This document shows, piece after piece, positions 1 to 64,000 of a DNA stretch of 64,000 nt. The stretch comes from Natronoflexus pectinivorans (GTDB taxonomy: Bacteria; Bacteroidota; Bacteroidia; Bacteroidales; Marinilabiliaceae). The notes under the pieces are model-generated. The model did no database searches. It was not told the DNA's origin and saw only the letters and a program-made list of their open reading frames with translations. Both the position numbers and the translations under genes were made by a program. The DNA is taken from positions 62,001-126,000 of the forward strand of contig NZ_SLWK01000004.1 of the NCBI RefSeq assembly GCF_004345615.1, read 5' to 3'. Position 1 is the first letter of the stretch; each line of letters begins with the position of its first letter.

Positions 1-94
1 AAATAATATAAAAAGTCAGCTTTATTAAAATTGTAAACGGCTAAATAAACTGAATCTTATGAACTAGTATTATTTATTTATATATTTTTATTTA

Positions 95-102
95 TATATT
101 TG
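95..102 (+). promoter_or_regulatory. possible -7 box of the DUF6132 gene
   Basis: TATATTTG matches the Bacteroidetes -7 consensus TAnnTTTG and lies 29 nt before the ATG of the small membrane protein. The stretch before it is almost pure A/T and no TTTG lies at the usual distance, so this is only a candidate. The rest of bases 1-130 shows no recognisable gene. Confidence 0.3.
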
Positions 103-130
103 CATCTTTACATTATTAAAACAATTAAAT

Positions 131-319
131 ATGGAAAACACAAAATCTAAAAAGAGAGCACACATTATAAGGCCAGTTATTTTCATTGTAGCAGGCGCGT
201 TTCTCGGATTTTTATATTATCACTTTATTGGTTGCAACGGAGGATGCTCAATTACCTCCACACCAGTAAATAGCATTTTAACCGGTGCTCTCCTTGGTGG
301 AATATGGGGAATAAAATAA
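131..319 (+). CDS. DUF6132 family small membrane protein
   Basis: A 62-residue protein with a basic N-terminus (residues 1-13), a hydrophobic membrane segment at about 14-34 and a second at about 47-61. Between them lies a Cys-rich loop, FIGCNGGCSI followed by TSTPVNS. That loop, with two cysteines and a small-residue C-terminal helix, is the pattern I associate with DUF6132, a Bacteroidota family of unknown function. The Cys pair could bind metal or form a redox pair, but nothing in the sequence proves it. It stands 73 nt before tdh in the same direction. Confidence 0.6.
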   Translation: MENTKSKKRAHIIRPVIFIVAGAFLGFLYYHFIGCNGGCSITSTPVNSILTGALLGGIWGIK

Positions 320-392
320 CAAAATTGTGATTTTTGTTATTTCTACTCATAAAGAAATATCGTAACTTATTTTCATAATATAACTAACTATT

Positions 393-1424
393 ATGGAGAA
401 AATGCGTGCATTGGTAAAAGCAAAACCCAAGCCTGGAATATGGATGCAGGAAGCTCCGGTACCAGAACCGGGTCATAATGATGTCCTCATAAAAATAACA
501 AAAACATCCATTTGTGGAACTGATTTACATATATATAACTGGGATGATTGGGCACAGCACACCATTAAAACACCAATGACCATCGGTCATGAATATGTTG
601 GCTATGTAGCCAAAAAAGGTTCGGAAGTTAAGAATGTAAAGGAAGGCGACCGAGTAACCGGAGAAGGGCATATCGCGTGCGGACACTGCCGAAACTGCAG
701 ACGAGGTCGTCAGCATATTTGTGAAAAAACCATTGGAATTGGAGTAAACATAAACGGCGCATTCGCCGATTATGTGCTTGTACCATCAAACAACGTCATG
801 AAAATCAGCTCAAAAATTCCTGATGAGATTGTCTCAATCATGGATCCTTTTGGTAATGCAACACATACGGCGTTATCTTTCCCTCTTATTGGTGAAGATG
901 TTTTGGTTACTGGAGCCGGTTTAATTGGAAGTATGTGCGTGGCAGTAGCAAAGTTTGCAGGAGCCAGATATGTTGTGGCTACCGAACTAAATGATTATAG
1001 AGCCAACCTTGCCCAAAAGATGGGTGCCACCAAAGTTATTAATCCAAAAGAAGAGAACCTTTCTGATGTAATTGAGGAGCTTGGAATGATAGGTTTTGAT
1101 ATTGGTCTTGAGTGCTCCGGATCCACCGCAGCGTTTAATCAGATGCTCGACCATATGTATAACTCAGGCAAAATAGCACTATTGGGAATTCTACCTGCCA
1201 AAACCATGGTGGATTGGAACAAAATGATTTTTAAAGGACTAACATTAAAAGGTATATATGGCAGAGAAATGTTTGAAACATGGTATCATATGGAACAGAT
1301 GTTGATGTCAGGATTAGATATTTCTCCTTTAATCACTCATCGGTTCAGCATTGATGAATATCAAAAAGGATTTGACATCATGCAAACAGGGAATTGCGGA
1401 AAGGTTATTTTAAACTGGGAGTGA
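393..1424 (+). CDS. tdh: L-threonine 3-dehydrogenase
   Basis: Zinc-dependent medium-chain dehydrogenase that oxidises L-threonine to 2-amino-3-ketobutyrate with NAD+. The catalytic zinc site is visible as [11 protein letters not shown] (Cys40) and GHEYVG (His65, Glu66); the structural zinc site is Cys95, Cys98, Cys101 and Cys109. A Rossmann motif GAGLIG lies near residue 175. At 343 residues it is close to the E. coli enzyme (341). Starting at the ATG at 402 would put the catalytic Cys at position 38, exactly as in E. coli, so 402 is a credible alternative start. The usual partner kbl is not visible here. It ends at a strong hairpin shared with the convergent purL. Confidence 0.93.
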
Positions 1425-1432
1425 TATAAAAT

Positions 1433-1483
1433 AATCAAGCAGGATTAATTCAAGAATTAATCCTGCTTGATTCATGTTTTTTT
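1433..1483. terminator. bidirectional terminator between tdh and purL
   Basis: A perfect 19-bp inverted repeat, arms 1433-1451 and 1454-1472, is followed on the + strand by a run of T (1477-1483) and is A/T-rich on the other side. It lies between the stop codons of the convergent tdh and purL genes, so it can serve both. Confidence 0.85.
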
Positions 1484-1488
1484 ATGAT

Positions 1489-4400
1489 CTACTTTTTACT
1501 TTCAACCCATTTTCGGGCATTAACAAAAGCCTCCAGCCATGGTGTTACCTCATCATTTTTCCGATTACTTGGATAATGAGCCCATTGCCATGGGAAAATT
1601 GCTCTTTCCAAGTGAGGCATCATAGCAAGGTGGCGACCATCTGCTGAACAAATTCCAGCTACATTATAATCGCTTCCGTTTGGATTGGCAGGATACCCTT
1701 CATATCCATAATGACCAATAATATTATATGCACTTTTTTCCATTGGCAAATTGAACTTGCCCTCACCATGCGCAATCCAAATTCCCAGACGACTGCCGGC
1801 TAAAGTATTAAACATGACAGAATTATTCTCCGGGATTTCCATATTTACAAAACCGGATTCAAACTTATGGGACTCGTTATGTAGCATTTTTGGTTTTTGC
1901 TCATGCTCAGGATAAACCAGCCCAAGTTCAACCATCAGCTGACAACCGTTACAAACCCCCAAGCTTAATGTGTTTTCTCTTTCGTAAAAAGCGTTTAGCG
2001 ATTTTTTGGCAGCATCATTGTATAAAAACGCTCCAGCCCAACCTTTAGCTGATCCTAATACATCTGAGTTACTAAAACCACCTACAAAAACAATAAAATC
2101 AATATCTAAAAGAGTTTCTCTACCGGTAATCAAATCAGTCATATGAACATCCACCACATCGAATCCGGCAAGATATAGGGAATAAGCCATTTCTCTGTCG
2201 CCATTGACTCCCTTTTCACGAATGATGGCAGCCTTAGCAGTTCGCTTACCGCTTTCGGGCAGATCATCAACTTTAAGAGAATTCAAAGAACCTTTGAATT
2301 CGTTATCTATTTTAAAAGATAATGGCTGTGACTTGTAATTTTTAAAACGTGCAGCAGCTTGTTCTGCTCCACTCTGTTGGCGATCCAGAAGGTATGATGT
2401 TTTATACCAAAGATCGCGCATTTCATCGATATCAATTGATATGTTGTTACCTTTACCTTCAATAACCAAAGTACGATCTTTAATTGGTTTACCAATTAAA
2501 GTATATTCAATTTCGTACTTCTCTAGAATCGCTGCGACTGCTTTTTCATCTTCAACCTGGATAATCACTCCCGGATTTTCTGAGAAAAGAATTTTAACAA
2601 CATCCTCTTCTTCGAACACAGAGAGATTTGCCTTAATACCATAGCTGGTATTGGCAAAACACATTTCAAGCAAAGCTGTAACAAGACCTCCTGCTGATAT
2701 ATCGTGTCCGGCAAGAATGAGACCTTCTTTAATCAGCTCCTGAATTGCAGCAAATCCTTGTGAAAAATATTCTACGTCTGTAACCGTGGGCGTTTCATTC
2801 CCTAATTGGTTGAGAATTTGGGCAAAACTACTTCCTCCAAGTTTTAAACCATCAAATGACAGATCAACATGTAACAGTTTGGTGTCACTGTTTCTGACTA
2901 ACACAGGTTCAATCACTTTTCGGATGTCGCTCACTTCACCTACTGAGCTTACAATGACCGTACCCGGTGAAAAAACCTGTTCTCCATCCTTGTATTTTTG
3001 AGTCATGGACAGAGAATCCTTTCCCGTGGGAACGTTGATTCCCAAATCGGTGGTAAAATCACTGAGAGCCTCAACAGCTTTGTACAAACGTGCATCTTCC
3101 CCCTTGTTTTTACAAGGCCACATCCAGTTCGCACTTAAACTTACTCCCTTAAGTCCATGAGTTAATGGAGCCCAAACAAGGTTTGTGAGCGCCTCAGCTA
3201 CAGAAAGCACCGAGCCCGCTGCCGGGTCGATCAACGCAGGAGCCGGAGCATGTCCAATGGATGTAGCTACTCCCTCAATTCCGCGATAATCAATAGATGT
3301 CACCCCAACATTGTTTAAAGGAAGCTGAATTTCTCCAGCGCATTGTTGTTTGGCAACACGTCCGGTCACTGAGCGGTCAACTTTATTGGTAAGCCAATCC
3401 TTACAAGCAACAGCCTCCAGTTGTAAAACATCCTTAATATATTGCTCTATTTGAGAGGCATCATAGTTTAAACCCGAAAAGTTATCCTCAACCGTTTCAT
3501 CTTTCATGATGGTTTTTGGAGGGTTTCCAAACATATCAGCCAGTTGCCAATTGATGGGTGCATTTCCATTGGAGTCCTCAAACTTAAGATGCATATCGCC
3601 GGTAGTTTCACCCACTACGTACATAGGCGAGCGTTCTCTTTCGGCAACTCTCTTTAAATCTTCAATATCCTTTTCATTTAAGACCAATCCCATTCTCTCC
3701 TGCGATTCATTGCCAACAATCTCGCGAGCAGAAAGAGTTGGGTCTCCAATAGGCAATTTATCAAGGTGGATGGTACCTCCTGTGGTTTCGACCAATTCTG
3801 AAAGGCAATTTAAGTGGCCACCGGCTCCATGATCATGAATGGAAACAATTGGATTCTCATCCCTCTCTACCATAGCACGTATGGCATTCATGGCTCTTTT
3901 TTGCATTTCGGGATTTGAACGCTGAACAGCGTTCAATTCAATGCTGTTGTCATATTCACCTGTAGCAACAGAGGATACTGCTCCTCCTCCCATTCCAATC
4001 CGGTAGTTATCTCCTCCAAGAACAACCACTTTGTCGCCTTTCGAAGGATCGTTCTTTAAACTATCACTTTTTCGTGCAAAACCAATTCCTCCTGCAAGCA
4101 TGATCACTTTGTCAAAAGCAAATTTCTTTTGATTCTCAAAATGCTCAAAAGTAAGAACAGATCCACAAATCAGAGGTTGGCCAAATTTGTTACCAAAATC
4201 GCTTGCTCCATTTGAAGCTTTTACAAGAATTTGTTCAGGTGTTTGATAAAGCCAAGGCCTTTCAGGTATATTTTTCTCCCAATCTCTTCCTCCATCGGGA
4301 CGTGGATAACTTGTCATGTATACAGCAGTTCCGGCTAAGGGCAATGATCCTTTCCCTCCAGCCAGACGGTCACGAATTTCGCCTCCTGTACCAGTAGCTG

Positions 4401-5181
4401 CCCCGTTAAAAGGTTCAACCGTTGTTGGGAAATTGTGTGTTTCGGCTTTTAGTGAAATAACTGTTTCAATCTCTTTCTCAGCAAACAAATCAGGTTTGTC
4501 TTGTGTTTTGGGCGCAAATTGGCTCGCAACAGGCCCCTGTACAAAGGCAACATTATCTTTGTAAGCGGAAATCAGATAGTTTGGGTTCTCTTTTGAAGTA
4601 CGCTTAATCAACTGAAAAAGAGAACTTGGTTTCTCATCTCCATCTATGATAAATATCCCGTTAAAGATTTTATGACGACAGTGTTCTGAATTAACCTGTG
4701 AGAACCCGAAAACTTCACTATCAGTTAATTTTCGCCCGAGACGCTTGCTTAAATCATTCAGATAACTGATTTCATCAGCACTTAAAGCGAGTCCCTCTTT
4801 TTGATTGTAAGCAGCAACATCTTCGATGTATACAATCTCATCGGGCTTTTTGTTGATATCAAAAAGAGTTTGATCTATGCCGTAATACATTTTCTGCAAC
4901 ATGGGATCAAATGTTGCTTCAGCACTTTCAACACCGAAAAACTCTTCAATCCTCAATATTCCGGAGATGCCCATATTTTGAGTTATCTCAACAGCATTTG
5001 TACTCCAGGGAGTTATCATTTCCCGTCGGGGTCCAACAAAAAAACCTTCCAGATTACCAACATCCAGAAGTTTTGCATTACTGAATAACCATTCCAGTTT
5101 TTGAATATCTTCATCAGACAGTTGCCCTTTAACATGCACTGCCAAAACCTGATTGGAGTTACCCCCGAAAAAAAGAACCAT
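1489..5181 (-). CDS. purL: phosphoribosylformylglycinamidine synthase, single-chain PurL
   Basis: Fourth step of purine synthesis: converts FGAR to FGAM using ATP and glutamine. At 1230 residues it is the large form in which the PurS-like, PurL and glutaminase (PurQ) parts are one chain, as in E. coli and Bacteroides. Visible signatures include VNSEHCRHKIF and KAETHNFPTTVEPF in the synthase part, a glycine-rich GGGIGFARK-like loop, and the class I glutaminase triad at the C-terminus: nucleophile Cys1077 in GVCNGCQ, and His1190/Glu1192 in MMPHLERA. It follows the GH20 gene on the same strand by 135 nt but is functionally unrelated. Confidence 0.96.
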   Translation of the reverse strand: MVLFFGGNSNQVLAVHVKGQLSDEDIQKLEWLFSNAKLLDVGNLEGFFVGPRREMITPWSTNAVEITQNMGISGILRIEEFFGVESAEATFDPMLQKMYYGIDQTLFDINKKPDEIVYIEDVAAYNQKEGLALSADEISYLNDLSKRLGRKLTDSEVFGFSQVNSEHCRHKIFNGIFIIDGDEKPSSLFQLIKRTSKENPNYLISAYKDNVAFVQGPVASQFAPKTQDKPDLFAEKEIETVISLKAETHNFPTTVEPFNGAATGTGGEIRDRLAGGKGSLPLAGTAVYMTSYPRPDGGRDWEKNIPERPWLYQTPEQILVKASNGASDFGNKFGQPLICGSVLTFEHFENQKKFAFDKVIMLAGGIGFARKSDSLKNDPSKGDKVVVLGGDNYRIGMGGGAVSSVATGEYDNSIELNAVQRSNPEMQKRAMNAIRAMVERDENPIVSIHDHGAGGHLNCLSELVETTGGTIHLDKLPIGDPTLSAREIVGNESQERMGLVLNEKDIEDLKRVAERERSPMYVVGETTGDMHLKFEDSNGNAPINWQLADMFGNPPKTIMKDETVEDNFSGLNYDASQIEQYIKDVLQLEAVACKDWLTNKVDRSVTGRVAKQQCAGEIQLPLNNVGVTSIDYRGIEGVATSIGHAPAPALIDPAAGSVLSVAEALTNLVWAPLTHGLKGVSLSANWMWPCKNKGEDARLYKAVEALSDFTTDLGINVPTGKDSLSMTQKYKDGEQVFSPGTVIVSSVGEVSDIRKVIEPVLVRNSDTKLLHVDLSFDGLKLGGSSFAQILNQLGNETPTVTDVEYFSQGFAAIQELIKEGLILAGHDISAGGLVTALLEMCFANTSYGIKANLSVFEEEDVVKILFSENPGVIIQVEDEKAVAAILEKYEIEYTLIGKPIKDRTLVIEGKGNNISIDIDEMRDLWYKTSYLLDRQQSGAEQAAARFKNYKSQPLSFKIDNEFKGSLNSLKVDDLPESGKRTAKAAIIREKGVNGDREMAYSLYLAGFDVVDVHMTDLITGRETLLDIDFIVFVGGFSNSDVLGSAKGWAGAFLYNDAAKKSLNAFYERENTLSLGVCNGCQLMVELGLVYPEHEQKPKMLHNESHKFESGFVNMEIPENNSVMFNTLAGSRLGIWIAHGEGKFNLPMEKSAYNIIGHYGYEGYPANPNGSDYNVAGICSADGRHLAMMPHLERAIFPWQWAHYPSNRKNDEVTPWLEAFVNARKWVESKK

Positions 5182-5316
5182 GAATTATGCTTTTATTTTG
5201 GATTAATTTCTGTGGAATTCGATGCAAATTTAATCAATTGCAATTGTATGCCAACATAAAAAGATGAAAAACAAAAAACATCTCAATTTTTTGCATAAAA
5301 ACCAGGCTTCTTCTCG

Positions 5317-6894
5317 TTATTCTATATGATTCCATGGAACCTTGGGAGATCGGTAAAAATTAATACCTTTAGCTTCCAGTCGGTATCCGTGCCTTGCCAG
5401 TCGGAATTTGTATTCATCCCAATTTCTCTGATCCATATCAGCCCATGCAATTTCTGCAATCCCGGGGAGTCTAGGGAATACCATGTATTCGATATCAGCC
5501 ATGGTTTCTATTGTTTCAGTCCACAAAGGTGACTCTACACCGATAATAAACTCTTCCGGCACTCCGTCGATGAAAGTAGTTGGGTCCCAATTATAAGCTT
5601 CATCAACCTCTGTGTATCCAGCCCAGTTTAAACCAAGAACGGTGGTTGAATCATATTTCATATCGAGGTAAGCATGTTTGGCAGGAGACATTATGATGCG
5701 GGCATTCTGTTCAATAGCTAGACGGGCATTTTCCGGACTTGCCCATAATTGCACTATTGATGTTGGCAAAAGATCGGCCGTAGCGATTTCATCCCAACCA
5801 ATCATTTTTAAGCCATATGAATTTATGATATCCTGAGCACGATTAATAAAATAGACATAGTCATCTTTAGGTGTTACGTGGGATTCATCACCACCAATAT
5901 GGAAAAACGGGCCATTTATCAATTCCGAAATCTCCCGTACTACATCATCAACAAATTGATAGGTAATCTCTTTTCTGGCAGCAAGAGTACTAAAACCCAC
6001 TTCCATTCCCGTGTAAAGTTCGCGAGCCACACCATCTTCATTTAATTCAGCGTAGGACGCCAACGCAGCATTGGTATGCCCGGGCATGTCAATCTCGGGA
6101 ATTACGATAATATATCTTTCGTCAGCATATTTAACGATCTCCGAGAAATCCTCCTGGGTATAATACCCCCCTTCTCCTCCTCCAACTTGTGTTGATCCAC
6201 CAATTTCTGTAAGTTTTGGCCACGATTTGATCTCAATTCTCCAACCCTGATCATCAGACAAATGCATATGGAACCGATTCATTTTATATGCAGCCATAAA
6301 GTCGATAAACCTTTTCACATCCTCTACGCCAAAAAAATGCCTACTAACATCAAGCATAGCTCCACGATGTTCATATCTTGGATAATCTCTGATTACTCCA
6401 GTACCAATTAACCAACGTTCGGATTGCACTTCGTTCTTTTCTATTTGCACCGGGAAAAGTTGGCGAAGTGTTTGTAACCCCCAAAATAATCCTACTGGAT
6501 TATTGGCATTAAGCCGGATATGATCATCATCTACAAATAATTCATATCCTTCTTCGCCCAATTCTGGAAAATCACCCACTGACAACACCAAAGACTCTTT
6601 ATTTAATTGACCAGCATTTTGATAAACCGGAACATCAAAACCGGAAGATTTTCTCAAAAAATCTGCAAATATTTCTGCACTCCTCAGTACTTCGTCACGT
6701 TCATCATTCACCAAAATTCTAAAAGATTGCGAAACCTCAAATGATCCAAAAGCCGGAATGATTTCCTTAGGAACAGGAATTAAATCAGCATTCGAGATAT
6801 CAATTTTGGGAACATCCTTGCAGGAAATTCCAATTAGAAGAATTGCTAATAGAGGAAAAGCAAGATTTAGAAAGTTTGCAGAGTATTTATTCAT
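5317..6894 (-). CDS. GH20 beta-N-acetylhexosaminidase, lipoprotein
   Basis: Releases terminal GlcNAc/GalNAc from glycans such as chitin oligosaccharides, glycoproteins or peptidoglycan fragments. A hydrophobic signal ends at Cys25 (GISC), a weak lipobox suggesting membrane anchoring in the periplasm or at the surface. Residues about 35-165 form the GH20 N-terminal domain. The catalytic barrel starts near RGAMLDVSRHFF (residue 177), continues through MHLSDDQGWRIEIK, and carries the catalytic Asp336-Glu337 pair in HIGGDES, as required for substrate-assisted catalysis. It is 525 residues, a single-domain form. No SusC/D pair or transporter adjoins it. A GntR-type sugar regulator is encoded upstream on the same strand. 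Confidence 0.93.
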   Translation of the reverse strand: MNKYSANFLNLAFPLLAILLIGISCKDVPKIDISNADLIPVPKEIIPAFGSFEVSQSFRILVNDERDEVLRSAEIFADFLRKSSGFDVPVYQNAGQLNKESLVLSVGDFPELGEEGYELFVDDDHIRLNANNPVGLFWGLQTLRQLFPVQIEKNEVQSERWLIGTGVIRDYPRYEHRGAMLDVSRHFFGVEDVKRFIDFMAAYKMNRFHMHLSDDQGWRIEIKSWPKLTEIGGSTQVGGGEGGYYTQEDFSEIVKYADERYIIVIPEIDMPGHTNAALASYAELNEDGVARELYTGMEVGFSTLAARKEITYQFVDDVVREISELINGPFFHIGGDESHVTPKDDYVYFINRAQDIINSYGLKMIGWDEIATADLLPTSIVQLWASPENARLAIEQNARIIMSPAKHAYLDMKYDSTTVLGLNWAGYTEVDEAYNWDPTTFIDGVPEEFIIGVESPLWTETIETMADIEYMVFPRLPGIAEIAWADMDQRNWDEYKFRLARHGYRLEAKGINFYRSPKVPWNHIE

Positions 6895-6902
6895 CTGTTT
6901 AT

Positions 6903-7103
6903 AATTTGTTTTTTATAGGCCAGATGGAACTCGCCAATAATCATCCTCCTGTGTGAGAACTTTTTCTCATGGCTCGTTTCATGTGTCTAAAATTTGTTTT
7001 TTATAGGCTCCCGAAGCCTCGGGAGAACATCCAGGAATAATCATTGGCTACGCCGATCTTCGATTCCTCGGTGTGAGAAAAACTTTATCATGGCTCGTTT
7101 CAT
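6903..7103. repeat. imperfect tandem duplication upstream of the GH20 gene
   Basis: Two blocks share AATTTGTTTTTTATAGGC (6903-6920 and 6991-7008), then AATAATCAT, a GTGTGAGA run and CATGGCTCGTTTCAT (6968-6982 and 7089-7103) in the same order. The second block is longer by about 33 nt. It occupies nearly all of the space between the GH20 gene and the regulator gene. No coding potential is evident. Confidence 0.75.
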
Positions 7104-7183
7104 CGCTTGAAATTTATTTGGTTAACCATATAAATTTAATCAAATTCTTCGAATTTCATTAAAAATTAATGCATACGTTCAAA

Positions 7184-8191
7184 CTACAGAGATCTCCGAA
7201 TAATCAGTTTGGATGGATTCTTAACTTCTTCCTTATCCTTAGAAATAATCATTTTTGCAAGACTCTCACCCATAGCCTTAAAGTCGGTAGAAATAGTTGT
7301 AATACCATCAGCTATTATCTCTTTTAGTCCATAATCATTCAGTGAAATAATCCCAACATCAACTCCTACTTTGTAATTTACTCTTCGGCAATATTTTACC
7401 AGAAAAACCAAATCCCTATCATTTGGCATGATATAGGCATGTCCCCTAAAAACATCAGACTCAGTTAATCCAGATATTACATCATTTTTAAAATTAAAAT
7501 CCTCACAAAACTTCTTAAATCCGTTAAAAAAACCTCTAGGTTCTTTTCCTCCCGGGTAAACAAGAATCAATTGTTTATACTTTTTCAGAAGTCCCAGCCC
7601 TTGCCGCAAACCGTTATATATATCTTCATCAAAAGACTGGTATATGGACGGATAGTTACCCTTTAATGATACCGGCAACTGATCGAGTATGAACACCTTA
7701 TCGAGTGGAAGCTTTTTAATTGATAAATGAGCGTTGGGCAATAGCGCGGGCATTATCACATAATTAGTATAGTTTCCTAGCTGATTTGTTATGATAGAAT
7801 CAAAAACCTCTTCATTAAAATGGTGAAAAAAGATATCAATCTGCGCCCTCCCGGCTATAGTGGTAATAAAAGCATTATACAAATCTTCCTTAAACCCGTT
7901 AAACTCATCAAACAACAATAATATACGTAAATCATGGTTAACATCAGTACTTTCAATATAATACCCTTTACCTGGAACACTTTTCAACACACCCCTGGAT
8001 TTCAATTCATTATAGGCAAGCAACACCGTATCTCGAGATAGGCTATTCCGCTGAGCAATGTCATTAACAGAGGGGAGTTTATCGCCGCGTTTAAGAAAAC
8101 CTTTACGTACCATGGAAATAACCGAATCAATTATCTGACGGTATTTAGCATGAGCCGATGCTTTATTGACCTTAATTATATCTCGATTCAT
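7184..8191 (-). CDS. GntR-type regulator with LacI-like ligand-binding domain
   Basis: Residues about 8-75 form a winged-helix GntR DNA-binding domain (RGDKLPSVNDIAQR, SRDTVLLAYNEL, SVPGKGYYI). The remaining ~260 residues resemble the periplasmic-binding-protein fold of LacI/AraR regulators, with motifs such as LVYPGGKEPRGF and VGIISLNDYGLKEI. Proteins of this arrangement in Bacteroidota usually sense a monosaccharide. The ligand here cannot be read from the sequence. The gene is divergent from the acyl-CoA synthetase gene and upstream of the GH20 gene, so either could be a target. Confidence 0.82.
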   Translation of the reverse strand: MNRDIIKVNKASAHAKYRQIIDSVISMVRKGFLKRGDKLPSVNDIAQRNSLSRDTVLLAYNELKSRGVLKSVPGKGYYIESTDVNHDLRILLLFDEFNGFKEDLYNAFITTIAGRAQIDIFFHHFNEEVFDSIITNQLGNYTNYVIMPALLPNAHLSIKKLPLDKVFILDQLPVSLKGNYPSIYQSFDEDIYNGLRQGLGLLKKYKQLILVYPGGKEPRGFFNGFKKFCEDFNFKNDVISGLTESDVFRGHAYIMPNDRDLVFLVKYCRRVNYKVGVDVGIISLNDYGLKEIIADGITTISTDFKAMGESLAKMIISKDKEEVKNPSKLIIRRSL

Positions 8192-8297
8192 TTATAACAG
8201 TTAAATATTTTGTAATAAATGCCGACTACAAAATAACACCTTCATTGATAAATATTGTGCAAATCCTTAAGAAATATGGAATATATCGTATTTTTTC

Positions 8298-8346
8298 TAA
8301 ATTTGTATAATTGAAGACATATTTTGAGAGGTTTATTAAACCTCTC
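8298..8346 (+). promoter_or_regulatory. candidate -7 box and 21-nt palindrome in the divergent intergenic region
   Basis: TAAATTTG (8298-8305) fits the Bacteroidetes -7 consensus for transcription toward the acyl-CoA synthetase. Bases 8326-8346 form a perfect palindrome, two 10-nt arms (GAGAGGTTTA and its complement) around a central T. Its size fits an operator for the dimeric GntR-type regulator encoded next to it, but it could also form a leader hairpin. No clear TTTG box is seen upstream. Confidence 0.4.
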
Positions 8347-8444
8347 ATTGCGTATAAAAATAACATATTCTAATTCATAACCAACCCGATCATCTGTTTC
8401 CTTTAAAAATAAAATAACAGCTTACAAACTAACATCTTAATGCA

Positions 8445-10364
8445 ATGCTAAGCATCATTGACTATTTTGAAGATAAAGCCTCCCAATTTGGCAACAATCC
8501 TTTAATATGGGAAAAGAGAGAAAACATATACGAATCCACATCTTATAACGAAAGTCTTGAATTAATTAAAACATATGCCGCAGGGCTTATGGGAATTGGT
8601 TTTGAAAAGGGAGATCGTGTTTCATTGTTATCGGAAGGAAGAAGAGATTGGCTCATTGCCGAATTATCCATACTTTATGCAGCAGGTATCAATGTTCCTT
8701 TATCAACAAAACTGGAGGAATCCAACGACCTGGTATTCAGAATAAATCATTCCGACAGTAAAATCATTATAGTATCCGCTTATCAACTGCCCAAAATAAG
8801 AAATATCATCAATCTATTGCCGGCCGTTGAAAAGGTTATCATTCTGGATGAAATTGAAAATTTGCAAACAAAAGAAATTCTTTGGTCTGATTTATGCAAA
8901 TCAGGAATTGAATTCAGAAAAACAGATGAAAACAAGCTGAAAAACCGTCGAAACGAGATCACTCCCAACGATGTTGCAAATATCTCTTACACATCAGGAA
9001 CCACTGCCGATCCTAAGGGAATTATGTTGTCACATCGAAATTACACAGCCAATGTTGAACAAGCTTTTAGTTTTATTGATATTCCTTCGCATTACCGAAC
9101 CCTTGTGGTTCTGCCGTGGGATCATGCTTTTGCACATACGGCGGCACTTTACGCGTTCATGTACCGAGGAGCATCGGTAGCAGCTGTAAAAAGTGGAAGA
9201 ACCCCCAATGAAACACTTAAAAATTTTGTAAATAACATGCAGGAGATTCAGCCGCACGTATTAATGAGTGTACCTGCACTGGCCAAAAACTTCCGCAAAA
9301 ACATAGAAAAGGGGGTTCGGGACAAAGGCAAAATTGCCTGGTTACTCTTTTCCCTTGCCATAAAACATGCATTCTGGTATAATGGAACAGGAGACAATAA
9401 AGGTAAAGGTATTAAGAAGCTAACCAAGCCAATAGGAAATCTTTTTGACAAGATTCTTTTTAAGAAGATCCGTTTAAAATTTGGGGGAAATCTTAAATTC
9501 TTTATTGGTGGCGGGGCACTGCTGGATATAGAATTACAAAAATTCTTTTATGCCATTGGAATTCCCATGTATCAGGGATACGGACTAAGTGAAGCTGCCC
9601 CTATAATTTCTGCTAACACTCCCGATTTCCACAAAATGGGATCGTCAGGAAAAGTGGTGCATAACCTGGAACTCAAAATATGTGATGAGAACGGGCGTGA
9701 AGTTAATACTGGAGAGTCGGGAGAAATTGTTGTAAAAGGGGAAAATGTAATGCTTGGCTATTGGAAAAACAAAACAGCCACAGCAGAGACCATAAAGGAT
9801 GAGTGGCTATACACTGGTGATCTTGGCTATGTGGATAATGAGAACTATCTATACGTAAAGGGCCGTTTTAAAAGCCTTCTGATATCACATGATGGAGAAA
9901 AGTACAGTCCGGAAGGAATTGAAGAGGCTATTATTGATCATTGCCCATTAATAGATCAGTTTATGCTATATAACAACCAAAGTCCGTATACCATAGGTTT
10001 GGCTGTTCCTAATGCTGACAACATCAGCAACCTCCTGAAAAATCATGAATTTCAATCTGATGAAGAGAGAAGTGCCTTCATTCTTCGGGCAATTCAGGAA
10101 GAGATAAACCAATTTAAACAAGGCGGCAAACTTGATGATATGTTTCCGCAACGCTGGCTACCAACCGCAGTTGGAGTGTGTCCTGAGCCTTTTACAGAAG
10201 CAAATAAGATGTTGAACAGCACCATGAAAATGGTTCGAAGAGTTGTTGAAACCAAGCTAAATAAAGAAATAAGCCATCTTTATACTCCGGATGGAAAAGA
10301 TCTGTTTAACGCAAGAAACAGGCAAAATATTATGCTGTATTTAATTAAGCCCGTCAGCTCCTAG
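8445..10364 (+). CDS. AMP-forming long-chain acyl-CoA synthetase
   Basis: ANL-superfamily enzyme that activates a carboxylic acid, probably a long-chain fatty acid, to acyl-AMP and then acyl-CoA. The ATP/AMP-binding motif YTSGTTADPKG lies near residue 182. YQGYGLSEAAP follows at about residue 379, then the conserved YTGDLGY and KGRFKSLL motifs in the hinge region. The C-terminal part TEANKMLNSTMKM is typical of bacterial FAA1/FadD-like synthetases. Length (639 residues) is normal for the group. There are no fatty-acid oxidation neighbours, so substrate assignment rests on family resemblance only. Confidence 0.88.
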   Translation: MLSIIDYFEDKASQFGNNPLIWEKRENIYESTSYNESLELIKTYAAGLMGIGFEKGDRVSLLSEGRRDWLIAELSILYAAGINVPLSTKLEESNDLVFRINHSDSKIIIVSAYQLPKIRNIINLLPAVEKVIILDEIENLQTKEILWSDLCKSGIEFRKTDENKLKNRRNEITPNDVANISYTSGTTADPKGIMLSHRNYTANVEQAFSFIDIPSHYRTLVVLPWDHAFAHTAALYAFMYRGASVAAVKSGRTPNETLKNFVNNMQEIQPHVLMSVPALAKNFRKNIEKGVRDKGKIAWLLFSLAIKHAFWYNGTGDNKGKGIKKLTKPIGNLFDKILFKKIRLKFGGNLKFFIGGGALLDIELQKFFYAIGIPMYQGYGLSEAAPIISANTPDFHKMGSSGKVVHNLELKICDENGREVNTGESGEIVVKGENVMLGYWKNKTATAETIKDEWLYTGDLGYVDNENYLYVKGRFKSLLISHDGEKYSPEGIEEAIIDHCPLIDQFMLYNNQSPYTIGLAVPNADNISNLLKNHEFQSDEERSAFILRAIQEEINQFKQGGKLDDMFPQRWLPTAVGVCPEPFTEANKMLNSTMKMVRRVVETKLNKEISHLYTPDGKDLFNARNRQNIMLYLIKPVSS

Positions 10365-10563
10365 TTATTAATGTATCACAAAAAATGGGCTGAACAACTA
10401 ATATTATGATTCGTTTATCAACAATTTTGATCAATCCATAAAAAAAATGAAACAAAAAAGCATTATATTACGTCTTTGTATAGTATAACTATTTCATATT
10501 TTTAAAGTTTTCACCAATTTTACACCCTAATATAGAACTATAGTACTCAAATCAGGCCGCTAA

Positions 10564-11430
10564 ATGTACACAATAAATAAAAAATGGTTGTTGGTTTTGT
10601 TGCTTATGGTGACATACACCATTGCTAACAGCCAAGTCAGACGTGGTTACAGGGGAGCTCCTTTCGACTTAATGAATGGTTTATCTGTAACCGCAAAGGT
10701 CGGGCCCAACATTTTCTTTGGAGACCTTGTTGATGAAGGCCGCATTGGATATACTGCCGGTATTGTTGCCGACAGAGAGATGACGCGTACCCTCTCTGCA
10801 CGAGCTCAGCTCATGGGTGGAGTAATGCAGGGAACTCAAATATTCCCTACAACCGGAGAGGCTTATGCCGAATTTGACAATATGTATTTTGAATTTACAT
10901 TTGGAGGTACATACAGACCCCTGAATGATCTGATGGGGTATTTCAAAGAAAGAACTTTTCAGCCATATGCACTTTTACAGGCTGGATTTGTTTATTATAA
11001 TGCCTCGGAATATTGGGGCCCCGCAAGTGTAATGACCTCCGGAGCAGAACCAGGTGAAAAGTGGAGAACTGCAACAGGGCTAGCTCCTATAGTTGGTGCC
11101 GGAGGTGGGGCATCAATATGGCTTTCGCCAAGATTAAGTGCAAACTTTGAGTTTGCAGGAAATTTAGCGTTTTCAGACAAATTAGATGCGCACGATGTAT
11201 GGTATGATAGTTGGGATCCGTTGGGAACTGAGCACGATACAGATCCATATGACTTCTATTATTCAGTAACTCTGGGGATAACCTATCTGATTCAAGATAG
11301 TCCATTCAGAAACGAGCCAAGATTTAACCGTAGAAGTTACATGAAAACCAGAAGGTTTTTCCAGCCTAAAACAAGATCAAGAAGCTCAAGACCAAGCAGT
11401 CATATGAGAAGACGCTGGTTATTCTTCTAA
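10564..11430 (+). CDS. outer-membrane beta-barrel protein with basic C-terminal tail
   Basis: A signal peptide covers about residues 1-24 (hydrophobic LLVLLLMVTYTIA, cleavage after NSQ or nearby). The rest shows alternating polar/hydrophobic strands rich in Gly and aromatic residues: GLSVTAKVGPNIFFGDL, AQLMGGVMQGTQ, FEFTFGGTYRPL, and a final YYSVTLGITYLI strand. This fits a small outer-membrane barrel of the Bacteroidota porin-like/OmpA-barrel type. Unusually, about 33 residues follow the last strand and are rich in Arg and Ser (MKTRRFFQPKTRSRSSRP). Function unknown. The 199 nt before it hold no clear promoter. Confidence 0.7.
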   Translation: MYTINKKWLLVLLLMVTYTIANSQVRRGYRGAPFDLMNGLSVTAKVGPNIFFGDLVDEGRIGYTAGIVADREMTRTLSARAQLMGGVMQGTQIFPTTGEAYAEFDNMYFEFTFGGTYRPLNDLMGYFKERTFQPYALLQAGFVYYNASEYWGPASVMTSGAEPGEKWRTATGLAPIVGAGGGASIWLSPRLSANFEFAGNLAFSDKLDAHDVWYDSWDPLGTEHDTDPYDFYYSVTLGITYLIQDSPFRNEPRFNRRSYMKTRRFFQPKTRSRSSRPSSHMRRRWLFF

Positions 11431-11462
11431 AATAATATTTCATTTTTTTGATTGAAAAATAA

Positions 11463-13487
11463 TTACCGTGCAGACTTTCTTTCTTTAAGGAGAGTCTGTA
11501 AACGGAACATTTCATCACGATACTGTGCTGCAGAGATGAAATCCAGATCTTTTGAAGCGGCCTGCATAGATACACGTGTTTTCTCAATGGCCTTTTCAAG
11601 TGCAGAAACCGACATGTAAGCAACCACCGGATCTGCAGCAATATCAGCTGTTTCTGGTTCAGAATAACCTTTTGAAAGTTTGTCGTCCCTGCTGCTCCCA
11701 GGAATTACTGAGCCTTTTTTCCTAATTATTTGCGATGGAACAATTCCATTGGCTTCATTATAGGCCAACTGTTTAGTTCTTCTGTAATTAGTTGCATCAA
11801 TGGTCTCCTTCATTGATCGCGTTATGGTATCGGCATACATGATAACCAATCCGTTTAGGTTTCGAGCTGCCCTTCCGGCAGTCTGTGTAAGTGAACGAGC
11901 CGAACGCAAGAACCCTTCTTTATCGGCATCCAAAATAGCAACTAATGAAACTTCCGGAAGATCCAAACCTTCCCGCAAAAGATTTACTCCCACCAACACA
12001 TCAAAAAAGCCTTCCCGTAAACCTTCCATAATTTTAACACGTTCAAGAGTATCCACATCAGAATGAATATACTCGCATCGTATCCCCATTCTGGTTAGAT
12101 AACTACTCAACTCTTCGGCCATCCGCTTAGTCAATGTGGTAACAAGTACCCTCTCATCTTTCGCTGTACGAATTTGAATTTCTTCAATCAAATCGTCCAT
12201 CTGATTGAGACTGGGTCTTACTTCAATATGAGGATCCGGTAACCCTGTTGGACGAATGACCTGCTCAACAATCACACCTTCGCTTTTTTCCATTTCATAA
12301 TCAGCAGGCGTTGCACTTACGTAGATCGCATTTTTAGCAAGAGATTCAAACTCCTCAAATTTCAACGGACGATTATCAATAGCTGCAGGCAATCTGAAAC
12401 CATATTCCACCAGATTTTTTTTACGGCTAAAATCGCCGCCATACATGGCGCGTATTTGAGGAATGGTTACGTGGCTCTCGTCCACCACAACCAAAAAATC
12501 ATCAGGAAAATAATCAATCAGGCAGAAAGGTCTGGTTCCGGGCTCTCGTCCATCAAAGTAGCGGCTATAATTTTCGATTCCAGGACAATATCCAAGTTCC
12601 CGAATCATTTCCAGATCATAATTAACCCTTTCATCCAGTCGCTTTGCCTCAGCTTTTTTTCCCTCATCTCGAAGGAATTGCAGATGATCCGTTAGATCAT
12701 CCTGAATCATTTTAATGGCTGAATTAATTCTTTCCTTTGTAGTTACAAAAATATTGGCCGGATAAATCAGGAAGCTTTGATATTTCTCCAGAGCCATATT
12801 GTTAACCGGATCAAAACTCTCAATGGATTCTATTTCATCTCCCCAAAAAATGACTCTGAGTGCATGATCAGCATATGCAAGAAAAATATCAACGGTGTCT
12901 CCCTTTACCCGGAAATGTCCGCGGTTAAACTCTATCTCATTCCTGGAGTATAGACTATCCACAAGTCGCCGGAGAAATTGATTTCTACCAAAGGTCATTC
13001 CTGATTCAATTGTAATAACATTGGCATGAAAGTCCTCCGGATTACCAATACCATACAGACAAGATACAGAGCTGACAACAATCACATCTTTTCGCCCTGA
13101 AAGAAGAGCCGAAGTTGCGCTGAGACGCAACTTCTCAATTTCATCATTGATGGAAAGATCTTTTTCTATATAGGTATCAGTAACAGGCAAATATGCTTCC
13201 GGCTGGTAGTAGTCATAATAACTCACAAAATATTCAACAGCATTACTAGGGAAGAAATGTTTAAATTCACCATAAAGCTGAGCAGCAAGTGTCTTATTAT
13301 GACTTAACACCAAAACCGGCTTTTGAAGATTCTCAATCACATTGGCTACAGTAAATGTTTTACCAGAACCGGTGACACCCAATAAAGTCTGGAATCTACT
13401 TCCGGTTCTGATTCCTTCTACAAGTTGGCGAATCGCTTCTGGTTGATCCCCTGTAGGCTTAAAATATGATTCAATTTTAAAATCCAT
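11463..13487 (-). CDS. uvrB: excinuclease ABC subunit B
   Basis: Damage-verification helicase of nucleotide excision repair, acting with UvrA and UvrC. The start is placed at the ATG at 13487 (protein MDFKIESYFKP, 674 residues). The frame is open 36 nt farther, but that would overlap dapF and add residues foreign to the family. Visible parts are Walker A GVTGSGKT (residues 37-44), the beta-hairpin YYDYYQPEAYLPVTDTY, Walker B VVDESHV, helicase motifs including SATPADYE and QTAGRAARN, and the C-terminal UVR domain (DFISAAQYRDEMFRLQ) that contacts UvrC. It lies 4 nt after dapF, so the two are probably cotranscribed. Confidence 0.96.
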   Translation of the reverse strand: MDFKIESYFKPTGDQPEAIRQLVEGIRTGSRFQTLLGVTGSGKTFTVANVIENLQKPVLVLSHNKTLAAQLYGEFKHFFPSNAVEYFVSYYDYYQPEAYLPVTDTYIEKDLSINDEIEKLRLSATSALLSGRKDVIVVSSVSCLYGIGNPEDFHANVITIESGMTFGRNQFLRRLVDSLYSRNEIEFNRGHFRVKGDTVDIFLAYADHALRVIFWGDEIESIESFDPVNNMALEKYQSFLIYPANIFVTTKERINSAIKMIQDDLTDHLQFLRDEGKKAEAKRLDERVNYDLEMIRELGYCPGIENYSRYFDGREPGTRPFCLIDYFPDDFLVVVDESHVTIPQIRAMYGGDFSRKKNLVEYGFRLPAAIDNRPLKFEEFESLAKNAIYVSATPADYEMEKSEGVIVEQVIRPTGLPDPHIEVRPSLNQMDDLIEEIQIRTAKDERVLVTTLTKRMAEELSSYLTRMGIRCEYIHSDVDTLERVKIMEGLREGFFDVLVGVNLLREGLDLPEVSLVAILDADKEGFLRSARSLTQTAGRAARNLNGLVIMYADTITRSMKETIDATNYRRTKQLAYNEANGIVPSQIIRKKGSVIPGSSRDDKLSKGYSEPETADIAADPVVAYMSVSALEKAIEKTRVSMQAASKDLDFISAAQYRDEMFRLQTLLKERKSAR

Positions 13488-13491
13488 CTGA

Positions 13492-14283
13492 TTATTGCAC
13501 GTTGATATTACCGGAAAACACAAATTTAGCAGGACCTTCCAACCATATATTATTATACACTCCTTTATCCTGAGCAGTGAACCGGACAGTCAGAGCTCCT
13601 CCTTTTACCTTTATTGAATATCCTGTATCTCCACCATGAAGGAAAAAATTGGTTAGAACAGAAGCTACGCAACCAGTTCCGCACGACCATGTTTCATCCT
13701 CTACCCCTCTTTCGTATGTTCGAACCATTATAGAGGAATCTCCGCATTTCTCAACAAAATTCACATTTGTACCCGCCTTTCCAAAATAGGAATTATTTCG
13801 AATGGCTCTGCCGGCAGAAACAACATCGGTTTGTTCAAGATTCTCAGTATAGCAAACAAAATGGGGGGAACCTGTATTCAAAAAATAACCATCAGCCACC
13901 ATCTCAATTCCATTAACATCTACCATTTTCAATTTAATGATATCCGGTGTAACTAAAGCATGGTGAATTCCATCAATAGCATCAAAAGTAAAGATTTCGT
14001 TTTCTTTTACCATACCTAAATCACAAGCAAACTTCACAATACATCTTCCTCCGTTACCACACATAGTACTTTCGTTACCATCACTATTGTAGTATCGCAT
14101 GTAAAAAGCGTACTCAGGAGAATTTTCCAATAGCATTAATCCATCAGCTCCAACTCCAAAACGACGATGACATATAAAGCTGATTAAATCCCTGTCACTA
14201 ATATTGAAAAGAGAATCTCTATTATCAATAATTACGAAATCATTACCTGTTCCGTGATATTTGTAAAATTTTAATTGTTCCAT
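13492..14283 (-). CDS. dapF: diaminopimelate epimerase
   Basis: Interconverts LL- and meso-diaminopimelate, for lysine and peptidoglycan synthesis. The two catalytic cysteines of this cofactor-free racemase are present: Cys75 in STMCGNGGRC and Cys201 in TWSCGTGC. The N-terminal GTGNDFVIID and the VGADGLM motif are standard. At 263 residues it has the usual length. It is the first gene of a dapF-uvrB pair with a 4-nt gap. Confidence 0.96.
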   Translation of the reverse strand: MEQLKFYKYHGTGNDFVIIDNRDSLFNISDRDLISFICHRRFGVGADGLMLLENSPEYAFYMRYYNSDGNESTMCGNGGRCIVKFACDLGMVKENEIFTFDAIDGIHHALVTPDIIKLKMVDVNGIEMVADGYFLNTGSPHFVCYTENLEQTDVVSAGRAIRNNSYFGKAGTNVNFVEKCGDSSIMVRTYERGVEDETWSCGTGCVASVLTNFFLHGGDTGYSIKVKGGALTVRFTAQDKGVYNNIWLEGPAKFVFSGNINVQ

Positions 14284-14634
14284 TTTACGAGCTATTCAAT
14301 ATTTCTATTCAAATTCATTTTTCACAAAGATAATTAAGTGATTTATAGCAAATATCAATAATTAAGAAATTGTGATAAAAGATTTATCTGTCAACACGAA
14401 ATTTTTCTTAATAATTGTGACAAAAAGGTTAAATAAAAAAACAATTTGTGCATTGCTCCTTTATTAGCCTAGATCTATATTTATGGTCTGAAAATTTAAC
14501 TTAAAACAACTAAATCAAATTTCAAACATAAAATGAATCATGTCATCTGATTATCTAAACAATACAATATATGCTCAATAGATATATCACCGTATAAATT
14601 GAACAAAATTATACATAATTTAAAACCACAATTC
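14284..14634. other. AT-rich intergenic region between dapF and the GH105 gene
   Basis: This divergent space must hold promoters for dapF (-) and the hydrolase (+). It contains runs such as CAATTTGTGCATTG but no box pair that fits the Bacteroidetes consensus well. No small reading frame with recognisable features was found. Confidence 0.5.
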
Positions 14635-15897
14635 ATGAAAAAAGTCACTTTATTTATGGTATCTGCTTATATATTAATAAGCTGTACCATGGCGAATCAC
14701 CCCACTCAGGAAGTAAGCGTAGTAAGGATGAGTGATGAAGAAGTTGTCAGACTAATTGCTGACCACGTATTAGAACAACCAGTAACGCAATTTATTGGTG
14801 TTACCACAGGGGTAGTCTATAATTCTACAGATGAAATTCCAGAAGGTGAAGATGTCCGCTTCAAAAGCCCGCTTATGGAATGGCACTACTCTGCAGGTGT
14901 TACTAATATGGCAATTATAAAACTTGGGAAATACCTTGAAGAACAAAAATATATTGATTATGCTTTAGACCATGTAGCATTTGGTTTTGCAAATTACCAA
15001 TACTTTAAAGAGCGCTTTAGAGGTGATCGCAATCATTGGCACTGGCCATACGGACAATTATGGAATTTTGAGGAGTTAGATGATTGCGGTGCAATGGGTG
15101 CAAGCGTCATAGACGTATACGCCATCAACCCGCAAGAAAGATACCTTGAATACATAAAAAACTCAGCTGAACATATTCTCAACGGACAGGTTAGAACAGA
15201 AGATGGAACATTAAGCCGTACTTTTCCAAGAAATATGACCATATGGGCTGATGATTTGTACATGTCTGTCTCTTTTCTTGCAAGAATGGGATCTTTTACT
15301 AATGATGAGAAGTACTTTAATGACGCTATACATCAAGTAATTAAAATGGATCAATACCTATGGGATCCAATTAAGCAATTATACTACCATTGTTATTACA
15401 CAGATCTCGAACGCAACGGAGTCGCATATTGGGGACGTGCAAACGGGTGGATTACATTTGCTATTTGTGATTTATTGGATGAACTTCCCTCTGATCATCC
15501 AAAAAGAGACCTTTTAATTTCAATTCTGGAGAAACAAATTGTGGGATATTCAAGATATCAGGACGCTGATGGAATGTGGAAGCAACTACTGGATAAACCA
15601 GACTCGTATCAAGAGTCTTCAGTAACTGCACTTTTCATTTATGGAGTTGCAAAAGCAGTGAATGAAGGATGGATTGATCCTGATTATGCAAGTATTGCAA
15701 GACGTGGGTGGCACGCCTTAAAAAGAGATAAAATTACACCGGAAGGTAAATTTATTGATGTCTGTGTAGGAACCGGTATTTCGGATGATCTTGTTTTCTA
15801 TTATACACGACCAGTTGGGGATAACGAGAAGCATGGAATAGGTTTAATACTTAATGCCGGACTTGAAATGATAAAACTCAATAAAGATCGAAATTAA
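14635..15897 (+). CDS. GH105-type unsaturated rhamnogalacturonyl/glucuronyl hydrolase, lipoprotein
   Basis: Removes the 4,5-unsaturated uronic acid left by polysaccharide lyases. The start is taken at the ATG at 14635 (420 residues), since the frame extends 36 nt upstream only to a TTG, whereas MKKVTLFMVSAYILISC gives a good lipoprotein signal with Cys17. The (alpha/alpha)6 fold signatures are LDDCGAMGAS (Asp149-Asp150), IWADDLYMSV (Asp206-Asp207) and AYWGRANGWITFA. The two Asp sites correspond to the catalytic positions known in YteR-like GH105. It is about 20 kb from the related hydrolase at 35.5 kb and stands alone, so regulation with that locus is only a possibility. Confidence 0.85.
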   Translation: MKKVTLFMVSAYILISCTMANHPTQEVSVVRMSDEEVVRLIADHVLEQPVTQFIGVTTGVVYNSTDEIPEGEDVRFKSPLMEWHYSAGVTNMAIIKLGKYLEEQKYIDYALDHVAFGFANYQYFKERFRGDRNHWHWPYGQLWNFEELDDCGAMGASVIDVYAINPQERYLEYIKNSAEHILNGQVRTEDGTLSRTFPRNMTIWADDLYMSVSFLARMGSFTNDEKYFNDAIHQVIKMDQYLWDPIKQLYYHCYYTDLERNGVAYWGRANGWITFAICDLLDELPSDHPKRDLLISILEKQIVGYSRYQDADGMWKQLLDKPDSYQESSVTALFIYGVAKAVNEGWIDPDYASIARRGWHALKRDKITPEGKFIDVCVGTGISDDLVFYYTRPVGDNEKHGIGLILNAGLEMIKLNKDRN

Positions 15898-16218
15898 CAT
15901 TTACTTTAAACATAAATCATATTAAAGTTAAAGTCTTTGGTTTTTAAAAAAACCAAAGACTTTTTTTGTTTTGTAAAAAAAATGAAAGCTATACCCTACC
16001 ACCAACTCTGACAAAATAACCAACCAACAAAACCTCAAATAATTTGTTAATAAGAAGTATTAAACCTAATCAATTCTCTAATTCAACTTTTGAAACTTAA
16101 CAATGCATCCGAACAGCAAAAAAGTTATCAGTTGTAGAAGCAGTTAAAAATTGTAAAGCCCAACAGGTCGGCATTAAATTTGAATTACTGTAGAACAAAA
16201 CCTTAAATTGTTATTATT
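15898..16218. other. intergenic region before degP
   Basis: Apart from the terminator at 15931-15967, this stretch is AT-rich and shows no reading frame of note. A promoter for degP is expected near its right end, but I cannot pick out a convincing TTTG/TAnnTTTG pair. Confidence 0.5.
15931..15967 (+). terminator. intrinsic terminator of the GH105 gene
   Basis: Perfect 15-bp stem with arms 15931-15945 and 15948-15962, followed directly by a run of T on the + strand. It lies 33 nt after the stop codon. Confidence 0.9.
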
Positions 16219-17697
16219 ATGAAGACTAGAAAACTAATTTCGACATTTGCGATAGCTTTTTTGGGTGCCTTGGCAGGCGTATTTATATATTCACAATTCT
16301 TTTCAGCTGAGCCCAGAATTATCGAAATACCAGTAAAAACAAATCATTCGGGAACAAACAGTATGTTCACCTCATTACCGGCAGGTTCTACTTCTGCGCA
16401 ATATCCTAACTTAACCTACGCAGCAGAAAAGTCTGTTCATGCAGTAGTTCACGTTCAAACCAAGGGCAGGAGTTCAGGATCGGGAGCCCCTTCTTCAGGT
16501 CATCCTCTTTTCGACTTTTTCTTTGGTCCCAGAGGTTTTGGCCAACCTCAGCCACAACAGCCTGTAATGGGATCCGGTTCTGGAGTCATCATATCTCAGG
16601 ATGGATATATTGTAACAAACAATCACGTGGTAGACAGAGCTGACGAGATCGAAATAACTTTAAACGACAATAGATCATATAAAGCAATTTTAGTAGGCGC
16701 TGATCCTACAACAGATATCGCCCTGCTAAAAATAGACGAAACAGATTTGCCCTATTTAATATATGGCAATAGCGATGCCTTGAGCATTGGTGAGTGGGTT
16801 CTGGCCGTTGGCAACCCTTTTAACCTCACATCCACCGTTACTGCAGGAATTGTAAGTGCAAAATCGCGTAGCATCCAAATTCTTGGACAAATGAGCATAG
16901 AAGCATTTATACAGACGGATGCAGCAGTTAACCCCGGAAACAGCGGAGGTGCATTGGTAAACACTCGTGGAGAACTTATTGGAATAAATACTGCGATTGC
17001 CTCCAGAACAGGCTCGTTTACAGGATATTCTTTTGCAGTACCCGTCAGCATCGTAGAGAAAGTGGTAGATGATTTACTTGAATTTGGTGCTGTTCAAAGA
17101 GGTTTACTGGGAGTTAGTATTCGGGAAATGAATAACGAACTTGCAAGAGAATTGGGTATGGACAGAGTGCGAGGTGTTTATGTAGCTGAAGCGATGGAAG
17201 GAGGTGGCGCCAAAGCTGCGGGAATAAAAAGCCGTGATGTTATTCTCAGCGTAAATGGTGATGCCGTAAATTCTGTACCACAGCTTCAGGAGCGGGTTAG
17301 CAGATTCCGGCCTGGAGATAATGTACAAATAGAGGTCCTCAGAGATGGAAAAAGAAAACCTTTTACCGTAACTTTACGTAATATACATGGAAACACAGAT
17401 TTGGTGCAAAATGTGGATAAGATGTCTTTGCTTGGAGCATCGTTTGAACCACTGTCAGATGCTGAGAGACAAAGGCTTCGCATACGAAATGGCATAAAAG
17501 TTACCGAAGTTGGATCCGGAAAATTCCGTGATGCAGGTATACGTGAAGGATATGTTATCATTCAGGCCAACAGAGTACCTGTTAATAGTGAAGATGACTT
17601 AAGGAAAGTTGTGGATGTAGCAAGTGATGCCCTGTTCCTGTCAGGAGTTTATCAAAACGGCCGAACAGCTTTCTACGCCATCAATCTTCAGGAATAA
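16219..17697 (+). CDS. degP: DegP/HtrA-family periplasmic serine protease
   Basis: Envelope quality-control protease/chaperone. Residues 1-30 form a signal peptide or anchor (FAIAFLGALAGVFIY). The trypsin-like domain has the complete triad: His136 in NNHVV, Asp166 in TTDIALLK and Ser242 in NPGNSGGAL. A Gly/Pro/Gln-rich segment at about 84-118 (GPRGFGQPQPQQP) matches the LA-loop region. Two PDZ domains follow, at about residues 295-390 and 410-490. Length (492) is normal. It precedes rpoD in the same direction with a separate promoter in the 65-nt gap. Confidence 0.95.
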   Translation: MKTRKLISTFAIAFLGALAGVFIYSQFFSAEPRIIEIPVKTNHSGTNSMFTSLPAGSTSAQYPNLTYAAEKSVHAVVHVQTKGRSSGSGAPSSGHPLFDFFFGPRGFGQPQPQQPVMGSGSGVIISQDGYIVTNNHVVDRADEIEITLNDNRSYKAILVGADPTTDIALLKIDETDLPYLIYGNSDALSIGEWVLAVGNPFNLTSTVTAGIVSAKSRSIQILGQMSIEAFIQTDAAVNPGNSGGALVNTRGELIGINTAIASRTGSFTGYSFAVPVSIVEKVVDDLLEFGAVQRGLLGVSIREMNNELARELGMDRVRGVYVAEAMEGGGAKAAGIKSRDVILSVNGDAVNSVPQLQERVSRFRPGDNVQIEVLRDGKRKPFTVTLRNIHGNTDLVQNVDKMSLLGASFEPLSDAERQRLRIRNGIKVTEVGSGKFRDAGIREGYVIIQANRVPVNSEDDLRKVVDVASDALFLSGVYQNGRTAFYAINLQE

Positions 17698-17710
17698 ATA
17701 AGCAATTAAG

Positions 17711-17742
17711 ATTGCTTTACTAGATAAAAAAGTGTAATTTTG
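17711..17742 (+). promoter_or_regulatory. promoter of rpoD
   Basis: ATTG (17711-17714), 20 nt, then TAATTTTG (17735-17742) matches the Bacteroidetes -33/-7 consensus. It would start transcription about 15 nt before the rpoD ATG at 17763, giving a very short leader. Confidence 0.65.
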
Positions 17743-17762
17743 CGGCGTATTTTAAAGGGAAC

Positions 17763-18623
17763 ATGAGACAACTAAAAATAACAAAATCAATCACCAATCG
17801 TGAAAGCGCATCACTGGATAAATATCTTCAGGAGATTGGGCGCGAGGAACTTATCTCTGTTGAAGAAGAGGTAGAGCTGGCGCAACGCATAAAAAAAGGC
17901 GACCAAACTGCACTTGAAAAACTAACCAGGGCAAACTTGCGATTTGTGGTATCAGTTGCCAAACAATATCAAAACCAAGGACTTAGCCTTCCTGACCTTA
18001 TTAATGAAGGAAACCTTGGATTGATTAAGGCGGCTGAGAAGTTTGATGAGACCAGAGGTTTCAAATTTATTTCATACGCCGTATGGTGGATCAGACAATC
18101 CATTTTGCAAGCGTTAGCAGAACAATCGAGAATTGTCAGACTACCTTTAAATCAGGTTGGTTCGTTGAATAAAATCAACAAAGCTTACTCAAAATTTGAG
18201 CAGGAGCATGAGCGCAAGCCTTCTCCTGAAGAGTTGGCTGATCAACTTGAACTACCAGCAGACAAAGTGGCAGACACACTGCGGGTAGCAGGACGTCATA
18301 TTTCCGTTGATGCACCTTTCGTGGAAGGAGAAGACAACAGTCTTCTGGATGTATTGGTGAACAGTGATTCTCCAAATGCAGACAGAACTCTTATAAATGA
18401 ATCTCTTTCAAAAGAGATTGAGAGAGCCTTGGCTACTCTTACAGAAAGAGAAAGTGACATCATTAAATTATTTTTTGGCATCGGATGTCAGGAAATGACT
18501 CTGGAAGAGATTGGTGAAAGATTTGGGCTTACCAGAGAAAGGGTAAGGCAAATTAAAGAAAAAGCAATTCGAAGATTAAGACACACTTCACGAAGTAAGT
18601 TGTTAAAATCTTATCTTGGATAA
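17763..18623 (+). CDS. rpoD: primary sigma factor RpoD (Bacteroidetes short form)
   Basis: Housekeeping sigma-70 factor. Region 1.2 ([18 protein letters not shown]), region 2 ([31 protein letters not shown]), region 3 and region 4 with the HTH ([19 protein letters not shown]) are all present. There is no region 1.1 and no long non-conserved insert, so the protein is only 286 residues, as is usual for the primary factor of Bacteroidota. The gene ends at a strong hairpin shared with the convergent glycosyltransferase gene. Confidence 0.96.
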
Positions 18624-18630
18624 CAATATT

Positions 18631-18663
18631 AAAAAGGCTTTCGAAAATCGAAAGCCTTTTTTA
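18631..18663. terminator. bidirectional terminator between rpoD and the GT4 gene
   Basis: Perfect 14-bp stem, arms 18631-18644 and 18648-18661 with a 3-nt loop; A-run on one side and T-run on the other. It fills the 40 nt between the two convergent stop codons. Confidence 0.9.
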
Positions 18664-19779
18664 TTAATCATTTTTTGTGATAGCAGGAAAAAACTCATTT
18701 AAAACCATCTCTTCGCATTTCCAATTTAAATGTTGAGTTGCCTTTTTTAGACTTTCTCGCCACTCATTTCTTAAATCAACAGACTCGCAGGCAATTTTAA
18801 TTGCTTCGGCAATTTCCTTTGGCTCCATCGTATTTAAAAGAATTCCGGTCTTATATTTCTCAACAATTTCTCGTATGTCCGGGAAACCTGTTGCTATAAC
18901 CGGTAAACCCATAGCCGGATAATCAAATATGCGATTGGGCAAAGAGTGATAATAGTTCAGACCCATATTCTCAAGCAGACAAAGTCCCACATGAGCATTT
19001 GTAGCATGCTTGCTTAGTTCCTCAAAGGGAAGCCAGCCAAGAAACTCAACCTGCCTTTCCAGATTTTCATTTATCACCAACTGCCGCAATTCGTAATCTA
19101 TATCTCCCGAACCAGCAATGATTAACTTATAGTGAGGTAAATGTTTCATTGCCAAAATTGATGCTTCAAGACCTCTTCCTATATTCAGGGCTCCCTGATA
19201 ATAAACTATTGGAGAATCACTTACAGGACGAATCTCAGAAATTGTATCAGGTGCATAAGGGACATTTCGAAGTAAGAAGAATTCCTTGTTGTATCTGGAT
19301 CGATAAATATCCTGCAACCCGCGCGAAACTGTAAAACCCTTCTTTACTCCCGGCAGCAATAGCTTTTCTAAAAATAACCAGATATACTGTATAAAAGGTC
19401 TGATTTTCACTTCAGGTGTTTCAGGCATATACTCATGGCTATCGAATACAACGGGAACTCTTTTCAGAAAGCCGGCTAAACGACAGGCAGAAAGTGTATC
19501 CAGATCAACTGAAACTATGTGATCTGATTTTTTAAATAACAAAATCCAAAACAATGCAATATTATAATAAATATAAAAGAATGGACCTTTGTTTACAGGA
19601 CAGGAAAACCGGTAGTGTTGTCCTTTTCGACCATCCGGGATTTTTGCGTCAGGCCATCTTCTCCCTATCAATAATACATCGTATCCACGCTGATCTAGAG
19701 AGCCTGCAAGCTTTGCCACCCTGTTATCGGTAACGAGATTATTAATTACAGTTATGACAACACGCTTTTTTTTTGCCAT
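18664..19779 (-). CDS. GT4-type glycosyltransferase
   Basis: GT-B fold, retaining glycosyltransferase of family 4. The N-terminal half begins VVITVINNLVTDNRVAKLAGSL, typical of GT4 proteins that bind the acceptor. The C-terminal half has the nucleotide-sugar site with GRGLEASI, KLIIAGSGDIDYELR and LPNRIFDYPAMGLPVIATG. Donor and acceptor cannot be told from the sequence. No polysaccharide cluster adjoins it; the NusG paralogue at 22.2 kb is the nearest gene with a known link to surface polysaccharide in this phylum. Confidence 0.85.
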   Translation of the reverse strand: MAKKKRVVITVINNLVTDNRVAKLAGSLDQRGYDVLLIGRRWPDAKIPDGRKGQHYRFSCPVNKGPFFYIYYNIALFWILLFKKSDHIVSVDLDTLSACRLAGFLKRVPVVFDSHEYMPETPEVKIRPFIQYIWLFLEKLLLPGVKKGFTVSRGLQDIYRSRYNKEFFLLRNVPYAPDTISEIRPVSDSPIVYYQGALNIGRGLEASILAMKHLPHYKLIIAGSGDIDYELRQLVINENLERQVEFLGWLPFEELSKHATNAHVGLCLLENMGLNYYHSLPNRIFDYPAMGLPVIATGFPDIREIVEKYKTGILLNTMEPKEIAEAIKIACESVDLRNEWRESLKKATQHLNWKCEEMVLNEFFPAITKND

Positions 19780-19820
19780 TATTTACAACAATTATTATCA
19801 GACACTTCCGTATATATATA

Positions 19821-19855
19821 AAACCTTCCTGTTCAACAATGAAACAGGAAGGTTT
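19821..19855 (-). terminator. intrinsic terminator of gyrB
   Basis: Perfect 13-bp stem, arms 19821-19833 and 19843-19855 with a 9-nt loop. Read on the - strand it is followed by a T-rich run. It lies 34 nt after the gyrB stop. Confidence 0.85.
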
Positions 19856-19889
19856 ATTATAATATGAAGCCAAAAATCATATTGATGTA

Positions 19890-22192
<2,303 letters not shown>

Positions 22193-22696
22193 TTGAAAAA
22201 CGAGATTCAACATAAATGGTATGCCTTATACACCAAGTCCAGGTCGGAAAAGAAAGTGCGTGATCAGTTAACTGCAATGGAAATTAAAGCCTATTTACCA
22301 TTAAAGCGGGAATTAAAACAATGGAGTGACAGAAAAAAATGGGTGGAAACACCCATTATCAGCTCATATATATTTGTAAACATTGCTGCTGCAGATTATA
22401 AACGTGTTTTTGAAGCCAATGGAGTTGTTTCATATGTTTCACACAAAGGTAAAGCGGTAACCATTCCTGATCACGAGATTGAAGCAATGCAAAAAACGGT
22501 TGAAAACAAGTTGTCTTTCAGTGTTGAAACCGGGGATATCGTAAAAGGTCAGAATGTTACTGTTACATCAGGTCCTTTAAAAGGGGTAAGTGGCATTGTT
22601 ACAGAAATAAAAGGAAATAAAAAATTACATATTCAGATCAGCCACATTGGTTATACATTGGTCATCAATCTTGAGAACGACACAGTGGATTTCTGA
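22193..22696 (+). CDS. NusG paralogue, UpxY-type antitermination factor
   Basis: A 167-residue protein with the NusG N-terminal domain (KWYALYTKSRSEKKVRDQL at residues 8-26; PIISSYIFVNI) and a C-terminal KOW domain (GPLKGVSGIVTEIKG). Such paralogues in Bacteroidota are UpxY-like factors that let RNA polymerase read through long surface-polysaccharide operons. The start must be TTG at 22193, as the next in-frame ATG (residue 30) would delete the conserved first strand WYALYT. It is not followed by a polysaccharide operon but faces a nucleotidyltransferase-like gene 5 nt away, so its target is likely elsewhere. Confidence 0.85.
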   Translation: MKNEIQHKWYALYTKSRSEKKVRDQLTAMEIKAYLPLKRELKQWSDRKKWVETPIISSYIFVNIAAADYKRVFEANGVVSYVSHKGKAVTIPDHEIEAMQKTVENKLSFSVETGDIVKGQNVTVTSGPLKGVSGIVTEIKGNKKLHIQISHIGYTLVINLENDTVDF

Positions 22697-22701
22697 CAGA
22701 A

Positions 22702-23844
22702 TTACAATTTGTCTTTTATTTTCTGAAAGAACATTCTTAATGTGTTCCTGAACAAATACGCTAACCTTATTAATATATTTCGTTTTAATCCGGCATTATC
22801 ATTATTAATCAATTGTTTCAGAAAACTGTATTTTTCTCTAAAACCTTTTGAATTCCAAAACCTCTCCCATGCAATAGAGTAGCTGTACTCCAGCTTTTGT
22901 TCTCCTGTACCCCTTGTAAATCTGATTAAAATCTTTAAATCTCTCTTTTGTCTATTCTTTAAAGGGAGATTAAAGTATACACCGGGGTTTAGTATGTTAT
23001 AAAAGGAAAGAATCAAAACCACAGGCTCATATATTCTGAATTGATGTGCTTTTAAAAGCACATCATCCCACGAAAGCTCATCATAGTAATCCATCAGTTT
23101 CTTAATATCCATCAGCCACCCCAACCGGGTGCCTCCCATTTTAAAATTATAATACGTATGCAAACATGTGTATAAAATTTGAGAACATGGATCCAGTGAA
23201 ATCATCCCAGATTTTTCATCGCGCAATGCGCTCTTCCACACCTCATCCACAGGGATTTTAAAAGAAGCATTCTGCGGAAAAAGCGTTCGGTGCACCTCAA
23301 TGGTTGCCCCCCTGTACATGACCGGAGGAAGGTGATGACCTGTAACATCTTGTTTGACATTTTTATAGCCGTTATCAGGCCAAAGCAATTTCCAGGCCGT
23401 TTCGGCCTGTTCTTCTTTAACGAGTATATCTATATCACTGAACGGTCGGAAAGCAGGATTTTCATACACTACCGCTGAAAGAAAACTTCCTTTCAGAACG
23501 ATGGCCTCAATTCCGTTTTTATGGAACAGAGAGAGTATTTCGTTTAGAATTTGATTGAATAGAAGGTTTCTCGCGTAAATTGATAGAAAATCTTTTTTTA
23601 GCTCTTCAAATCCAGTCTCAGAAAATTGATTTGCAGAAGGGCTTTTATATAAAAGTTGCGATAAACCATGCTTTCGTGCAAAAATGATGATTTGGTGTTG
23701 AAGTTCATCATCATCAATCGGAATCATTTGAATCTGATCTCTAAAAAGAGCATCAATAACCCATTTCTCTTCCGCTTGGAGAAGTGAGTCCCATTGCTTG
23801 CTATTACTTTCAGGCTCTTTATCTTCAGGTGTTGATTGATGCAT
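22702..23844 (-). CDS. nucleotidyltransferase-family protein (PF14907-like)
   Basis: A 380-residue protein with the minimal nucleotidyltransferase core: LKGSFLSAVVY (the GS motif, about residue 137) followed by FRPFSDIDILVKEE, with the paired Asp residues that bind metal. HHLPPVMYRGATIEVHRTL supplies the third strand region. This fits the uncharacterised nucleotidyltransferase family PF14907, often found beside surface-polysaccharide or peptide-maturation genes. Substrate unknown. It converges on the NusG paralogue with 5 nt between stop codons and lies downstream of gdhA on the same strand, with a terminator between. Confidence 0.75.
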   Translation of the reverse strand: MHQSTPEDKEPESNSKQWDSLLQAEEKWVIDALFRDQIQMIPIDDDELQHQIIIFARKHGLSQLLYKSPSANQFSETGFEELKKDFLSIYARNLLFNQILNEILSLFHKNGIEAIVLKGSFLSAVVYENPAFRPFSDIDILVKEEQAETAWKLLWPDNGYKNVKQDVTGHHLPPVMYRGATIEVHRTLFPQNASFKIPVDEVWKSALRDEKSGMISLDPCSQILYTCLHTYYNFKMGGTRLGWLMDIKKLMDYYDELSWDDVLLKAHQFRIYEPVVLILSFYNILNPGVYFNLPLKNRQKRDLKILIRFTRGTGEQKLEYSYSIAWERFWNSKGFREKYSFLKQLINNDNAGLKRNILIRLAYLFRNTLRMFFQKIKDKL

Positions 23845-23879
23845 ATCAGCTACTTATTTGTTAACAAAGTAAGCAAAAA

Positions 23880-23911
23880 AAACCTTCGAACACCAATGTG
23901 TTCGAAGGTTT
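23880..23911 (-). terminator. intrinsic terminator of gdhA
   Basis: Perfect 14-bp stem, arms 23880-23893 and 23898-23911, with a 4-nt loop. On the - strand it is followed by a run of eight T residues. It sits 22 nt after the gdhA stop. Confidence 0.92.
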
Positions 23912-23933
23912 GATTATATGCGTACTGAATTTA

Positions 23934-25289
23934 TTATACCAATCCTTGAGCCAACATGGCATTAGCTACTTTGTGGAAACCACTGATATTGGCTCCGTTT
24001 ACGTAGTTTACATAGCCACTTGCATCAGTCCCGTTTTTAACACACGCCTCGTGAATGTTTATCATTATGGAATGAAGTTTAGCATCCACCTCTTCAGGAG
24101 TCCATTGCAGACGCATTGAATTTTGAGACATTTCCAATCCTGAAACAGCAACACCTCCGGCATTGGCAGCCTTTCCTGGTCCATAAAGGATTTTTCTGTC
24201 GTGGAAAACTTTAATGGCTTCGGGGGTGGATGGCATGTTTGCACCTTCGGCAACACAAAAGCATCCGTTTTCAACCAAAACCTGGGCGTCGTCTCCATTC
24301 AACTCATTCTGAGTGGCACAAGGAAGAGCAATATCGCATTTTGCTTTCCACGGGCGAGTTCCTTCCCAGTATTCAGCCTCAGGATATTTCTCTGCATATT
24401 CCTTTATTCTACCACGAATGGCATTCTTAAGCATCATTACATATTCAAGCTTTTCTGTGGTAATTCCTTTCGGATCGTAAATTGAGCCGTTAGAATCAGA
24501 AAATGTTACAACTTTTCCACCCAATTCAATCACTTTTTGTGCTGCATATTGAGCAACGTTTCCAGAACCACTTATTGCAACAGTTTTTCCTTTGAAGCTA
24601 TCGTTGCGGGTTTTAAGCATCTCCTGTGCAAAGTAAACAGTTCCAAAACCAGTTGCTTCCGGACGCAACGGACTACCACCAAAATCAAGTCCTTTTCCGG
24701 TAAATGTACCGGTGAACTCATTGCGTAATCTTTTGTATTGTCCAAACATATAGGCAACCTCTCGTCCACCAACACCAATATCTCCGGCAGGTACATCAAG
24801 ATTTGGACCAATGTGACGATGCAATTCAGTAATGAATGACTGGCAGAATTTCATCACTTCATTATCCGACTTTCCTTTTGGGTTAAAATCGGAACCTCCT
24901 TTTCCACCACCCATTGGCAGTGAGGTCAAGCTATTTTTGAAAACTTGTTCGAATGCAAGAAACTTTAAAATTCCCAGATTAACCGATGCATGAAAACGTA
25001 TTCCTCCTTTGTAGGGACCAATGGCGCTGTTCATTTGTACACGAAAACCTCTGTTTATCTGAACTTCTCCACGATCATCAAGCCATGGAACTCTGAACAT
25101 GATGACACGTTCCGGTTCAGCCATTCTTTCAAGAATCTTGTTTTTCATTAAAACGGGATTCTCAACGATAAATGGAGCCAAACTTTCTACAACTTCATGT
25201 ACTGCCTGATAAAATTCCGGTTCAGCCGGATTGCGCGATTGAATACCGGCCATAAAATCTTCAACGTAACGGGATACCTGGTTCTTCAT
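23934..25289 (-). CDS. gdhA: NADP-type glutamate dehydrogenase
   Basis: Hexameric enzyme for reductive amination of 2-oxoglutarate to glutamate; 451 residues, close to E. coli GdhA (447). Visible are the substrate site GPYKGGIRFHASVN, the catalytic-lysine motif LPMGGGKGGSDFNPKGKSD, the catalytic-Asp motif VPAGDIGVGGREVAYMFG and the dinucleotide motif AISGSGNVAQYAA. Overall it follows the NADP-dependent small type rather than the long NAD type. A -7-like box CAAAAATA (25385-25392; TATTTTTG on the - strand) stands about 100 nt upstream. Confidence 0.95.
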   Translation of the reverse strand: MKNQVSRYVEDFMAGIQSRNPAEPEFYQAVHEVVESLAPFIVENPVLMKNKILERMAEPERVIMFRVPWLDDRGEVQINRGFRVQMNSAIGPYKGGIRFHASVNLGILKFLAFEQVFKNSLTSLPMGGGKGGSDFNPKGKSDNEVMKFCQSFITELHRHIGPNLDVPAGDIGVGGREVAYMFGQYKRLRNEFTGTFTGKGLDFGGSPLRPEATGFGTVYFAQEMLKTRNDSFKGKTVAISGSGNVAQYAAQKVIELGGKVVTFSDSNGSIYDPKGITTEKLEYVMMLKNAIRGRIKEYAEKYPEAEYWEGTRPWKAKCDIALPCATQNELNGDDAQVLVENGCFCVAEGANMPSTPEAIKVFHDRKILYGPGKAANAGGVAVSGLEMSQNSMRLQWTPEEVDAKLHSIMINIHEACVKNGTDASGYVNYVNGANISGFHKVANAMLAQGLV

Positions 25290-25685
25290 TTTTCTTAAAT
25301 AATTAAATTATACAATACTTTATATAACCATGATCATTGTCATGAATACGGACTAAAAATAGCTACTAAATAAATTTCGACTGACAAAAATACAACAAAT
25401 TATATCATTTCACTTACAACTTAACCGTTTTTTTCCAAAATTAATAACAAACTATTTGGTAGAATTATTACTTTAACTAAAAAATGAAATACGAACACCA
25501 TTAAATTGAAGGGTAATTATTCCTATTTTTGTAAAAAAAATGAATTAAGCATGCATTATCAGTACTCCTGTAAGAATTAAATGTAAAATTAAAAGTGTAA
25601 TCTTCGGGAAAAGAACATTTTGAATAGATTAATTTATATTTCATAATTTTAGTTATCGCTATTTATTGATTAACATATCACTCAA
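25290..25685. other. intergenic region between gdhA and the small Cys-rich gene
   Basis: Divergent, strongly AT-rich. It contains a - strand TATTTTTG (25385-25392) facing gdhA and a + strand TATTTTTG (25524-25531) facing the 59-residue gene. Neither has a well-spaced TTTG partner. No other feature seen. Confidence 0.4.
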
Positions 25686-25865
25686 ATGAAAAATAAAAAA
25701 TCGTGCTTCGTTTGTAACGAAATCATTGAAATAGAAGAGATAACATACAACAAAGTAGTTAACCTCCCCGTTTGTAAAAAATGTAAGAATACTGAAAAAG
25801 AAAAAAGCGCAGAAACCAGTGCTCTGGACTCGTTGGGCGAAGGTTTTGTTTGTGGATGTATTTGA
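25686..25865 (+). CDS. 59-residue six-cysteine protein
   Basis: An ATG-started frame encodes MKNKKSCFVC... with Cys7-x2-Cys10, Cys30-x2-Cys33 and a C-terminal Cys56-x-Cys58 (FVCGCI, end of protein). The paired CxxC knuckles 20 residues apart are the layout of a zinc ribbon or rubredoxin-like site. The linker (residues 34-55) is polar and Glu/Lys-rich. The protein carries no signal or membrane segment, so it is probably cytosolic. It converges on the head-GIN gene with 6 nt between stop codons. I do not recognise the family. Third-position use is like the neighbours, and the spacing of cysteines argues that it is real. Confidence 0.65.
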   Translation: MKNKKSCFVCNEIIEIEEITYNKVVNLPVCKKCKNTEKEKSAETSALDSLGEGFVCGCI

Positions 25866-25871
25866 AAATAA

Positions 25872-26663
25872 TCAATAGGAAATAAAACGCTGAATGATTC
25901 CATCTCCCTGAATACTTTGGATAAGCTCAGGATATCCAGTGTAAAACACTCTACCAGAACCATCAATAACTACATTTAACAGCTCATCTGCGTGACAATA
26001 AATCAATCCCGACCCATACAAATAAACCCTTGTACTGTTTGCCTCCAAATGAATTCCATCAATTATACCGGAACCTTCCTGAACCAGTCTTAATGTATCC
26101 ACCTTACCCTTAAGTGATGTTTCACCAGAACCAATTTGTCTGACAAAAAAATTCCCAAACAAACCTTTTAACATCGCTCTGGCGCCGCTTTCTGAAATAT
26201 AATTAAAATCATCTACTTCGATGCTGTCAGTTTCTATATATGATCCTCCGGTATTATTTATTCTTAAGCGGGGAAGATTAAATTGTGATAATCTGACTTT
26301 TCCATTTCCACTGTTATCAATACTAGACAAAACAGGTGTTGAAACAAGAATATTGATGGCATTAACCGGGTGTAGATTGAAATTATTGCGTCGACGAATA
26401 ATCAGTCTGGAGTTTTCGATCTCAGTAACAACATAAGGAATTAAATTTGCATCTCCTGTAACGGTAACTCCCCACTCCTCCCCTTGGATAATGGTAACTA
26501 CAAAATCATTAAGCACCTCTACTTCCCGAAATGTACCGGTTTCCCGAACATTTTCTGTCAGAATTCCGTCACCAAAAAGATCAAGATTAATTATTCCTTC
26601 ACAAGAAATGAACAGAAAAGCACCGAATAAAAAGCACCTAGTATTGCGAAGGAATATACTCAT
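25872..26663 (-). CDS. head-GIN domain (DUF2807) lipoprotein
   Basis: A 263-residue protein with a lipoprotein signal (FLFGAFLFISC) and a repetitive beta-rich body. It contains FREVEVLNDFVVTI, VTVTGDANLIPYVVTEIEN and repeats of the form IDNSGNGKV, INNTGG, SESGARA, QIGSGET, QEGSGII and YLYGSG, the stacked G-S-G turns typical of the DUF2807 putative auto-transporter adhesin head domain. Such proteins are common in Bacteroidota and are thought to be envelope proteins, but no biochemical role is established. Length and layout are usual for the family. Confidence 0.85.
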   Translation of the reverse strand: MSIFLRNTRCFLFGAFLFISCEGIINLDLFGDGILTENVRETGTFREVEVLNDFVVTIIQGEEWGVTVTGDANLIPYVVTEIENSRLIIRRRNNFNLHPVNAINILVSTPVLSSIDNSGNGKVRLSQFNLPRLRINNTGGSYIETDSIEVDDFNYISESGARAMLKGLFGNFFVRQIGSGETSLKGKVDTLRLVQEGSGIIDGIHLEANSTRVYLYGSGLIYCHADELLNVVIDGSGRVFYTGYPELIQSIQGDGIIQRFISY

Positions 26664-26763
26664 ATATGTACAACAAATTAACTTCTGTTTGTCACAAAGT
26701 TACTTACAACCATTGAAAATTGCCAGAAATTAATCTTTATTGACAATTAAAAAACCTAAATAA

Positions 26764-26794
26764 ATTGCATTGAAAAGTTTTTTTTCTATCTTTA
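26764..26794 (+). promoter_or_regulatory. promoter upstream of the nitroreductase leader hairpin
   Basis: ATTG (26764-26767), 19 nt, TATCTTTA (26787-26794): near-consensus Bacteroidetes promoter. Predicted start near 26800, so the hairpin at 26823-26854 would begin about 22 nt into the transcript. Confidence 0.5.
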
Positions 26795-26822
26795 CAATGC
26801 TTTTGGTTTAATATTTAAAGAG

Positions 26823-26863
26823 AAGGGGATGGTAACTTCGGTTACAATCCCCTTATTCATTTT
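26823..26863 (+). ncRNA. UUCG-tetraloop hairpin: leader attenuator or terminator of a ~60-nt RNA
   Basis: Stem AAGGGGAT (26823-26830) with ATCCCCTT (26847-26854), one G/A mismatch, then GTAAC with GTTAC closed by the loop TTCG. UUCG loops are unusually stable. A T-rich run (ATTCATTTTTAT) follows. It lies just after a promoter and 143 nt before the nitroreductase start, so it could end a short RNA or attenuate the gene. Confidence 0.5.
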
Positions 26864-26996
26864 TATAAAACAAAGAGATTTCTTTATGAACCGTGCATAA
26901 GCGAGAGACTCAAATCAAGAAATTGGATTCCGGTATCATCAGGACTCAAACATGTTTTCCCAATCCATCCCAATAACTTAAACAAATTAATTTCTA

Positions 26997-27533
26997 ATGA
27001 AAGTTATGGACGTCTTCAGAAAAAGAGAATCAGTAAGATCTTACAAATCAGAATTGGTTAGTGAAAAAGAACTGCTTGAAATACTGGAAGCAGGCCGAAT
27101 TGCTCCATCAGCAGTAAATTTTCAGCCATGGCGGTTTATTGTAATCGATGACCCCGAACTTCTGAAAGAAGTAAATAAAGCATATCCCAGAGAATGGTTT
27201 AAAACTGCTCCCCAGGTAATTATTGTATGCGGAAATCATGATGAATCATGGAAACGTAAACTGGACAACAAAGATCATTGCGATATTGACGTTGCCATTG
27301 CCATTGATCATATGACGCTGGCTGCTGCAGAAAAAGGAATCGGCACTTGTTGGGTATGTAATTTTAATCCGACAATTATACGAGATGTGCTAAATCTTCC
27401 TCAGGAACTGGAGCCTGTTGCATTGCTCCCTGTCGGATATCCGGATAACCCTGCTCAAGCAGAAGTAAAAATGCGAAAACCACTATCAAAAATTGCTTTC
27501 AGAAACTCACTTAATAATCCCTTTCAAATATAG
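26997..27533 (+). CDS. nitroreductase-family FMN oxidoreductase
   Basis: A 178-residue protein of the NfsB/FRase-like superfamily, which uses FMN and NAD(P)H to reduce nitro compounds, quinones or similar substrates. The FMN-phosphate motif RKRESVRSYKS is at residues 8-18, followed by APSAVNFQPWRF and, near the C-terminus, EKGIGTCWVCNF with VALLPVGYPD. The start could also be the ATG three codons in (MDVFRK). Its real substrate cannot be deduced. The long hairpin-containing leader upstream may control it. Confidence 0.88.
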   Translation: MKVMDVFRKRESVRSYKSELVSEKELLEILEAGRIAPSAVNFQPWRFIVIDDPELLKEVNKAYPREWFKTAPQVIIVCGNHDESWKRKLDNKDHCDIDVAIAIDHMTLAAAEKGIGTCWVCNFNPTIIRDVLNLPQELEPVALLPVGYPDNPAQAEVKMRKPLSKIAFRNSLNNPFQI

Positions 27534-27893
27534 CAAGTCGGTGATTTTGCAATAATTAGTGATCGACTTAATAATATAGATTTCTCGCTCTGCTCGAATT
27601 GACAAAACTTTCAGAAAGTCAAGGCGAGTGATTGGGTGATGGCGGCTTCACCGCCATCGCCCAATCACCTCTCACAACGAAAAAGCCTGTCATTTCAAGC
27701 GAAGCGAGAAATCGATTACATGATTACTAATTTAGAAAAACTTAGTCGGGCAGTAGTGATTTTGAAGTATCAACACTTTATAATACAAGGAGAAGCCGCA
27801 TAACCGAATAGCTATAAGGCTTATCCTTTTTCATAAAATCATTCTACACCCAATCATTCATTTTTAAATGAATAGATTGCTGGCATTGATCTA
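27534..27893. other. intergenic region filled by a nested inverted repeat
   Basis: Separates the convergent nitroreductase and DUF6588 genes. The central 135 nt are the repeat described at 27579-27713; the flanks are AT-rich with no gene. Confidence 0.7.
27579..27713. repeat. nested inverted repeat, copy A
   Basis: Outer arms 27579-27604 (GATTTCTCGCT...GACA) and 27688-27713 (TGTCATTTC...GAGAAATC) are imperfect inverted repeats. Inside lies an 18-bp hairpin, arms 27628-27645 and 27651-27668, with a CTTCA loop and one G-T wobble. A smaller palindrome ACTTTCAGAAAGT sits at 27607-27619. The outer arm resembles an intergenic element I recall as common in Bacteroidota genomes. A second copy with a different core is at 61220-61361. 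Confidence 0.85.
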
Positions 27894-28871
27894 TCATCGC
27901 ATATTTATGCCAACTCCAAAAGTCAACATGGAATAATCGCCTACGGTATAATCCCCATGGAAAGCAATAACTCCCAAACGCAAACGCATTCCGGCATTAA
28001 AATCAAACCCGTTTGTTTTATAGGAGAGAGAAATTGGGTCATTACCAAGAACAGGACCATAATCACCTTTTAAGTCAAAATCACTATTGGTTGAATTATA
28101 TCCCATTCCGGTATAAATAGAGATAAAGGGAATATTTACCCCCAAAAGGAAGCGCGTGGTTAATGCACCTGAGGAAATATCAAGACTCTGGTTTGAACCT
28201 TCACCAAACTGCTGAACCGAGACGTCACTTCCAAACCTGGTGTAACCAACCAAAACACTGGAATTTATTAATGGCATGTGCCTAATAACAGGAATGTACT
28301 CCTTAACACTATGACGAACTCCAAAACCCCACAAATTAACTTTTCCGGCATCTCCTGCGGAGATGGTTGGAATAATTCTGGCAGAAACTTCAGTTCGGTA
28401 TGGCAAACCTACACCTATTTGAAGCAAAGGCAAAGGAAAACGGTCGAAACCGGTTCCATTGGGCATTTCAAATGATTGCTCGGCATTTTCAGGTCCATAT
28501 AACAAAACCGGTCTGTCGGACATTTTCCCGGCAATGGTAGGAGCTATACTTACGTTTTCATCCTGCAATCGCCAATTTCCTTCAAGATTATTTAGATCAA
28601 AACTTTTCCCGGAAGAAGGAACACTTACCATGTTTACGTTAAAAGTCAGATTAAATCCGGCCACACGATGAACCCTGGCAGAGGTGTACCAGCCACCATT
28701 CAATGACGTACCCAACATCTCTCCATAAGGTTTCAGATATGCTTCCGAAAGAATGGTTGCATCTTCAATTCCCATTTCAAGAAAACGGGTAACATCCTTC
28801 TGCGCATAAGAAACATTTAAAGAGAATATAAAACCTGCTCCCAACAGCAAGAAACTTCTAATTAATTTCAT
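27894..28871 (-). CDS. DUF6588 family exported protein
   Basis: A 325-residue protein from the ATG at 28871. The upstream extension to 28895 adds residues before a good signal peptide (MKLIRSFLLLGAGFIFSLNVSYA). The mature part has FLEMGIEDATILSEAYLKPYGEMLGTSLNGGWY, the hallmark start of the DUF6588 family of Bacteroidota. It is followed by beta-strand repeats with Gly/aromatic alternation and ends GDYSMLTFGVGINM, consistent with an outer-membrane barrel. Function unknown. Confidence 0.8.
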   Translation of the reverse strand: MKLIRSFLLLGAGFIFSLNVSYAQKDVTRFLEMGIEDATILSEAYLKPYGEMLGTSLNGGWYTSARVHRVAGFNLTFNVNMVSVPSSGKSFDLNNLEGNWRLQDENVSIAPTIAGKMSDRPVLLYGPENAEQSFEMPNGTGFDRFPLPLLQIGVGLPYRTEVSARIIPTISAGDAGKVNLWGFGVRHSVKEYIPVIRHMPLINSSVLVGYTRFGSDVSVQQFGEGSNQSLDISSGALTTRFLLGVNIPFISIYTGMGYNSTNSDFDLKGDYGPVLGNDPISLSYKTNGFDFNAGMRLRLGVIAFHGDYTVGDYSMLTFGVGINMR

Positions 28872-29023
28872 AACATATAGTATTTGATTAAACAAAAAGC
28901 AACATGGTTGCTTCTACAATTATAGCAACACATTTATTAAGTAACAAAAAAAATAGTTGCTCGTTCATTATTGATTCGTTAAAATTGCAACTTAATATAT
29001 AACCAGAAAACAGAGACAACAAC

Positions 29024-31060
29024 ATGAATAATATTTTAAACCAACAGTTTAATACCCCTTACCAAACCCCACCATTTAATGAGATCCAACCGGAACTTTT
29101 TCTCCCCGCTATTAAAGAAGCCATCAAACTAGGGATAACCGAAGTCCGGGAAATCATTGAAAACAGTCAAAAACCTGATTTCAGCAATACCATAGAGGCA
29201 CTTGAGAAAACCGGCAAGCAACTAAGTCGCATCAGCTCCATTCTTTTTAATATGAATGCTGCAGAAACCAGTGATGCCATTCAAAAGGCTGCTCGGGAAG
29301 TATCGCCACTGCTATCGGAATATGCCAACGACATTTGGCTGAATGAAGCTTTGTTTGAGAAAGTAAAATCCGTTTACAGTATAATGGGAACGCTTAAATT
29401 ATCGGAAGAGCAGCAAACCTTGCTGGATAAAACCTACAAAGGTTTTATCAGAAAAGGGGCACTTTTAGATGAAAAACAGAAAAAGAGATATCGCCAAATA
29501 ACTAATGAATTATCTCAACTATCCATTCAATTTGGAGAAAATCTGCTGGCCGAAACCAACGATTACAAACTTCACATCACAAAAGAAGAAGAGCTCTCAG
29601 GATTGCCTGAAGCCGTTGTTGAAGCTGCAGCACATCTTGCCAAAAATGAAGGAAAAGAAGGATGGATGTTCTCGCTCCACATAACCAGCTTTATGCCGTT
29701 CATGAAGTACGCAGACAATCGCAAGTTAAGAGAGCAGCTTTTTCGTGCGTATTCATCACGATGTAATCATGATAACAAACACGACAACAAAGAAATAATA
29801 CTAAAGCAAACCGCGCTCCGTCTGGAAAAAGCGCAGCTCCTGGGATTTAAAACGCATGCTCATTATGTTCTGGAGGAACGTATGGCACAAACCCCGGAAA
29901 AGGTCAATGATTTTCTGGAAGAGTTGTATTCAAAATCATTTGAATATGCAAAAAATGATATTGAGGAAGTGAAAGCATTCGCCAAAAATGAAGGTTTTAA
30001 TGAAGAACTTCAACGATGGGACTTTGCCTACTATTCAGAAAAACTAAAAACGGCACGTTTTCAGTTGGATGATGAAATGACCAAACCCTACTTCCAGCTT
30101 GAAAAAGTTAAGCATGGAATATTCAACCTCACGAATAAGATGTGGGGGCTAAGCTACAAAAGAAATGATAAGATACCATTGTATCACTCCGATGTGGAAG
30201 CGTGGGAGGTTTATGATGAAAATGACGACATGCTCTCCATATTGTATCTTGATTTTCATCCGCGAAAATCAAAACAGGGAGGTGCATGGATGACATCATT
30301 TCGTGACCAGCATGTGGAAAATGGCATGAACGTTCTTCCACAAATTTCTGTTGTATGCAATTTTACAGAGCCCACCCCTACCCGACCATCATTACTGACT
30401 TACAGCGAACTCACAACCTTTTTACACGAATTTGGACATGCACTTCATGGCATGTTGAGTAAAGTCAATTATGAGTCGCTTTCCGGAACCAGTGTTTATC
30501 ATGATTTCGTGGAGCTTCCGTCGCAAATAATGGAAAACTGGGCAAGGGAAAAGGAGTGGTTACAGGAAATTGGGATTCATTACCAAACAGGAGAACCAAT
30601 TCCTGAAGAATTGATAAATAACATTTTAGCATCAGGCAATTTTCAAAGTGGTTACCAAATTATCAGACAACTAAGTTTTGGCTTTAATGATATGGCCTGG
30701 CACACAATTACAGAACCTGTAAAATCGAACCCGGTTGAATTTGAACATCAAGCCATGAAACGCACCGAACTGTTTCCTTTAATTGAAGGAACATGCATGA
30801 GCACTGCCTTCGGACATATATTTGACGGAGGATATGCCTCAGGGTATTATGGTTACAAATGGGCTGAGGTGTTGGATGCCGACGCTTATACCATGTTTAA
30901 AACACATGGTATTTATGATAAAACAATAGCCGGAAGATTAAGAGAAACCATCCTATCGAAAGGAGGAACCATTCACCCGATGGAGTTGTATAAATCGTTC
31001 AGAGGACAAGAGCCGTCAATAGAACCGTTGCTTGAACGAAGTGGAATAACCATGCACTAA
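29024..31060 (+). CDS. M3-family oligopeptidase/peptidyl-dipeptidase (Dcp-like)
   Basis: Zinc metallopeptidase of the thimet oligopeptidase family that trims short peptides. The zinc site HEFGHALH has His468, Glu469 and His472, and the third ligand Glu497 lies in DFVELPSQIMENW. N-terminal helices (residues 1-150) show the QPELFLPAIKEAI pattern common to Dcp and OpdA. There is no signal peptide, so it is probably cytosolic. At 678 residues it matches bacterial Dcp. It ends at a long perfect hairpin. Confidence 0.93.
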   Translation: MNNILNQQFNTPYQTPPFNEIQPELFLPAIKEAIKLGITEVREIIENSQKPDFSNTIEALEKTGKQLSRISSILFNMNAAETSDAIQKAAREVSPLLSEYANDIWLNEALFEKVKSVYSIMGTLKLSEEQQTLLDKTYKGFIRKGALLDEKQKKRYRQITNELSQLSIQFGENLLAETNDYKLHITKEEELSGLPEAVVEAAAHLAKNEGKEGWMFSLHITSFMPFMKYADNRKLREQLFRAYSSRCNHDNKHDNKEIILKQTALRLEKAQLLGFKTHAHYVLEERMAQTPEKVNDFLEELYSKSFEYAKNDIEEVKAFAKNEGFNEELQRWDFAYYSEKLKTARFQLDDEMTKPYFQLEKVKHGIFNLTNKMWGLSYKRNDKIPLYHSDVEAWEVYDENDDMLSILYLDFHPRKSKQGGAWMTSFRDQHVENGMNVLPQISVVCNFTEPTPTRPSLLTYSELTTFLHEFGHALHGMLSKVNYESLSGTSVYHDFVELPSQIMENWAREKEWLQEIGIHYQTGEPIPEELINNILASGNFQSGYQIIRQLSFGFNDMAWHTITEPVKSNPVEFEHQAMKRTELFPLIEGTCMSTAFGHIFDGGYASGYYGYKWAEVLDADAYTMFKTHGIYDKTIAGRLRETILSKGGTIHPMELYKSFRGQEPSIEPLLERSGITMH

Positions 31061-31579
31061 AAATTTAAAGCAGTTAAGCAAACTCTCCTATTACTAAAGC
31101 AACTATTGTTGCTTTAGTAATAGGAGAGTTTCATTTAAGCCTTGATAAAAGAAAAAATACGACGTAACTTAATAGTAAAATCACACATAGGTTGTAAAGA
31201 AATCTTATTTTGAATCATCCTAAATCTAAAAAGAACAAGGCTTGCTCCATCACCCTCATTTCCTGTTTATTGAAACATTATAACTCATATCTAACAGAAA
31301 GCACAAACGAAAAAATCAAATATTTTCACTATATTTGTCGTACAGAACACATTTTAAATTGTCTTCCATTTTAGTGCCAAATCGGTTGACTTTTATAACC
31401 AACATCTTGAAGCTCTTAGTTTAACCGGCCATCTAATCAATTAAAAACAAAAGTTCTTTATTTACTTATCTCTGGCTGGTTAGTGTTTAATTACTATTTA
31501 AAAACGGACACCGACACTGGCATCAAATTCGAAAAAAGTGGAAGCAAAATAAAAAGAGCGACAAGAAAAATAAAAAACC
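31061..31579. other. intergenic region and long leader before kamA
   Basis: Contains the terminator at 31081-31130, a -7-like TATATTTG at 31330-31337 without a clear -33 box, and an inverted pair TAACCGGCC (31422-31430)/GGCTGGTTA (31474-31482) about 100 nt before kamA. If the start is near 31345, the kamA leader is about 235 nt, long enough for leader control. I see no match to a riboswitch I know. Confidence 0.45.
31081..31130 (+). terminator. terminator hairpin after the M3 peptidase
   Basis: Perfect 23-bp stem, arms 31081-31103 and 31108-31130, with a TATT loop, 20 nt after the stop codon. The T-run behind it is weak (TCATTT), but stem length is exceptional. Confidence 0.8.
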
Positions 31580-32917
31580 ATGGAGAAGATTTTCACAAAA
31601 CACCAACAAGACATTGCTCATAAAATTGAGCCAAAATCAGCATTAAAAAATTGGAAAGACTGGAAATGGCACATGCGCCATGCCGTAAAAACAATAGAAG
31701 AGGTAGAGAATTTAACAGGCATAAAATTTGAGCCGGAGGAAAAAAAGCGGTTTCAGGAGACTCAAGATAAATTTCCATTATCCATTACACCATACTATCT
31801 TTCAATCATAAGAAAAGAGAACTACAAAAACGACCCGGTATTCAAACAAGCTTTTCTGGATAATCGCGAGTTAATCGTCGCCAACAGCGAAATGGGCGAC
31901 CCCTTATCAGAAGACCATGACAGTCCGGTTCCTGGAATTACTCATCGTTATCCCGACCGGGTATTATTGCTTGTGAGCAACGTGTGTGCCATGTATTGTC
32001 GTCATTGTACCCGTAAAAGAAAAGTTGGAGACCAGGACTACATCCCAAATAAAGAACAAATAAAACAGGGCATTGAGTACATCAAAAACACACCACAAGT
32101 ACGTGACGTACTTCTTTCCGGTGGCGACCCGTTCCTGTTATCAGATGATTATCTCGACTGGATTTTGACTGAACTTAGAGCAATTCCGCATGTTCAAATC
32201 ATCAGAATCGGGACACGTACTCCGGTAGTTTTACCATACAGAATTACCGATGATTTGGTGAACATGATTAAAAAGCACCATCCGGTATGGATTAACACCC
32301 ACTTTAACCATCCGAGAGAGTTAACCGCATCGGCAAAAGAGGCACTTGCTAAAATGGCCAATGCAGGGATTCCTCTGGGTAATCAGTCGGTGTTGCTTGC
32401 CGATGTGAATGATTGTCCCCGAATCATGAAAGACCTGGTACACAAACTGGTTATGAACAGGGTTAGACCATACTATCTATACCAATGTGACCTATCTGAA
32501 GGGCTCTCGCATTTCCGCACCCCGGTAGGAAAAGGAATTGAAATCATGGAAAGTTTGATTGGACACACCAGCGGTTTTGCAGTACCAACTTACGTGATTG
32601 ACGCTCCCGGTGGCGGTGGAAAAATTCCGGTAATGCCTAACTACATCATATCCTGGAGTACAAATAAGGTTATACTGAGAAATTATGAAGGGGTTATTAC
32701 AACCTACCAGGAACCTGAAAAATATGAATCCACCATTTGCGACCGCAACTGTAAAGATTGCAATCTGGAATTGGATGTAGAGAGCAGCGACGAATACAAT
32801 GCAATTGGTATAGAACAACTCTTATCTGACTATGATGATACCATATCATTGGTTCCATCCAACAACGAACGATATGAGCGCAGAGGAGATGAAAGTCAGG
32901 ATGGCGAGCAGAGTTAG
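31580..32917 (+). CDS. kamA: lysine 2,3-aminomutase
   Basis: Radical-SAM, PLP-dependent enzyme that converts L-alpha-lysine to L-beta-lysine. The iron-sulfur cluster motif CAMYCRHC (CxxxCxxC) is near residue 136, followed by TRKRKVG. The PLP-lysine region [15 protein letters not shown] lies near residue 338, and a C-terminal cysteine cluster CDRNCKDC fits the zinc site seen in clostridial LAM. At 445 residues it is of normal length. The next gene encodes the matching beta-lysine acetyltransferase 70 nt downstream, which points to compatible-solute synthesis rather than lysine fermentation, whose other genes (kamDE, kdd, kce, kal) are absent here. Confidence 0.93.
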
Positions 32918-32987
32918 ATAGACAGACTTTGTTTTAAACAAACCACTGAAATTCACTGTTCACATTAGATAATTATACTTCGTCAAT

Positions 32988-33803
32988 ATGAGAAACATTA
33001 AATCAATTATATCACACTGTAGCGATAGCAGTCGTGTTTACTTGATGGATTTGCATCATGATGATTTTCCAAAAATCATCAGCATCATTGAGAACATGGC
33101 TGATGAAAACGGCTACACCAAACTCTTTGCAAAAATACCGGCCACTTACGGGCCGGCATTTTTAAATGCCGGATACATTATGGAAGCTTTAATTCCGGGC
33201 TTTTACAATGGAAGCGAAGACGCGCTCTTCATGATGAAATACAAAACAAAAGAGCGAGCGAAACCGGAATCTGAAGCTTTGGAAGCATTTCAGCAACTGT
33301 TGCTGAAACCGGCCAACACAAAAGAGATTCCGATGGATGATGAATACACGCTAAAACCACTGAAAGAAGCAGATGCCACAAACATGGTTCCTGTATTTAA
33401 AGAGGTATTTGAGACCTATCCATTCCCTATTTACGACCCTGACTACCTCGTTAAAACAATGAAAGAGGATGACACCAGGTATTTTGGTGCATTCTTTAAC
33501 AATGAACTGATTGCCATCAGTTCAGCAGAATGCAACAATACCAAAAAAAACGCAGAGATGACCGATTTTGCTGTTATTCCGGCACACCGGGGAAAACGAC
33601 TGGCAGTTCATCTCTTAAAATTCATGGAAGAAGAGTTGGTAAAAGACGGCTTTAAAACCTTCTATACCATTGCCAGGTTACACTCACTTTCAATGAATAA
33701 AACTTTTTACAATCTGGGATACAAATACTCCGGTACACTGCATAACAACACCCAAATATCGGGAAAAATTGAGAGTATGAACATCTGGTATAAAAGTAGA
33801 TAG
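32988..33803 (+). CDS. ablB: beta-lysine N6-acetyltransferase
   Basis: A 271-residue GNAT protein of the AblB type, which acetylates beta-lysine to N-epsilon-acetyl-beta-lysine, an osmolyte known from methanogens and some bacteria. The N-terminal part (YTKLFAKIPATYGPAFLNAGYIMEALIPGFY) is diagnostic of AblB/YodP proteins. The C-terminal acetyl-CoA fold shows MTDFAVIPAHRGKRLAVHLLKFME, with the R-G-K-R pyrophosphate loop. It directly follows kamA, the known partner. Osmotic induction is likely but cannot be read from the sequence. Confidence 0.9.
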   Translation: MRNIKSIISHCSDSSRVYLMDLHHDDFPKIISIIENMADENGYTKLFAKIPATYGPAFLNAGYIMEALIPGFYNGSEDALFMMKYKTKERAKPESEALEAFQQLLLKPANTKEIPMDDEYTLKPLKEADATNMVPVFKEVFETYPFPIYDPDYLVKTMKEDDTRYFGAFFNNELIAISSAECNNTKKNAEMTDFAVIPAHRGKRLAVHLLKFMEEELVKDGFKTFYTIARLHSLSMNKTFYNLGYKYSGTLHNNTQISGKIESMNIWYKSR

Positions 33804-33887
33804 ACGGTATGATTAGAAAGAGACTCCCTCAAAATTAGATTTTGAGTATGTGTATCTTTCAAATAGTAATTTCAAAACTAATAATTC

Positions 33888-33946
33888 ACCCCTAAATCCC
33901 CTAAAGGGGACTTTAAGCCTCCCACTTGGGGGAGGTTTGGAGGGGT
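33888..33946. repeat. Bacteroidota-type CCCC/GGGG intergenic palindrome
   Basis: Arms ACCCCT (33888-33893) and AGGGGT (33941-33946) enclose two inner hairpins, CCCCTAAAGGGG (33898-33909) and CCTCCC...GGGAGG (33918-33935). I recall near-identical CCCCTAAATCCCC elements between genes in many Bacteroidota. It could reduce read-through from kamA-ablB into the symporter gene. Confidence 0.75.
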
Positions 33947-34012
33947 AAAACGAAGTTGTTAAGTACTAAAATCTCTTTTCAATTTAAAAACACATAACAT
34001 CGCATTCTTACC

Positions 34013-35431
34013 ATGCATATTATTGACCTGATAATTATCGTCCTTTACTTCACGATAATGCTCTTTATTGGATTCTGGTTTCACAAAAAAAACAACAACA
34101 CTGAGGATTATTTTGTGGGCAGCCGAAAAATGACCAGGTGGCATTTGGGATTATCCGTTGTAGCGACAGATGTAGGCGGAGGTTTTTCCATTGGATTGGG
34201 CGGATTGGGCTTTGTGATGGGACTCTCAGGTTCGTGGATTCTGTTTACAGGTTTAATTGGCGCATGGTTAACCGCTGTTATTCTTATTCCCAAAGTACAC
34301 AAAACCGGAGTTAAAAACGGGTTACAAACATTTCCGGAAATACTTAAATACAATTACGGAAAGACAGTTGCATTGGCAGCAGCTGTGATTTCTGCCATAG
34401 GATATATGGGTTTTACAGCCAGCCAGGTTTTGGCCGGAGCAAAATTAACATCAGCTACTTTTGTCGCAGTAGATATGACCGAGGCTGTCATTATAATGGG
34501 AGCCATTGCAGTAGTGTATACTGCTCTTGGGGGGATAAAGGCTGTTATTTACACAGATACCGCACAATGGATAATACTGCTTTCGGGATTATCTCTGGTG
34601 GGAGTTCCTTTTGCACTTCACAGCCTTGGAGGCTGGGAAGCAGCCAAAGTTTTCCTAACTACAGAAATGCTACAACTTACAAATGTAAAATTCACCACCA
34701 TCATCAACTGGGCATTTTCCATTATTCCAATTTGGTTTATCGGAATGACCCTATATCAACGGATATTTGCAGCAAAATCTGCCAAAGAAGCAAAAAGGGC
34801 ATGGTATATTGCAGGTGTGTTTGAATATCCATTTATGGCATTTCTTGGAGTTTTCCTGGGAATGCTGGCCAAAGCAGCTTTTAGTGCAGGTATTATTCCT
34901 GAAGCAGAAATGGCCATGGCCGATAACGAATCGGCCATGCCTCTGATGCTGAAACATGTTTTACCAATTGGTGCATTAGGATTAATAATGGCTGCCTACT
35001 TTTCGGCCATCCTATCAACTGCTGACAGTTGCCTGATGGCAGCATCAGGGAACATCAGCAGAGATTTGTTTAATTATAAAAAATCGAAAAATGCATTGAA
35101 AGTCGCTCAGTGGATGACTCTGGTTATTGGTATAGCAGCCATTTCAGTAGCTCTTTACATTCCTTCTGTTCTTGATTTGATGCTGCTTTCCTATGCATTT
35201 ATGGTGTGCGGTCTTGTTGCACCGGTTCTTGGTTTTATTATTTATAAAAAGCCATCACCAATTGCAGCCATTGCAGCCATGATAACAGGCAGTAGTACCC
35301 TGGTCATTATTCAAATTTCGGGAATTAAACTGCCTTATGAGTTAGATGCAGTAGTTCCCGGACTACTGCTATCCTTACTGGTCATGTTCGTCATTCAAAC
35401 CTTTAAACCAGAAAAAGAAGTATCAATCTAA
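34013..35431 (+). CDS. sodium:solute symporter (SSS family)
   Basis: A 472-residue integral membrane protein with about 13 predicted transmembrane segments. The start LIIIVLYFTIMLFIGFWF is followed by NTEDYFVGSRKM, the signature of SSS (LeuT-fold) transporters. Later features are GGFSIGLGG, YTALGGIKAVIYTDTAQW and the Na+-site region AAYFSAILSTADSCLMAASG. Substrate is not deducible. Its place after kamA-ablB raises uptake of a compatible solute or lysine as a possibility, but a 209-nt gap with a repeat separates them. Confidence 0.88.
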   Translation: MHIIDLIIIVLYFTIMLFIGFWFHKKNNNTEDYFVGSRKMTRWHLGLSVVATDVGGGFSIGLGGLGFVMGLSGSWILFTGLIGAWLTAVILIPKVHKTGVKNGLQTFPEILKYNYGKTVALAAAVISAIGYMGFTASQVLAGAKLTSATFVAVDMTEAVIIMGAIAVVYTALGGIKAVIYTDTAQWIILLSGLSLVGVPFALHSLGGWEAAKVFLTTEMLQLTNVKFTTIINWAFSIIPIWFIGMTLYQRIFAAKSAKEAKRAWYIAGVFEYPFMAFLGVFLGMLAKAAFSAGIIPEAEMAMADNESAMPLMLKHVLPIGALGLIMAAYFSAILSTADSCLMAASGNISRDLFNYKKSKNALKVAQWMTLVIGIAAISVALYIPSVLDLMLLSYAFMVCGLVAPVLGFIIYKKPSPIAAIAAMITGSSTLVIIQISGIKLPYELDAVVPGLLLSLLVMFVIQTFKPEKEVSI

Positions 35432-35438
35432 AAATAAA

Positions 35439-35475
35439 GCACCTTCCGAATATGGTGAGCATTTTCGGAAAGTGC
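35439..35475 (-). terminator. terminator hairpin of the CE12-GH105 operon
   Basis: Stem of 16 bp with two mismatches, arms 35439-35454 and 35460-35475. On the - strand it is followed by TTTATTTTTAG. It lies between convergent genes and may also serve the symporter gene. Confidence 0.7.
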
Positions 35476-35512
35476 AATAACAGAAAAACAGCAACTAAAT
35501 ATTTTCAGGTTT

Positions 35513-36697
35513 CTATCTGTCCAACTCTAGTGCAGCTATTATAAAAGGAGCAACACCCTTAGGATCGTTAGGAACTACCTTTTCATTGACATAATACTCG
35601 AAAGAGCCATCTCTGTATGGATTTCCTCCCAAACCTGTGGCACCAACAATACCTGTCATGGTAATATGTCCATCTTCATCCACAATGATCAAGTGCTCCA
35701 GAATAGCATCAAATGATTCGTTCGCAACATCCAGATATCTTTTATCTAAATAGCCATTTTTGGCTCCCTTGGCAAAAACATAAGTAAACATCGCTGATAC
35801 TGAACCTTCAATATAGTTTCCTTCTACTCCACCGTGATCAAGCACCTGGAACCACAGACCTGTTTCTGGATCACGAACATTCATGACTGCTTCAGATAGA
35901 TTCTGAAGAATTTCAATTAACGCATCTCTGTCCGAATGATTGCGAGGCATAAAATCAAGAACATCTACAATCGCCATCATATACCATCCCATGGCACGCC
36001 CCCAAAAATGAGGTGATAATCCGGTTTCAGGATCAGACCATCTCTCTTCCCGACTCTCATCAATGGCATGATAAAGCAAACCAGTTTCCTCATCTAAGGT
36101 AAGTTGATACGCCAGCTTTATTTCGCTTGTCACCACATCAAACCACTCGGGTGCATTAAATTCCCGGGCATATTGAGCCAGAAAAGGCCCAACCATATAA
36201 AGACCATCAAGCCAAATCTGGTTTGGATAAATCTTTTTATGCCAAAATCCTCCCGATGGCGACTTAGGGTGTGTCTCCATCTGACGAACATGCTTCTCAA
36301 TCGCTATACGGTATTTTTGTTCTCCTGTCCGCTTATATAAAGTGATGATGTTTTTAGCCGGATTTATACGATCTACATTATACTCGGAAATTCTGTAATG
36401 TAATACCGTACCATCTTCCTGTACAAAATAGTTGATCCAATCCTCCATGTATTGAGAATACTTTGGATCAATATCTCCAAGTTTATCTATTGCCTGGCCA
36501 ACAAAAGAGACATCGTACTGCCAACGAATACGCGGATGATCCATTTTCAACAGCGTATCGTTACGAGCCATTACAGCTTCGGCCATTTTCACTGACCATT
36601 TAGTTTCATCCTGAGCAGTTTGGCTATTACTACCACCACAACCAAAAGTTAGCCCGGTTAGAATTACACTAATAATGATTAACGTCAAATTTTTCAT
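35513..36697 (-). CDS. GH105/GH88-type unsaturated rhamnogalacturonyl hydrolase, lipoprotein
   Basis: A 394-residue lipoprotein (signal MKNLTLIIISVILTGLTFGC, Cys20). The (alpha/alpha)6 enzyme motifs are IWLDGLYMVGPFLA, PHFWGRAMGWYMMAIVDVL and EGSVSAMFTYVFAKG. The Asp in WLDGLYM corresponds to one of the two catalytic acids of GH105. The protein belongs to the YteR/YesR group that cleaves unsaturated galacturonate from rhamnogalacturonan. It is 60 nt downstream of a CE12 acetylesterase gene on the same strand, which supports a rhamnogalacturonan role. It is related to, but clearly diverged from, the hydrolase at 14.6 kb. Confidence 0.87.
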   Translation of the reverse strand: MKNLTLIIISVILTGLTFGCGGSNSQTAQDETKWSVKMAEAVMARNDTLLKMDHPRIRWQYDVSFVGQAIDKLGDIDPKYSQYMEDWINYFVQEDGTVLHYRISEYNVDRINPAKNIITLYKRTGEQKYRIAIEKHVRQMETHPKSPSGGFWHKKIYPNQIWLDGLYMVGPFLAQYAREFNAPEWFDVVTSEIKLAYQLTLDEETGLLYHAIDESREERWSDPETGLSPHFWGRAMGWYMMAIVDVLDFMPRNHSDRDALIEILQNLSEAVMNVRDPETGLWFQVLDHGGVEGNYIEGSVSAMFTYVFAKGAKNGYLDKRYLDVANESFDAILEHLIIVDEDGHITMTGIVGATGLGGNPYRDGSFEYYVNEKVVPNDPKGVAPFIIAALELDR

Positions 36698-36757
36698 TGT
36701 CCGAATTTTTAATATTATAAATTCAACTATATTTATTCTTAAAAACTGAATCTATTG

Positions 36758-37507
36758 TCAGTTCTTTATCTTATTTGCCAATTCAGGAATTTGGCTCCGG
36801 ATTTCTGCCACAACCATATCTGAAATTCGAAAAGCTCCAATTGCTGATAAATGTGTATCATCAAGTATATGATCTGTCAAATCCGGGTATTCTATTTTGT
36901 TTATATGCAAAAATATTTTTTTTGACAGTTCCGAGCCTAATGTTTTAATATATCTCTTGCTTAATTTATGCAAATCAAACAACAAGACCTCTTTTTCTTG
37001 GGCAACTGATCGGACAACAGCCGGGTAATCTCCATGTGTGTCATAAAACACTCCGTCATCATTAAACCTGCGCCGAACTATTGAAGTTAAAAGTACAGGA
37101 GTTCCTCCTTTTTCAACTACATCATCCACCATTTTAATCAAATTATTCCTATAATCAGAAAACGGCGCAGCATAACGTGTAGAATCATCTTCTTTGGAAT
37201 CATTATGTCCAAATTGAATGAACACATAATCTCCGGGTTTCAAACTCTCAAGCAATGTACTCCAGCGCCCCTCGTCTATGAAACTTTTAGTACTTCTTCC
37301 ATTTACACCATGATTTTGAACAAAAACTCCTGGTTCAAAATAGAGAGGAAAGACTTGTCCCCATCCCTTTTCAGGATTTCCATGCCTATAAGGCTTATCG
37401 GCAACAGTGGAATCACCTGCAAGATGAATGGTAACAACCTCATTTTTGTTGCATGCAGCTAACGAAATTGCCACGACAAACAAAACAATAATTAAAGAAC
37501 GATTCAT
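36758..37507 (-). CDS. CE12-type rhamnogalacturonan acetylesterase, lipoprotein
   Basis: SGNH-fold esterase that removes acetyl groups from rhamnogalacturonan I. The ATG at 37507 gives a clean lipoprotein signal (MNRSLIIVLFVVAISLAAC) and a 249-residue protein; the frame is open 51 nt farther but without sense. Blocks are AGDSTVADKP (Ser), NHGVNGRSTKSFIDEGRW (Gly/Asn region), FIQFGHNDSK (Asn) and the C-terminal DDTHLSAIGA (Asp-His), which is the CE12 layout. First gene of a two-gene operon with the GH105 hydrolase; the HTCS is divergent 500 nt away. Confidence 0.87.
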   Translation of the reverse strand: MNRSLIIVLFVVAISLAACNKNEVVTIHLAGDSTVADKPYRHGNPEKGWGQVFPLYFEPGVFVQNHGVNGRSTKSFIDEGRWSTLLESLKPGDYVFIQFGHNDSKEDDSTRYAAPFSDYRNNLIKMVDDVVEKGGTPVLLTSIVRRRFNDDGVFYDTHGDYPAVVRSVAQEKEVLLFDLHKLSKRYIKTLGSELSKKIFLHINKIEYPDLTDHILDDTHLSAIGAFRISDMVVAEIRSQIPELANKIKN

Positions 37508-38008
37508 CACAAAAACAATCTTAAGATAAGAAGTAAAGCCGGGATCAGTTCCCGTCACCCGGCTTTTACCACATCACACCTAACCTATATAAAAACTAAC
37601 ATCAAAACCCATTTCGTTACTCTCAAATAATGATTGCAATATACTCCAAAGGCATTATTATACAGATGGACAAATTACCCGAAAAAGTGTAATAAATTGT
37701 TACAAATAGAATCAAGTCTCTAACAAGCAACATATCTATCCAATATTGCTTTAAAACAACAATTCATCCCACTAATTGAATCAGAAAAGGTCATTTTTAC
37801 AAAAACATTGTATCTACCTAATAGAATCAGGCCATACACTAAAGGCAAAAATTCACATTTCAACACATGAAATTTCTACATTTTAAATATATTTGGGCGA
37901 TTATCTGCTATAGACATATATTTTGAAATCATTAATATTGTTTGTAAATTTCTTATTACAAGCATATCTTTCTTTATAATATACAACCCTGAATAAGTTA
38001 AGGAGACT
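37508..38008. other. divergent regulatory region between the CE12 operon and the HTCS gene
   Basis: About 500 nt, AT-rich. Apart from the HTCS promoter at 37941-37972 I see no box pair for the esterase operon and no small gene. A binding site for the HTCS AraC domain is expected here but I cannot single one out. Confidence 0.5.
37941..37972 (+). promoter_or_regulatory. promoter of the HTCS gene
   Basis: TTTG (37941-37944), 20 nt, TATCTTTC (37965-37972): a close match to the Bacteroidetes consensus. The leader is about 30 nt and carries a Shine-Dalgarno-like AAGGAGA 4 nt before the ATG, which is unusual in this phylum. Confidence 0.7.
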
Positions 38009-41000
38009 ATGAAGTACGAAAAAAGAGGCATCATCCTAAAACAATACATAATATTATTTGCTACCTTAATACTTTCAAGTTTCCCAAGCTCTGGTTATGC
38101 CACGGAGATATTAAGGTTTGAGCATTTTAACACATCAAGAGGCCTTTCGCAAAACACGGCATCAAGCGTGCTTTGTGATTCCCGTGGTTATTTATGGATT
38201 GGAACCAACAACGGATTAAATCGTTATGATGGGAATAAGTTCAGAGTTTTTTATTCTGAAGAAAACGGACAGATTAACTTCACACACAACAGGATAATTA
38301 ATATTTGGGAAGATGCTAAAGGTTTTATCTGGTTTGAAACCCATGATGGTCATTATCATTATTTTGATCCGGTATCGGAGCAATTCCGATCTTTATCCAG
38401 TTTCCTGACGGAATTGGAAGAAGGACATACCATCTTTTCCAGTTTCCTCCAATATTCAGAAGGTGATATTTGGTTAGGGCTTTATACAAGAGGAGTCATC
38501 CGTTTAAAGTACAATGAGGATCAACATAGGTACGATATTACCCATTACACATCACGCGGGGCAAATGCAATATCAAACAACAGAGTGTCATTTATAACAA
38601 AAGATGCCGAAGAGAACATCTGGATTGGCACACAAAAAGGACTTACACTAATAGAACAACAGAGCATTGAAAGTGGATCACTCATGTTCCAGCATCTGTT
38701 TATAACACATTCCTTCACATCCCATATAGAAACTGCAACAGAATTATGGTTTGGGACAGCTGATGCGGGAATATTGAAGTTTCAAAAACCCATGCAACTC
38801 TACACCTTCGTCAATACAGAGAATACCTCCACGCTGCAATCAAATCACATAACCCTCTTGCACATTACCAGAGGGAGCCAGATTATTGCAGGTTTTGACC
38901 AGAATGGATTGCAGATTAAATCAGTTCAGACAAACCAATGGCAAACCATCGCGTTAAATGGTTCTCATGTGAACAAAATATATGAGGACAGATTCGGAAT
39001 GATCTGGATTGCAACTGAAGAATTTGGATTAACAGGATTTAACCCTTCTACAAATCAAACAAAAAGGCATCAGTTTCTTGATCCGGGCAGTGAAGTAGTT
39101 CCAGATGAAGAACGACATATTTTCTTTGAAGACAGCAACGATAACCTTTGGGTGGGCACACATGAAGGAGCTTTAAATCTTTATGATCGTGACAATCATG
39201 TATTTGTACATTTCAGGAATGATCCATCTGATCCGAATTCGATTTCGTCAAACGTGGTATTGAGCATTGCGGAAGATCATTCAGGACAACTCTGGATTGG
39301 AACCGGGCAGTTTCACGGAGGAGTAGAAAAAGTGATATTAAGAAATCCTGCCCTTGACCACATTCTTCCTGCTCCTGCCCCTCGACACATCTCAAAAAAC
39401 ATCGTAAGAGCGGTTTTCGAAGATCTGCAAAACAGAATCTGGATAGCAACAAAAGCTGGAAGATTACATGTATTCGAGAATGGCACACAGATCCATGAAT
39501 TTACCAGATTCGCCACACCCCAAGGAATCATATCAGGCTTTAATGTTTATTGTATTGTTTTGGATAATGATGGCCATTTATGGCTGGGTTCAAAAGGGAA
39601 AGGAATACTAATCAGCCGACAGCCACTTTCTGACTATTCAAATCTTTCAAATATTACTTTTGATAATTACATCCCCGAAGACAATGACTCAACAACGTTG
39701 AGTCATGTCAACATATACAGTATGACAAAAGACAAAAATGGGAACATCTGGCTTGGTACATACGGAAATGGAGTGAACATATCCTACAAAAACAGTGACG
39801 GAACATATTCATTTACAAGAATTACTGAAGAGAACAGTCGTCTATCAAGCAACCTGGTAAGAAATATTCTTGCAGACTCAAACGGAAGGATATGGATTGC
39901 CACAGGATATGGGCTTAATCTTATTGAGAATATATCTCAAATCCATGAAAACAATATAGAAATCAGGTCATTTTTCACCGGCCAATACCCCGGAAGCATC
40001 AGCCTCAATGATGTTATTCATTTATATGAAGATTCCGGAAATAACATTTGGGCTGCAACTTTTGGCGGGGGGATAAACAGACTAACAGATTTAAATGAAA
40101 AACAAGCCATATTCGAAGTTTTTAATCAATCTCATGGACTTAGCAACAATGTAGTTTACAGTATCCAGGAAGATAACCAGGGTTTTTTATGGTTCAGTAC
40201 CGAAAACGGTCTGAGCAGACTCAACACCACGAATAACTCATTCGAGGTATTCAACACAAATAATGGTTTAAACTTTAACATATTCTCGGAAAACACCTCA
40301 TATAGAACCCGTGATGGAAGGCTTCTTTTCGGAGGCTTTATTGGTTTGGAAGTCATATCTCCCGACAAAATAGTTATTCCGCAATGGAACAGACAGGTTG
40401 AACTAACCAATTTTCAGCTTTTCAACAAAGATGTGCCAATTGGAGAAGGCTCACCACTGCAAAAGAGCATCTCTTTTACCAAGGAGATAGTTTTGAGACA
40501 TTTTCAATCAAGCTTTAGTTTTGAATTTTCTGTACTTGATTTTCTGGACCCTGATAAAACACAGTATGCCTATAAGCTAGATAACTTTGATGACGACTGG
40601 AACGTTGTAAACCAGGTTCCCCAGGCGACATATACCAACTTATCGCCAGGGGATTACATTTTCAGAGTAAGAGCAACCAACCGATCTGGTGAATGGATTG
40701 ACAATGAACGCAATTTACATATTACCATTCTTCCGCCCTGGTACAAAACCCGCTGGGCATTTATGCTTTATTCGGGACTACTGGTGATGTTGTTTATGGT
40801 TATATTTTCTACCATCGCCAAAATAAACAGGTATAGAAACGACCTGAAAATTGAAAAGCGGGTGAACGAAATGAAACTCAGGTTTTTCACTAACATTTCT
40901 CATGAAATACGTACACCACTCACCTTGATCATAGGGCCTATTGAGGATCTTATAAAAAAACCGGTTTTGGACAACAGCGATAAACCAAAACTGGAAATAA

Positions 41001-42430
41001 TCAGGCGAAATGGCAAACGTATGCTCCACCTGACAAATCAGCTTTTGGACTTCAGAAAAGTCCAAAACAACAAGATGGGGCTAAAAATCAGCGAATTCGA
41101 CATTGTCGAATTTACCAGAAATATTTACGAGAGTTTTGAACCTCTTGCAAATCATAAGAATCTCGTTTATGAGTTCAATACATCAACAAAATCCTACTTT
41201 ATTTGGGCAGACCCTACAAAGCTGGATATGATCATTTATAACATCATTTCAAATGCTCTGAAGTTTACTGGTGCATCAAAACATGTTAAAATAGAGCTGA
41301 ATAACAACGAAGAATCCGAATTCTTTCATATCAAAATATCCGATGAGGGACGAGGAATAGCGAAAGAGGAGCTGCCACAGATTTTTGAAAGATATACCAT
41401 TTTAAGTGGAAAAGAACTTGCCGGAACAGGAATTGGATTGTCACTTTCCAATGAGTTAACACGTCTTCATCATGGAGAAATAACAGTGGAATCGGAACCC
41501 GGTGCGGGAAGTAGCTTTACTCTTAAACTCAGAAAAGGTAAAGAGCATTTTGTTAATGATGAAAAGGTAATTATGGCCGGAGGAGAAGAGAAAACGGTTG
41601 AAACAATCATCAAACCATCTCCTCACGAAGAAATTATCAGTTCCAGCAGTGAACCCGATATTTTAAAAGTCAGAAATGGAGACAGGCCGCTTGTCATGAT
41701 TGTTGAAGACAATCATGAAATAGGAGAGTATATCAGTCAATCGCTAAGTCCTGATTTTGTAAGCTGCCTGGCATCGAACGGACAAGAGGCTCTCGATCTT
41801 TTGAATAGTCAAAACCCGGATCTTATTATTTCAGATGTGATGATGCCGGTTATGGATGGCATGGAAATGACTGAAAAGATTAAAGAGAATTTTGCAACAA
41901 GTCACATTCCCATCATCCTGTTAACATCAAAATCGGGAGTAAACGACCAGATTGCAGGAGTAGAAAAGGGAGCTGATGTTTATATAACCAAGCCCTTTAA
42001 CTCAGATTACCTCAAAGCAGTGGCAAAGAACCTCATTGAACAAAGAAAGAATATATTTGCCAAATTCAGAGATAACAAAACCATTGATCCATCCACGCTG
42101 AAGGTAAATTCAAAGGATGAAGAGTTTTTGCAAAAGCTCATATCATATGTAGAAGAAAATCATTCGGAAGAATTTACCATAGAGGAGCTGGCTGACACCC
42201 TTTGTGTGAGTCGTACTGTATTCTATAACAAAGTAAAAGGATTAACCGGACTCAGTCCGGTAGAATTTGTGAGGCAGTTGAAACTGAAAATCGCTGCTCA
42301 TTTGCTAACTCAAGGATACAACGTTTCAGAAGCCGCCATAAAAGTAGGTTTTTCCGATGCAAGATATTTTAGCAGACAGTTTAAAGCACTATTTGGCTAT
42401 TTGCCAAGTAAGCATTCACAAAAAAAATAA
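38009..42430 (+). CDS. hybrid two-component system sensor/regulator (HTCS)
   Basis: One-protein signalling system of Bacteroidota that senses oligosaccharides in the periplasm and activates glycan-degradation genes. In order: signal peptide (to about residue 32); a two-propeller periplasmic sensor with many W-I-G-T repeats (YLWIGTNNGLNRYDG, IWIGTQKGL, LWVGTHEGAL) to about residue 770; a Y_Y_Y domain (YAYKLDNFDDDWN); a membrane segment at about 914-936; histidine kinase with phospho-His965 in NISHEIRTPLTLI; ATPase with GTGIGLSLS; receiver with Asp1276 in ISDVMMPVMDG; AraC HTH pair (IEELADTLCVSRTVFYNKVKG) at the C-terminus. At 1473 residues it is full length. Divergent from the CE12-GH105 operon, its likely target. 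Confidence 0.95.
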   Translation: MKYEKRGIILKQYIILFATLILSSFPSSGYATEILRFEHFNTSRGLSQNTASSVLCDSRGYLWIGTNNGLNRYDGNKFRVFYSEENGQINFTHNRIINIWEDAKGFIWFETHDGHYHYFDPVSEQFRSLSSFLTELEEGHTIFSSFLQYSEGDIWLGLYTRGVIRLKYNEDQHRYDITHYTSRGANAISNNRVSFITKDAEENIWIGTQKGLTLIEQQSIESGSLMFQHLFITHSFTSHIETATELWFGTADAGILKFQKPMQLYTFVNTENTSTLQSNHITLLHITRGSQIIAGFDQNGLQIKSVQTNQWQTIALNGSHVNKIYEDRFGMIWIATEEFGLTGFNPSTNQTKRHQFLDPGSEVVPDEERHIFFEDSNDNLWVGTHEGALNLYDRDNHVFVHFRNDPSDPNSISSNVVLSIAEDHSGQLWIGTGQFHGGVEKVILRNPALDHILPAPAPRHISKNIVRAVFEDLQNRIWIATKAGRLHVFENGTQIHEFTRFATPQGIISGFNVYCIVLDNDGHLWLGSKGKGILISRQPLSDYSNLSNITFDNYIPEDNDSTTLSHVNIYSMTKDKNGNIWLGTYGNGVNISYKNSDGTYSFTRITEENSRLSSNLVRNILADSNGRIWIATGYGLNLIENISQIHENNIEIRSFFTGQYPGSISLNDVIHLYEDSGNNIWAATFGGGINRLTDLNEKQAIFEVFNQSHGLSNNVVYSIQEDNQGFLWFSTENGLSRLNTTNNSFEVFNTNNGLNFNIFSENTSYRTRDGRLLFGGFIGLEVISPDKIVIPQWNRQVELTNFQLFNKDVPIGEGSPLQKSISFTKEIVLRHFQSSFSFEFSVLDFLDPDKTQYAYKLDNFDDDWNVVNQVPQATYTNLSPGDYIFRVRATNRSGEWIDNERNLHITILPPWYKTRWAFMLYSGLLVMLFMVIFSTIAKINRYRNDLKIEKRVNEMKLRFFTNISHEIRTPLTLIIGPIEDLIKKPVLDNSDKPKLEIIRRNGKRMLHLTNQLLDFRKVQNNKMGLKISEFDIVEFTRNIYESFEPLANHKNLVYEFNTSTKSYFIWADPTKLDMIIYNIISNALKFTGASKHVKIELNNNEESEFFHIKISDEGRGIAKEELPQIFERYTILSGKELAGTGIGLSLSNELTRLHHGEITVESEPGAGSSFTLKLRKGKEHFVNDEKVIMAGGEEKTVETIIKPSPHEEIISSSSEPDILKVRNGDRPLVMIVEDNHEIGEYISQSLSPDFVSCLASNGQEALDLLNSQNPDLIISDVMMPVMDGMEMTEKIKENFATSHIPIILLTSKSGVNDQIAGVEKGADVYITKPFNSDYLKAVAKNLIEQRKNIFAKFRDNKTIDPSTLKVNSKDEEFLQKLISYVEENHSEEFTIEELADTLCVSRTVFYNKVKGLTGLSPVEFVRQLKLKIAAHLLTQGYNVSEAAIKVGFSDARYFSRQFKALFGYLPSKHSQKK

Positions 42431-42450
42431 AAAAAAATCACCGTTTTTTA

Positions 42451-42481
42451 TTTGCAAATTTCTAAAACCGATGTATCTTTG
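42451..42481 (+). promoter_or_regulatory. consensus promoter upstream of ung
   Basis: TTTG (42451-42454), exactly 19 nt, TATCTTTG (42474-42481): perfect match to the Bacteroidetes -33/-7 consensus. Predicted start near 42487-42490, leaving a leader of about 85 nt before ung. Confidence 0.8.
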
Positions 42482-42503
42482 TAGTGGGTTAGGGTTAAGG
42501 TTA

Positions 42504-42545
42504 AAAGAGGTTGCCAAAATCGTTTGGTAGCCTCTTTTATATTTA
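42504..42545 (+). ncRNA. leader hairpin before ung, possible attenuator or short RNA
   Basis: TAAAAGAGG (from about 42504) pairs with CCTCTTTTA (to about 42540); the next bases TTG/TAG can pair through wobbles, and CCAAA pairs with TTTGG around an ATCG loop, giving about 17 bp. A T-rich ATATTTATGCCCTTTTT follows. The unit copies the design at 26823: promoter, about 15-25 nt, stable four-base-loop hairpin, then a gene. Confidence 0.45.
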
Positions 42546-42572
42546 TGCCCTTTTTACAATTTATTGTGAATC

Positions 42573-43244
42573 ATGCCGAATCTGGAACCAGTAATTGAAG
42601 AGAGCTGGAAGAATGCTCTTAGCAAAGAATTTGATGCTCCGTATTTTCTTGAACTTAAAAAGTTTCTACTAGAAGAGAAACAGAGCCAAACCATTTTCCC
42701 TCCGGGCAATTTAATATTTAATGCGTTTAACCATACTCCACTTGGAAAGATTAAAGTAGTTCTTCTGGGTCAAGACCCTTACCATGGAGCAGGTCAGGCA
42801 CATGGACTATGTTTCTCCGTACCGGATGGTGTGAGACAACCTCCATCACTTAAAAATATTTTTAAAGAGATTCAAGAGGATATTGGTACTCCCCCACCCC
42901 ATTCGGGCGACCTTACCCGATGGGCCAAGCAAGGCATACTACTTCTTAACGCAACACTTACTGTGCGTGCAAGCACAGCAGGCTCGCATCAGGGTAAAGG
43001 GTGGGAACAATTTACCGATGCAGCCATAAAAGCCGTCTCTAACGAATGCCAAAATGTTGTTTTCTTGCTTTGGGGTAGATATGCGCAAAACAAAGCTTCA
43101 TTAATAGATTCATCAAAACATTTAATATTAAAAGCAGCCCATCCTTCTCCTTTTTCGGCATACAATGGTTTTTTGGGATGTAAACACTTCTCCAAAACCA
43201 ACGAATGGCTTCAAAATCATGGCAAGGAAGCCATTGTTTGGTAA
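42573..43244 (+). CDS. ung: uracil-DNA glycosylase
   Basis: Family 1 UDG that excises uracil from DNA. Catalytic Asp68 lies in LGQDPYHGAGQAHGL, the uracil-specificity block is GILLLNATLTVR, and catalytic His190 is in HPSPFSAYNGFLGCKHF, the minor-groove loop. The usual HPSPLS is HPSPFS here, a conservative change. Length (223) is standard. The last 28 nt overlap the convergent CrtA-like gene. Confidence 0.96.
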   Translation: MPNLEPVIEESWKNALSKEFDAPYFLELKKFLLEEKQSQTIFPPGNLIFNAFNHTPLGKIKVVLLGQDPYHGAGQAHGLCFSVPDGVRQPPSLKNIFKEIQEDIGTPPPHSGDLTRWAKQGILLLNATLTVRASTAGSHQGKGWEQFTDAAIKAVSNECQNVVFLLWGRYAQNKASLIDSSKHLILKAAHPSPFSAYNGFLGCKHFSKTNEWLQNHGKEAIVW

Positions 43245-43966
43245 GAATATTGAGAAACAGGATCGGTTCCTCGCCAGCAACCTTTGGTTTCAAGAATAAG
43301 AAACCGGGCAAAAAGATCTTCTCTGAAAACTTTGAATTGATGAGCCATTTCTACGACTTTCGCATGAGCACCTGATTTGTGGTATGCAAATTTCTGCATA
43401 TCCCCTAGCGATTTCCAAATTGAAATAGTGGCTTGTTCAATAAGAGGAAGTTCTCCTATGCCTTTAGTGAAAAGCAAACCCATTGATTTTTTTTGAGATT
43501 TGGTGACAGAGGAAACATGCAACCAGAATTTCAATAATCGTTTGAGACGAATTGAAGCTCGAGTAATGACCACCAAAGGTTTATCTCTTATTTCCATTTC
43601 AGATGGATGAAATGGATTGACCCCAGACCAACTGCCCCTTGATTGAACTGGAATCATAAATATTGTATAAATCTCTTTGGTACGAAATCTGAAATCATTC
43701 ATGATTTCAGATGAACTTTCAAAATTTTTAGCAGCATCCATATCATCCCACACAGTTAACATTGCATAAGTAGTAAAATCAGGTTTTATACTAAAACCAA
43801 ATCCGCCCCCGGTGCCTAATAACTTAAAAAAACTCAAATGCTTAACATTTTCAAGTCGTGATTTCATAAAATTCATCTGCATCATGCCCCAAAATCGGTT
43901 TCTTAAGGGATAGTGGAAAAAACTCATGACAACAAAACATTGAGAGTTATCTCTTTTAAAATCCAT
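43217..43966 (-). CDS. CrtA (spheroidene monooxygenase)-like protein
   Basis: A 249-residue protein with the conserved blocks of the CrtA family: FKLLGTGGGFGFSIKPDFTTY, SWSGVNPFHPS, VITRASIRLKRLLKFW, KGIGELPLIEQATISIWKS and FREDLFARFLI followed by GCWRGTDP. In phototrophs CrtA oxygenates spheroidene, but homologues are found in many non-phototrophic Bacteroidota where no carotenoid role is shown. No other carotenoid gene is in the window, so the reaction is unknown. It overlaps the 3' end of ung by 28 nt on the opposite strand. Confidence 0.75.
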   Translation of the reverse strand: MDFKRDNSQCFVVMSFFHYPLRNRFWGMMQMNFMKSRLENVKHLSFFKLLGTGGGFGFSIKPDFTTYAMLTVWDDMDAAKNFESSSEIMNDFRFRTKEIYTIFMIPVQSRGSWSGVNPFHPSEMEIRDKPLVVITRASIRLKRLLKFWLHVSSVTKSQKKSMGLLFTKGIGELPLIEQATISIWKSLGDMQKFAYHKSGAHAKVVEMAHQFKVFREDLFARFLILETKGCWRGTDPVSQYSYQTMASLP

Positions 43967-44227
43967 AACTACAAATTAATTAAAATTAAAATCCATAATC
44001 TATTGAAAAAGAATTCATGCAGAAATGTTCTTCCTGAAACACTTTACGAATATAGATAAAAAACATCACGAACAAGAATAAATCCCTCACCGGACTTGTA
44101 TGATGCAATTAAGCAAGAGAATTGCTTTAAAAATGAAACAAACCCAAAAGCTCGATCTTAAAAAGGTTAGAGCCAACAGAATTTTATTATTGAGAACAAA
44201 GATAAAGTCCTCCAACAGATAAATGTG

Positions 44228-44344
44228 TCAGATGAACTCGTATAGTCTTTGAAGAAAAGCCAGATCAATATCTGTGTCGCGATTAAAAATTGACGACCAA
44301 TCCCTAGCGAGAACGATTTCCTTTATCTGCAATCTTGATTGCAT
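44228..44344 (-). pseudogene. possible remnant of a coding region (38 codons)
   Basis: The frame reads MQSRLQIKEIVLARDW, then SSIFNRDTDIDLAFLQRLY, then EFI and a stop. The composition and amphipathic spacing look like the C-terminus of a normal cytosolic protein, and the open frame continues 10 codons upstream of this ATG until a stop. I do not recognise the family. It could be chance. Confidence 0.25.
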
Positions 44345-44529
44345 AATAAAGGACCGTTGTGGATAAGCTTCTACATTCTACAAAACAAGAATATGTATAA
44401 TAATCATTTTTGGATATATGATTTAAAGCAAAGCTCGAGTTAACACCATGCTCTGCTTGCATCCCGATTTCTCGGGAGACGTAGTTAAATCCGCACAAAA
44501 GAAGGCAGTTAGAAACTATAATGTATTAA

Positions 44530-44552
44530 AAGCGTAGTTAAAAACTACGCTT
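44530..44552. repeat. REP-like hairpin (GTAGTT/AACTAC type)
   Basis: Perfect 10-bp arms 44530-44539 and 44543-44552 around AAA. It has the same size and loop length as the hairpins around the RAYT genes 4 kb away, with paired base changes (GTAGTT/AACTAC instead of GAAGTT/AACTTC). Confidence 0.6.
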
Positions 44553-44590
44553 AGTTCTGACCAAATAATGTAACCCATGTTAATAGTCAG

Positions 44591-45715
44591 TTATTTTTGA
44601 TACTTAAGAATCTCTCCTCTGTCACCTATGGCAAAACCAATGTTCGGAGACGGAATACAAATATCCCTCACTACGCCTTGTGGCTTTTTCATTATTTCAA
44701 ATGTTAAACCACCATCAACAGACTTATAAATGTTCAAATGATTTGTACCAATAATGATCTGATCGCTGAGAGCTTTAAAATTTAGTAAAGGTGGATTTAT
44801 TTGATAATTATATCTAGACCATGATTCTCCTCCATCGCTAGTTTTGAACAAGGCGTCAGGAGAAGATACAAATCCCACCAAATCATTAACCATATCAATA
44901 TCATGAAGAAGGTATGTGCCTTTTATGGAATTCCAACTTATGCCCTTATCCGTTGTTTTATACACGTGATCTCGCGTTAAAATATAACCCGAATCATACG
45001 TTGAAGAGGTGAATGATATTTTTTTCAACAAATTGTCTAATTGAACCGTGTTTTCTTTATCAATAGTACTACTTATCATTCTCCATTGCATATTCTCAAT
45101 ATTAAAATAAGCCAATATCTTAATACTACTCATAAAATGATTATTGTACAGAAACCCCTCATTATGATTAACAAACTTCATATTTTGAAATGCACGCATC
45201 CTTAGTTGGTTATCATATATAACTTTATTTGAAGCTACTTTCTTCCAGCTTAATCCTCCATCTAAAGTCCTATAAATTCCATCTTCTGAGAGAGTAAACC
45301 CAATTTCCTCATTAATAAAGGAAAAATCATAAAGATTGGTAAATGGCAAATTCAAAGGTTGCCAGTTCATTCCACCATCAACAGTTTTAAATATGTACGG
45401 CTTAGTTGGCAAACGATTAACAACCTCCCATTTACCTTGTAGGTAATCTGTTCCATCTAAATTTAAATATTTGGGATCACTGGGAAATGATCCTGGAAAA
45501 TTAAAAACAATTTTATCGCCGTCCTCAATATTATGATCAACATATGCAGAAATAAAACCCACTTTCTCACTTATCATGTTAATCTTTTTGAGGTTATAAT
45601 CCGATTTAACAGAAATAACACTCCATGCATCTTTTCTCAAAGGAATATCATTCTCCTTATTGCAAGAGCCCAAAATGCTTGCAATGCAAAAAACTACAAT
45701 TAGTTTCTTCATCAT
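44591..45715 (-). CDS. YCF48-type beta-propeller lipoprotein
   Basis: A 374-residue lipoprotein (IASILGSC, Cys18) built of repeats with the pattern F-x-T-x-D-G-G-x-x-W: FKTVDGGMNWQPLNLPF, YRTLDGGLSWKKVAS, YKTTDKGISWNSIKG, FKTSDGGESWSRYNY, YKSVDGGLTFEIMKK. Such Asp-box-like blades are found in YCF48/Hcf136-related and sialidase-like propellers, many of unknown function in Bacteroidota. The last strand IGFAIGDRGEILKYQK closes the propeller. The start may be the second Met. No neighbour suggests a role. Confidence 0.78.
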   Translation of the reverse strand: MMKKLIVVFCIASILGSCNKENDIPLRKDAWSVISVKSDYNLKKINMISEKVGFISAYVDHNIEDGDKIVFNFPGSFPSDPKYLNLDGTDYLQGKWEVVNRLPTKPYIFKTVDGGMNWQPLNLPFTNLYDFSFINEEIGFTLSEDGIYRTLDGGLSWKKVASNKVIYDNQLRMRAFQNMKFVNHNEGFLYNNHFMSSIKILAYFNIENMQWRMISSTIDKENTVQLDNLLKKISFTSSTYDSGYILTRDHVYKTTDKGISWNSIKGTYLLHDIDMVNDLVGFVSSPDALFKTSDGGESWSRYNYQINPPLLNFKALSDQIIIGTNHLNIYKSVDGGLTFEIMKKPQGVVRDICIPSPNIGFAIGDRGEILKYQK

Positions 45716-45926
45716 GGTTAAAATTTAGGTGTAAGTTTAGTAAAAAATATTTTTTCTATTCGCGCTAATTTGACAAGGTCTCTCGAGGAATCCGTCTTTT
45801 ATTCTATACCTGCAGAAAAAGGAGGATTTTGTAAACTAAAAAAGCAGCATAAATGCACTGCAACTCGCATCTCTTTAACCCTATATCCTTCCCAAATATA
45901 TCGATACTTTTATAATTATTCAACCC

Positions 45927-45974
45927 CGCTTGGCAAATTTTCTTTGCAAGCAAAGCGGCAGAGCCGAGCGGAGG
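45927..45974. repeat. dispersed palindromic repeat (CTTTGCAAGCAAAG core), copy 1
   Basis: Outer arms CCGCTTGGC / GCCGAGCGG differ by one base; the core CTTTGC-AA-GCAAAG (45942-45955) is a perfect hairpin. Bases 45939-45970 recur with one change at 49610-49641, and the right part recurs at 48737-48754. Lies just after higA and may act as its terminator. Confidence 0.8.
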
Positions 45975-45979
45975 GGGTT

Positions 45980-46444
45980 TTAAATCATTGCAGCTGTTGA
46001 ACCTGAGATATATTCTTTAATAGATTCTATCTTCAAAAGTTTTTCTCTTTTTTCAGGTTCTAGTTTTACTTCTTTATTTCCATAAACTAAAGATTCTAAT
46101 GGTATACCTAAGTATCTGTTCAACAGGGTTATCATTTTTAAGGTCAATGGGCGTTTTCCATGCAAAACTTCCGACACCCTGGTTTTTCCTCCGAACAATG
46201 GTGCTACATCAGCCTGTTTTAAATTCATCTGTTCCATTCTAAACTTGATGGCTTCAACCGGATTTGGTGCTGCTACCGGATAATGTTCTTGCTCGTATTT
46301 TTCAACAAGTAAAGACAAAAGCTCCATTTCTTCACCTTCCGGACTGTCGGGTTCTATCACATTTTCATTGCTGTTAATCAAAGTGTAAATGCCTTCACAA
46401 GCTTCGTTGTACTCTTGCTCTGTCTTTAATATTTTAGTTTTCAT
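45980..46444 (-). CDS. higA: HigA-type antitoxin
   Basis: A 154-residue antitoxin with an N-terminal Glu-rich dimer/toxin-binding part (LINSNENVIEPDSPEGEEME) and a C-terminal HTH-XRE domain at about 78-130 (LKQADVAPLFGGKTRVSEVL, HGKRPLTLKMITLLNRYLG). This is the usual order of HigA antitoxins paired with a HigB of the PF09907 type. Its start overlaps the 3' end of higB by 11 nt, so the pair is translationally coupled, with the toxin gene first. It should repress its own promoter through the palindrome upstream of higB. Confidence 0.88.
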   Translation of the reverse strand: MKTKILKTEQEYNEACEGIYTLINSNENVIEPDSPEGEEMELLSLLVEKYEQEHYPVAAPNPVEAIKFRMEQMNLKQADVAPLFGGKTRVSEVLHGKRPLTLKMITLLNRYLGIPLESLVYGNKEVKLEPEKREKLLKIESIKEYISGSTAAMI

Positions 46445-46745
46445 AACTTACTGTTTTTACGTCTATTTTGTCGTATTCTTTATGAGTTCCGAACCAAACA
46501 ACAAAAACTATTTTCAACTTATATTCAATGTCAACAATCAGACGGTAATCATTGCCTTTTATGTTGAACACTACTCGTTTTGAACTAATAATACTGGCAT
46601 TGCCGTATTTTGATTTTAGTTCATTTGCATTGTTCCACGTTGAAAACCTAACCTCGTAAATCCAAGCTTTTATCGACTCTTCAACCTGTTGATACTTGCA
46701 TTGCTTGCAATACTCGGTTAATGTTGACTCTTTTATAATTCTCAT
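46434..46745 (-). CDS. higB: HigB-type mRNA interferase toxin
   Basis: A 103-residue RelE/HigB-fold toxin of the PF09907 group, which cuts mRNA on the ribosome. Recognisable blocks are AWIYEVRFSTWNNANELKSK, YGNASIISSKRVVFNIKGND and YRLIVDIEYKLKIVFVVWFG, ending GTHKEYDKID. Length is usual. First gene of the higBA operon; an inverted repeat and -7 box lie directly upstream. Confidence 0.88.
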   Translation of the reverse strand: MRIIKESTLTEYCKQCKYQQVEESIKAWIYEVRFSTWNNANELKSKYGNASIISSKRVVFNIKGNDYRLIVDIEYKLKIVFVVWFGTHKEYDKIDVKTVSYEN

Positions 46746-46751
46746 ACTTTA

Positions 46752-46786
46752 CAAAGATAGCAAAAGTTACCAAAAAGGGTAACTTT
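46752..46786 (-). promoter_or_regulatory. higBA promoter and autoregulatory operator
   Basis: CAAAGATA (46752-46759) is TATCTTTG on the - strand, a consensus -7 box 7 nt from the higB start. Directly upstream, AAAGTTACC (46763-46771) and GGTAACTTT (46778-46786) form a perfect 9-bp inverted repeat with a 6-nt spacer, covering the -15 to -40 region. Its place fits an operator at which the HigA-HigB complex would block RNA polymerase. Confidence 0.65.
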
Positions 46787-46794
46787 GTTTGTTT

Positions 46795-46893
46795 TTATTT
46801 TAGTGGATGATATTTCTCCAGTTCTTTCTGTAAATCCTCCAGGGTGTCCATTCTATACCGTTCGGTGCTGCTTACATAGTTGTGGCCGGCCAT
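46795..46893 (-). pseudogene. C-terminal remnant of a tyrosine recombinase/integrase
   Basis: The frame encodes 32 codons, MAGHNYVSSTERYRMD then TLEDLQKELEKYHPLK and a stop. GHxYVSSTERY contains the final catalytic region of Xer/phage-type tyrosine recombinases (the His of LGH and the Tyr nucleophile of this family follow this spacing), with the usual short tail. The frame is closed by TAA two codons upstream, so only the end of the gene remains. It sits just upstream of higBA, on the same strand, and suggests that an integrated element was once here. Confidence 0.7.
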
Positions 46894-46929
46894 GTATTAC
46901 TACTTTCGCAGTAATTAAGAAAAAAGCTA

Positions 46930-47976
46930 TCAATCCATCACATATTTAAAGTATTCCCGCATTTCCTCCTCTTTCATATAGAAAGTATTAGGTTTGGGTA
47001 AATCAGTATCTGCCCATTTTATTGGGGCAAAGAAAATCAGGCGGTTATGGTCGCGGTCTTCGATAAAGAGAGGCTTGCCTTGTATCTTGGGGTAATCCTC
47101 TGTTACCAAGACCCGCCCAATGGGAGTAATCTCTTTTTCGCCCATGTGGTAGATGATGGCATGCTCACGGTTGACGATATATTTTTCTCCACCCTGCTCC
47201 AGCACCTTGAAATGTCCATCGAAGAAGAGGGTGTCGGTGATGGCGTTGTGGTGGGTTTTGGTGCTGTCGTAAAACTGGTTATGGGTGCGGGGGATAAACT
47301 CAGGGTCGTAATGGGGGGAGGCGTAGGCTCGCTTTAGATGCCAATCAGTATCCCACGAACGTCCTTCCGGCAAAGGGGCTTCCCAAATATAAAACGCATC
47401 TTTATCGCGCATATAGAAGTTTAAGAAGGAGTCAGAACCATCAAAATAGATATCGAAATTGAGGTAATCATAGAATTTATTAATGGCATTCTCAATATTT
47501 TCATGATGCCCTTTAAAAGCATCCCTGATTTCAGAAAAATATACTGTAACAGGCATAACATTTACCTTGCTCTCAATTATCCTTTGTGGGGGTTCATGGC
47601 TAACTTTAACAGAATCCCTACTCTCAAACTCACGGTAAACGATGCGAACAGTTAACCCCATTCGACGGTCAATGTGGGACCTAGTCATGACATCGTATGA
47701 ATAAACGGTGTTGGTTGTAATGTGCCAATTGAACGCAAGATTAGGGTCATTGGGGCTGCCTGCAACATGTCTATACGGAATTAGATTACTCTCAGTGCCT
47801 ATTTTTCTTACAACATGAGAGTATGGCCTCATTGGAGGTCTTAAAGAGTGATAAAAAAAGGTGTTCTCGACAAGTGCTGGTTCAAACAGTCCTTCTCTTT
47901 GATAAACAATCGTATCATTCGCACTTATTTTAAATACAATCAGTATTATCACACAGGTCAGCAGGATACTTTTCAT
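46930..47976 (-). CDS. exported protein of unknown function
   Basis: A 348-residue protein with a signal peptide (MKSILLTCVIILIVFKISAND). The mature part is rich in Tyr, His and acidic residues: YQREGLFEPALVENTFFYHS, LRPPMRPYSHVVRKIG, YFSEIRDAFKGHHENIENA, YFDGSDSFLNFYMRDKDA. A segment YIVNREHAIIYHMGEKEITPIGRVLV is followed by IEDRDHNRLIFFAPIKWA. I do not recognise the family and see no catalytic motif. Neighbours are the recombinase remnant and a RAYT gene, so it may be cargo of a lost element. Confidence 0.65.
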   Translation of the reverse strand: MKSILLTCVIILIVFKISANDTIVYQREGLFEPALVENTFFYHSLRPPMRPYSHVVRKIGTESNLIPYRHVAGSPNDPNLAFNWHITTNTVYSYDVMTRSHIDRRMGLTVRIVYREFESRDSVKVSHEPPQRIIESKVNVMPVTVYFSEIRDAFKGHHENIENAINKFYDYLNFDIYFDGSDSFLNFYMRDKDAFYIWEAPLPEGRSWDTDWHLKRAYASPHYDPEFIPRTHNQFYDSTKTHHNAITDTLFFDGHFKVLEQGGEKYIVNREHAIIYHMGEKEITPIGRVLVTEDYPKIQGKPLFIEDRDHNRLIFFAPIKWADTDLPKPNTFYMKEEEMREYFKYVMD

Positions 47977-48040
47977 TTTACTTAATCTCTTTAATTTTTA
48001 GTTTTGTTGACGAATTAGCCATCCATTATATTCAATTCCC

Positions 48041-48096
48041 CCGCTCGGCGAAGTTTGCAACTTCGTCGTTTCAACCCCTGTAGTTTCCAGACTACA
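48041..48096. repeat. REP-like hairpins downstream of RAYT 1
   Basis: CGAAGTT (48049-48055), loop TGC, AACTTCG (48059-48065) is perfect and preceded by CCGCTCGG as in the other copies. A second small hairpin, TGTAGT/ACTACA (48079-48084, 48091-48096), ends 2 nt before the RAYT stop codon. Confidence 0.7.
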
Positions 48097-48097
48097 C

Positions 48098-48664
48098 CTA
48101 TTTAACTATTATTGCCGGCAAAGTTAAAACATCAACCTTTAAATAATTGCTTAAACCAGCATAATTACGGGCACTTGAATATAAATAGTCTTCGGCATGT
48201 TGAACTATTTGCGCTCGGACTGGATTGTTATGGATATACTCGATTTTCTCAGCTATAAAATCGTTTGAGTATAACAGTACTGCATGATTCTCATGAGTCC
48301 AAACCTGATAGGAACTATTACGCTTATGTTGTGACGCGGCTTTGCTAAAAACACTTAACAACCATTCTCTCCTGCTCTCTGGCATTGAATTTATAGTGTC
48401 TATAATCCTTTTACTTGTAAATTTCTTTATATCTCTAATTGTGCCACTTAAATCACCTATGCTGCTATTGGCAATTAAATGCACATGGTTTGACATTATG
48501 ACGTAAGCAAACAACTGAAAACCTTTATTCTCCATTGCATAACGAAAACTATCCAAAACTATATCACGATAAACTGAACGCGAAAATATATCTGCCCCAT
48601 TTACGACTTGGAAAGTAAGGTAGTGCAATCCATCTTGTTCCTTAATTTGATAACCTGTTGACAT
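48098..48664 (-). CDS. REP-associated tyrosine transposase (RAYT) 1
   Basis: A 188-residue Y1/HUH-superfamily protein of the IS200-like TnpA-REP branch. The HUH motif is IMSNHVHLIAN (His-Val-His, about residue 60). The conserved RAYT tail IEYIHNNPVRAQIVQHAEDYL and YSSARNYAG is present. Other typical blocks are FRYAMENKGFQLFAYV and IKKFTSKRIIDTI. RAYTs are single-copy, domesticated-looking relatives of transposases that act on REP hairpins, and the gene is flanked by such hairpins on both sides. It looks intact. Confidence 0.88.
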   Translation of the reverse strand: MSTGYQIKEQDGLHYLTFQVVNGADIFSRSVYRDIVLDSFRYAMENKGFQLFAYVIMSNHVHLIANSSIGDLSGTIRDIKKFTSKRIIDTINSMPESRREWLLSVFSKAASQHKRNSSYQVWTHENHAVLLYSNDFIAEKIEYIHNNPVRAQIVQHAEDYLYSSARNYAGLSNYLKVDVLTLPAIIVK

Positions 48665-48718
48665 TAATAAGAATTTTAATGTTAAGATAATGAATTTTAT
48701 AATTCTTAATTAACAGGT

Positions 48719-48822
48719 GGCAGTTCTTGGTAAACCAAGCGGCAGAGCCGAGCGACAAACTGCCGGTTAAGATTCGACGAAGTTAAAAACTTCGCCGTTG
48801 GCGCGAGTTTGTAACTCGTGCC
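48719..48822. repeat. cluster of three REP-like hairpins between the RAYT genes
   Basis: GGCAGTT (48719-48725)/AACTGCC (48758-48764) encloses CTTGG-TAAA-CCAAG; CGAAGTT (48778-48784)/AACTTCG (48788-48794) has an AAA loop; GGCGCGAGTT (48800-48809)/AACTCGTGCC (48813-48822) has a TGT loop and one G-T pair. The last recurs at 49716-49738 and inverted at 49473-49495 and 49526-49548. Confidence 0.85.
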
Positions 48823-48831
48823 CCTTTCTCC

Positions 48832-49401
48832 CTAAATCCGCTCCAATTTTATCGATTCTTTTACAATCTCCAAATAATTACTAAGCCCTGCATAATTCCG
48901 TGCAGAACTCCATAAATAATCTTCTGGCCTTTCAACAATTTGTTCATCTACGGGATTGTTATGAATGTAGTTTAGCTTTTGGTCAAAAAACTTATTGGAT
49001 TCTATTATTTCGGCATGGTTGCCATGTTGCCAGAATTTATAATCTTTTACGTTTTTAAGGTTCTCGGCGGCTTTTTTAAAGTAAGAGAGCATCCATTCAC
49101 GCCGACTTTCAGGCTCATTAATTATTGCATGAACAATAGCTTTTGACGTAAACTTTTTAAAATCACGCAAAATATCTGATAATGAATGCCGCTTTGATAC
49201 CGCTTTGGCTATAATATGTAGATGACTTGGCATTAAACAGTAAGCATATATCTCTAGGCCTTTTTCTTTCTGGCAGTATCGCAGCGAATTAAAAAGTGTT
49301 TGTTTATGATTTTTACGAGTAAAAACATCAATCCAGCCAACTACTGTTAACGTTAAAAAATAGGCTTTGCTGTTGTCGAAAATCTTGTATTTGTCAGACA
49401 T
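48832..49401 (-). CDS. REP-associated tyrosine transposase (RAYT) 2
   Basis: A 189-residue protein from the ATG at 49401 (MSDKYKIFDNSKAYFLTLTVVGW). The open frame continues to 49530, but that part translates a REP hairpin region and is not family sequence. The HUH motif is MPSHLHIIAKA; the tail LNYIHNNPVDEQIVERPEDYLW and SSARNYAGLSNYLEIVKES parallels RAYT 1. The two proteins are clearly related but diverged, and in the same orientation. A broken third copy of the tail lies 0.9 kb away. It looks intact. Confidence 0.88.
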   Translation of the reverse strand: MSDKYKIFDNSKAYFLTLTVVGWIDVFTRKNHKQTLFNSLRYCQKEKGLEIYAYCLMPSHLHIIAKAVSKRHSLSDILRDFKKFTSKAIVHAIINEPESRREWMLSYFKKAAENLKNVKDYKFWQHGNHAEIIESNKFFDQKLNYIHNNPVDEQIVERPEDYLWSSARNYAGLSNYLEIVKESIKLERI

Positions 49402-49472
49402 AGAATTAAGGTTTTGATTATACAAGATAAGAATTTGTGTAGAATTATTTGTGACTCTATGATTGAAAGTAA

Positions 49473-49548
49473 AGCACGAGTTGCAAACTCGCGCTAACAG
49501 CATTACATTGCAGCGTTGTAGTAATAGCACGAATTACAAATTCGCGCT
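49473..49548. repeat. two REP-like hairpins upstream of RAYT 2
   Basis: AGCACGAGTT (49473-49482), loop GCA, AACTCGCGCT (49486-49495); and AGCACGAATT (49526-49535), loop ACA, AATTCGCGCT (49539-49548). Both keep the same stem length and 3-nt loop; the second changes G to A on one arm and C to T on the other, so the pairing is preserved. Confidence 0.85.
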
Positions 49549-49596
49549 AACGGAGAGTTAACGTCTTTATACGATCAAATAATCAAAATATTCCCC

Positions 49597-49738
49597 CAGC
49601 TCGGCGAAGTTTCTTTGCAAGCAAAGCGGCAGAGCCAAGCGTAAAACTGCCGGTTAAAATGCGCGTATAGCAAGTATACGCCGAGTAGGGGAACTACTCA
49701 AACTAGTACCCCGTTGGCGCGAGTTTGCAACTCGTGCC
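49597..49738. repeat. palindromic repeat cluster, second CTTTGCAAGCAAAG copy
   Basis: CTCGGCGAAGTTT then CTTTGC-AA-GCAAAG (49613-49626) and CGGCAGAGCCAAGCG (to 49641), nearly identical to 45939-45970. Next GCGTATA/TATACGC (49663-49681), an imperfect GGGGAACT/AGTACCCC pair, and GGCGCGAGTT-TGC-AACTCGTGCC (49716-49738). Confidence 0.8.
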
Positions 49739-49739
49739 T

Positions 49740-49927
49740 CTTTTACCCTAAATCCGCTCCAATTTTACAGATTCTGTTGCTATCTCCAAATAATTCAGTG
49801 CAGAAATCCATAAATAATCTTCCGACCTTTCAACAAATTGTTCATCTACGAGTTTGTTATGAATGTAGGTTGGCTTTTGGTCAAAAAACTTATTGGACTC
49901 TATTATCTCTCCATGACTACTATCTTG
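49740..49927 (-). pseudogene. decayed 3' fragment of a third RAYT gene
   Basis: Bases 49744-49927 align with the 3' end of RAYT 2 (48836-49040): CTAAATCCGCTCCAATTTTA, CTCCAAATAATT, CATAAATAATCTTC and CAAAAAACTTATTGGA recur in order. About 22 nt are missing (the ACTAAGCCCTGCATAATTCC part), and several substitutions break the frame. The REP hairpin beside it is duplicated as well, so gene end and hairpin were copied together. Confidence 0.8.
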
Positions 49928-49930
49928 CGG

Positions 49931-49956
49931 GTATACGCCGAGCAGGGAGTTCCCAC
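49931..49956. repeat. short repeat ending the RAYT/REP island
   Basis: GTATACGCCGAGCAGGGAGT resembles GTATACGCCGAGTAGGGGAA at 49674-49693. It marks the right edge of the repeat island, directly after the decayed RAYT fragment. Confidence 0.6.
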
Positions 49957-49957
49957 T

Positions 49958-50473
49958 CTAATCAAACTCCTCAAATAGCTTAGCCCATTTTTCTATTGTT
50001 TTATATGCATCAGGATTACTGTTTTTTAATCGATTAAGTTTATCAGCTACTTTTGACGCCCAAATCGTTGTACCTCTTTCCGCAATTAAACCTATAAAAT
50101 CATCATAGGCATCATCGTAACCTTTAGCTAACATTACATCACAAAGTGTTTGATAAGCGTTGGAAAGCTGAGAAATAGAAATTGTTTCGTCGGATTGTGG
50201 TTCATCCTCTCCCCATTCTCTTAAAAACTTACGCAAACCCTTTGAAAAGAAAAGAATTGCAACTAGCCACAAAATGCCATAAACAAGAAATTTTCCTCCG
50301 AGCAAATCAATTGAACGCAATATACCTGAGATACCAGAACCCTGAGGCGTTCTACCAGGTGTTAACCTAAGTTCAATTATCTGCTCATAGTCAAAAATAA
50401 AAATAAACAACAGTAAGACAACTGTTGCTAAGAAATCAATCCACCAGTGGTTAAAATTATTCGTGTGTTTCAT
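49958..50473 (-). CDS. unrecognised membrane protein, two transmembrane segments
   Basis: A 171-residue protein. Hydrophobic segments lie at about 12-29 (WIDFLATVVLLLFIFIFD) and 62-76 (FLVYGILWLVAILFF). The C-terminal half is a charged helical domain (QLSNAYQTLCDVMLAKGYDD, IWASKVADKLNRLKNSN, IEKWAKLFEEFD). I do not recognise a family. It is the third of three unknown genes in a row on the same strand, after a 76-nt gap, and its stop abuts the repeat island. Confidence 0.6.
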   Translation of the reverse strand: MKHTNNFNHWWIDFLATVVLLLFIFIFDYEQIIELRLTPGRTPQGSGISGILRSIDLLGGKFLVYGILWLVAILFFSKGLRKFLREWGEDEPQSDETISISQLSNAYQTLCDVMLAKGYDDAYDDFIGLIAERGTTIWASKVADKLNRLKNSNPDAYKTIEKWAKLFEEFD

Positions 50474-50549
50474 TGGGGATGATGTTTAAGTTTATCAATA
50501 TTTTAGATGCCGCTGCTAAAAATCAAACTGCCTATTACAATAATCCTTA

Positions 50550-51038
50550 TCACAACAGCTTTGGCAAAACCTTTTTTACAATAAACTCCAACAAAACAAC
50601 CATAAAACTACCCACCATTAAAACAAAAACAATATTGGCCAAAATGCTATTATGTTTTATCAAAATTTCGTCTCCTCTTTTTGCCAGGGCAATATGATTA
50701 TCTGACCTCGACTTATAATACCAAACACTTACCATATCGTTAATTTCGAAGCTATAAGCATTTTGATATTTTGTGTGTATAAGTCTTTTTCTAAGTGTAT
50801 TAACTTCTAACTCCATACACCTCGAATAAGTTGTAGCTCCCCCATGAAACCCTCCTCTACGCTGCCCGGAATCGCTTATCCTGACAACTTTACCATTGGC
50901 CTTCTTATACAGTGGCAAGATTCTTACACCAAGTAAAACATTAGCGTTAATAGTTAAAATCAGGATTATCTTTCCCAATAAAAAAGTATTATCCCAAAAG
51001 GTGCTTTTAACATCAATTTTATTCAACAATATTCTCAT
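50550..51038 (-). CDS. unrecognised membrane protein with extracytoplasmic loop (DUF3592-like layout)
   Basis: A 162-residue protein with a transmembrane segment at about 20-40 (LLGKIILILTINANVLLGV) and one at about 131-152 (ILANIVFVLMVGSFMVVLLEF). Between them lies an ~85-residue domain (VVRISDSGQRRGGFHGG, SFEINDMVSVWYYKSRSD, AKRGDEILIKHN). The TM-domain-TM order and the loop ending resemble DUF3592 proteins, but I cannot claim membership. It overlaps the upstream gene by 20 nt, so the two are coupled. Confidence 0.6.
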   Translation of the reverse strand: MRILLNKIDVKSTFWDNTFLLGKIILILTINANVLLGVRILPLYKKANGKVVRISDSGQRRGGFHGGATTYSRCMELEVNTLRKRLIHTKYQNAYSFEINDMVSVWYYKSRSDNHIALAKRGDEILIKHNSILANIVFVLMVGSFMVVLLEFIVKKVLPKLL

Positions 51039-51615
51039 TTTTCAAAATTGGTTTTACGCCCATTGTTTTGACATAAATATTTGTTCTTGAACCTGAGTCT
51101 CGGTTTCCTCTCTCCCCATAAAGTCTTCTATATAACTTATCGTGTTTGAGTTTTTCAACATCTTTTTTATTTAGCTTCATCTTAGGCGATTTCTCTTCTC
51201 TCTTAAGTGTTAAAGAGAGGTAAACGTGCTTGAAAAAATTCGGTGGGGGATTATCATCATCAAGGTTATTTACTAAACCGTTAACATACAACCTGTTTTT
51301 ACGATAATAACGAACCAACTCATAAACCTTGTAATACAATGCAATACTAAAACCCAGTAATGCAGTTATGGGTATTGCCATTAATCCCGGCTTACCTAAA
51401 TAATGAGCAATAAGTTTTACAATAATGGCATCCCGCATTTGGCCTGCATGACCTGATATTTCGCTTTCCCTTATGTGAGTAAGAAGAACCTCTTCATCAA
51501 TAAATATATCAAAAACCAACAGCCCCAATGCAAGACCAAACCCACATACATACAATATTAAATGAGTATAATATACCGATGGTGGCTGGAATTTCTTTGT
51601 TGTTTGCGTCTCCAT
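51019..51615 (-). CDS. unrecognised membrane protein with basic C-terminal tail
   Basis: A 198-residue protein with membrane segments at about 16-37 (THLILYVCGFGLALGLLVFDIF) and 77-95 (GLMAIPITALLGFSIALYY). A long cytosolic, Lys/Arg-rich tail follows (KREEKSPKMKLNKKDVEKL, YRRLYGERGNRDSG). First gene of a three-gene set; it lies 33 nt downstream of the MarR gene and could be part of that transcript. Family unknown. Confidence 0.6.
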   Translation of the reverse strand: METQTTKKFQPPSVYYTHLILYVCGFGLALGLLVFDIFIDEEVLLTHIRESEISGHAGQMRDAIIVKLIAHYLGKPGLMAIPITALLGFSIALYYKVYELVRYYRKNRLYVNGLVNNLDDDNPPPNFFKHVYLSLTLKREEKSPKMKLNKKDVEKLKHDKLYRRLYGERGNRDSGSRTNIYVKTMGVKPILKNENIVE

Positions 51616-51648
51616 AAAACATCAGAATAAATCAGCAGGCTAATCCTC

Positions 51649-52146
51649 TTACTCCTCCTCCACTTTCCCATCCAGCATGCCATCGCCTGAAATCAATGGG
51701 TATTCTTCCAGCTCTTCGGTTTTAATTTCAAGGAGTTCTATGAGCGTTTCGAGGGAATCGGACATGCGTTGGAGTTCCTCCGGCGAAAGACGTTTGAGTT
51801 TTGAGGAGAGGCGCTGTTGAAGTAAATCGGGGGTTTTCTGCAACAATTCATCCCCCGAAGAAGTCAAAGTAATATGGGTCACTCGCTTATCACCCGATTT
51901 TGGAAGACGAGCCAACAGACCGTTTTTCTCCAACCGGCCAATGATGCCGGTTACGGTGCTCGAATTGAGGTTGAGATGCTCGCGGATGGCTCTTTGAGTG
52001 GCCTGGTAGTTTGGGGAGTTTTTTAAAAACTCCAGGCAAAGTATCTGCGGAATGCTCACACCAAAATCTTTCTGAACCTTTTTCGATTCCAGATTGATGG
52101 AGCGTACAATCCGTCGTATTTTTATAAGGATACTTTTATAATCCAT
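51649..52146 (-). CDS. MarR-family transcriptional regulator
   Basis: A 165-residue winged-helix regulator. The recognition part reads LNLNSSTVTGIIGRLEKNGLL followed by the wing ARLPKSGDKRVTHITLTSSG, both diagnostic of MarR. A C-terminal dimerisation helix LSPEELQRMSDSLETLIELLE follows, then an acidic tail. Its ligand is not apparent. Last gene of a tight operon B3/B4 protein, MBL-fold protein, MarR, with gaps of 6 and 14 nt. The three unknown membrane genes follow after 33 nt. Confidence 0.9.
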   Translation of the reverse strand: MDYKSILIKIRRIVRSINLESKKVQKDFGVSIPQILCLEFLKNSPNYQATQRAIREHLNLNSSTVTGIIGRLEKNGLLARLPKSGDKRVTHITLTSSGDELLQKTPDLLQQRLSSKLKRLSPEELQRMSDSLETLIELLEIKTEELEEYPLISGDGMLDGKVEEE

Positions 52147-52160
52147 CCCTCTACTAATTA

Positions 52161-52919
52161 TTATAATCGAAAAACTTCTCCTACAGCAAACCTGTTGGTC
52201 ACTTTAATTTGAAATTTATCGGAAAGTGGCTCAAAAGCCGATGCAGCAACATCGGGTCTGTTGTTCTCTTGGGACAGATGCGACAAAAAAACCACCTTTA
52301 GTTCAGGGTGATGATGTGTTTGCAACAACTCCAATGCCTGAGCATTGGACAGATGTCCAAAATCGCTCGCTACCCGGGTTTTCAGATAATATGGATATGG
52401 CCCGTTCCACAACATATCTTCATCGTAATTGGATTCCAGAAAAAGAGCCTGACAAAAAGCGAGGTGCGAGATGACATTGTCGCATGCCTTCCCAATATCG
52501 GTAAATACGCCAACGTTTTTACCTTCATATTCCAACCGAAAACTGCATGGTTCGGCTGCATCATGATTTTTCAGAAAAGTGTGGACCTTGAATTTCCCTA
52601 TATTCACCACATCCCCTGGTGAAAACAACGAGACTTTATCAGGCCTGTTTGGTCCCCAGCTCTTCTCCCACGACTTTTTTGTCATAAAAACCGGAATTTC
52701 CGATTTTTTACTCAAAACCCGCACTCCCCGAAAATGGTCGGCATGTTCATGGGAAATAAAAATGGCTTTAACCTTCCGGATATCCAACCCGCATTTATTC
52801 ATGCGCTCCAAAACCTGACGGCGACTGATACCGGCATCAACCAAAACGGCTTCCTCACCGTTACCTATGTAATAACAATTCCCGTTACTTCCGGAAGCTA
52901 TGGCGCAAATTTCAAGCAT
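52161..52919 (-). CDS. metallo-beta-lactamase-fold hydrolase (YycJ/WalJ-like)
   Basis: A 252-residue cytosolic protein with the metal site HEHADH (residues 57-62: His57, His59, Asp61, His62). Downstream ligands are in FLKNHDAAEPCSFRLEY, VGVFTDIGKA and LSHLSQENN. The N-terminal SGSNGNCYYIGNGEEAVLVDAG is typical of the YycJ/WalJ group, an exonuclease-like family implicated in DNA repair or replication in Bacillus. Reaction here is inferred only. It follows the B3/B4 gene by 6 nt. Confidence 0.9.
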   Translation of the reverse strand: MLEICAIASGSNGNCYYIGNGEEAVLVDAGISRRQVLERMNKCGLDIRKVKAIFISHEHADHFRGVRVLSKKSEIPVFMTKKSWEKSWGPNRPDKVSLFSPGDVVNIGKFKVHTFLKNHDAAEPCSFRLEYEGKNVGVFTDIGKACDNVISHLAFCQALFLESNYDEDMLWNGPYPYYLKTRVASDFGHLSNAQALELLQTHHHPELKVVFLSHLSQENNRPDVAASAFEPLSDKFQIKVTNRFAVGEVFRL

Positions 52920-52925
52920 TCTGAT

Positions 52926-53594
52926 TCATTTTAATCCCTGACAACCTATTGTAATCTCTTTAACCTTTCCAAACTCTGCCAACAACCTTTCAGCATATTC
53001 CATGGCATTTTCCAATTGCTCACATTCGCCATTATATGCAGGAATAATCAACAGGAAACGTGTGGTGTTCTCCGTCACCATGGTGCGAACCGAATCACTG
53101 GTGGATGTACCAAAAGCCCCGATTTCGTCCCTGAAAACCGGGAGGTTTTCAATATTTAAGACTCCACGACCAATGCCTTCATAAGGTTCATCAGTCTTTC
53201 CTACACCAAATGAAATGTTGCCGGATATTTTATCTGCATCATATCCTCCAATTGAAAATCCGGATTTAACCGACACCATATTAAGAATATCCACCATATT
53301 ATTAACCTGATACAATCCCTTGCCCAAAGCCAAACGCCGTAAAAGACTCTCGGCTGCAGGACGATAACGGTTGGGATCTTTACCAAGTATACGGTAAGCA
53401 TTTTTCGTGGCGGCCACCACAGGATGATTTCTGATGGATTCGGGGGACAAGTCAGGCGTCAGCATCCGGCACAGCTCATTCATGGCAGAAACCAGCTCTT
53501 CGCCCGATGGCTTAACTTCTGTATGAATCGTTAAACATCCAAATGAGATGGCCGGAAAAGCGTCTGATATTTGTTTATTAATGATGATCTTCAT
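52926..53594 (-). CDS. B3/B4 tRNA-binding domain protein
   Basis: A 222-residue protein consisting of one B3/B4 domain, the editing-type domain of the phenylalanyl-tRNA synthetase beta chain. Characteristic blocks are NAYRILGKDPNRYRPAAESL, KGLYQVNNMVDILNMVSVKS and GFSIGGYDADKISG. Stand-alone forms may clear mischarged tRNA or bind other ligands; the function is unsettled. First gene of an operon, divergent from the HAD phosphatase gene 78 nt away. Confidence 0.85.
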   Translation of the reverse strand: MKIIINKQISDAFPAISFGCLTIHTEVKPSGEELVSAMNELCRMLTPDLSPESIRNHPVVAATKNAYRILGKDPNRYRPAAESLLRRLALGKGLYQVNNMVDILNMVSVKSGFSIGGYDADKISGNISFGVGKTDEPYEGIGRGVLNIENLPVFRDEIGAFGTSTSDSVRTMVTENTTRFLLIIPAYNGECEQLENAMEYAERLLAEFGKVKEITIGCQGLK

Positions 53595-53672
53595 TTGTCA
53601 AAAATAGCAAAAAATATACAAAGGCAACAGCAAGCATGCGGCAACTGAAACAAAATTTGCATCTTTGCAATC

Positions 53673-54371
53673 ATGATAAACAGAGATTTACTTCCCAAAA
53701 ATTTAAAAGCAGTTTTTTTCGATATGGATGGCGTAATGTACGACTCCATGCCCAATCATGCCTCAACATGGGTGGAGAGTTTTCGTCGTTCGGGGATTAA
53801 TTTCCCCGAATATGATGCCTATCTGAACGAAGGCCGCACCGGCCCCGCAACCATTAACATTGCATTTGAGAAATATGGCAACAGGCCGGCCACCGAAGAA
53901 GACATCAAAACCATTTACGATACAAAAACAGAATTGATGCAGGCAGCTCCCGAAGCACCAATCATGCCCGGAATGCAGGAAGTAGTAAAAAGAACCATCG
54001 AAGCCGGATTATTGGTGGTGATAGTAACCGGTTCGCGTCAGCCGTCGTTATTGGCTCGTTTGGAATCCGATTACGGCATCACCCGCGAAAATGTAATCAA
54101 CGGTTTTGATGTTAAGAAAGGGAAACCCGATCCGGAGCCATACCTTATGGCACTTAAAAAGGTAAGTTGTAAAGCCAACGAAGCCATCGTCATAGAAAAT
54201 GCGCCAATGGGGGTGGAATCATCGGTGGCTGCAAACATTACCACCATAGCAGTAAACACAGGCATTCTTAAACCTGAGGTGCTTTCAAATGCCGGAGCTT
54301 CTGTAGTACTATCCGGAACAGAGGAGTTATTAAAAAATTGGGAAACTGTGACCGGTTTAGCGTCAAGTTAA
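53673..54371 (+). CDS. HAD-superfamily phosphatase, beta-phosphoglucomutase-like
   Basis: A 232-residue cytosolic HAD hydrolase with motif I FFDMDGVMYDS (Asp17 nucleophile, Asp19), a helical cap (about 20-90), motif II VTGSRQPSLL, motif III KKGKPDPEPYL and motif IV VIENAPMGVESSVAAN. The layout fits phosphosugar phosphatases or phosphomutases. Substrate unknown. Confidence 0.88.
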   Translation: MINRDLLPKNLKAVFFDMDGVMYDSMPNHASTWVESFRRSGINFPEYDAYLNEGRTGPATINIAFEKYGNRPATEEDIKTIYDTKTELMQAAPEAPIMPGMQEVVKRTIEAGLLVVIVTGSRQPSLLARLESDYGITRENVINGFDVKKGKPDPEPYLMALKKVSCKANEAIVIENAPMGVESSVAANITTIAVNTGILKPEVLSNAGASVVLSGTEELLKNWETVTGLASS

Positions 54372-54458
54372 ATCTGAATTATATGCCTCACTCACCCCTA
54401 ACCATGGGGGAAGGCCAAACGCACCAGATTAACCCGAAACTTAACGGCTGACTGAACA

Positions 54459-54869
54459 CTAGCTATAAACCGTTAGAACCAATTTTCGCGGACCGCCATA
54501 ATTTCTGAATTCGCATAAATATATGCCCTGCCACATACCTAAAGCCATTCGTCCATTGGCAATGGGAATGGTGAGGGATTGACCCACAAGCGAGGATTTA
54601 ACATGCGCAGGCATGTCATCCGACCCTTCCATATTGTGTTTGTAATCTGAATGACTTTCAGGCACTACCTTATTCATAATGGTTTCGAAATCCTCACGAA
54701 CGGTGGGATCCACATTTTCATTCAATGATAGTCCGGCGGAAGTGTGCTGAATAAAAATATTGACCATCCCTGCCTCCGGCAAGTGTCCCAGCTCCGATTC
54801 AATATATTTGGTAACAAGATGAAATCCCCGACTAAACTCAGGTAGTTTAATAAAACGCTGTTCAATCAT
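54459..54869 (-). CDS. yjbQ: YjbQ family protein (UPF0047)
   Basis: A 136-residue protein with the family hallmarks NIFIQHTSAGLSLNENVDP, a metal-binding region SHSDYKHNMEGSDDMPAHVK, GRMALGMWQGIYLCEFRNYG and a conserved C-terminus. YjbQ proteins are trimeric and have been reported to have secondary thiamin-phosphate synthase activity, but the physiological role is uncertain. It is a single gene. Confidence 0.93.
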   Translation of the reverse strand: MIEQRFIKLPEFSRGFHLVTKYIESELGHLPEAGMVNIFIQHTSAGLSLNENVDPTVREDFETIMNKVVPESHSDYKHNMEGSDDMPAHVKSSLVGQSLTIPIANGRMALGMWQGIYLCEFRNYGGPRKLVLTVYS

Positions 54870-55296
54870 ACAAAAGATTTGAGATTTTCTACTTCATTAA
54901 AAAATTACCTCCTTCAAATATAAATAATTACCGTATATATTTTGAAGAATTTGCAATTAAAAAAGAATAGTTCAGAAACATCTGTGGTAATTATTACTCT
55001 CGTACAACCACATATCCTGTTGTGATATTGCAAATTACAACCATTTTCAACAATTGCTCAATCTTTGGGTTAGATGCTCATGTATGTTTCTCCCTATTTT
55101 TTTGATACATTTGTAATTCACATTTAACTGATGTTGAAAAATATTCTATTAAGAATATTACAAAAATGTTTTTCTGATATCAACAAAAGTTCATCAATCA
55201 GGAATCCCAGAATAAAAATACGTATTACGTATTTTTTATTTACAGCATCACAAAAAGCACATACAGATTAATAACAAAGGAAAAGATTAAGGGACT
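54870..55296. other. intergenic region before the sugar-phosphate operon
   Basis: Holds TACATTTG at 55106-55113, a good -7 box toward the operon without a clear -33 box, and a perfect 23-nt palindrome at 55214-55236. If transcription starts near 55120 the leader is about 175 nt and contains the palindrome. No small gene seen. Confidence 0.5.
55214..55236. promoter_or_regulatory. perfect palindrome in the leader of the sugar-phosphate operon
   Basis: Arms AAAAATACGTA and TACGTATTTTT meet around a single T (55225). It may be a protein-binding site or, since a T-run closes the right arm, a weak terminator-like hairpin. Confidence 0.45.
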
Positions 55297-55911
55297 ATGA
55301 TAAACCAGGTAAGAGAATTACTTGAAGCCGAAGCCGAAGCCATAAAAAAAATCCCCGTTACCAACAATTTTGAAGAAGCAGTCAACCTGCTTTATCAGCA
55401 AATACACGAAAAAGGAGGTAAACTGATTACATCAGGAATGGGTAAAGCAGGCCAAATAGCCATCAATATGGCAACCACCTTCAGCAGTACGGGTACACCG
55501 GCAGTTTTTCTTCACCCATCCGAAGCACAGCATGGAGATTTGGGAATTGTGCAAAAGAATGACATCATGCTGCTTATTTCCAACTCAGGAAAAACGAGGG
55601 AAATTGTTGAATTAATAGATCTTGCAAAAGGCCTTCGTCCCGATATTAAATTCATCGTCATCTCTGGAAATCCTGATTCGTTATTGGCGCAGGCAGCCAA
55701 TGTCAGTATATTTACCGGCAATCCAAAGGAGGTCTGTGCGTTGGGATTAACACCTACTACATCCACTACCACCATGACTGTGATTGGAGATATACTGGTT
55801 GTTTTGCTGATGAAGAAAATTGGATTCAACAATCATGAGTATTCTTTGCGTCATCACGGCGGATACCTGGGTGATAAATCGAGAAAAGCAGCCAACTTAG
55901 AAAAAAAATAA
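55297..55911 (+). CDS. SIS-domain sugar-phosphate isomerase, CBS-less KdsD/GutQ-like
   Basis: A 204-residue SIS protein. ITSGMGKAGQIAINMATTFS, TGTPAVFLHPSEAQHGDLG and LLISNSGKTREIVEL match arabinose-5-phosphate isomerases (KdsD, GutQ, KpsF), which make the precursor of Kdo. Those enzymes usually carry two C-terminal CBS domains, about 320 residues in all; this one ends after the SIS domain. It opens a six-gene operon with a phosphohexomutase and a PfkB kinase, so a different sugar phosphate is possible. Confidence 0.82.
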   Translation: MINQVRELLEAEAEAIKKIPVTNNFEEAVNLLYQQIHEKGGKLITSGMGKAGQIAINMATTFSSTGTPAVFLHPSEAQHGDLGIVQKNDIMLLISNSGKTREIVELIDLAKGLRPDIKFIVISGNPDSLLAQAANVSIFTGNPKEVCALGLTPTTSTTTMTVIGDILVVLLMKKIGFNNHEYSLRHHGGYLGDKSRKAANLEKK

Positions 55912-55918
55912 CAACATT

Positions 55919-57445
55919 ATGAGCAACTTTGATTGGAAAAAACTTCAGAATGGCTCCGACATCAGGGGAATTGCCCTAGAAGGTGTTCAGAATGAAGCAG
56001 TGAACCTGACGCCTGAAGTGGTGGCGCGCCTTGGTGAAGCCTTTGCGGCATGGTTAAATGAAAATCATCCAACTTCAGAGCAAACCAGAATCGCTGTTGG
56101 AATGGATTCCAGATTATCCGGACCAAGGCTCAGCAAAGCATTGACAGACCAACTTTCAAAATGTGGTATTGAAGTATTTGATGTTGGACTGGCATCTACT
56201 CCGGCCATGTTTATGAGCACGGTAATGGGAGAAGAGCCCATGCATGGTGCCATTATGCTTACAGCAAGCCATTTGCCATACAATCGCAACGGACTAAAAT
56301 TCTTTACACCAAAAGGTGGTCTGGAAAAAGAAGACATCACCAAGATTCTGGAGTATGCCTCCGGATTACAAGAGTTTAAGTCTGATGGCAAAGGGAGTGT
56401 AAAAAGTTGCTATTTCATGGAAAAATACGCGGCTCACTTTGTGGATTTAATCAGAACAAAAGTGAATCATCCCGACCATTACGACGAGCCTTTAAAAGGA
56501 TTGAAAATAGTCGTTGATGCAGGCAACGGAGCCGGCGGATTTTATGCCACCAAAGTACTTAAACCTCTCGGTGCTGATATTTCCGAAAGCCAATATCTTG
56601 AGCCCGACGGACGTTTCCCAAATCATATACCGAATCCCGAGGATGACCTGGCAATGGCTTCCATCATCAGAAAAGTAAAGCAAGTCAATGCAGATTTGGG
56701 TGTCATTTTTGATACCGATGTGGACAGAGCTGCTCTAGTTAGCCACACCGGCTCTCCCATCAACCGCAACAGCCTGATAGCTTTAATTTCAGCTGTGGTT
56801 TTGGATGAACATCCAAAAACCACCATCGTAACAGACTCCATCACTTCAAATGGTCTTGAATGGTTTATTAAAGAGCATCTAAAAGGAAAGCATAAAAGAT
56901 ATATGCGCGGATATAAAAATGTGATCAACGAAGCCATCCGTTTAAACAACGATGGCGAACCTTGTTGGTTAGCCATTGAAACTTCCGGACATGCAGCGCT
57001 TAAAGAAAACCATTTTATGGATGACGGCGCTTATCTTGTAACCAAGCTCATCATAAAAATGGCTCAGCTCCGAAAAACCGGAAAAAACCTCACATCTCTT
57101 ATTGACGCGATGCCGATTCCCGCGGAATCGGCAGAAATCAGAATCGGAATCAACTCACCTGAGTTTAAAGAATATGGGGAAAAAGTGATTATGAACCTGG
57201 GACTTCTGGCCGGAAGTAAACAAGGATGGGACATTGCCCCCGATAATTTTGAAGGTGTAAGAATCAATTGTGACATTCCCGGGCAAAAAGGCTGGTTTTT
57301 GCTTCGCTTGTCGCTGCACGATCCGGTTATCCCTTTAAATATCGAATCGGAAGTTGAGGGTGGATTAATTCGGATAAAGGAAGCGCTCATGGAGTTTTTT
57401 AAAGAATATGAGAAACTTGATTTAAGCGGATTTAAGAACATTTAG
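55919..57445 (+). CDS. phosphomannomutase/phosphoglucomutase family protein
   Basis: A 508-residue alpha-D-phosphohexomutase. The phosphoserine loop is MLTASHLPYNRNGLKFF with Ser117; in most members this is TASHNP, so the LPYN variation is noteworthy. The metal loop is DTDVDRAAL (Asp265, 267, 269), the sugar-binding loop ETSGHAALKEN, and the phosphate-binding C-terminal domain begins near GVRINCD. Interconverts sugar 1- and 6-phosphates; exact sugar unknown. It follows the SIS gene by 7 nt. Confidence 0.87.
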   Translation: MSNFDWKKLQNGSDIRGIALEGVQNEAVNLTPEVVARLGEAFAAWLNENHPTSEQTRIAVGMDSRLSGPRLSKALTDQLSKCGIEVFDVGLASTPAMFMSTVMGEEPMHGAIMLTASHLPYNRNGLKFFTPKGGLEKEDITKILEYASGLQEFKSDGKGSVKSCYFMEKYAAHFVDLIRTKVNHPDHYDEPLKGLKIVVDAGNGAGGFYATKVLKPLGADISESQYLEPDGRFPNHIPNPEDDLAMASIIRKVKQVNADLGVIFDTDVDRAALVSHTGSPINRNSLIALISAVVLDEHPKTTIVTDSITSNGLEWFIKEHLKGKHKRYMRGYKNVINEAIRLNNDGEPCWLAIETSGHAALKENHFMDDGAYLVTKLIIKMAQLRKTGKNLTSLIDAMPIPAESAEIRIGINSPEFKEYGEKVIMNLGLLAGSKQGWDIAPDNFEGVRINCDIPGQKGWFLLRLSLHDPVIPLNIESEVEGGLIRIKEALMEFFKEYEKLDLSGFKNI

Positions 57446-57449
57446 AGAC

Positions 57450-57992
57450 ATGAGAATAGAAAAGGAACAATCTATAGCAGTGGTTATTGATGTGCAGGAG
57501 CGGCTTTTTCCACACATTCATGATAACGAAAAATTGGCCAAAAATCTAGAGAACTTAATTGAAGGATTAAAAATCCTTCAAGTACCCATAAAAGTGACAG
57601 AGCAATACAAAAAAGGCTTAGGTGAAACCATCCATGCCATTGCCGGTTTACTCGCAGAATACAAATACGTTGAAAAAACTGCTTTTAGCTGTTGTGATGA
57701 GCCGGCTTTTTTATCAGATATAGAAAAGAAACCTGCAAAATTCGTCATTCTGGCAGGTATCGAATCACATATTTGCGTACTTCAAACGGCATTAGACCTG
57801 AAAGCCAACGGCTTTCAGCCTGTAGTGGTAGAAGATTGTGTTGCATCGCGTAATCCTGAGAACAAACGCATTGCCATCAATCGCATGCTTCAGGAAGGAA
57901 TCACCGTAACCAGTTACGAGTCGCTGCTCTTTGAATTGTGTCGCGTGGCAGGAACTGACCAATTCAAAGCCATATCAAAACTTGTTAAGTAA
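57450..57992 (+). CDS. isochorismatase-like cysteine hydrolase
   Basis: A 180-residue protein of the isochorismatase/nicotinamidase fold. The catalytic triad is visible: Asp14 in VVIDVQERLF, Lys76 in VEKTAFS and Cys109 in GIESHICVLQTA. It resembles the YcaC branch, whose substrate is not known. It sits 4 nt after the mutase gene and 8 nt before the PfkB gene, so it is expressed with sugar-phosphate enzymes for reasons not evident from the family. Confidence 0.87.
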   Translation: MRIEKEQSIAVVIDVQERLFPHIHDNEKLAKNLENLIEGLKILQVPIKVTEQYKKGLGETIHAIAGLLAEYKYVEKTAFSCCDEPAFLSDIEKKPAKFVILAGIESHICVLQTALDLKANGFQPVVVEDCVASRNPENKRIAINRMLQEGITVTSYESLLFELCRVAGTDQFKAISKLVK

Positions 57993-58000
57993 GAGGTTTT

Positions 58001-58948
58001 ATGCGGCACATCTATGGAATAGGAGAAGCCCTGCTTGATGTTATTTTCAAAAACAATCAACCCGTTGGGGCTACCGCAGGTGGCAGTACTCTCAACGCCA
58101 TTGTTTCTTTGGGTCGAATGGGCTACAATCCAAGTTTTGTCAGTGAAATTGGAAACGATCGCATTGGCGATCTGATTGACAATTTCCTACTGGAGAATGG
58201 TGTCTCAGACACCTTTCTTTTCAGACGCGAGGGAAACCGCTCTCCTCTGGCTTTGGCATTCCTCAATCAAAACAACGATGCAGAATATGAAATATTCAAG
58301 GACTACTCCTCGCAATCGCTCAGTGGAAAAATGCCCGAGTTCAAGGAGAATGACATCGTGCTTTTTGGTTCATTTTTTTCAATTAACCCTTCATTACGTC
58401 CACAGTTGATTAAATATCTGAAGGCTGGGAAAGATAAAGGTGCCATTATTGTTTACGATCCGAACTACAGAAATCACCATTCGCATAAAACAGACAAGCT
58501 GATTACAGTAATTGAAGAAAATTTTTCGTTGGCTGACATTGTTCGTGGCAGCGATGAGGACTTCAAGAACATTTACGGTACAGAGGATTTGATAGAGATT
58601 TCTGATAGGATTAGAAGACTTTGCAATAATGTTGTTATTACAGCAAACTCACATGGAGTTCATCTATTTGGAAACAAAATTGACAAATGGTATGAAGTGC
58701 TAAAAATTGACCCGGTAAGTACAATCGGTGCCGGAGATAATTTCAATGCCGGACTCGTACATGGCCTTCTCAAGCAGAACATATCAATCAACAACATTCA
58801 TTCAATCACAGAGGATCAATGGGATGAGATAATTCCCTGCGGAATTGCTTTTGCTTCTGAAGTATGCCGCTCGCTTGACAATTACATTCCGAATAACTAT
58901 ATTCAAAAATTGGAAACCCATATATCGGAAATTAAAAACAAACAATAA
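58001..58948 (+). CDS. PfkB-family carbohydrate kinase
   Basis: A 315-residue ribokinase-fold kinase. The N-terminal GIGEALLDVIF and GGSTLNAIVSLGRMGY bind sugar, DPNYRNHH is the typical mid-domain block, and DPVSTIGAGDNFNAGLVHG carries the catalytic Asp246 and anion hole. It phosphorylates a sugar or nucleoside; fructokinase is the nearest guess. It lies between isochorismatase-like and lapA genes with gaps of 8 and 1 nt. Confidence 0.88.
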   Translation: MRHIYGIGEALLDVIFKNNQPVGATAGGSTLNAIVSLGRMGYNPSFVSEIGNDRIGDLIDNFLLENGVSDTFLFRREGNRSPLALAFLNQNNDAEYEIFKDYSSQSLSGKMPEFKENDIVLFGSFFSINPSLRPQLIKYLKAGKDKGAIIVYDPNYRNHHSHKTDKLITVIEENFSLADIVRGSDEDFKNIYGTEDLIEISDRIRRLCNNVVITANSHGVHLFGNKIDKWYEVLKIDPVSTIGAGDNFNAGLVHGLLKQNISINNIHSITEDQWDEIIPCGIAFASEVCRSLDNYIPNNYIQKLETHISEIKNKQ

Positions 58949-58949
58949 G

Positions 58950-59255
58950 ATGCGACCAAAAACAAACAACATGACTGTCCTGAAAAAGAAAATTCAATTC
59001 TCTTTCTGGGTATTTATTGCTTTTGCTATTTTGTTGGTTATTTTTTCAGTGCAAAACTCAGGCCCCATTGAAGTAAAACTTCTTTTCTGGAAGCCTAATG
59101 TATCGCTGGCCATATTACTTATCGGGACATTTTTAACCGGACTTATTACCGGAGCTTTGTATGCCTACAAACGTTTTTTACCCGAAAAAGGAGAATACAT
59201 TGAATACAAAGAGTTACCCCCGGAAGACAAATCGAAAGTTGAAAAAGATATTTAG
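58950..59255 (+). CDS. lapA: LapA-domain membrane protein
   Basis: A protein of 101 residues from the ATG at 58950 (the frame is open earlier, inside the PfkB gene); the ATG at 58971 (MTVLKKK) is an equally good start. Two membrane segments, WVFIAFAILLVIFSVQNSGP and LAILLIGTFLTGLITGALY, with FWKPNVS between them, are the LapA (PF06305) pattern. In E. coli LapA pairs with LapB in control of lipopolysaccharide synthesis; no lapB is in view. Confidence 0.85.
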   Translation: MRPKTNNMTVLKKKIQFSFWVFIAFAILLVIFSVQNSGPIEVKLLFWKPNVSLAILLIGTFLTGLITGALYAYKRFLPEKGEYIEYKELPPEDKSKVEKDI

Positions 59256-59868
59256 CACCTCCATATTTCCTCCTGTTCACTATTTTGCCCACCTGGCATC
59301 TTGTCAGGAGGCTTTTATTGAGCGATATTGTAACTATTCAAGGCAAACTTATCGCAATCGGTATGTTATACTCGGTGCAAATGGTGTTCTGCCATTAACC
59401 ATTCCGATAGTGAAAAAGTCTGGCACAAAAATGTGCACCAAGGATGTTGAGATAGATTATGACACACCATGGAACCAGATTCACTGGAAATCCATTGAGG
59501 CAGCTTACAACTCTTCTCCCTACTACATCTATTACAAAGATGATATTGAGCCAATATTTACAAAAAAATGGAAGTACCTGCTCGATATGAACCATTATGC
59601 TTTGGAAGTTGCTATGGAATGCAGCAGTGTTACTGCAAAAATCAGTTATACAAAGGAGTGGCAAAGAGATTATCAATACCCGGACTTTCGTGACTCCATA
59701 CAACCTAAAAAAAGCTTCTCATTTGATGAGAGCTTCAGGCCGGAATCTTATCGACAGGTTTTTGCACTCAACCAACCGTTTATACCAAATCTGAGTATTC
59801 TTGATCTGATCTTTAACAAAGGTCCAGAGTCTCTGATTGTACTAGAGAAGAGCATTAAAGCAGATTAA
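59239..59868 (+). CDS. WbqC-like protein
   Basis: A 209-residue protein from a TTG start at 59239. The first residues KKIFSTSIFPPVHYFAHL match the conserved beginning of the WbqC family, while all earlier ATGs in this frame lie deep in lapA. It overlaps lapA by 17 nt. Conserved blocks are YSRQTYRNRYVILGANGVLPLTIPI and WNQIHWKSIEAAYNSSPYYIY. WbqC proteins are found near O-antigen and lipid biosynthesis genes; their activity is unproved. Last gene of the operon; its 3' end overlaps the convergent NUDIX gene by 14 nt. Confidence 0.85.
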   Translation: MKKIFSTSIFPPVHYFAHLASCQEAFIERYCNYSRQTYRNRYVILGANGVLPLTIPIVKKSGTKMCTKDVEIDYDTPWNQIHWKSIEAAYNSSPYYIYYKDDIEPIFTKKWKYLLDMNHYALEVAMECSSVTAKISYTKEWQRDYQYPDFRDSIQPKKSFSFDESFRPESYRQVFALNQPFIPNLSILDLIFNKGPESLIVLEKSIKAD

Positions 59869-60277
59869 GTGCATCCTGAATAATGACTGAATGATCAAAA
59901 GCCAGTTCAGGGAGTTCATCAGTTCGGAACCATGCTGCATCATGCGCATCATCTCCTGCATTAAGTTCAACTTCGACTTTGGTCACAGCCAAATAGGCAA
60001 TGGTAATGGTATGTCCGCGGGGATCGCGGTTAGGTTTTCCATAAGCTCCAATCTGCTTAACCTTTACACCGGAAAGGCCGGTTTCTTCTTCCAGTTCCCG
60101 AAGCGCAGTATCCGTCAGATCTTCGTTTTCGTCAACAAACCCACCGGGAAGTGCCCACAAACCTTTAAAAGGCTCAAACTTTCTTTTTATCAGCAATACT
60201 TTTGATTGATCTTTTCCGACCGAAAAAACGACAACATCACAAGTTACAGAAGGACGCGGATAATTATAGGTATACAT
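59855..60277 (-). CDS. NUDIX hydrolase
   Basis: A 140-residue pyrophosphohydrolase. The Nudix box GGFVDENEDLTDTALRELEEETG (Gly..Glu, then Arg-Glu-x2-Glu-Glu) is complete. The N-terminus YPRPSVTCDVVVFSV and RKFEPFKGLWALPGG resemble the ADP-ribose/NrtR-like group. Substrate unknown. It lies 3 nt after the NlpC/P60 gene on the same strand. Confidence 0.92.
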   Translation of the reverse strand: MYTYNYPRPSVTCDVVVFSVGKDQSKVLLIKRKFEPFKGLWALPGGFVDENEDLTDTALRELEEETGLSGVKVKQIGAYGKPNRDPRGHTITIAYLAVTKVEVELNAGDDAHDAAWFRTDELPELAFDHSVIIQDALNLL

Positions 60278-60280
60278 ATT

Positions 60281-61054
60281 TTATTCCATGATTCTTTTAA
60301 TAACACGCAAATGGTGAGTATATTTTTGCAATTCACGGTTAAATATTCCCTGATGATCCAAATGATCTAACCGGACCTCACCACTGGCATGCAAAATACG
60401 CCCTTGCCCCAAACAAATCCCAACATGGGTAATCTCACCTTCAGGATTATCAAAAAAAGCAAGATCTCCTGCTCTGGCCTCTTCTACGAAACTAACCATG
60501 GTGCCATGTTCAATTTGCTGCGAAGCATTGCGGGGTAATCGCTTTCCCATTATTTTAAAAACGACCTGAGATAAACCTGAACAGTCGATGCCAAATATAT
60601 TTCTCCCACCCCACAAATAGGAAGTATTTAAAAATCCTTTTGCAATTTCTTCAAGATCTGGAGTACGATCAGGAACAGTACTTTGGCAATAAAATTCCTT
60701 ATGACCAATTACAAAAGAGTTCCGATCCTCCCCATTAAATACGATCCTGCTACCTGCCGAAATTAATTGAACTGATTTCTCTGGCTCACGAATCAACTTG
60801 AACATGGGTGTAGGTATTATCACTCCGGGAGCTGATAACCACAACTCTATTTCTTTGTCCCGGACAGGATAATACATTCGCTCATCAATCCAGCCTTCAT
60901 ATCCGTCAAATTCAGTTTTGATTTTAACCCAACCATCCATTCTTTCAACTACGTAAAATACCTCACCAAACAACAACTGGGTTTCAAGTTCAGATTTTTC
61001 GGAAGGCTCACGCCTTACCGAAAGCACACTATATGGACAAATCGAACCACTCAT
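60281..61054 (-). CDS. NlpC/P60 cysteine peptidase with SH3b domains, no signal peptide
   Basis: A 257-residue protein with an SH3b region (residues about 5-65, WVKIKTEFDGYEGWIDE), a second at about 75-125, and an NlpC/P60 domain. The catalytic Cys is in GIDCSGLSQVVFKIMG and the His in THVGICLGQGRILHASG. The layout is that of YkfC/dipeptidyl-peptidase VI, which cut gamma-D-Glu-diamino-acid bonds in peptidoglycan peptides. No export signal is present, which suggests a cytosolic role in recycling murein peptides. Confidence 0.88.
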   Translation of the reverse strand: MSGSICPYSVLSVRREPSEKSELETQLLFGEVFYVVERMDGWVKIKTEFDGYEGWIDERMYYPVRDKEIELWLSAPGVIIPTPMFKLIREPEKSVQLISAGSRIVFNGEDRNSFVIGHKEFYCQSTVPDRTPDLEEIAKGFLNTSYLWGGRNIFGIDCSGLSQVVFKIMGKRLPRNASQQIEHGTMVSFVEEARAGDLAFFDNPEGEITHVGICLGQGRILHASGEVRLDHLDHQGIFNRELQKYTHHLRVIKRIME

Positions 61055-61219
61055 ATCACGCTTCTGTTTATATTAAAGGGGGTGCAACAATTTTATGCTG
61101 CTTAAAAAAATAAACCGAAAGATAATTAAAAGAATGATTGGAAATAAAAATAATCTCAAAAAATATTATTATCAACTGATGTTCGGTAAAATAAGAATTA
61201 ATACAAAAACTTGGGTTTA

Positions 61220-61361
61220 GATTCCTTTCCGCAAGGCAGAATTCGAAATGACAGCTGTTTAGGTTTAAATTGAATGGGGTTCGTAACGGCAAAACCGTTA
61301 CGAACCCCATTCAAAGCAAAAAATCACAAAAGTTTTGTCATTTCGACCAAAAGGAGAAATC
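61220..61361. repeat. nested inverted repeat, copy B
   Basis: Outer arms end in GAAATGACA (61245-61253) and start TGTCATTTCGACC (61336-), closing with GAGAAATC (61361). Inside is a perfect 20-bp hairpin, arms 61270-61289 and 61295-61314, with a 5-nt loop. The outer arms match those of copy A at 27579-27713, but the inner hairpin has no similarity to that of copy A. Confidence 0.85.
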
Positions 61362-61529
61362 CCGAAAACTTTCCAAGAAACCAATGATTCTCTTTAAAAA
61401 CAAAAAAGTCACATGTCATGTTATATCCATAGATTGGAAAAAATGCTTAGATTAGCATTATAATAAGGATGGTTACTATTATTGGCATTTCAGATTCAAT
61501 GCCGTTTAGTTAAGGCATTTTTCCTTCCC

Positions 61530-61627
61530 GCTCCCCTTAATCCCCGTTCGGCTGAGCTCACGTCTAAGCCAAGGGGGGAATCCTTACGCGCGGGTTGGCA
61601 TCCCCTTGGGGAATAAAAGGATGAGCG
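61530..61627. repeat. CCCC/GGGG-type intergenic palindrome
   Basis: CGCTCCCCTTAATCCCC (61530-61546) pairs imperfectly with GGGGAATAAAAGGATGAGCG (61608-61627), with an inner ATCCCC-TT-GGGGAAT hairpin (61600-61613). It resembles the element at 33888-33946 in its CCCCTnAATCCCC start. Confidence 0.6.
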
Positions 61628-61736
61628 CAGGCGAACATAATTTTTCATTAACTAAACGACATTGATTTCAGAATATGCTTCATCAATAGATCATCCTAAA
61701 CAATTATTATCTAAATCCTGATTAATTGATTTTAAC

Positions 61737-63869
61737 ATGATTGATACCATAAAAAAATATTCCAAAGCAATCAACCGTATACTGCTATTTATAGCCGCCA
61801 TTTTACTTGTTATATATATATTTCCCCGACAAGGAAAATTTCGTTATGAATATACACACGGGCGCCCTTGGACTCATGAGACTTTAATTGCACCGTTTGA
61901 TTTTCCAATACACAAATCTCAGGCAGAATTACGTGCTGAACGGGAGAATGCTCTTCATAATTTCAGACCTTATTTTAATTATGAGCCATCTATTTCGGGA
62001 CAAATGATCCAGTTTTTTGAGGAAACTTATGTCAGTCAACTTCCCACCCTGCTTTCAACATACCCTTTCTTAACCAACAGGTTAAGAAACAATGATTCAA
62101 AAACAGTTTATAACCAGGTACAAGAGCTTATTCATCAAAAACTAATCAGTATATATAACACAGGCCTCATATCTCTTCCTGAAGAGTATGAAGAGTTACC
62201 GGAATCAACTGTCATTATGGTGGTACGTAATAATTTTGCCGAACCATACGAAATAGGAGAGTTTTTTAACTATCAGAGTGCCTATCTGGAGCTTTCCACG
62301 ATTATTTTTGACATCATTGATAAAAACAGTAATGTATCACAGGATCAGGCTGATAATTTAATCAGCAATCTGCAACTCAACAGATATTTGGAGGCAAATA
62401 TCCGTTTTGAACCTGAGCGAACTGAACAGGAACGTCAAAACATTCTTAGGAACATCAGTCTGACCAGCGGGATTGTACTGGCCGGGCAGCGCATCATTGA
62501 AACAGGGGAGTTAATTTCCGAAGAGACCGGAAGAATACTTGACTCTCTTAGACTGGAATATGAAACAAGCCTGGGAAGGGGCACTAGTCACTACTTTATT
62601 CTTGCAGGTCAAGCAACCATCATTGTTCTGCTGTTTGTTGTTATATTCCTTTTCCTGTACTATTTTAGGACAGATGTATATAACAACCTGTTGTCAGTCC
62701 TTTTTCTTCTCATGATGGTGTCATCAATGATCCTGTTGGCAAGTATTTCACATCGCACTGACAATTTCCCTATATATGTTATCCCGTTTGCAATTTTACC
62801 AATAATTGTAAGGATATTTTTTGATTCACGGCTCGCATTCTTTATACATGTAACCACGGTATTGCTTGCTGCATTTTATGTGAGTAACAGCTTTGAATTT
62901 GTAATATTACAAATACCCGCAGGGCTAACAGCCATGTTCAGTTTGTTCCGTATGGTACGACGCTCCCAACTTGTACGAGCTGCCATTTTGGTTTTCCTTT
63001 CATATTCACTGTTCTACACCGGATTATCACTATGGCAGGAGGGTGATTTTCTACAAATTAATTACAATACCTACTTCTATTTTTTGGCAAATGGAGTGTT
63101 GCTGTTAATGATTTATCCACTGATTTACATCTTTGAGAAATTATTTGGATTCTTATCGGATGTAACTCTGGTGGAGCTTGCAGACACCAACCACCCAGTG
63201 CTCAGGCGACTGGCTGAAAAAGCTCCCGGCACATTCCAACACTCCATTCAGGTAGGGAATCTTGCACAGGAGGCCGTTTACAAAATCGGAGGAAACCCAC
63301 TACTTGTAAGAGCCGGTGCTATGTATCATGATATTGGCAAACTTTGGTCGCCAATATATTTTACTGAAAATCAGTCATCAGGCATGAATCCACATGACAA
63401 CATGCCTTACGATGAAAGTGCGCAGTTAGTTATTCATCATATTGAAAACGGGGTGAAAATGGCGCAAAAGGAAAAACTGCCTCGTCAAATCATTGATTTT
63501 ATCACCACCCACCAGGGAACAATGAAAACCAAATATTTTTACAACTCGTATGTGAATCAAAATCCTGGAGAAGACCCGGATGTAAGTCTCTTCACCTATC
63601 CCGGGCCAACGCCATTTACCAAAGAAACAGCGGTTTTAATGATGGCCGATTCGGTTGAGGCTGCCTCCAGAAGTCTTAAAAATTATTCGGATGATGAGAT
63701 TGATCGGTTGGTGGAAAACATCATTAACGACCAGATTGCAGAAAACCAGTTTATTGACGCACCCATCACTTTTAAAGAAATTACAGAAGTAAAAGAAGTT
63801 TTTAAGCAAAAGCTTAAAAACATTTATCATGCAAGGGTTGAATATCCGAAATTAAAAAAAGGGAAATAG
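61737..63869 (+). CDS. 7TM-HD family phosphodiesterase (PgpH-like)
   Basis: A 710-residue membrane enzyme. After an N-terminal segment (ILLFIAAILLVIYIF) comes an extracytoplasmic 7TMR-HDED domain of about 250 residues, then a block of about seven membrane helices (roughly 284-480), then a cytosolic HD domain with FQHSIQVGNLAQEA, AGAMYHDIGKLW (His-Asp), a His-rich HHIENGVKMAQ and a later MMADSVEAASR (Asp). Bacterial PgpH proteins hydrolyse cyclic di-AMP, and this is the likely reaction. No diadenylate cyclase gene is in the window. Confidence 0.9.
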   Translation: MIDTIKKYSKAINRILLFIAAILLVIYIFPRQGKFRYEYTHGRPWTHETLIAPFDFPIHKSQAELRAERENALHNFRPYFNYEPSISGQMIQFFEETYVSQLPTLLSTYPFLTNRLRNNDSKTVYNQVQELIHQKLISIYNTGLISLPEEYEELPESTVIMVVRNNFAEPYEIGEFFNYQSAYLELSTIIFDIIDKNSNVSQDQADNLISNLQLNRYLEANIRFEPERTEQERQNILRNISLTSGIVLAGQRIIETGELISEETGRILDSLRLEYETSLGRGTSHYFILAGQATIIVLLFVVIFLFLYYFRTDVYNNLLSVLFLLMMVSSMILLASISHRTDNFPIYVIPFAILPIIVRIFFDSRLAFFIHVTTVLLAAFYVSNSFEFVILQIPAGLTAMFSLFRMVRRSQLVRAAILVFLSYSLFYTGLSLWQEGDFLQINYNTYFYFLANGVLLLMIYPLIYIFEKLFGFLSDVTLVELADTNHPVLRRLAEKAPGTFQHSIQVGNLAQEAVYKIGGNPLLVRAGAMYHDIGKLWSPIYFTENQSSGMNPHDNMPYDESAQLVIHHIENGVKMAQKEKLPRQIIDFITTHQGTMKTKYFYNSYVNQNPGEDPDVSLFTYPGPTPFTKETAVLMMADSVEAASRSLKNYSDDEIDRLVENIINDQIAENQFIDAPITFKEITEVKEVFKQKLKNIYHARVEYPKLKKGK

Positions 63870-63970
63870 GTATAGAAATCTGTTGATTACCTATTCAACT
63901 GATAGAAAACCTAAAAAAACATATCCATGACCGAACGTTTAAAAATTTGGGATTATAGATCCACAGGAGC

Positions 63971-64000
63971 ATGAATTTAATTGGCAAACACGTTTTTATG
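63971..64000 (+). CDS. possible start of a gene cut by the window end
   Basis: ATGAATTTAATTGGC opens a frame (MNLIGKHVFM) preceded by AGGAG. Only ten codons are visible, so no product can be given. A 15-codon frame (63927-63974) ends by overlapping this ATG as ATGA. Confidence 0.3.
   Translation, partial: MNLIGKHVFM

What the first reader, a model, noticed from the sequence alone, without database searches (positions are those of the whole stretch)
27579..27713. Nested inverted repeat with interchangeable core (copy A)
Outer arms of a TGTCATTTC...GAGAAATC family enclose, at 16-23 nt distance, a near-perfect 18-bp hairpin. The copy at 61 kb has the same outer arms and a different perfect 20-bp core. 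A conserved frame with a variable, always self-complementary centre is not what a simple MITE or terminator would show. It may be an element into which other hairpins insert, or one that generates them.
Basis: partly seen in the sequence, partly recalled or inferred. Interest (0 to 1): 0.65.

Follow-up and report, generated by a model that had tools for sequence, protein, structure and literature searches.

The report
Mobile element with self-repairing palindromic core
A 205-bp jumping DNA element, part of a family spread across Bacteroidales bacteria, carries a central palindrome whose sequence changes from copy to copy yet nearly always stays self-complementary, which suggests that each half is recopied from the other, and it offers a candidate answer to how an orphan class of repeats with no known transposase gets around.

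Summary
The 27.6-kb structure is one of about 25 copies of a 205-bp non-autonomous transposon with three nested inverted-repeat layers. (1) Terminal repeats CACTRCTGWCCGRCTAA with 9-bp target duplications; both match IS4-family (DUF4372) insertion sequences in relatives, and a sister species has empty sites. (3) An 18-20 bp palindromic core with a 3-nt loop. Cores are not unrelated inserts: within a family they are homologous, but left and right halves change together (13 of 20 pairs changed on both sides in a 13-copy set; permutation p<=5e-5 over all 21 copies), while the arms of the same copies do not covary. Cores diverge faster than the spacers, loops occur inverted, and at one orthologous insertion the core is flipped between species. 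The pattern recurs across Bacteroidales (43 of 295 sampled genomes match; covariation replicated in six). Best explanation: an IS4-mobilised MITE carrying a REP dimer, whose core is homogenised and inverted by hairpin-templated strand switching. Selection for a hairpin is the main rival. Cores are not ordinary terminators; no free-standing core was found.

The parts
27544..27553 (.). degraded left target-site duplication (ATTTTGCAA, against ATTTTGAAG at 27759-27767; 7 of 9)
   Evidence: sequence; 9-bp duplications perfect in sister copies L056 and L066
27554..27570 (+). left terminal inverted repeat, degraded (AATTAGTGATCGACTTA; family CACTACTGACCGGCTAA)
27579..27604 (-). left arm, CGTC-type REP-like (GATTTCTCGCTCTGCTCGAATTGACA), tag end facing inward
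27605..27626 (.). left spacer, conserved in family A
27627..27646 (+). left half of the palindromic core
27647..27649 (.). core triloop (TTC here; GAA in other copies)
27650..27669 (+). right half of the palindromic core
27670..27687 (.). right spacer
27688..27713 (+). right arm, CGTC-type REP-like (TGTCATTTCAAGCGAAGCGAGAAATC)
27742..27758 (-). right terminal inverted repeat (CACTACTGCCCGACTAA on the minus strand)
27759..27767 (.). right target-site duplication, degraded
61173..61190 (+). family-B copy: terminal inverted repeat (CAACTGATGTTCGGTAAA)
61220..61253 (-). family-B copy: arm on the low-coordinate side, diverged
61270..61289 (+). family-B core, left half (perfect 20 bp)
   Evidence: 45 of 45 identical in the orthologous copy of G001
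61295..61314 (+). family-B core, right half
61336..61361 (+). family-B copy: arm (TGTCATTTCGACCAAAAGGAGAAATC)
61373..61389 (-). family-B copy: second terminal repeat, heavily degraded

Best explanation
The feature is a non-autonomous, MITE-type transposon. Its ends are recognised in trans by an IS4-family (DUF4372) transposase, which inserts it with a 9-bp target duplication. Its cargo is a head-to-head pair of CGTC-type REP-like palindromes (the arms) enclosing a perfect or near-perfect palindrome with a 3-nt loop (the core). The core stays palindromic while its sequence changes because the nascent strand switches template within the hairpin during replication: one half is copied from the other, which homogenises the halves and sometimes inverts the loop or the whole core. 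Shown: element boundaries, target duplications, empty sites, the IS4 terminal-repeat match, correlated change of the core halves, loop inversion, and one orthologous core inversion. Inferred: the identity of the mobilising transposase, and template switching as the cause of the correlated change. No function for the host is shown.
For: MITE: about 25 copies with fixed spacing; terminal repeats; 9-bp duplications, perfect in L056 and L066; empty sites in G001, cleanest at L066 with exactly TAAAATAAT duplicated; IS elements of 1.3-1.4 kb in relatives with the same type of end, 9-bp duplications in L104, L105 and L107, and Pfam DUF4372 plus DDE_Tnp_1 in L104, L106 and L107, NCBIfam IS4. Arms: tag and head-to-head layout as in the CGTC superfamily (PMC3733652). 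Core: all 21 family-A copies have 58 left/right mismatches against 105.5 when halves are permuted, p<=5e-5; arms of the same copies p=0.72. In a 13-copy set 13 of 20 pairs have changes on both sides, 0 of 500 shuffles as high; arms 0 of 26. The core diverges more than the spacers (0.23-0.24 against 0.16-0.20; bootstrap 0.999), which structural constraint alone would not predict. Loops are TTC 10: GAA 5 in family A and GTA 5: TAC 4 in Perlabentimonas. Orthologous L082/L057 cores are inverted relative to each other. In G046, otherwise matching cores differ by 4 nt on both sides (L172, L185). Covariation recurs in six of seven other genomes, for example G329 with 0 of 96 mismatches against 25.5 permuted. 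Homogenisation and spacer inversion are the published footprints of template switching (PMC8604942, PMC8794818).
Against: No switching event was observed directly. The 13-copy set was chosen for good cores; with all 21 copies there are 41 two-sided, 12 one-sided and 43 unpaired cells, so intermediates exist, and mosaic copies L054, L056, L064 and L076 show one half changed. Model R1 favours paired cores, so the order-wide hits are biased towards palindromes; the unbiased arms-only search gave only five genomes. No intact DDE_Tnp_1 transposase was found in this draft genome. Some copies elsewhere (G029, G116, G295, Deltaproteobacterial L130 and L135) have the arms but other or no recognisable IS4-type ends, so IS4 is not the only carrier.
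Confidence: 0.6

Rival explanations
1. The core hairpin is maintained by selection because it does something (in the transcript, in transposition, or as a protein target), and the correlated changes are ordinary compensatory point mutations.
For: Strong pairing across the order; core identical (0 of 45) in the W61 orthologues while the rest differs at 22 of 211 positions, p=0.018; conserved GGCGGC-nnn-GCCGCC centre in most genomes; one-sided and mosaic intermediates exist.
Against: Core diverges faster than the spacers. Inverted loops, an orthologous core flip and symmetric indels are not predicted. No bias to convergent or tandem gene neighbourhoods. Many two-sided changes are G-C to T-A, which cannot pass through a G-U intermediate.
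Confidence: 0.3
2. The cores are separate mobile hairpins that insert into, or are swapped between, a receptive frame.
For: Different perfect cores inside near-identical frames, for example G121 and G329.
Against: Core-sized BLAST hits in the own genome lie only inside elements; cores within a family are homologous and share a centre; no empty frames of otherwise normal structure, only deletion derivatives.
Confidence: 0.05
3. The arms are REPs mobilised by REP-associated tyrosine transposases (RAYTs), as in REPINs; the IS4-like ends are incidental.
For: Three Y1_Tnp genes in the genome, two of them RAYTs in this window; head-to-head palindromic arms.
Against: 9-bp target duplications and DDE-type terminal repeats at the insertion boundary; no arm-like sequence beside the window RAYTs or the third gene; CGTC REPs are reported not to be linked to RAYTs.
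Confidence: 0.05
4. The core is an ordinary bidirectional intrinsic terminator of the flanking genes.
For: The window copy lies between convergent genes.
Against: No T-run after the stem and no terminator call on the core; 9 tandem, 7 divergent, 4 convergent sites; the species that lost the core at this site keeps a separate stem followed by a T-run next to the gene.
Confidence: 0.03

Closest known systems
IS4-family (DUF4372 plus DDE_Tnp_1) insertion sequences and MITEs derived from IS elements
   Same: Same kind of terminal repeats and 9-bp target duplications as IS4-family elements in relatives; multicopy, non-coding, with empty sites
   Different: The interior is not a deleted IS but a REP-like dimer with a fast-changing palindromic core
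CGTC-tagged REPs (Di Nocera et al. 2013, PMC3733652)
   Same: TGTC variant of the tag, A-T then T-A as first two stem pairs, head-to-head dimers, presence in Bacteroidetes
   Different: Here inside a transposon with IS4-type ends and enclosing a second, palindromic core; the paper reports no associated transposase
REPINs and RAYT systems (GTAG REPs)
   Same: Paired inverted palindromes, non-autonomous, intergenic
   Different: No GTAG tag, no arm-like repeats beside the RAYT genes, DDE-type target duplication
Template-switch (quasipalindrome) mutation, PMC8794818 and PMC8604942
   Same: Arm homogenisation, multi-base compensatory change, loop or spacer inversion
   Different: Those studies concern RNA genes and yeast coding DNA; here it would act on a mobile element's core across an order of bacteria

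Membership tests
MITE mobilised by IS4-family (DUF4372) transposase | terminal inverted repeats matching an autonomous family | tested here: met
   CACTRCTGWCCGRCTAA against CACTAGTGTCCCATTAA, CACTGCTGTCCCGTTAA and CACTAGTGACCGATTAA at IS4-family elements of relatives
MITE mobilised by IS4-family (DUF4372) transposase | target-site duplication of the same length as the autonomous element | tested here: met
   9 bp in L056, L066 and in IS copies L104, L105, L107
MITE mobilised by IS4-family (DUF4372) transposase | multicopy with empty orthologous sites | tested here: met
MITE mobilised by IS4-family (DUF4372) transposase | autonomous partner in the same genome | tested here: not met
   no PF01609 match in the draft genome; intact partners only in other genera of the family. 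A partner in the same genome is usual but not required for past mobility
MITE mobilised by IS4-family (DUF4372) transposase | transposition in trans demonstrated | not testable with these tools
   needs experiment
CGTC-REP superfamily (arms) | CGTC/TGTC/CCTC tag at one end | tested here: met
   TGTC at the inner end of both arms
CGTC-REP superfamily (arms) | 8-9 bp stem beginning with complementary A/T pairs, loop 4-5 | tested here: inconclusive
   ATTTCGAGC-GAA-GCGAGAAAT: nine stem positions, two of them G/A mismatches, loop 3 (sequence reading)
CGTC-REP superfamily (arms) | mostly head-to-head dimers | tested here: met
   tags face each other at fixed spacing
REPIN / RAYT system | GTAG tag and RAYT gene flanked by the same repeats | tested here: not met
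Intrinsic terminator | G+C stem followed by a T-run | tested here: not met
Template-switch homogenised inverted repeat | correlated change of both arms beyond chance | tested here: met
Template-switch homogenised inverted repeat | inversion of the spacer between the arms | tested here: met
   orthologous L082/L057 and loop counts
Template-switch homogenised inverted repeat | direct observation of the mutation event | not testable with these tools
   needs strain series or reporter assay

The most novel reading that the evidence does not exclude
Across Bacteroidales, a REP-dimer transposon carries a dedicated self-templating palindrome: a hairpin that evolves quickly but rewrites its own second half and so is always self-complementary. 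The perfect hairpin would be needed for the element's life cycle (for example replication-coupled transposition or REP-dimer function), making it a sequence-independent, structure-only heritable feature of a mobile element. IS4-family transposases would be among the missing carriers of CGTC REPs.
Probability: 0.2. Interest if true: 0.85.

Novelty: new variant of a known kind. Interest (0 to 1): 0.6.

Why it matters
CGTC-type REPs were described in several phyla with no transposase (PMC3733652); finding REP-like dimers of this kind inside elements with IS4-type ends, 9-bp duplications and empty sites gives a testable carrier. The core is also a natural, many-times-replicated record of two-sided change in a hairpin, with a built-in control (the arms of the same copies), so it can separate template switching from selection on structure, a question usually argued from RNA genes alone.

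Tried and rejected
RAYT/REPIN origin (two RAYT genes are in this window, but their flanks hold no arm-like repeats). Intrinsic terminator. Known RNA family (no Rfam match in the window). Free-standing hairpin insertion. A clean empty site for the window copy itself: the G001 orthologue has instead lost the left half and core by deletion. Whether the two-position stem change (G-C, then G/A mosaic, then T-A) happened once or repeatedly could not be decided because the tree of young copies is star-like. An excess of G-U pairs as a sign of RNA-level selection was looked for by eye in the pair table and not seen. Loop orientation in the other genomes could not be used, since those cores were not oriented by their ends. 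Literature searches found no description of this element.

Full report
OBSERVATION. The arms at 27579-27604 and 27688-27713 and the near-perfect core are present. Folded as single-stranded DNA, the element and the 61-kb copy have z-scores of -7.3 and -6.6 against dinucleotide shuffles. The arm pattern occurs 56 times in the 4.47-Mb draft genome and never in the reversed-pattern control. Most arms fall in inverted pairs with a start-to-start distance of 109 bp.

BOUNDARIES. Aligning copies showed homology beyond the arms. The whole element is about 205 bp and ends in CACTACTGACCGGCTAA on one side and CACTGCTGTCCGACTAA on the other. In the window copy this is 27554-27758, with the left end degraded. 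Nine-bp target duplications flank the element: perfect in L056 (ATTATCAAT) and L066 (TAAAATAAT), one mismatch in L054, L064 and L072; several copies show none. The same-genus genome G001 has empty sites for young copies; at L066 the filled and empty sites differ by the element plus exactly one 9-bp copy. One insertion (L082 and L057) is shared by both species, so the family was active both before and after their divergence. At the site of the window copy, G001 keeps the right part of the element and has lost the left half and core.

CARRIER. The terminal repeats match those of complete IS elements in other genera of the same family. L104 and L105 (1.32 kb) and L107 have these ends and 9-bp duplications; L106 has the ends but no clear duplication. 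The proteins of L104, L106 and L107 carry DUF4372 and DDE_Tnp_1 and score as IS4-family transposases. No DDE_Tnp_1 gene was found in the window's own draft genome, so an active partner there is not shown.

ARMS. The arms carry a TGTC tag, a stem that starts with A-T and T-A, and lie head to head. This fits the CGTC REP superfamily, in which the tag is often TGTC and head-to-head dimers predominate; the same paper states that these repeats apparently lack a dedicated transposase (PMC3733652). The stem has two G/A mismatches and a 3-nt loop, so membership is probable, not proven. The two RAYT genes in this window (48098-48664 and 48832-49530, minus strand) and the third Y1_Tnp gene have no arm-like repeats beside them.

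CORE. Within family A the cores are homologous, but the halves change together. Over all 21 aligned copies (G000 and G001) there are 58 left/right mismatches against a permuted mean of 105.5 (p<=5e-5); the 26-bp arms of the same copies give p=0.72. In a 13-copy alignment 96.5% of core cells pair, 13 of 20 pairs have two-sided changes and 0 of 500 shuffles reach this; the arms have none. That set was picked for good cores. Counting every copy gives 41 two-sided, 12 one-sided and 43 unpaired cells. Four mosaic copies carry one ancestral and one changed half. The core diverges more than the spacers between the same arms (0.23-0.24 against 0.16-0.20; core above spacer in 99.9% of bootstraps). The triloop occurs in both orientations relative to the ends (TTC 10, GAA 5; in Perlabentimonas GTA 5, TAC 4). 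At the orthologous insertion L082/L057 the core is inverted between species while spacers and arms keep their orientation. One family-A copy (C1:340351-340555) has the whole arm-to-arm segment inverted relative to its ends.

FAMILY B. The 61-kb copy belongs to a related, older family. Its cores show the same two-sided variation (TTGAATGGGGTTCGTAACGG, TTGAATGGGTTTAGTAACGG, TTGGATGGAGTTAGTGACGG, TTGGATGGTGTTAGTGACGG; permutation p about 0.005). Its G001 orthologue keeps the core 45 of 45 while the rest differs at 22 of 211 (p=0.018). By eye, family-A, family-B, Perlabentimonas and G032 cores align as one ancestral palindrome, so 'different core' most likely means diverged core; this alignment was not tested statistically.

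DISTRIBUTION. An arm-pair pattern found nine frames in Perlabentimonas gracilis (Tenuifilaceae, Bacteroidales), all with palindromic cores. A covariance model matched 9 of 71 genomes of the family and 43 of 295 sampled genomes of the order. Of 98 fetched loci, 95 have a core score of 12 or more; the model favours paired cores. The arms-only pattern, which does not ask for a palindrome, hit five genomes, and the listed non-own hits read as palindromic. Left/right covariation was significant in six of seven other genomes tested. Two Deltaproteobacterial MAG loci have the arms around direct repeats instead, and G029 copies have other outer ends, so arms plus core are not tied to IS4-type ends everywhere.

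MECHANISM. Shown: transposon boundaries, target duplications, empty sites, IS4-type ends, correlated core change, loop and core inversion. Inferred: mobilisation by an IS4-family transposase, and template switching within the hairpin. Template switching between inverted repeats is reported to homogenise arms and invert the spacer (PMC8604942) and to create and maintain hairpins by multi-base compensatory change (PMC8794818). Selection for the hairpin alone does not predict inversions, symmetric indels or a core that evolves faster than its spacers, but it is not excluded, and both may act.

NOT TERMINATORS. No T-run follows the core. Insertion sites are 9 tandem, 7 divergent and 4 convergent. 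Where G001 lost the core, a separate stem with a T-run beside the gene is still there.

VERDICT. Observation confirmed and widened; interpretation partly supported; new variant of a known kind.

Noticed in passing
window 48098-48664 and 48832-49530 (-): Two adjacent RAYT genes (REP-associated tyrosine transposase, NF047646) with their own palindromic-looking flanks (for example GCGCGAGTTTGTAACTCGTGCC); unrelated to the arms.
   Followed up: partly
G000:C9:1723-1784 (L092): A 62-bp remnant consisting of little more than the two terminal repeats of family A, an extreme internal deletion.
   Followed up: no
L096 (G000:C1:884175), L108, L118, L120: Another repeat family with the same IS4-type end and its own nested inverted repeats (AAAATCAGATTG... 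enclosing AATCCGG...CCGGATT with GAGCGAAGCGAG inside), in several genera.
   Followed up: no
L130:3929-4048 and L135:6539-6664 (Deltaproteobacteria MAG): The same arms around tandem direct repeats instead of a palindrome, within a different outer inverted repeat.
   Followed up: partly
L265, L267 (G029:C17:4750-5430): Arm-plus-core elements with non-IS4 outer ends, partly tandemly repeated.
   Followed up: no
window 27788-27835: A separate stem followed by a T-run next to the DUF6588 gene; in G001 its stem differs by what look like compensatory changes.
   Followed up: partly
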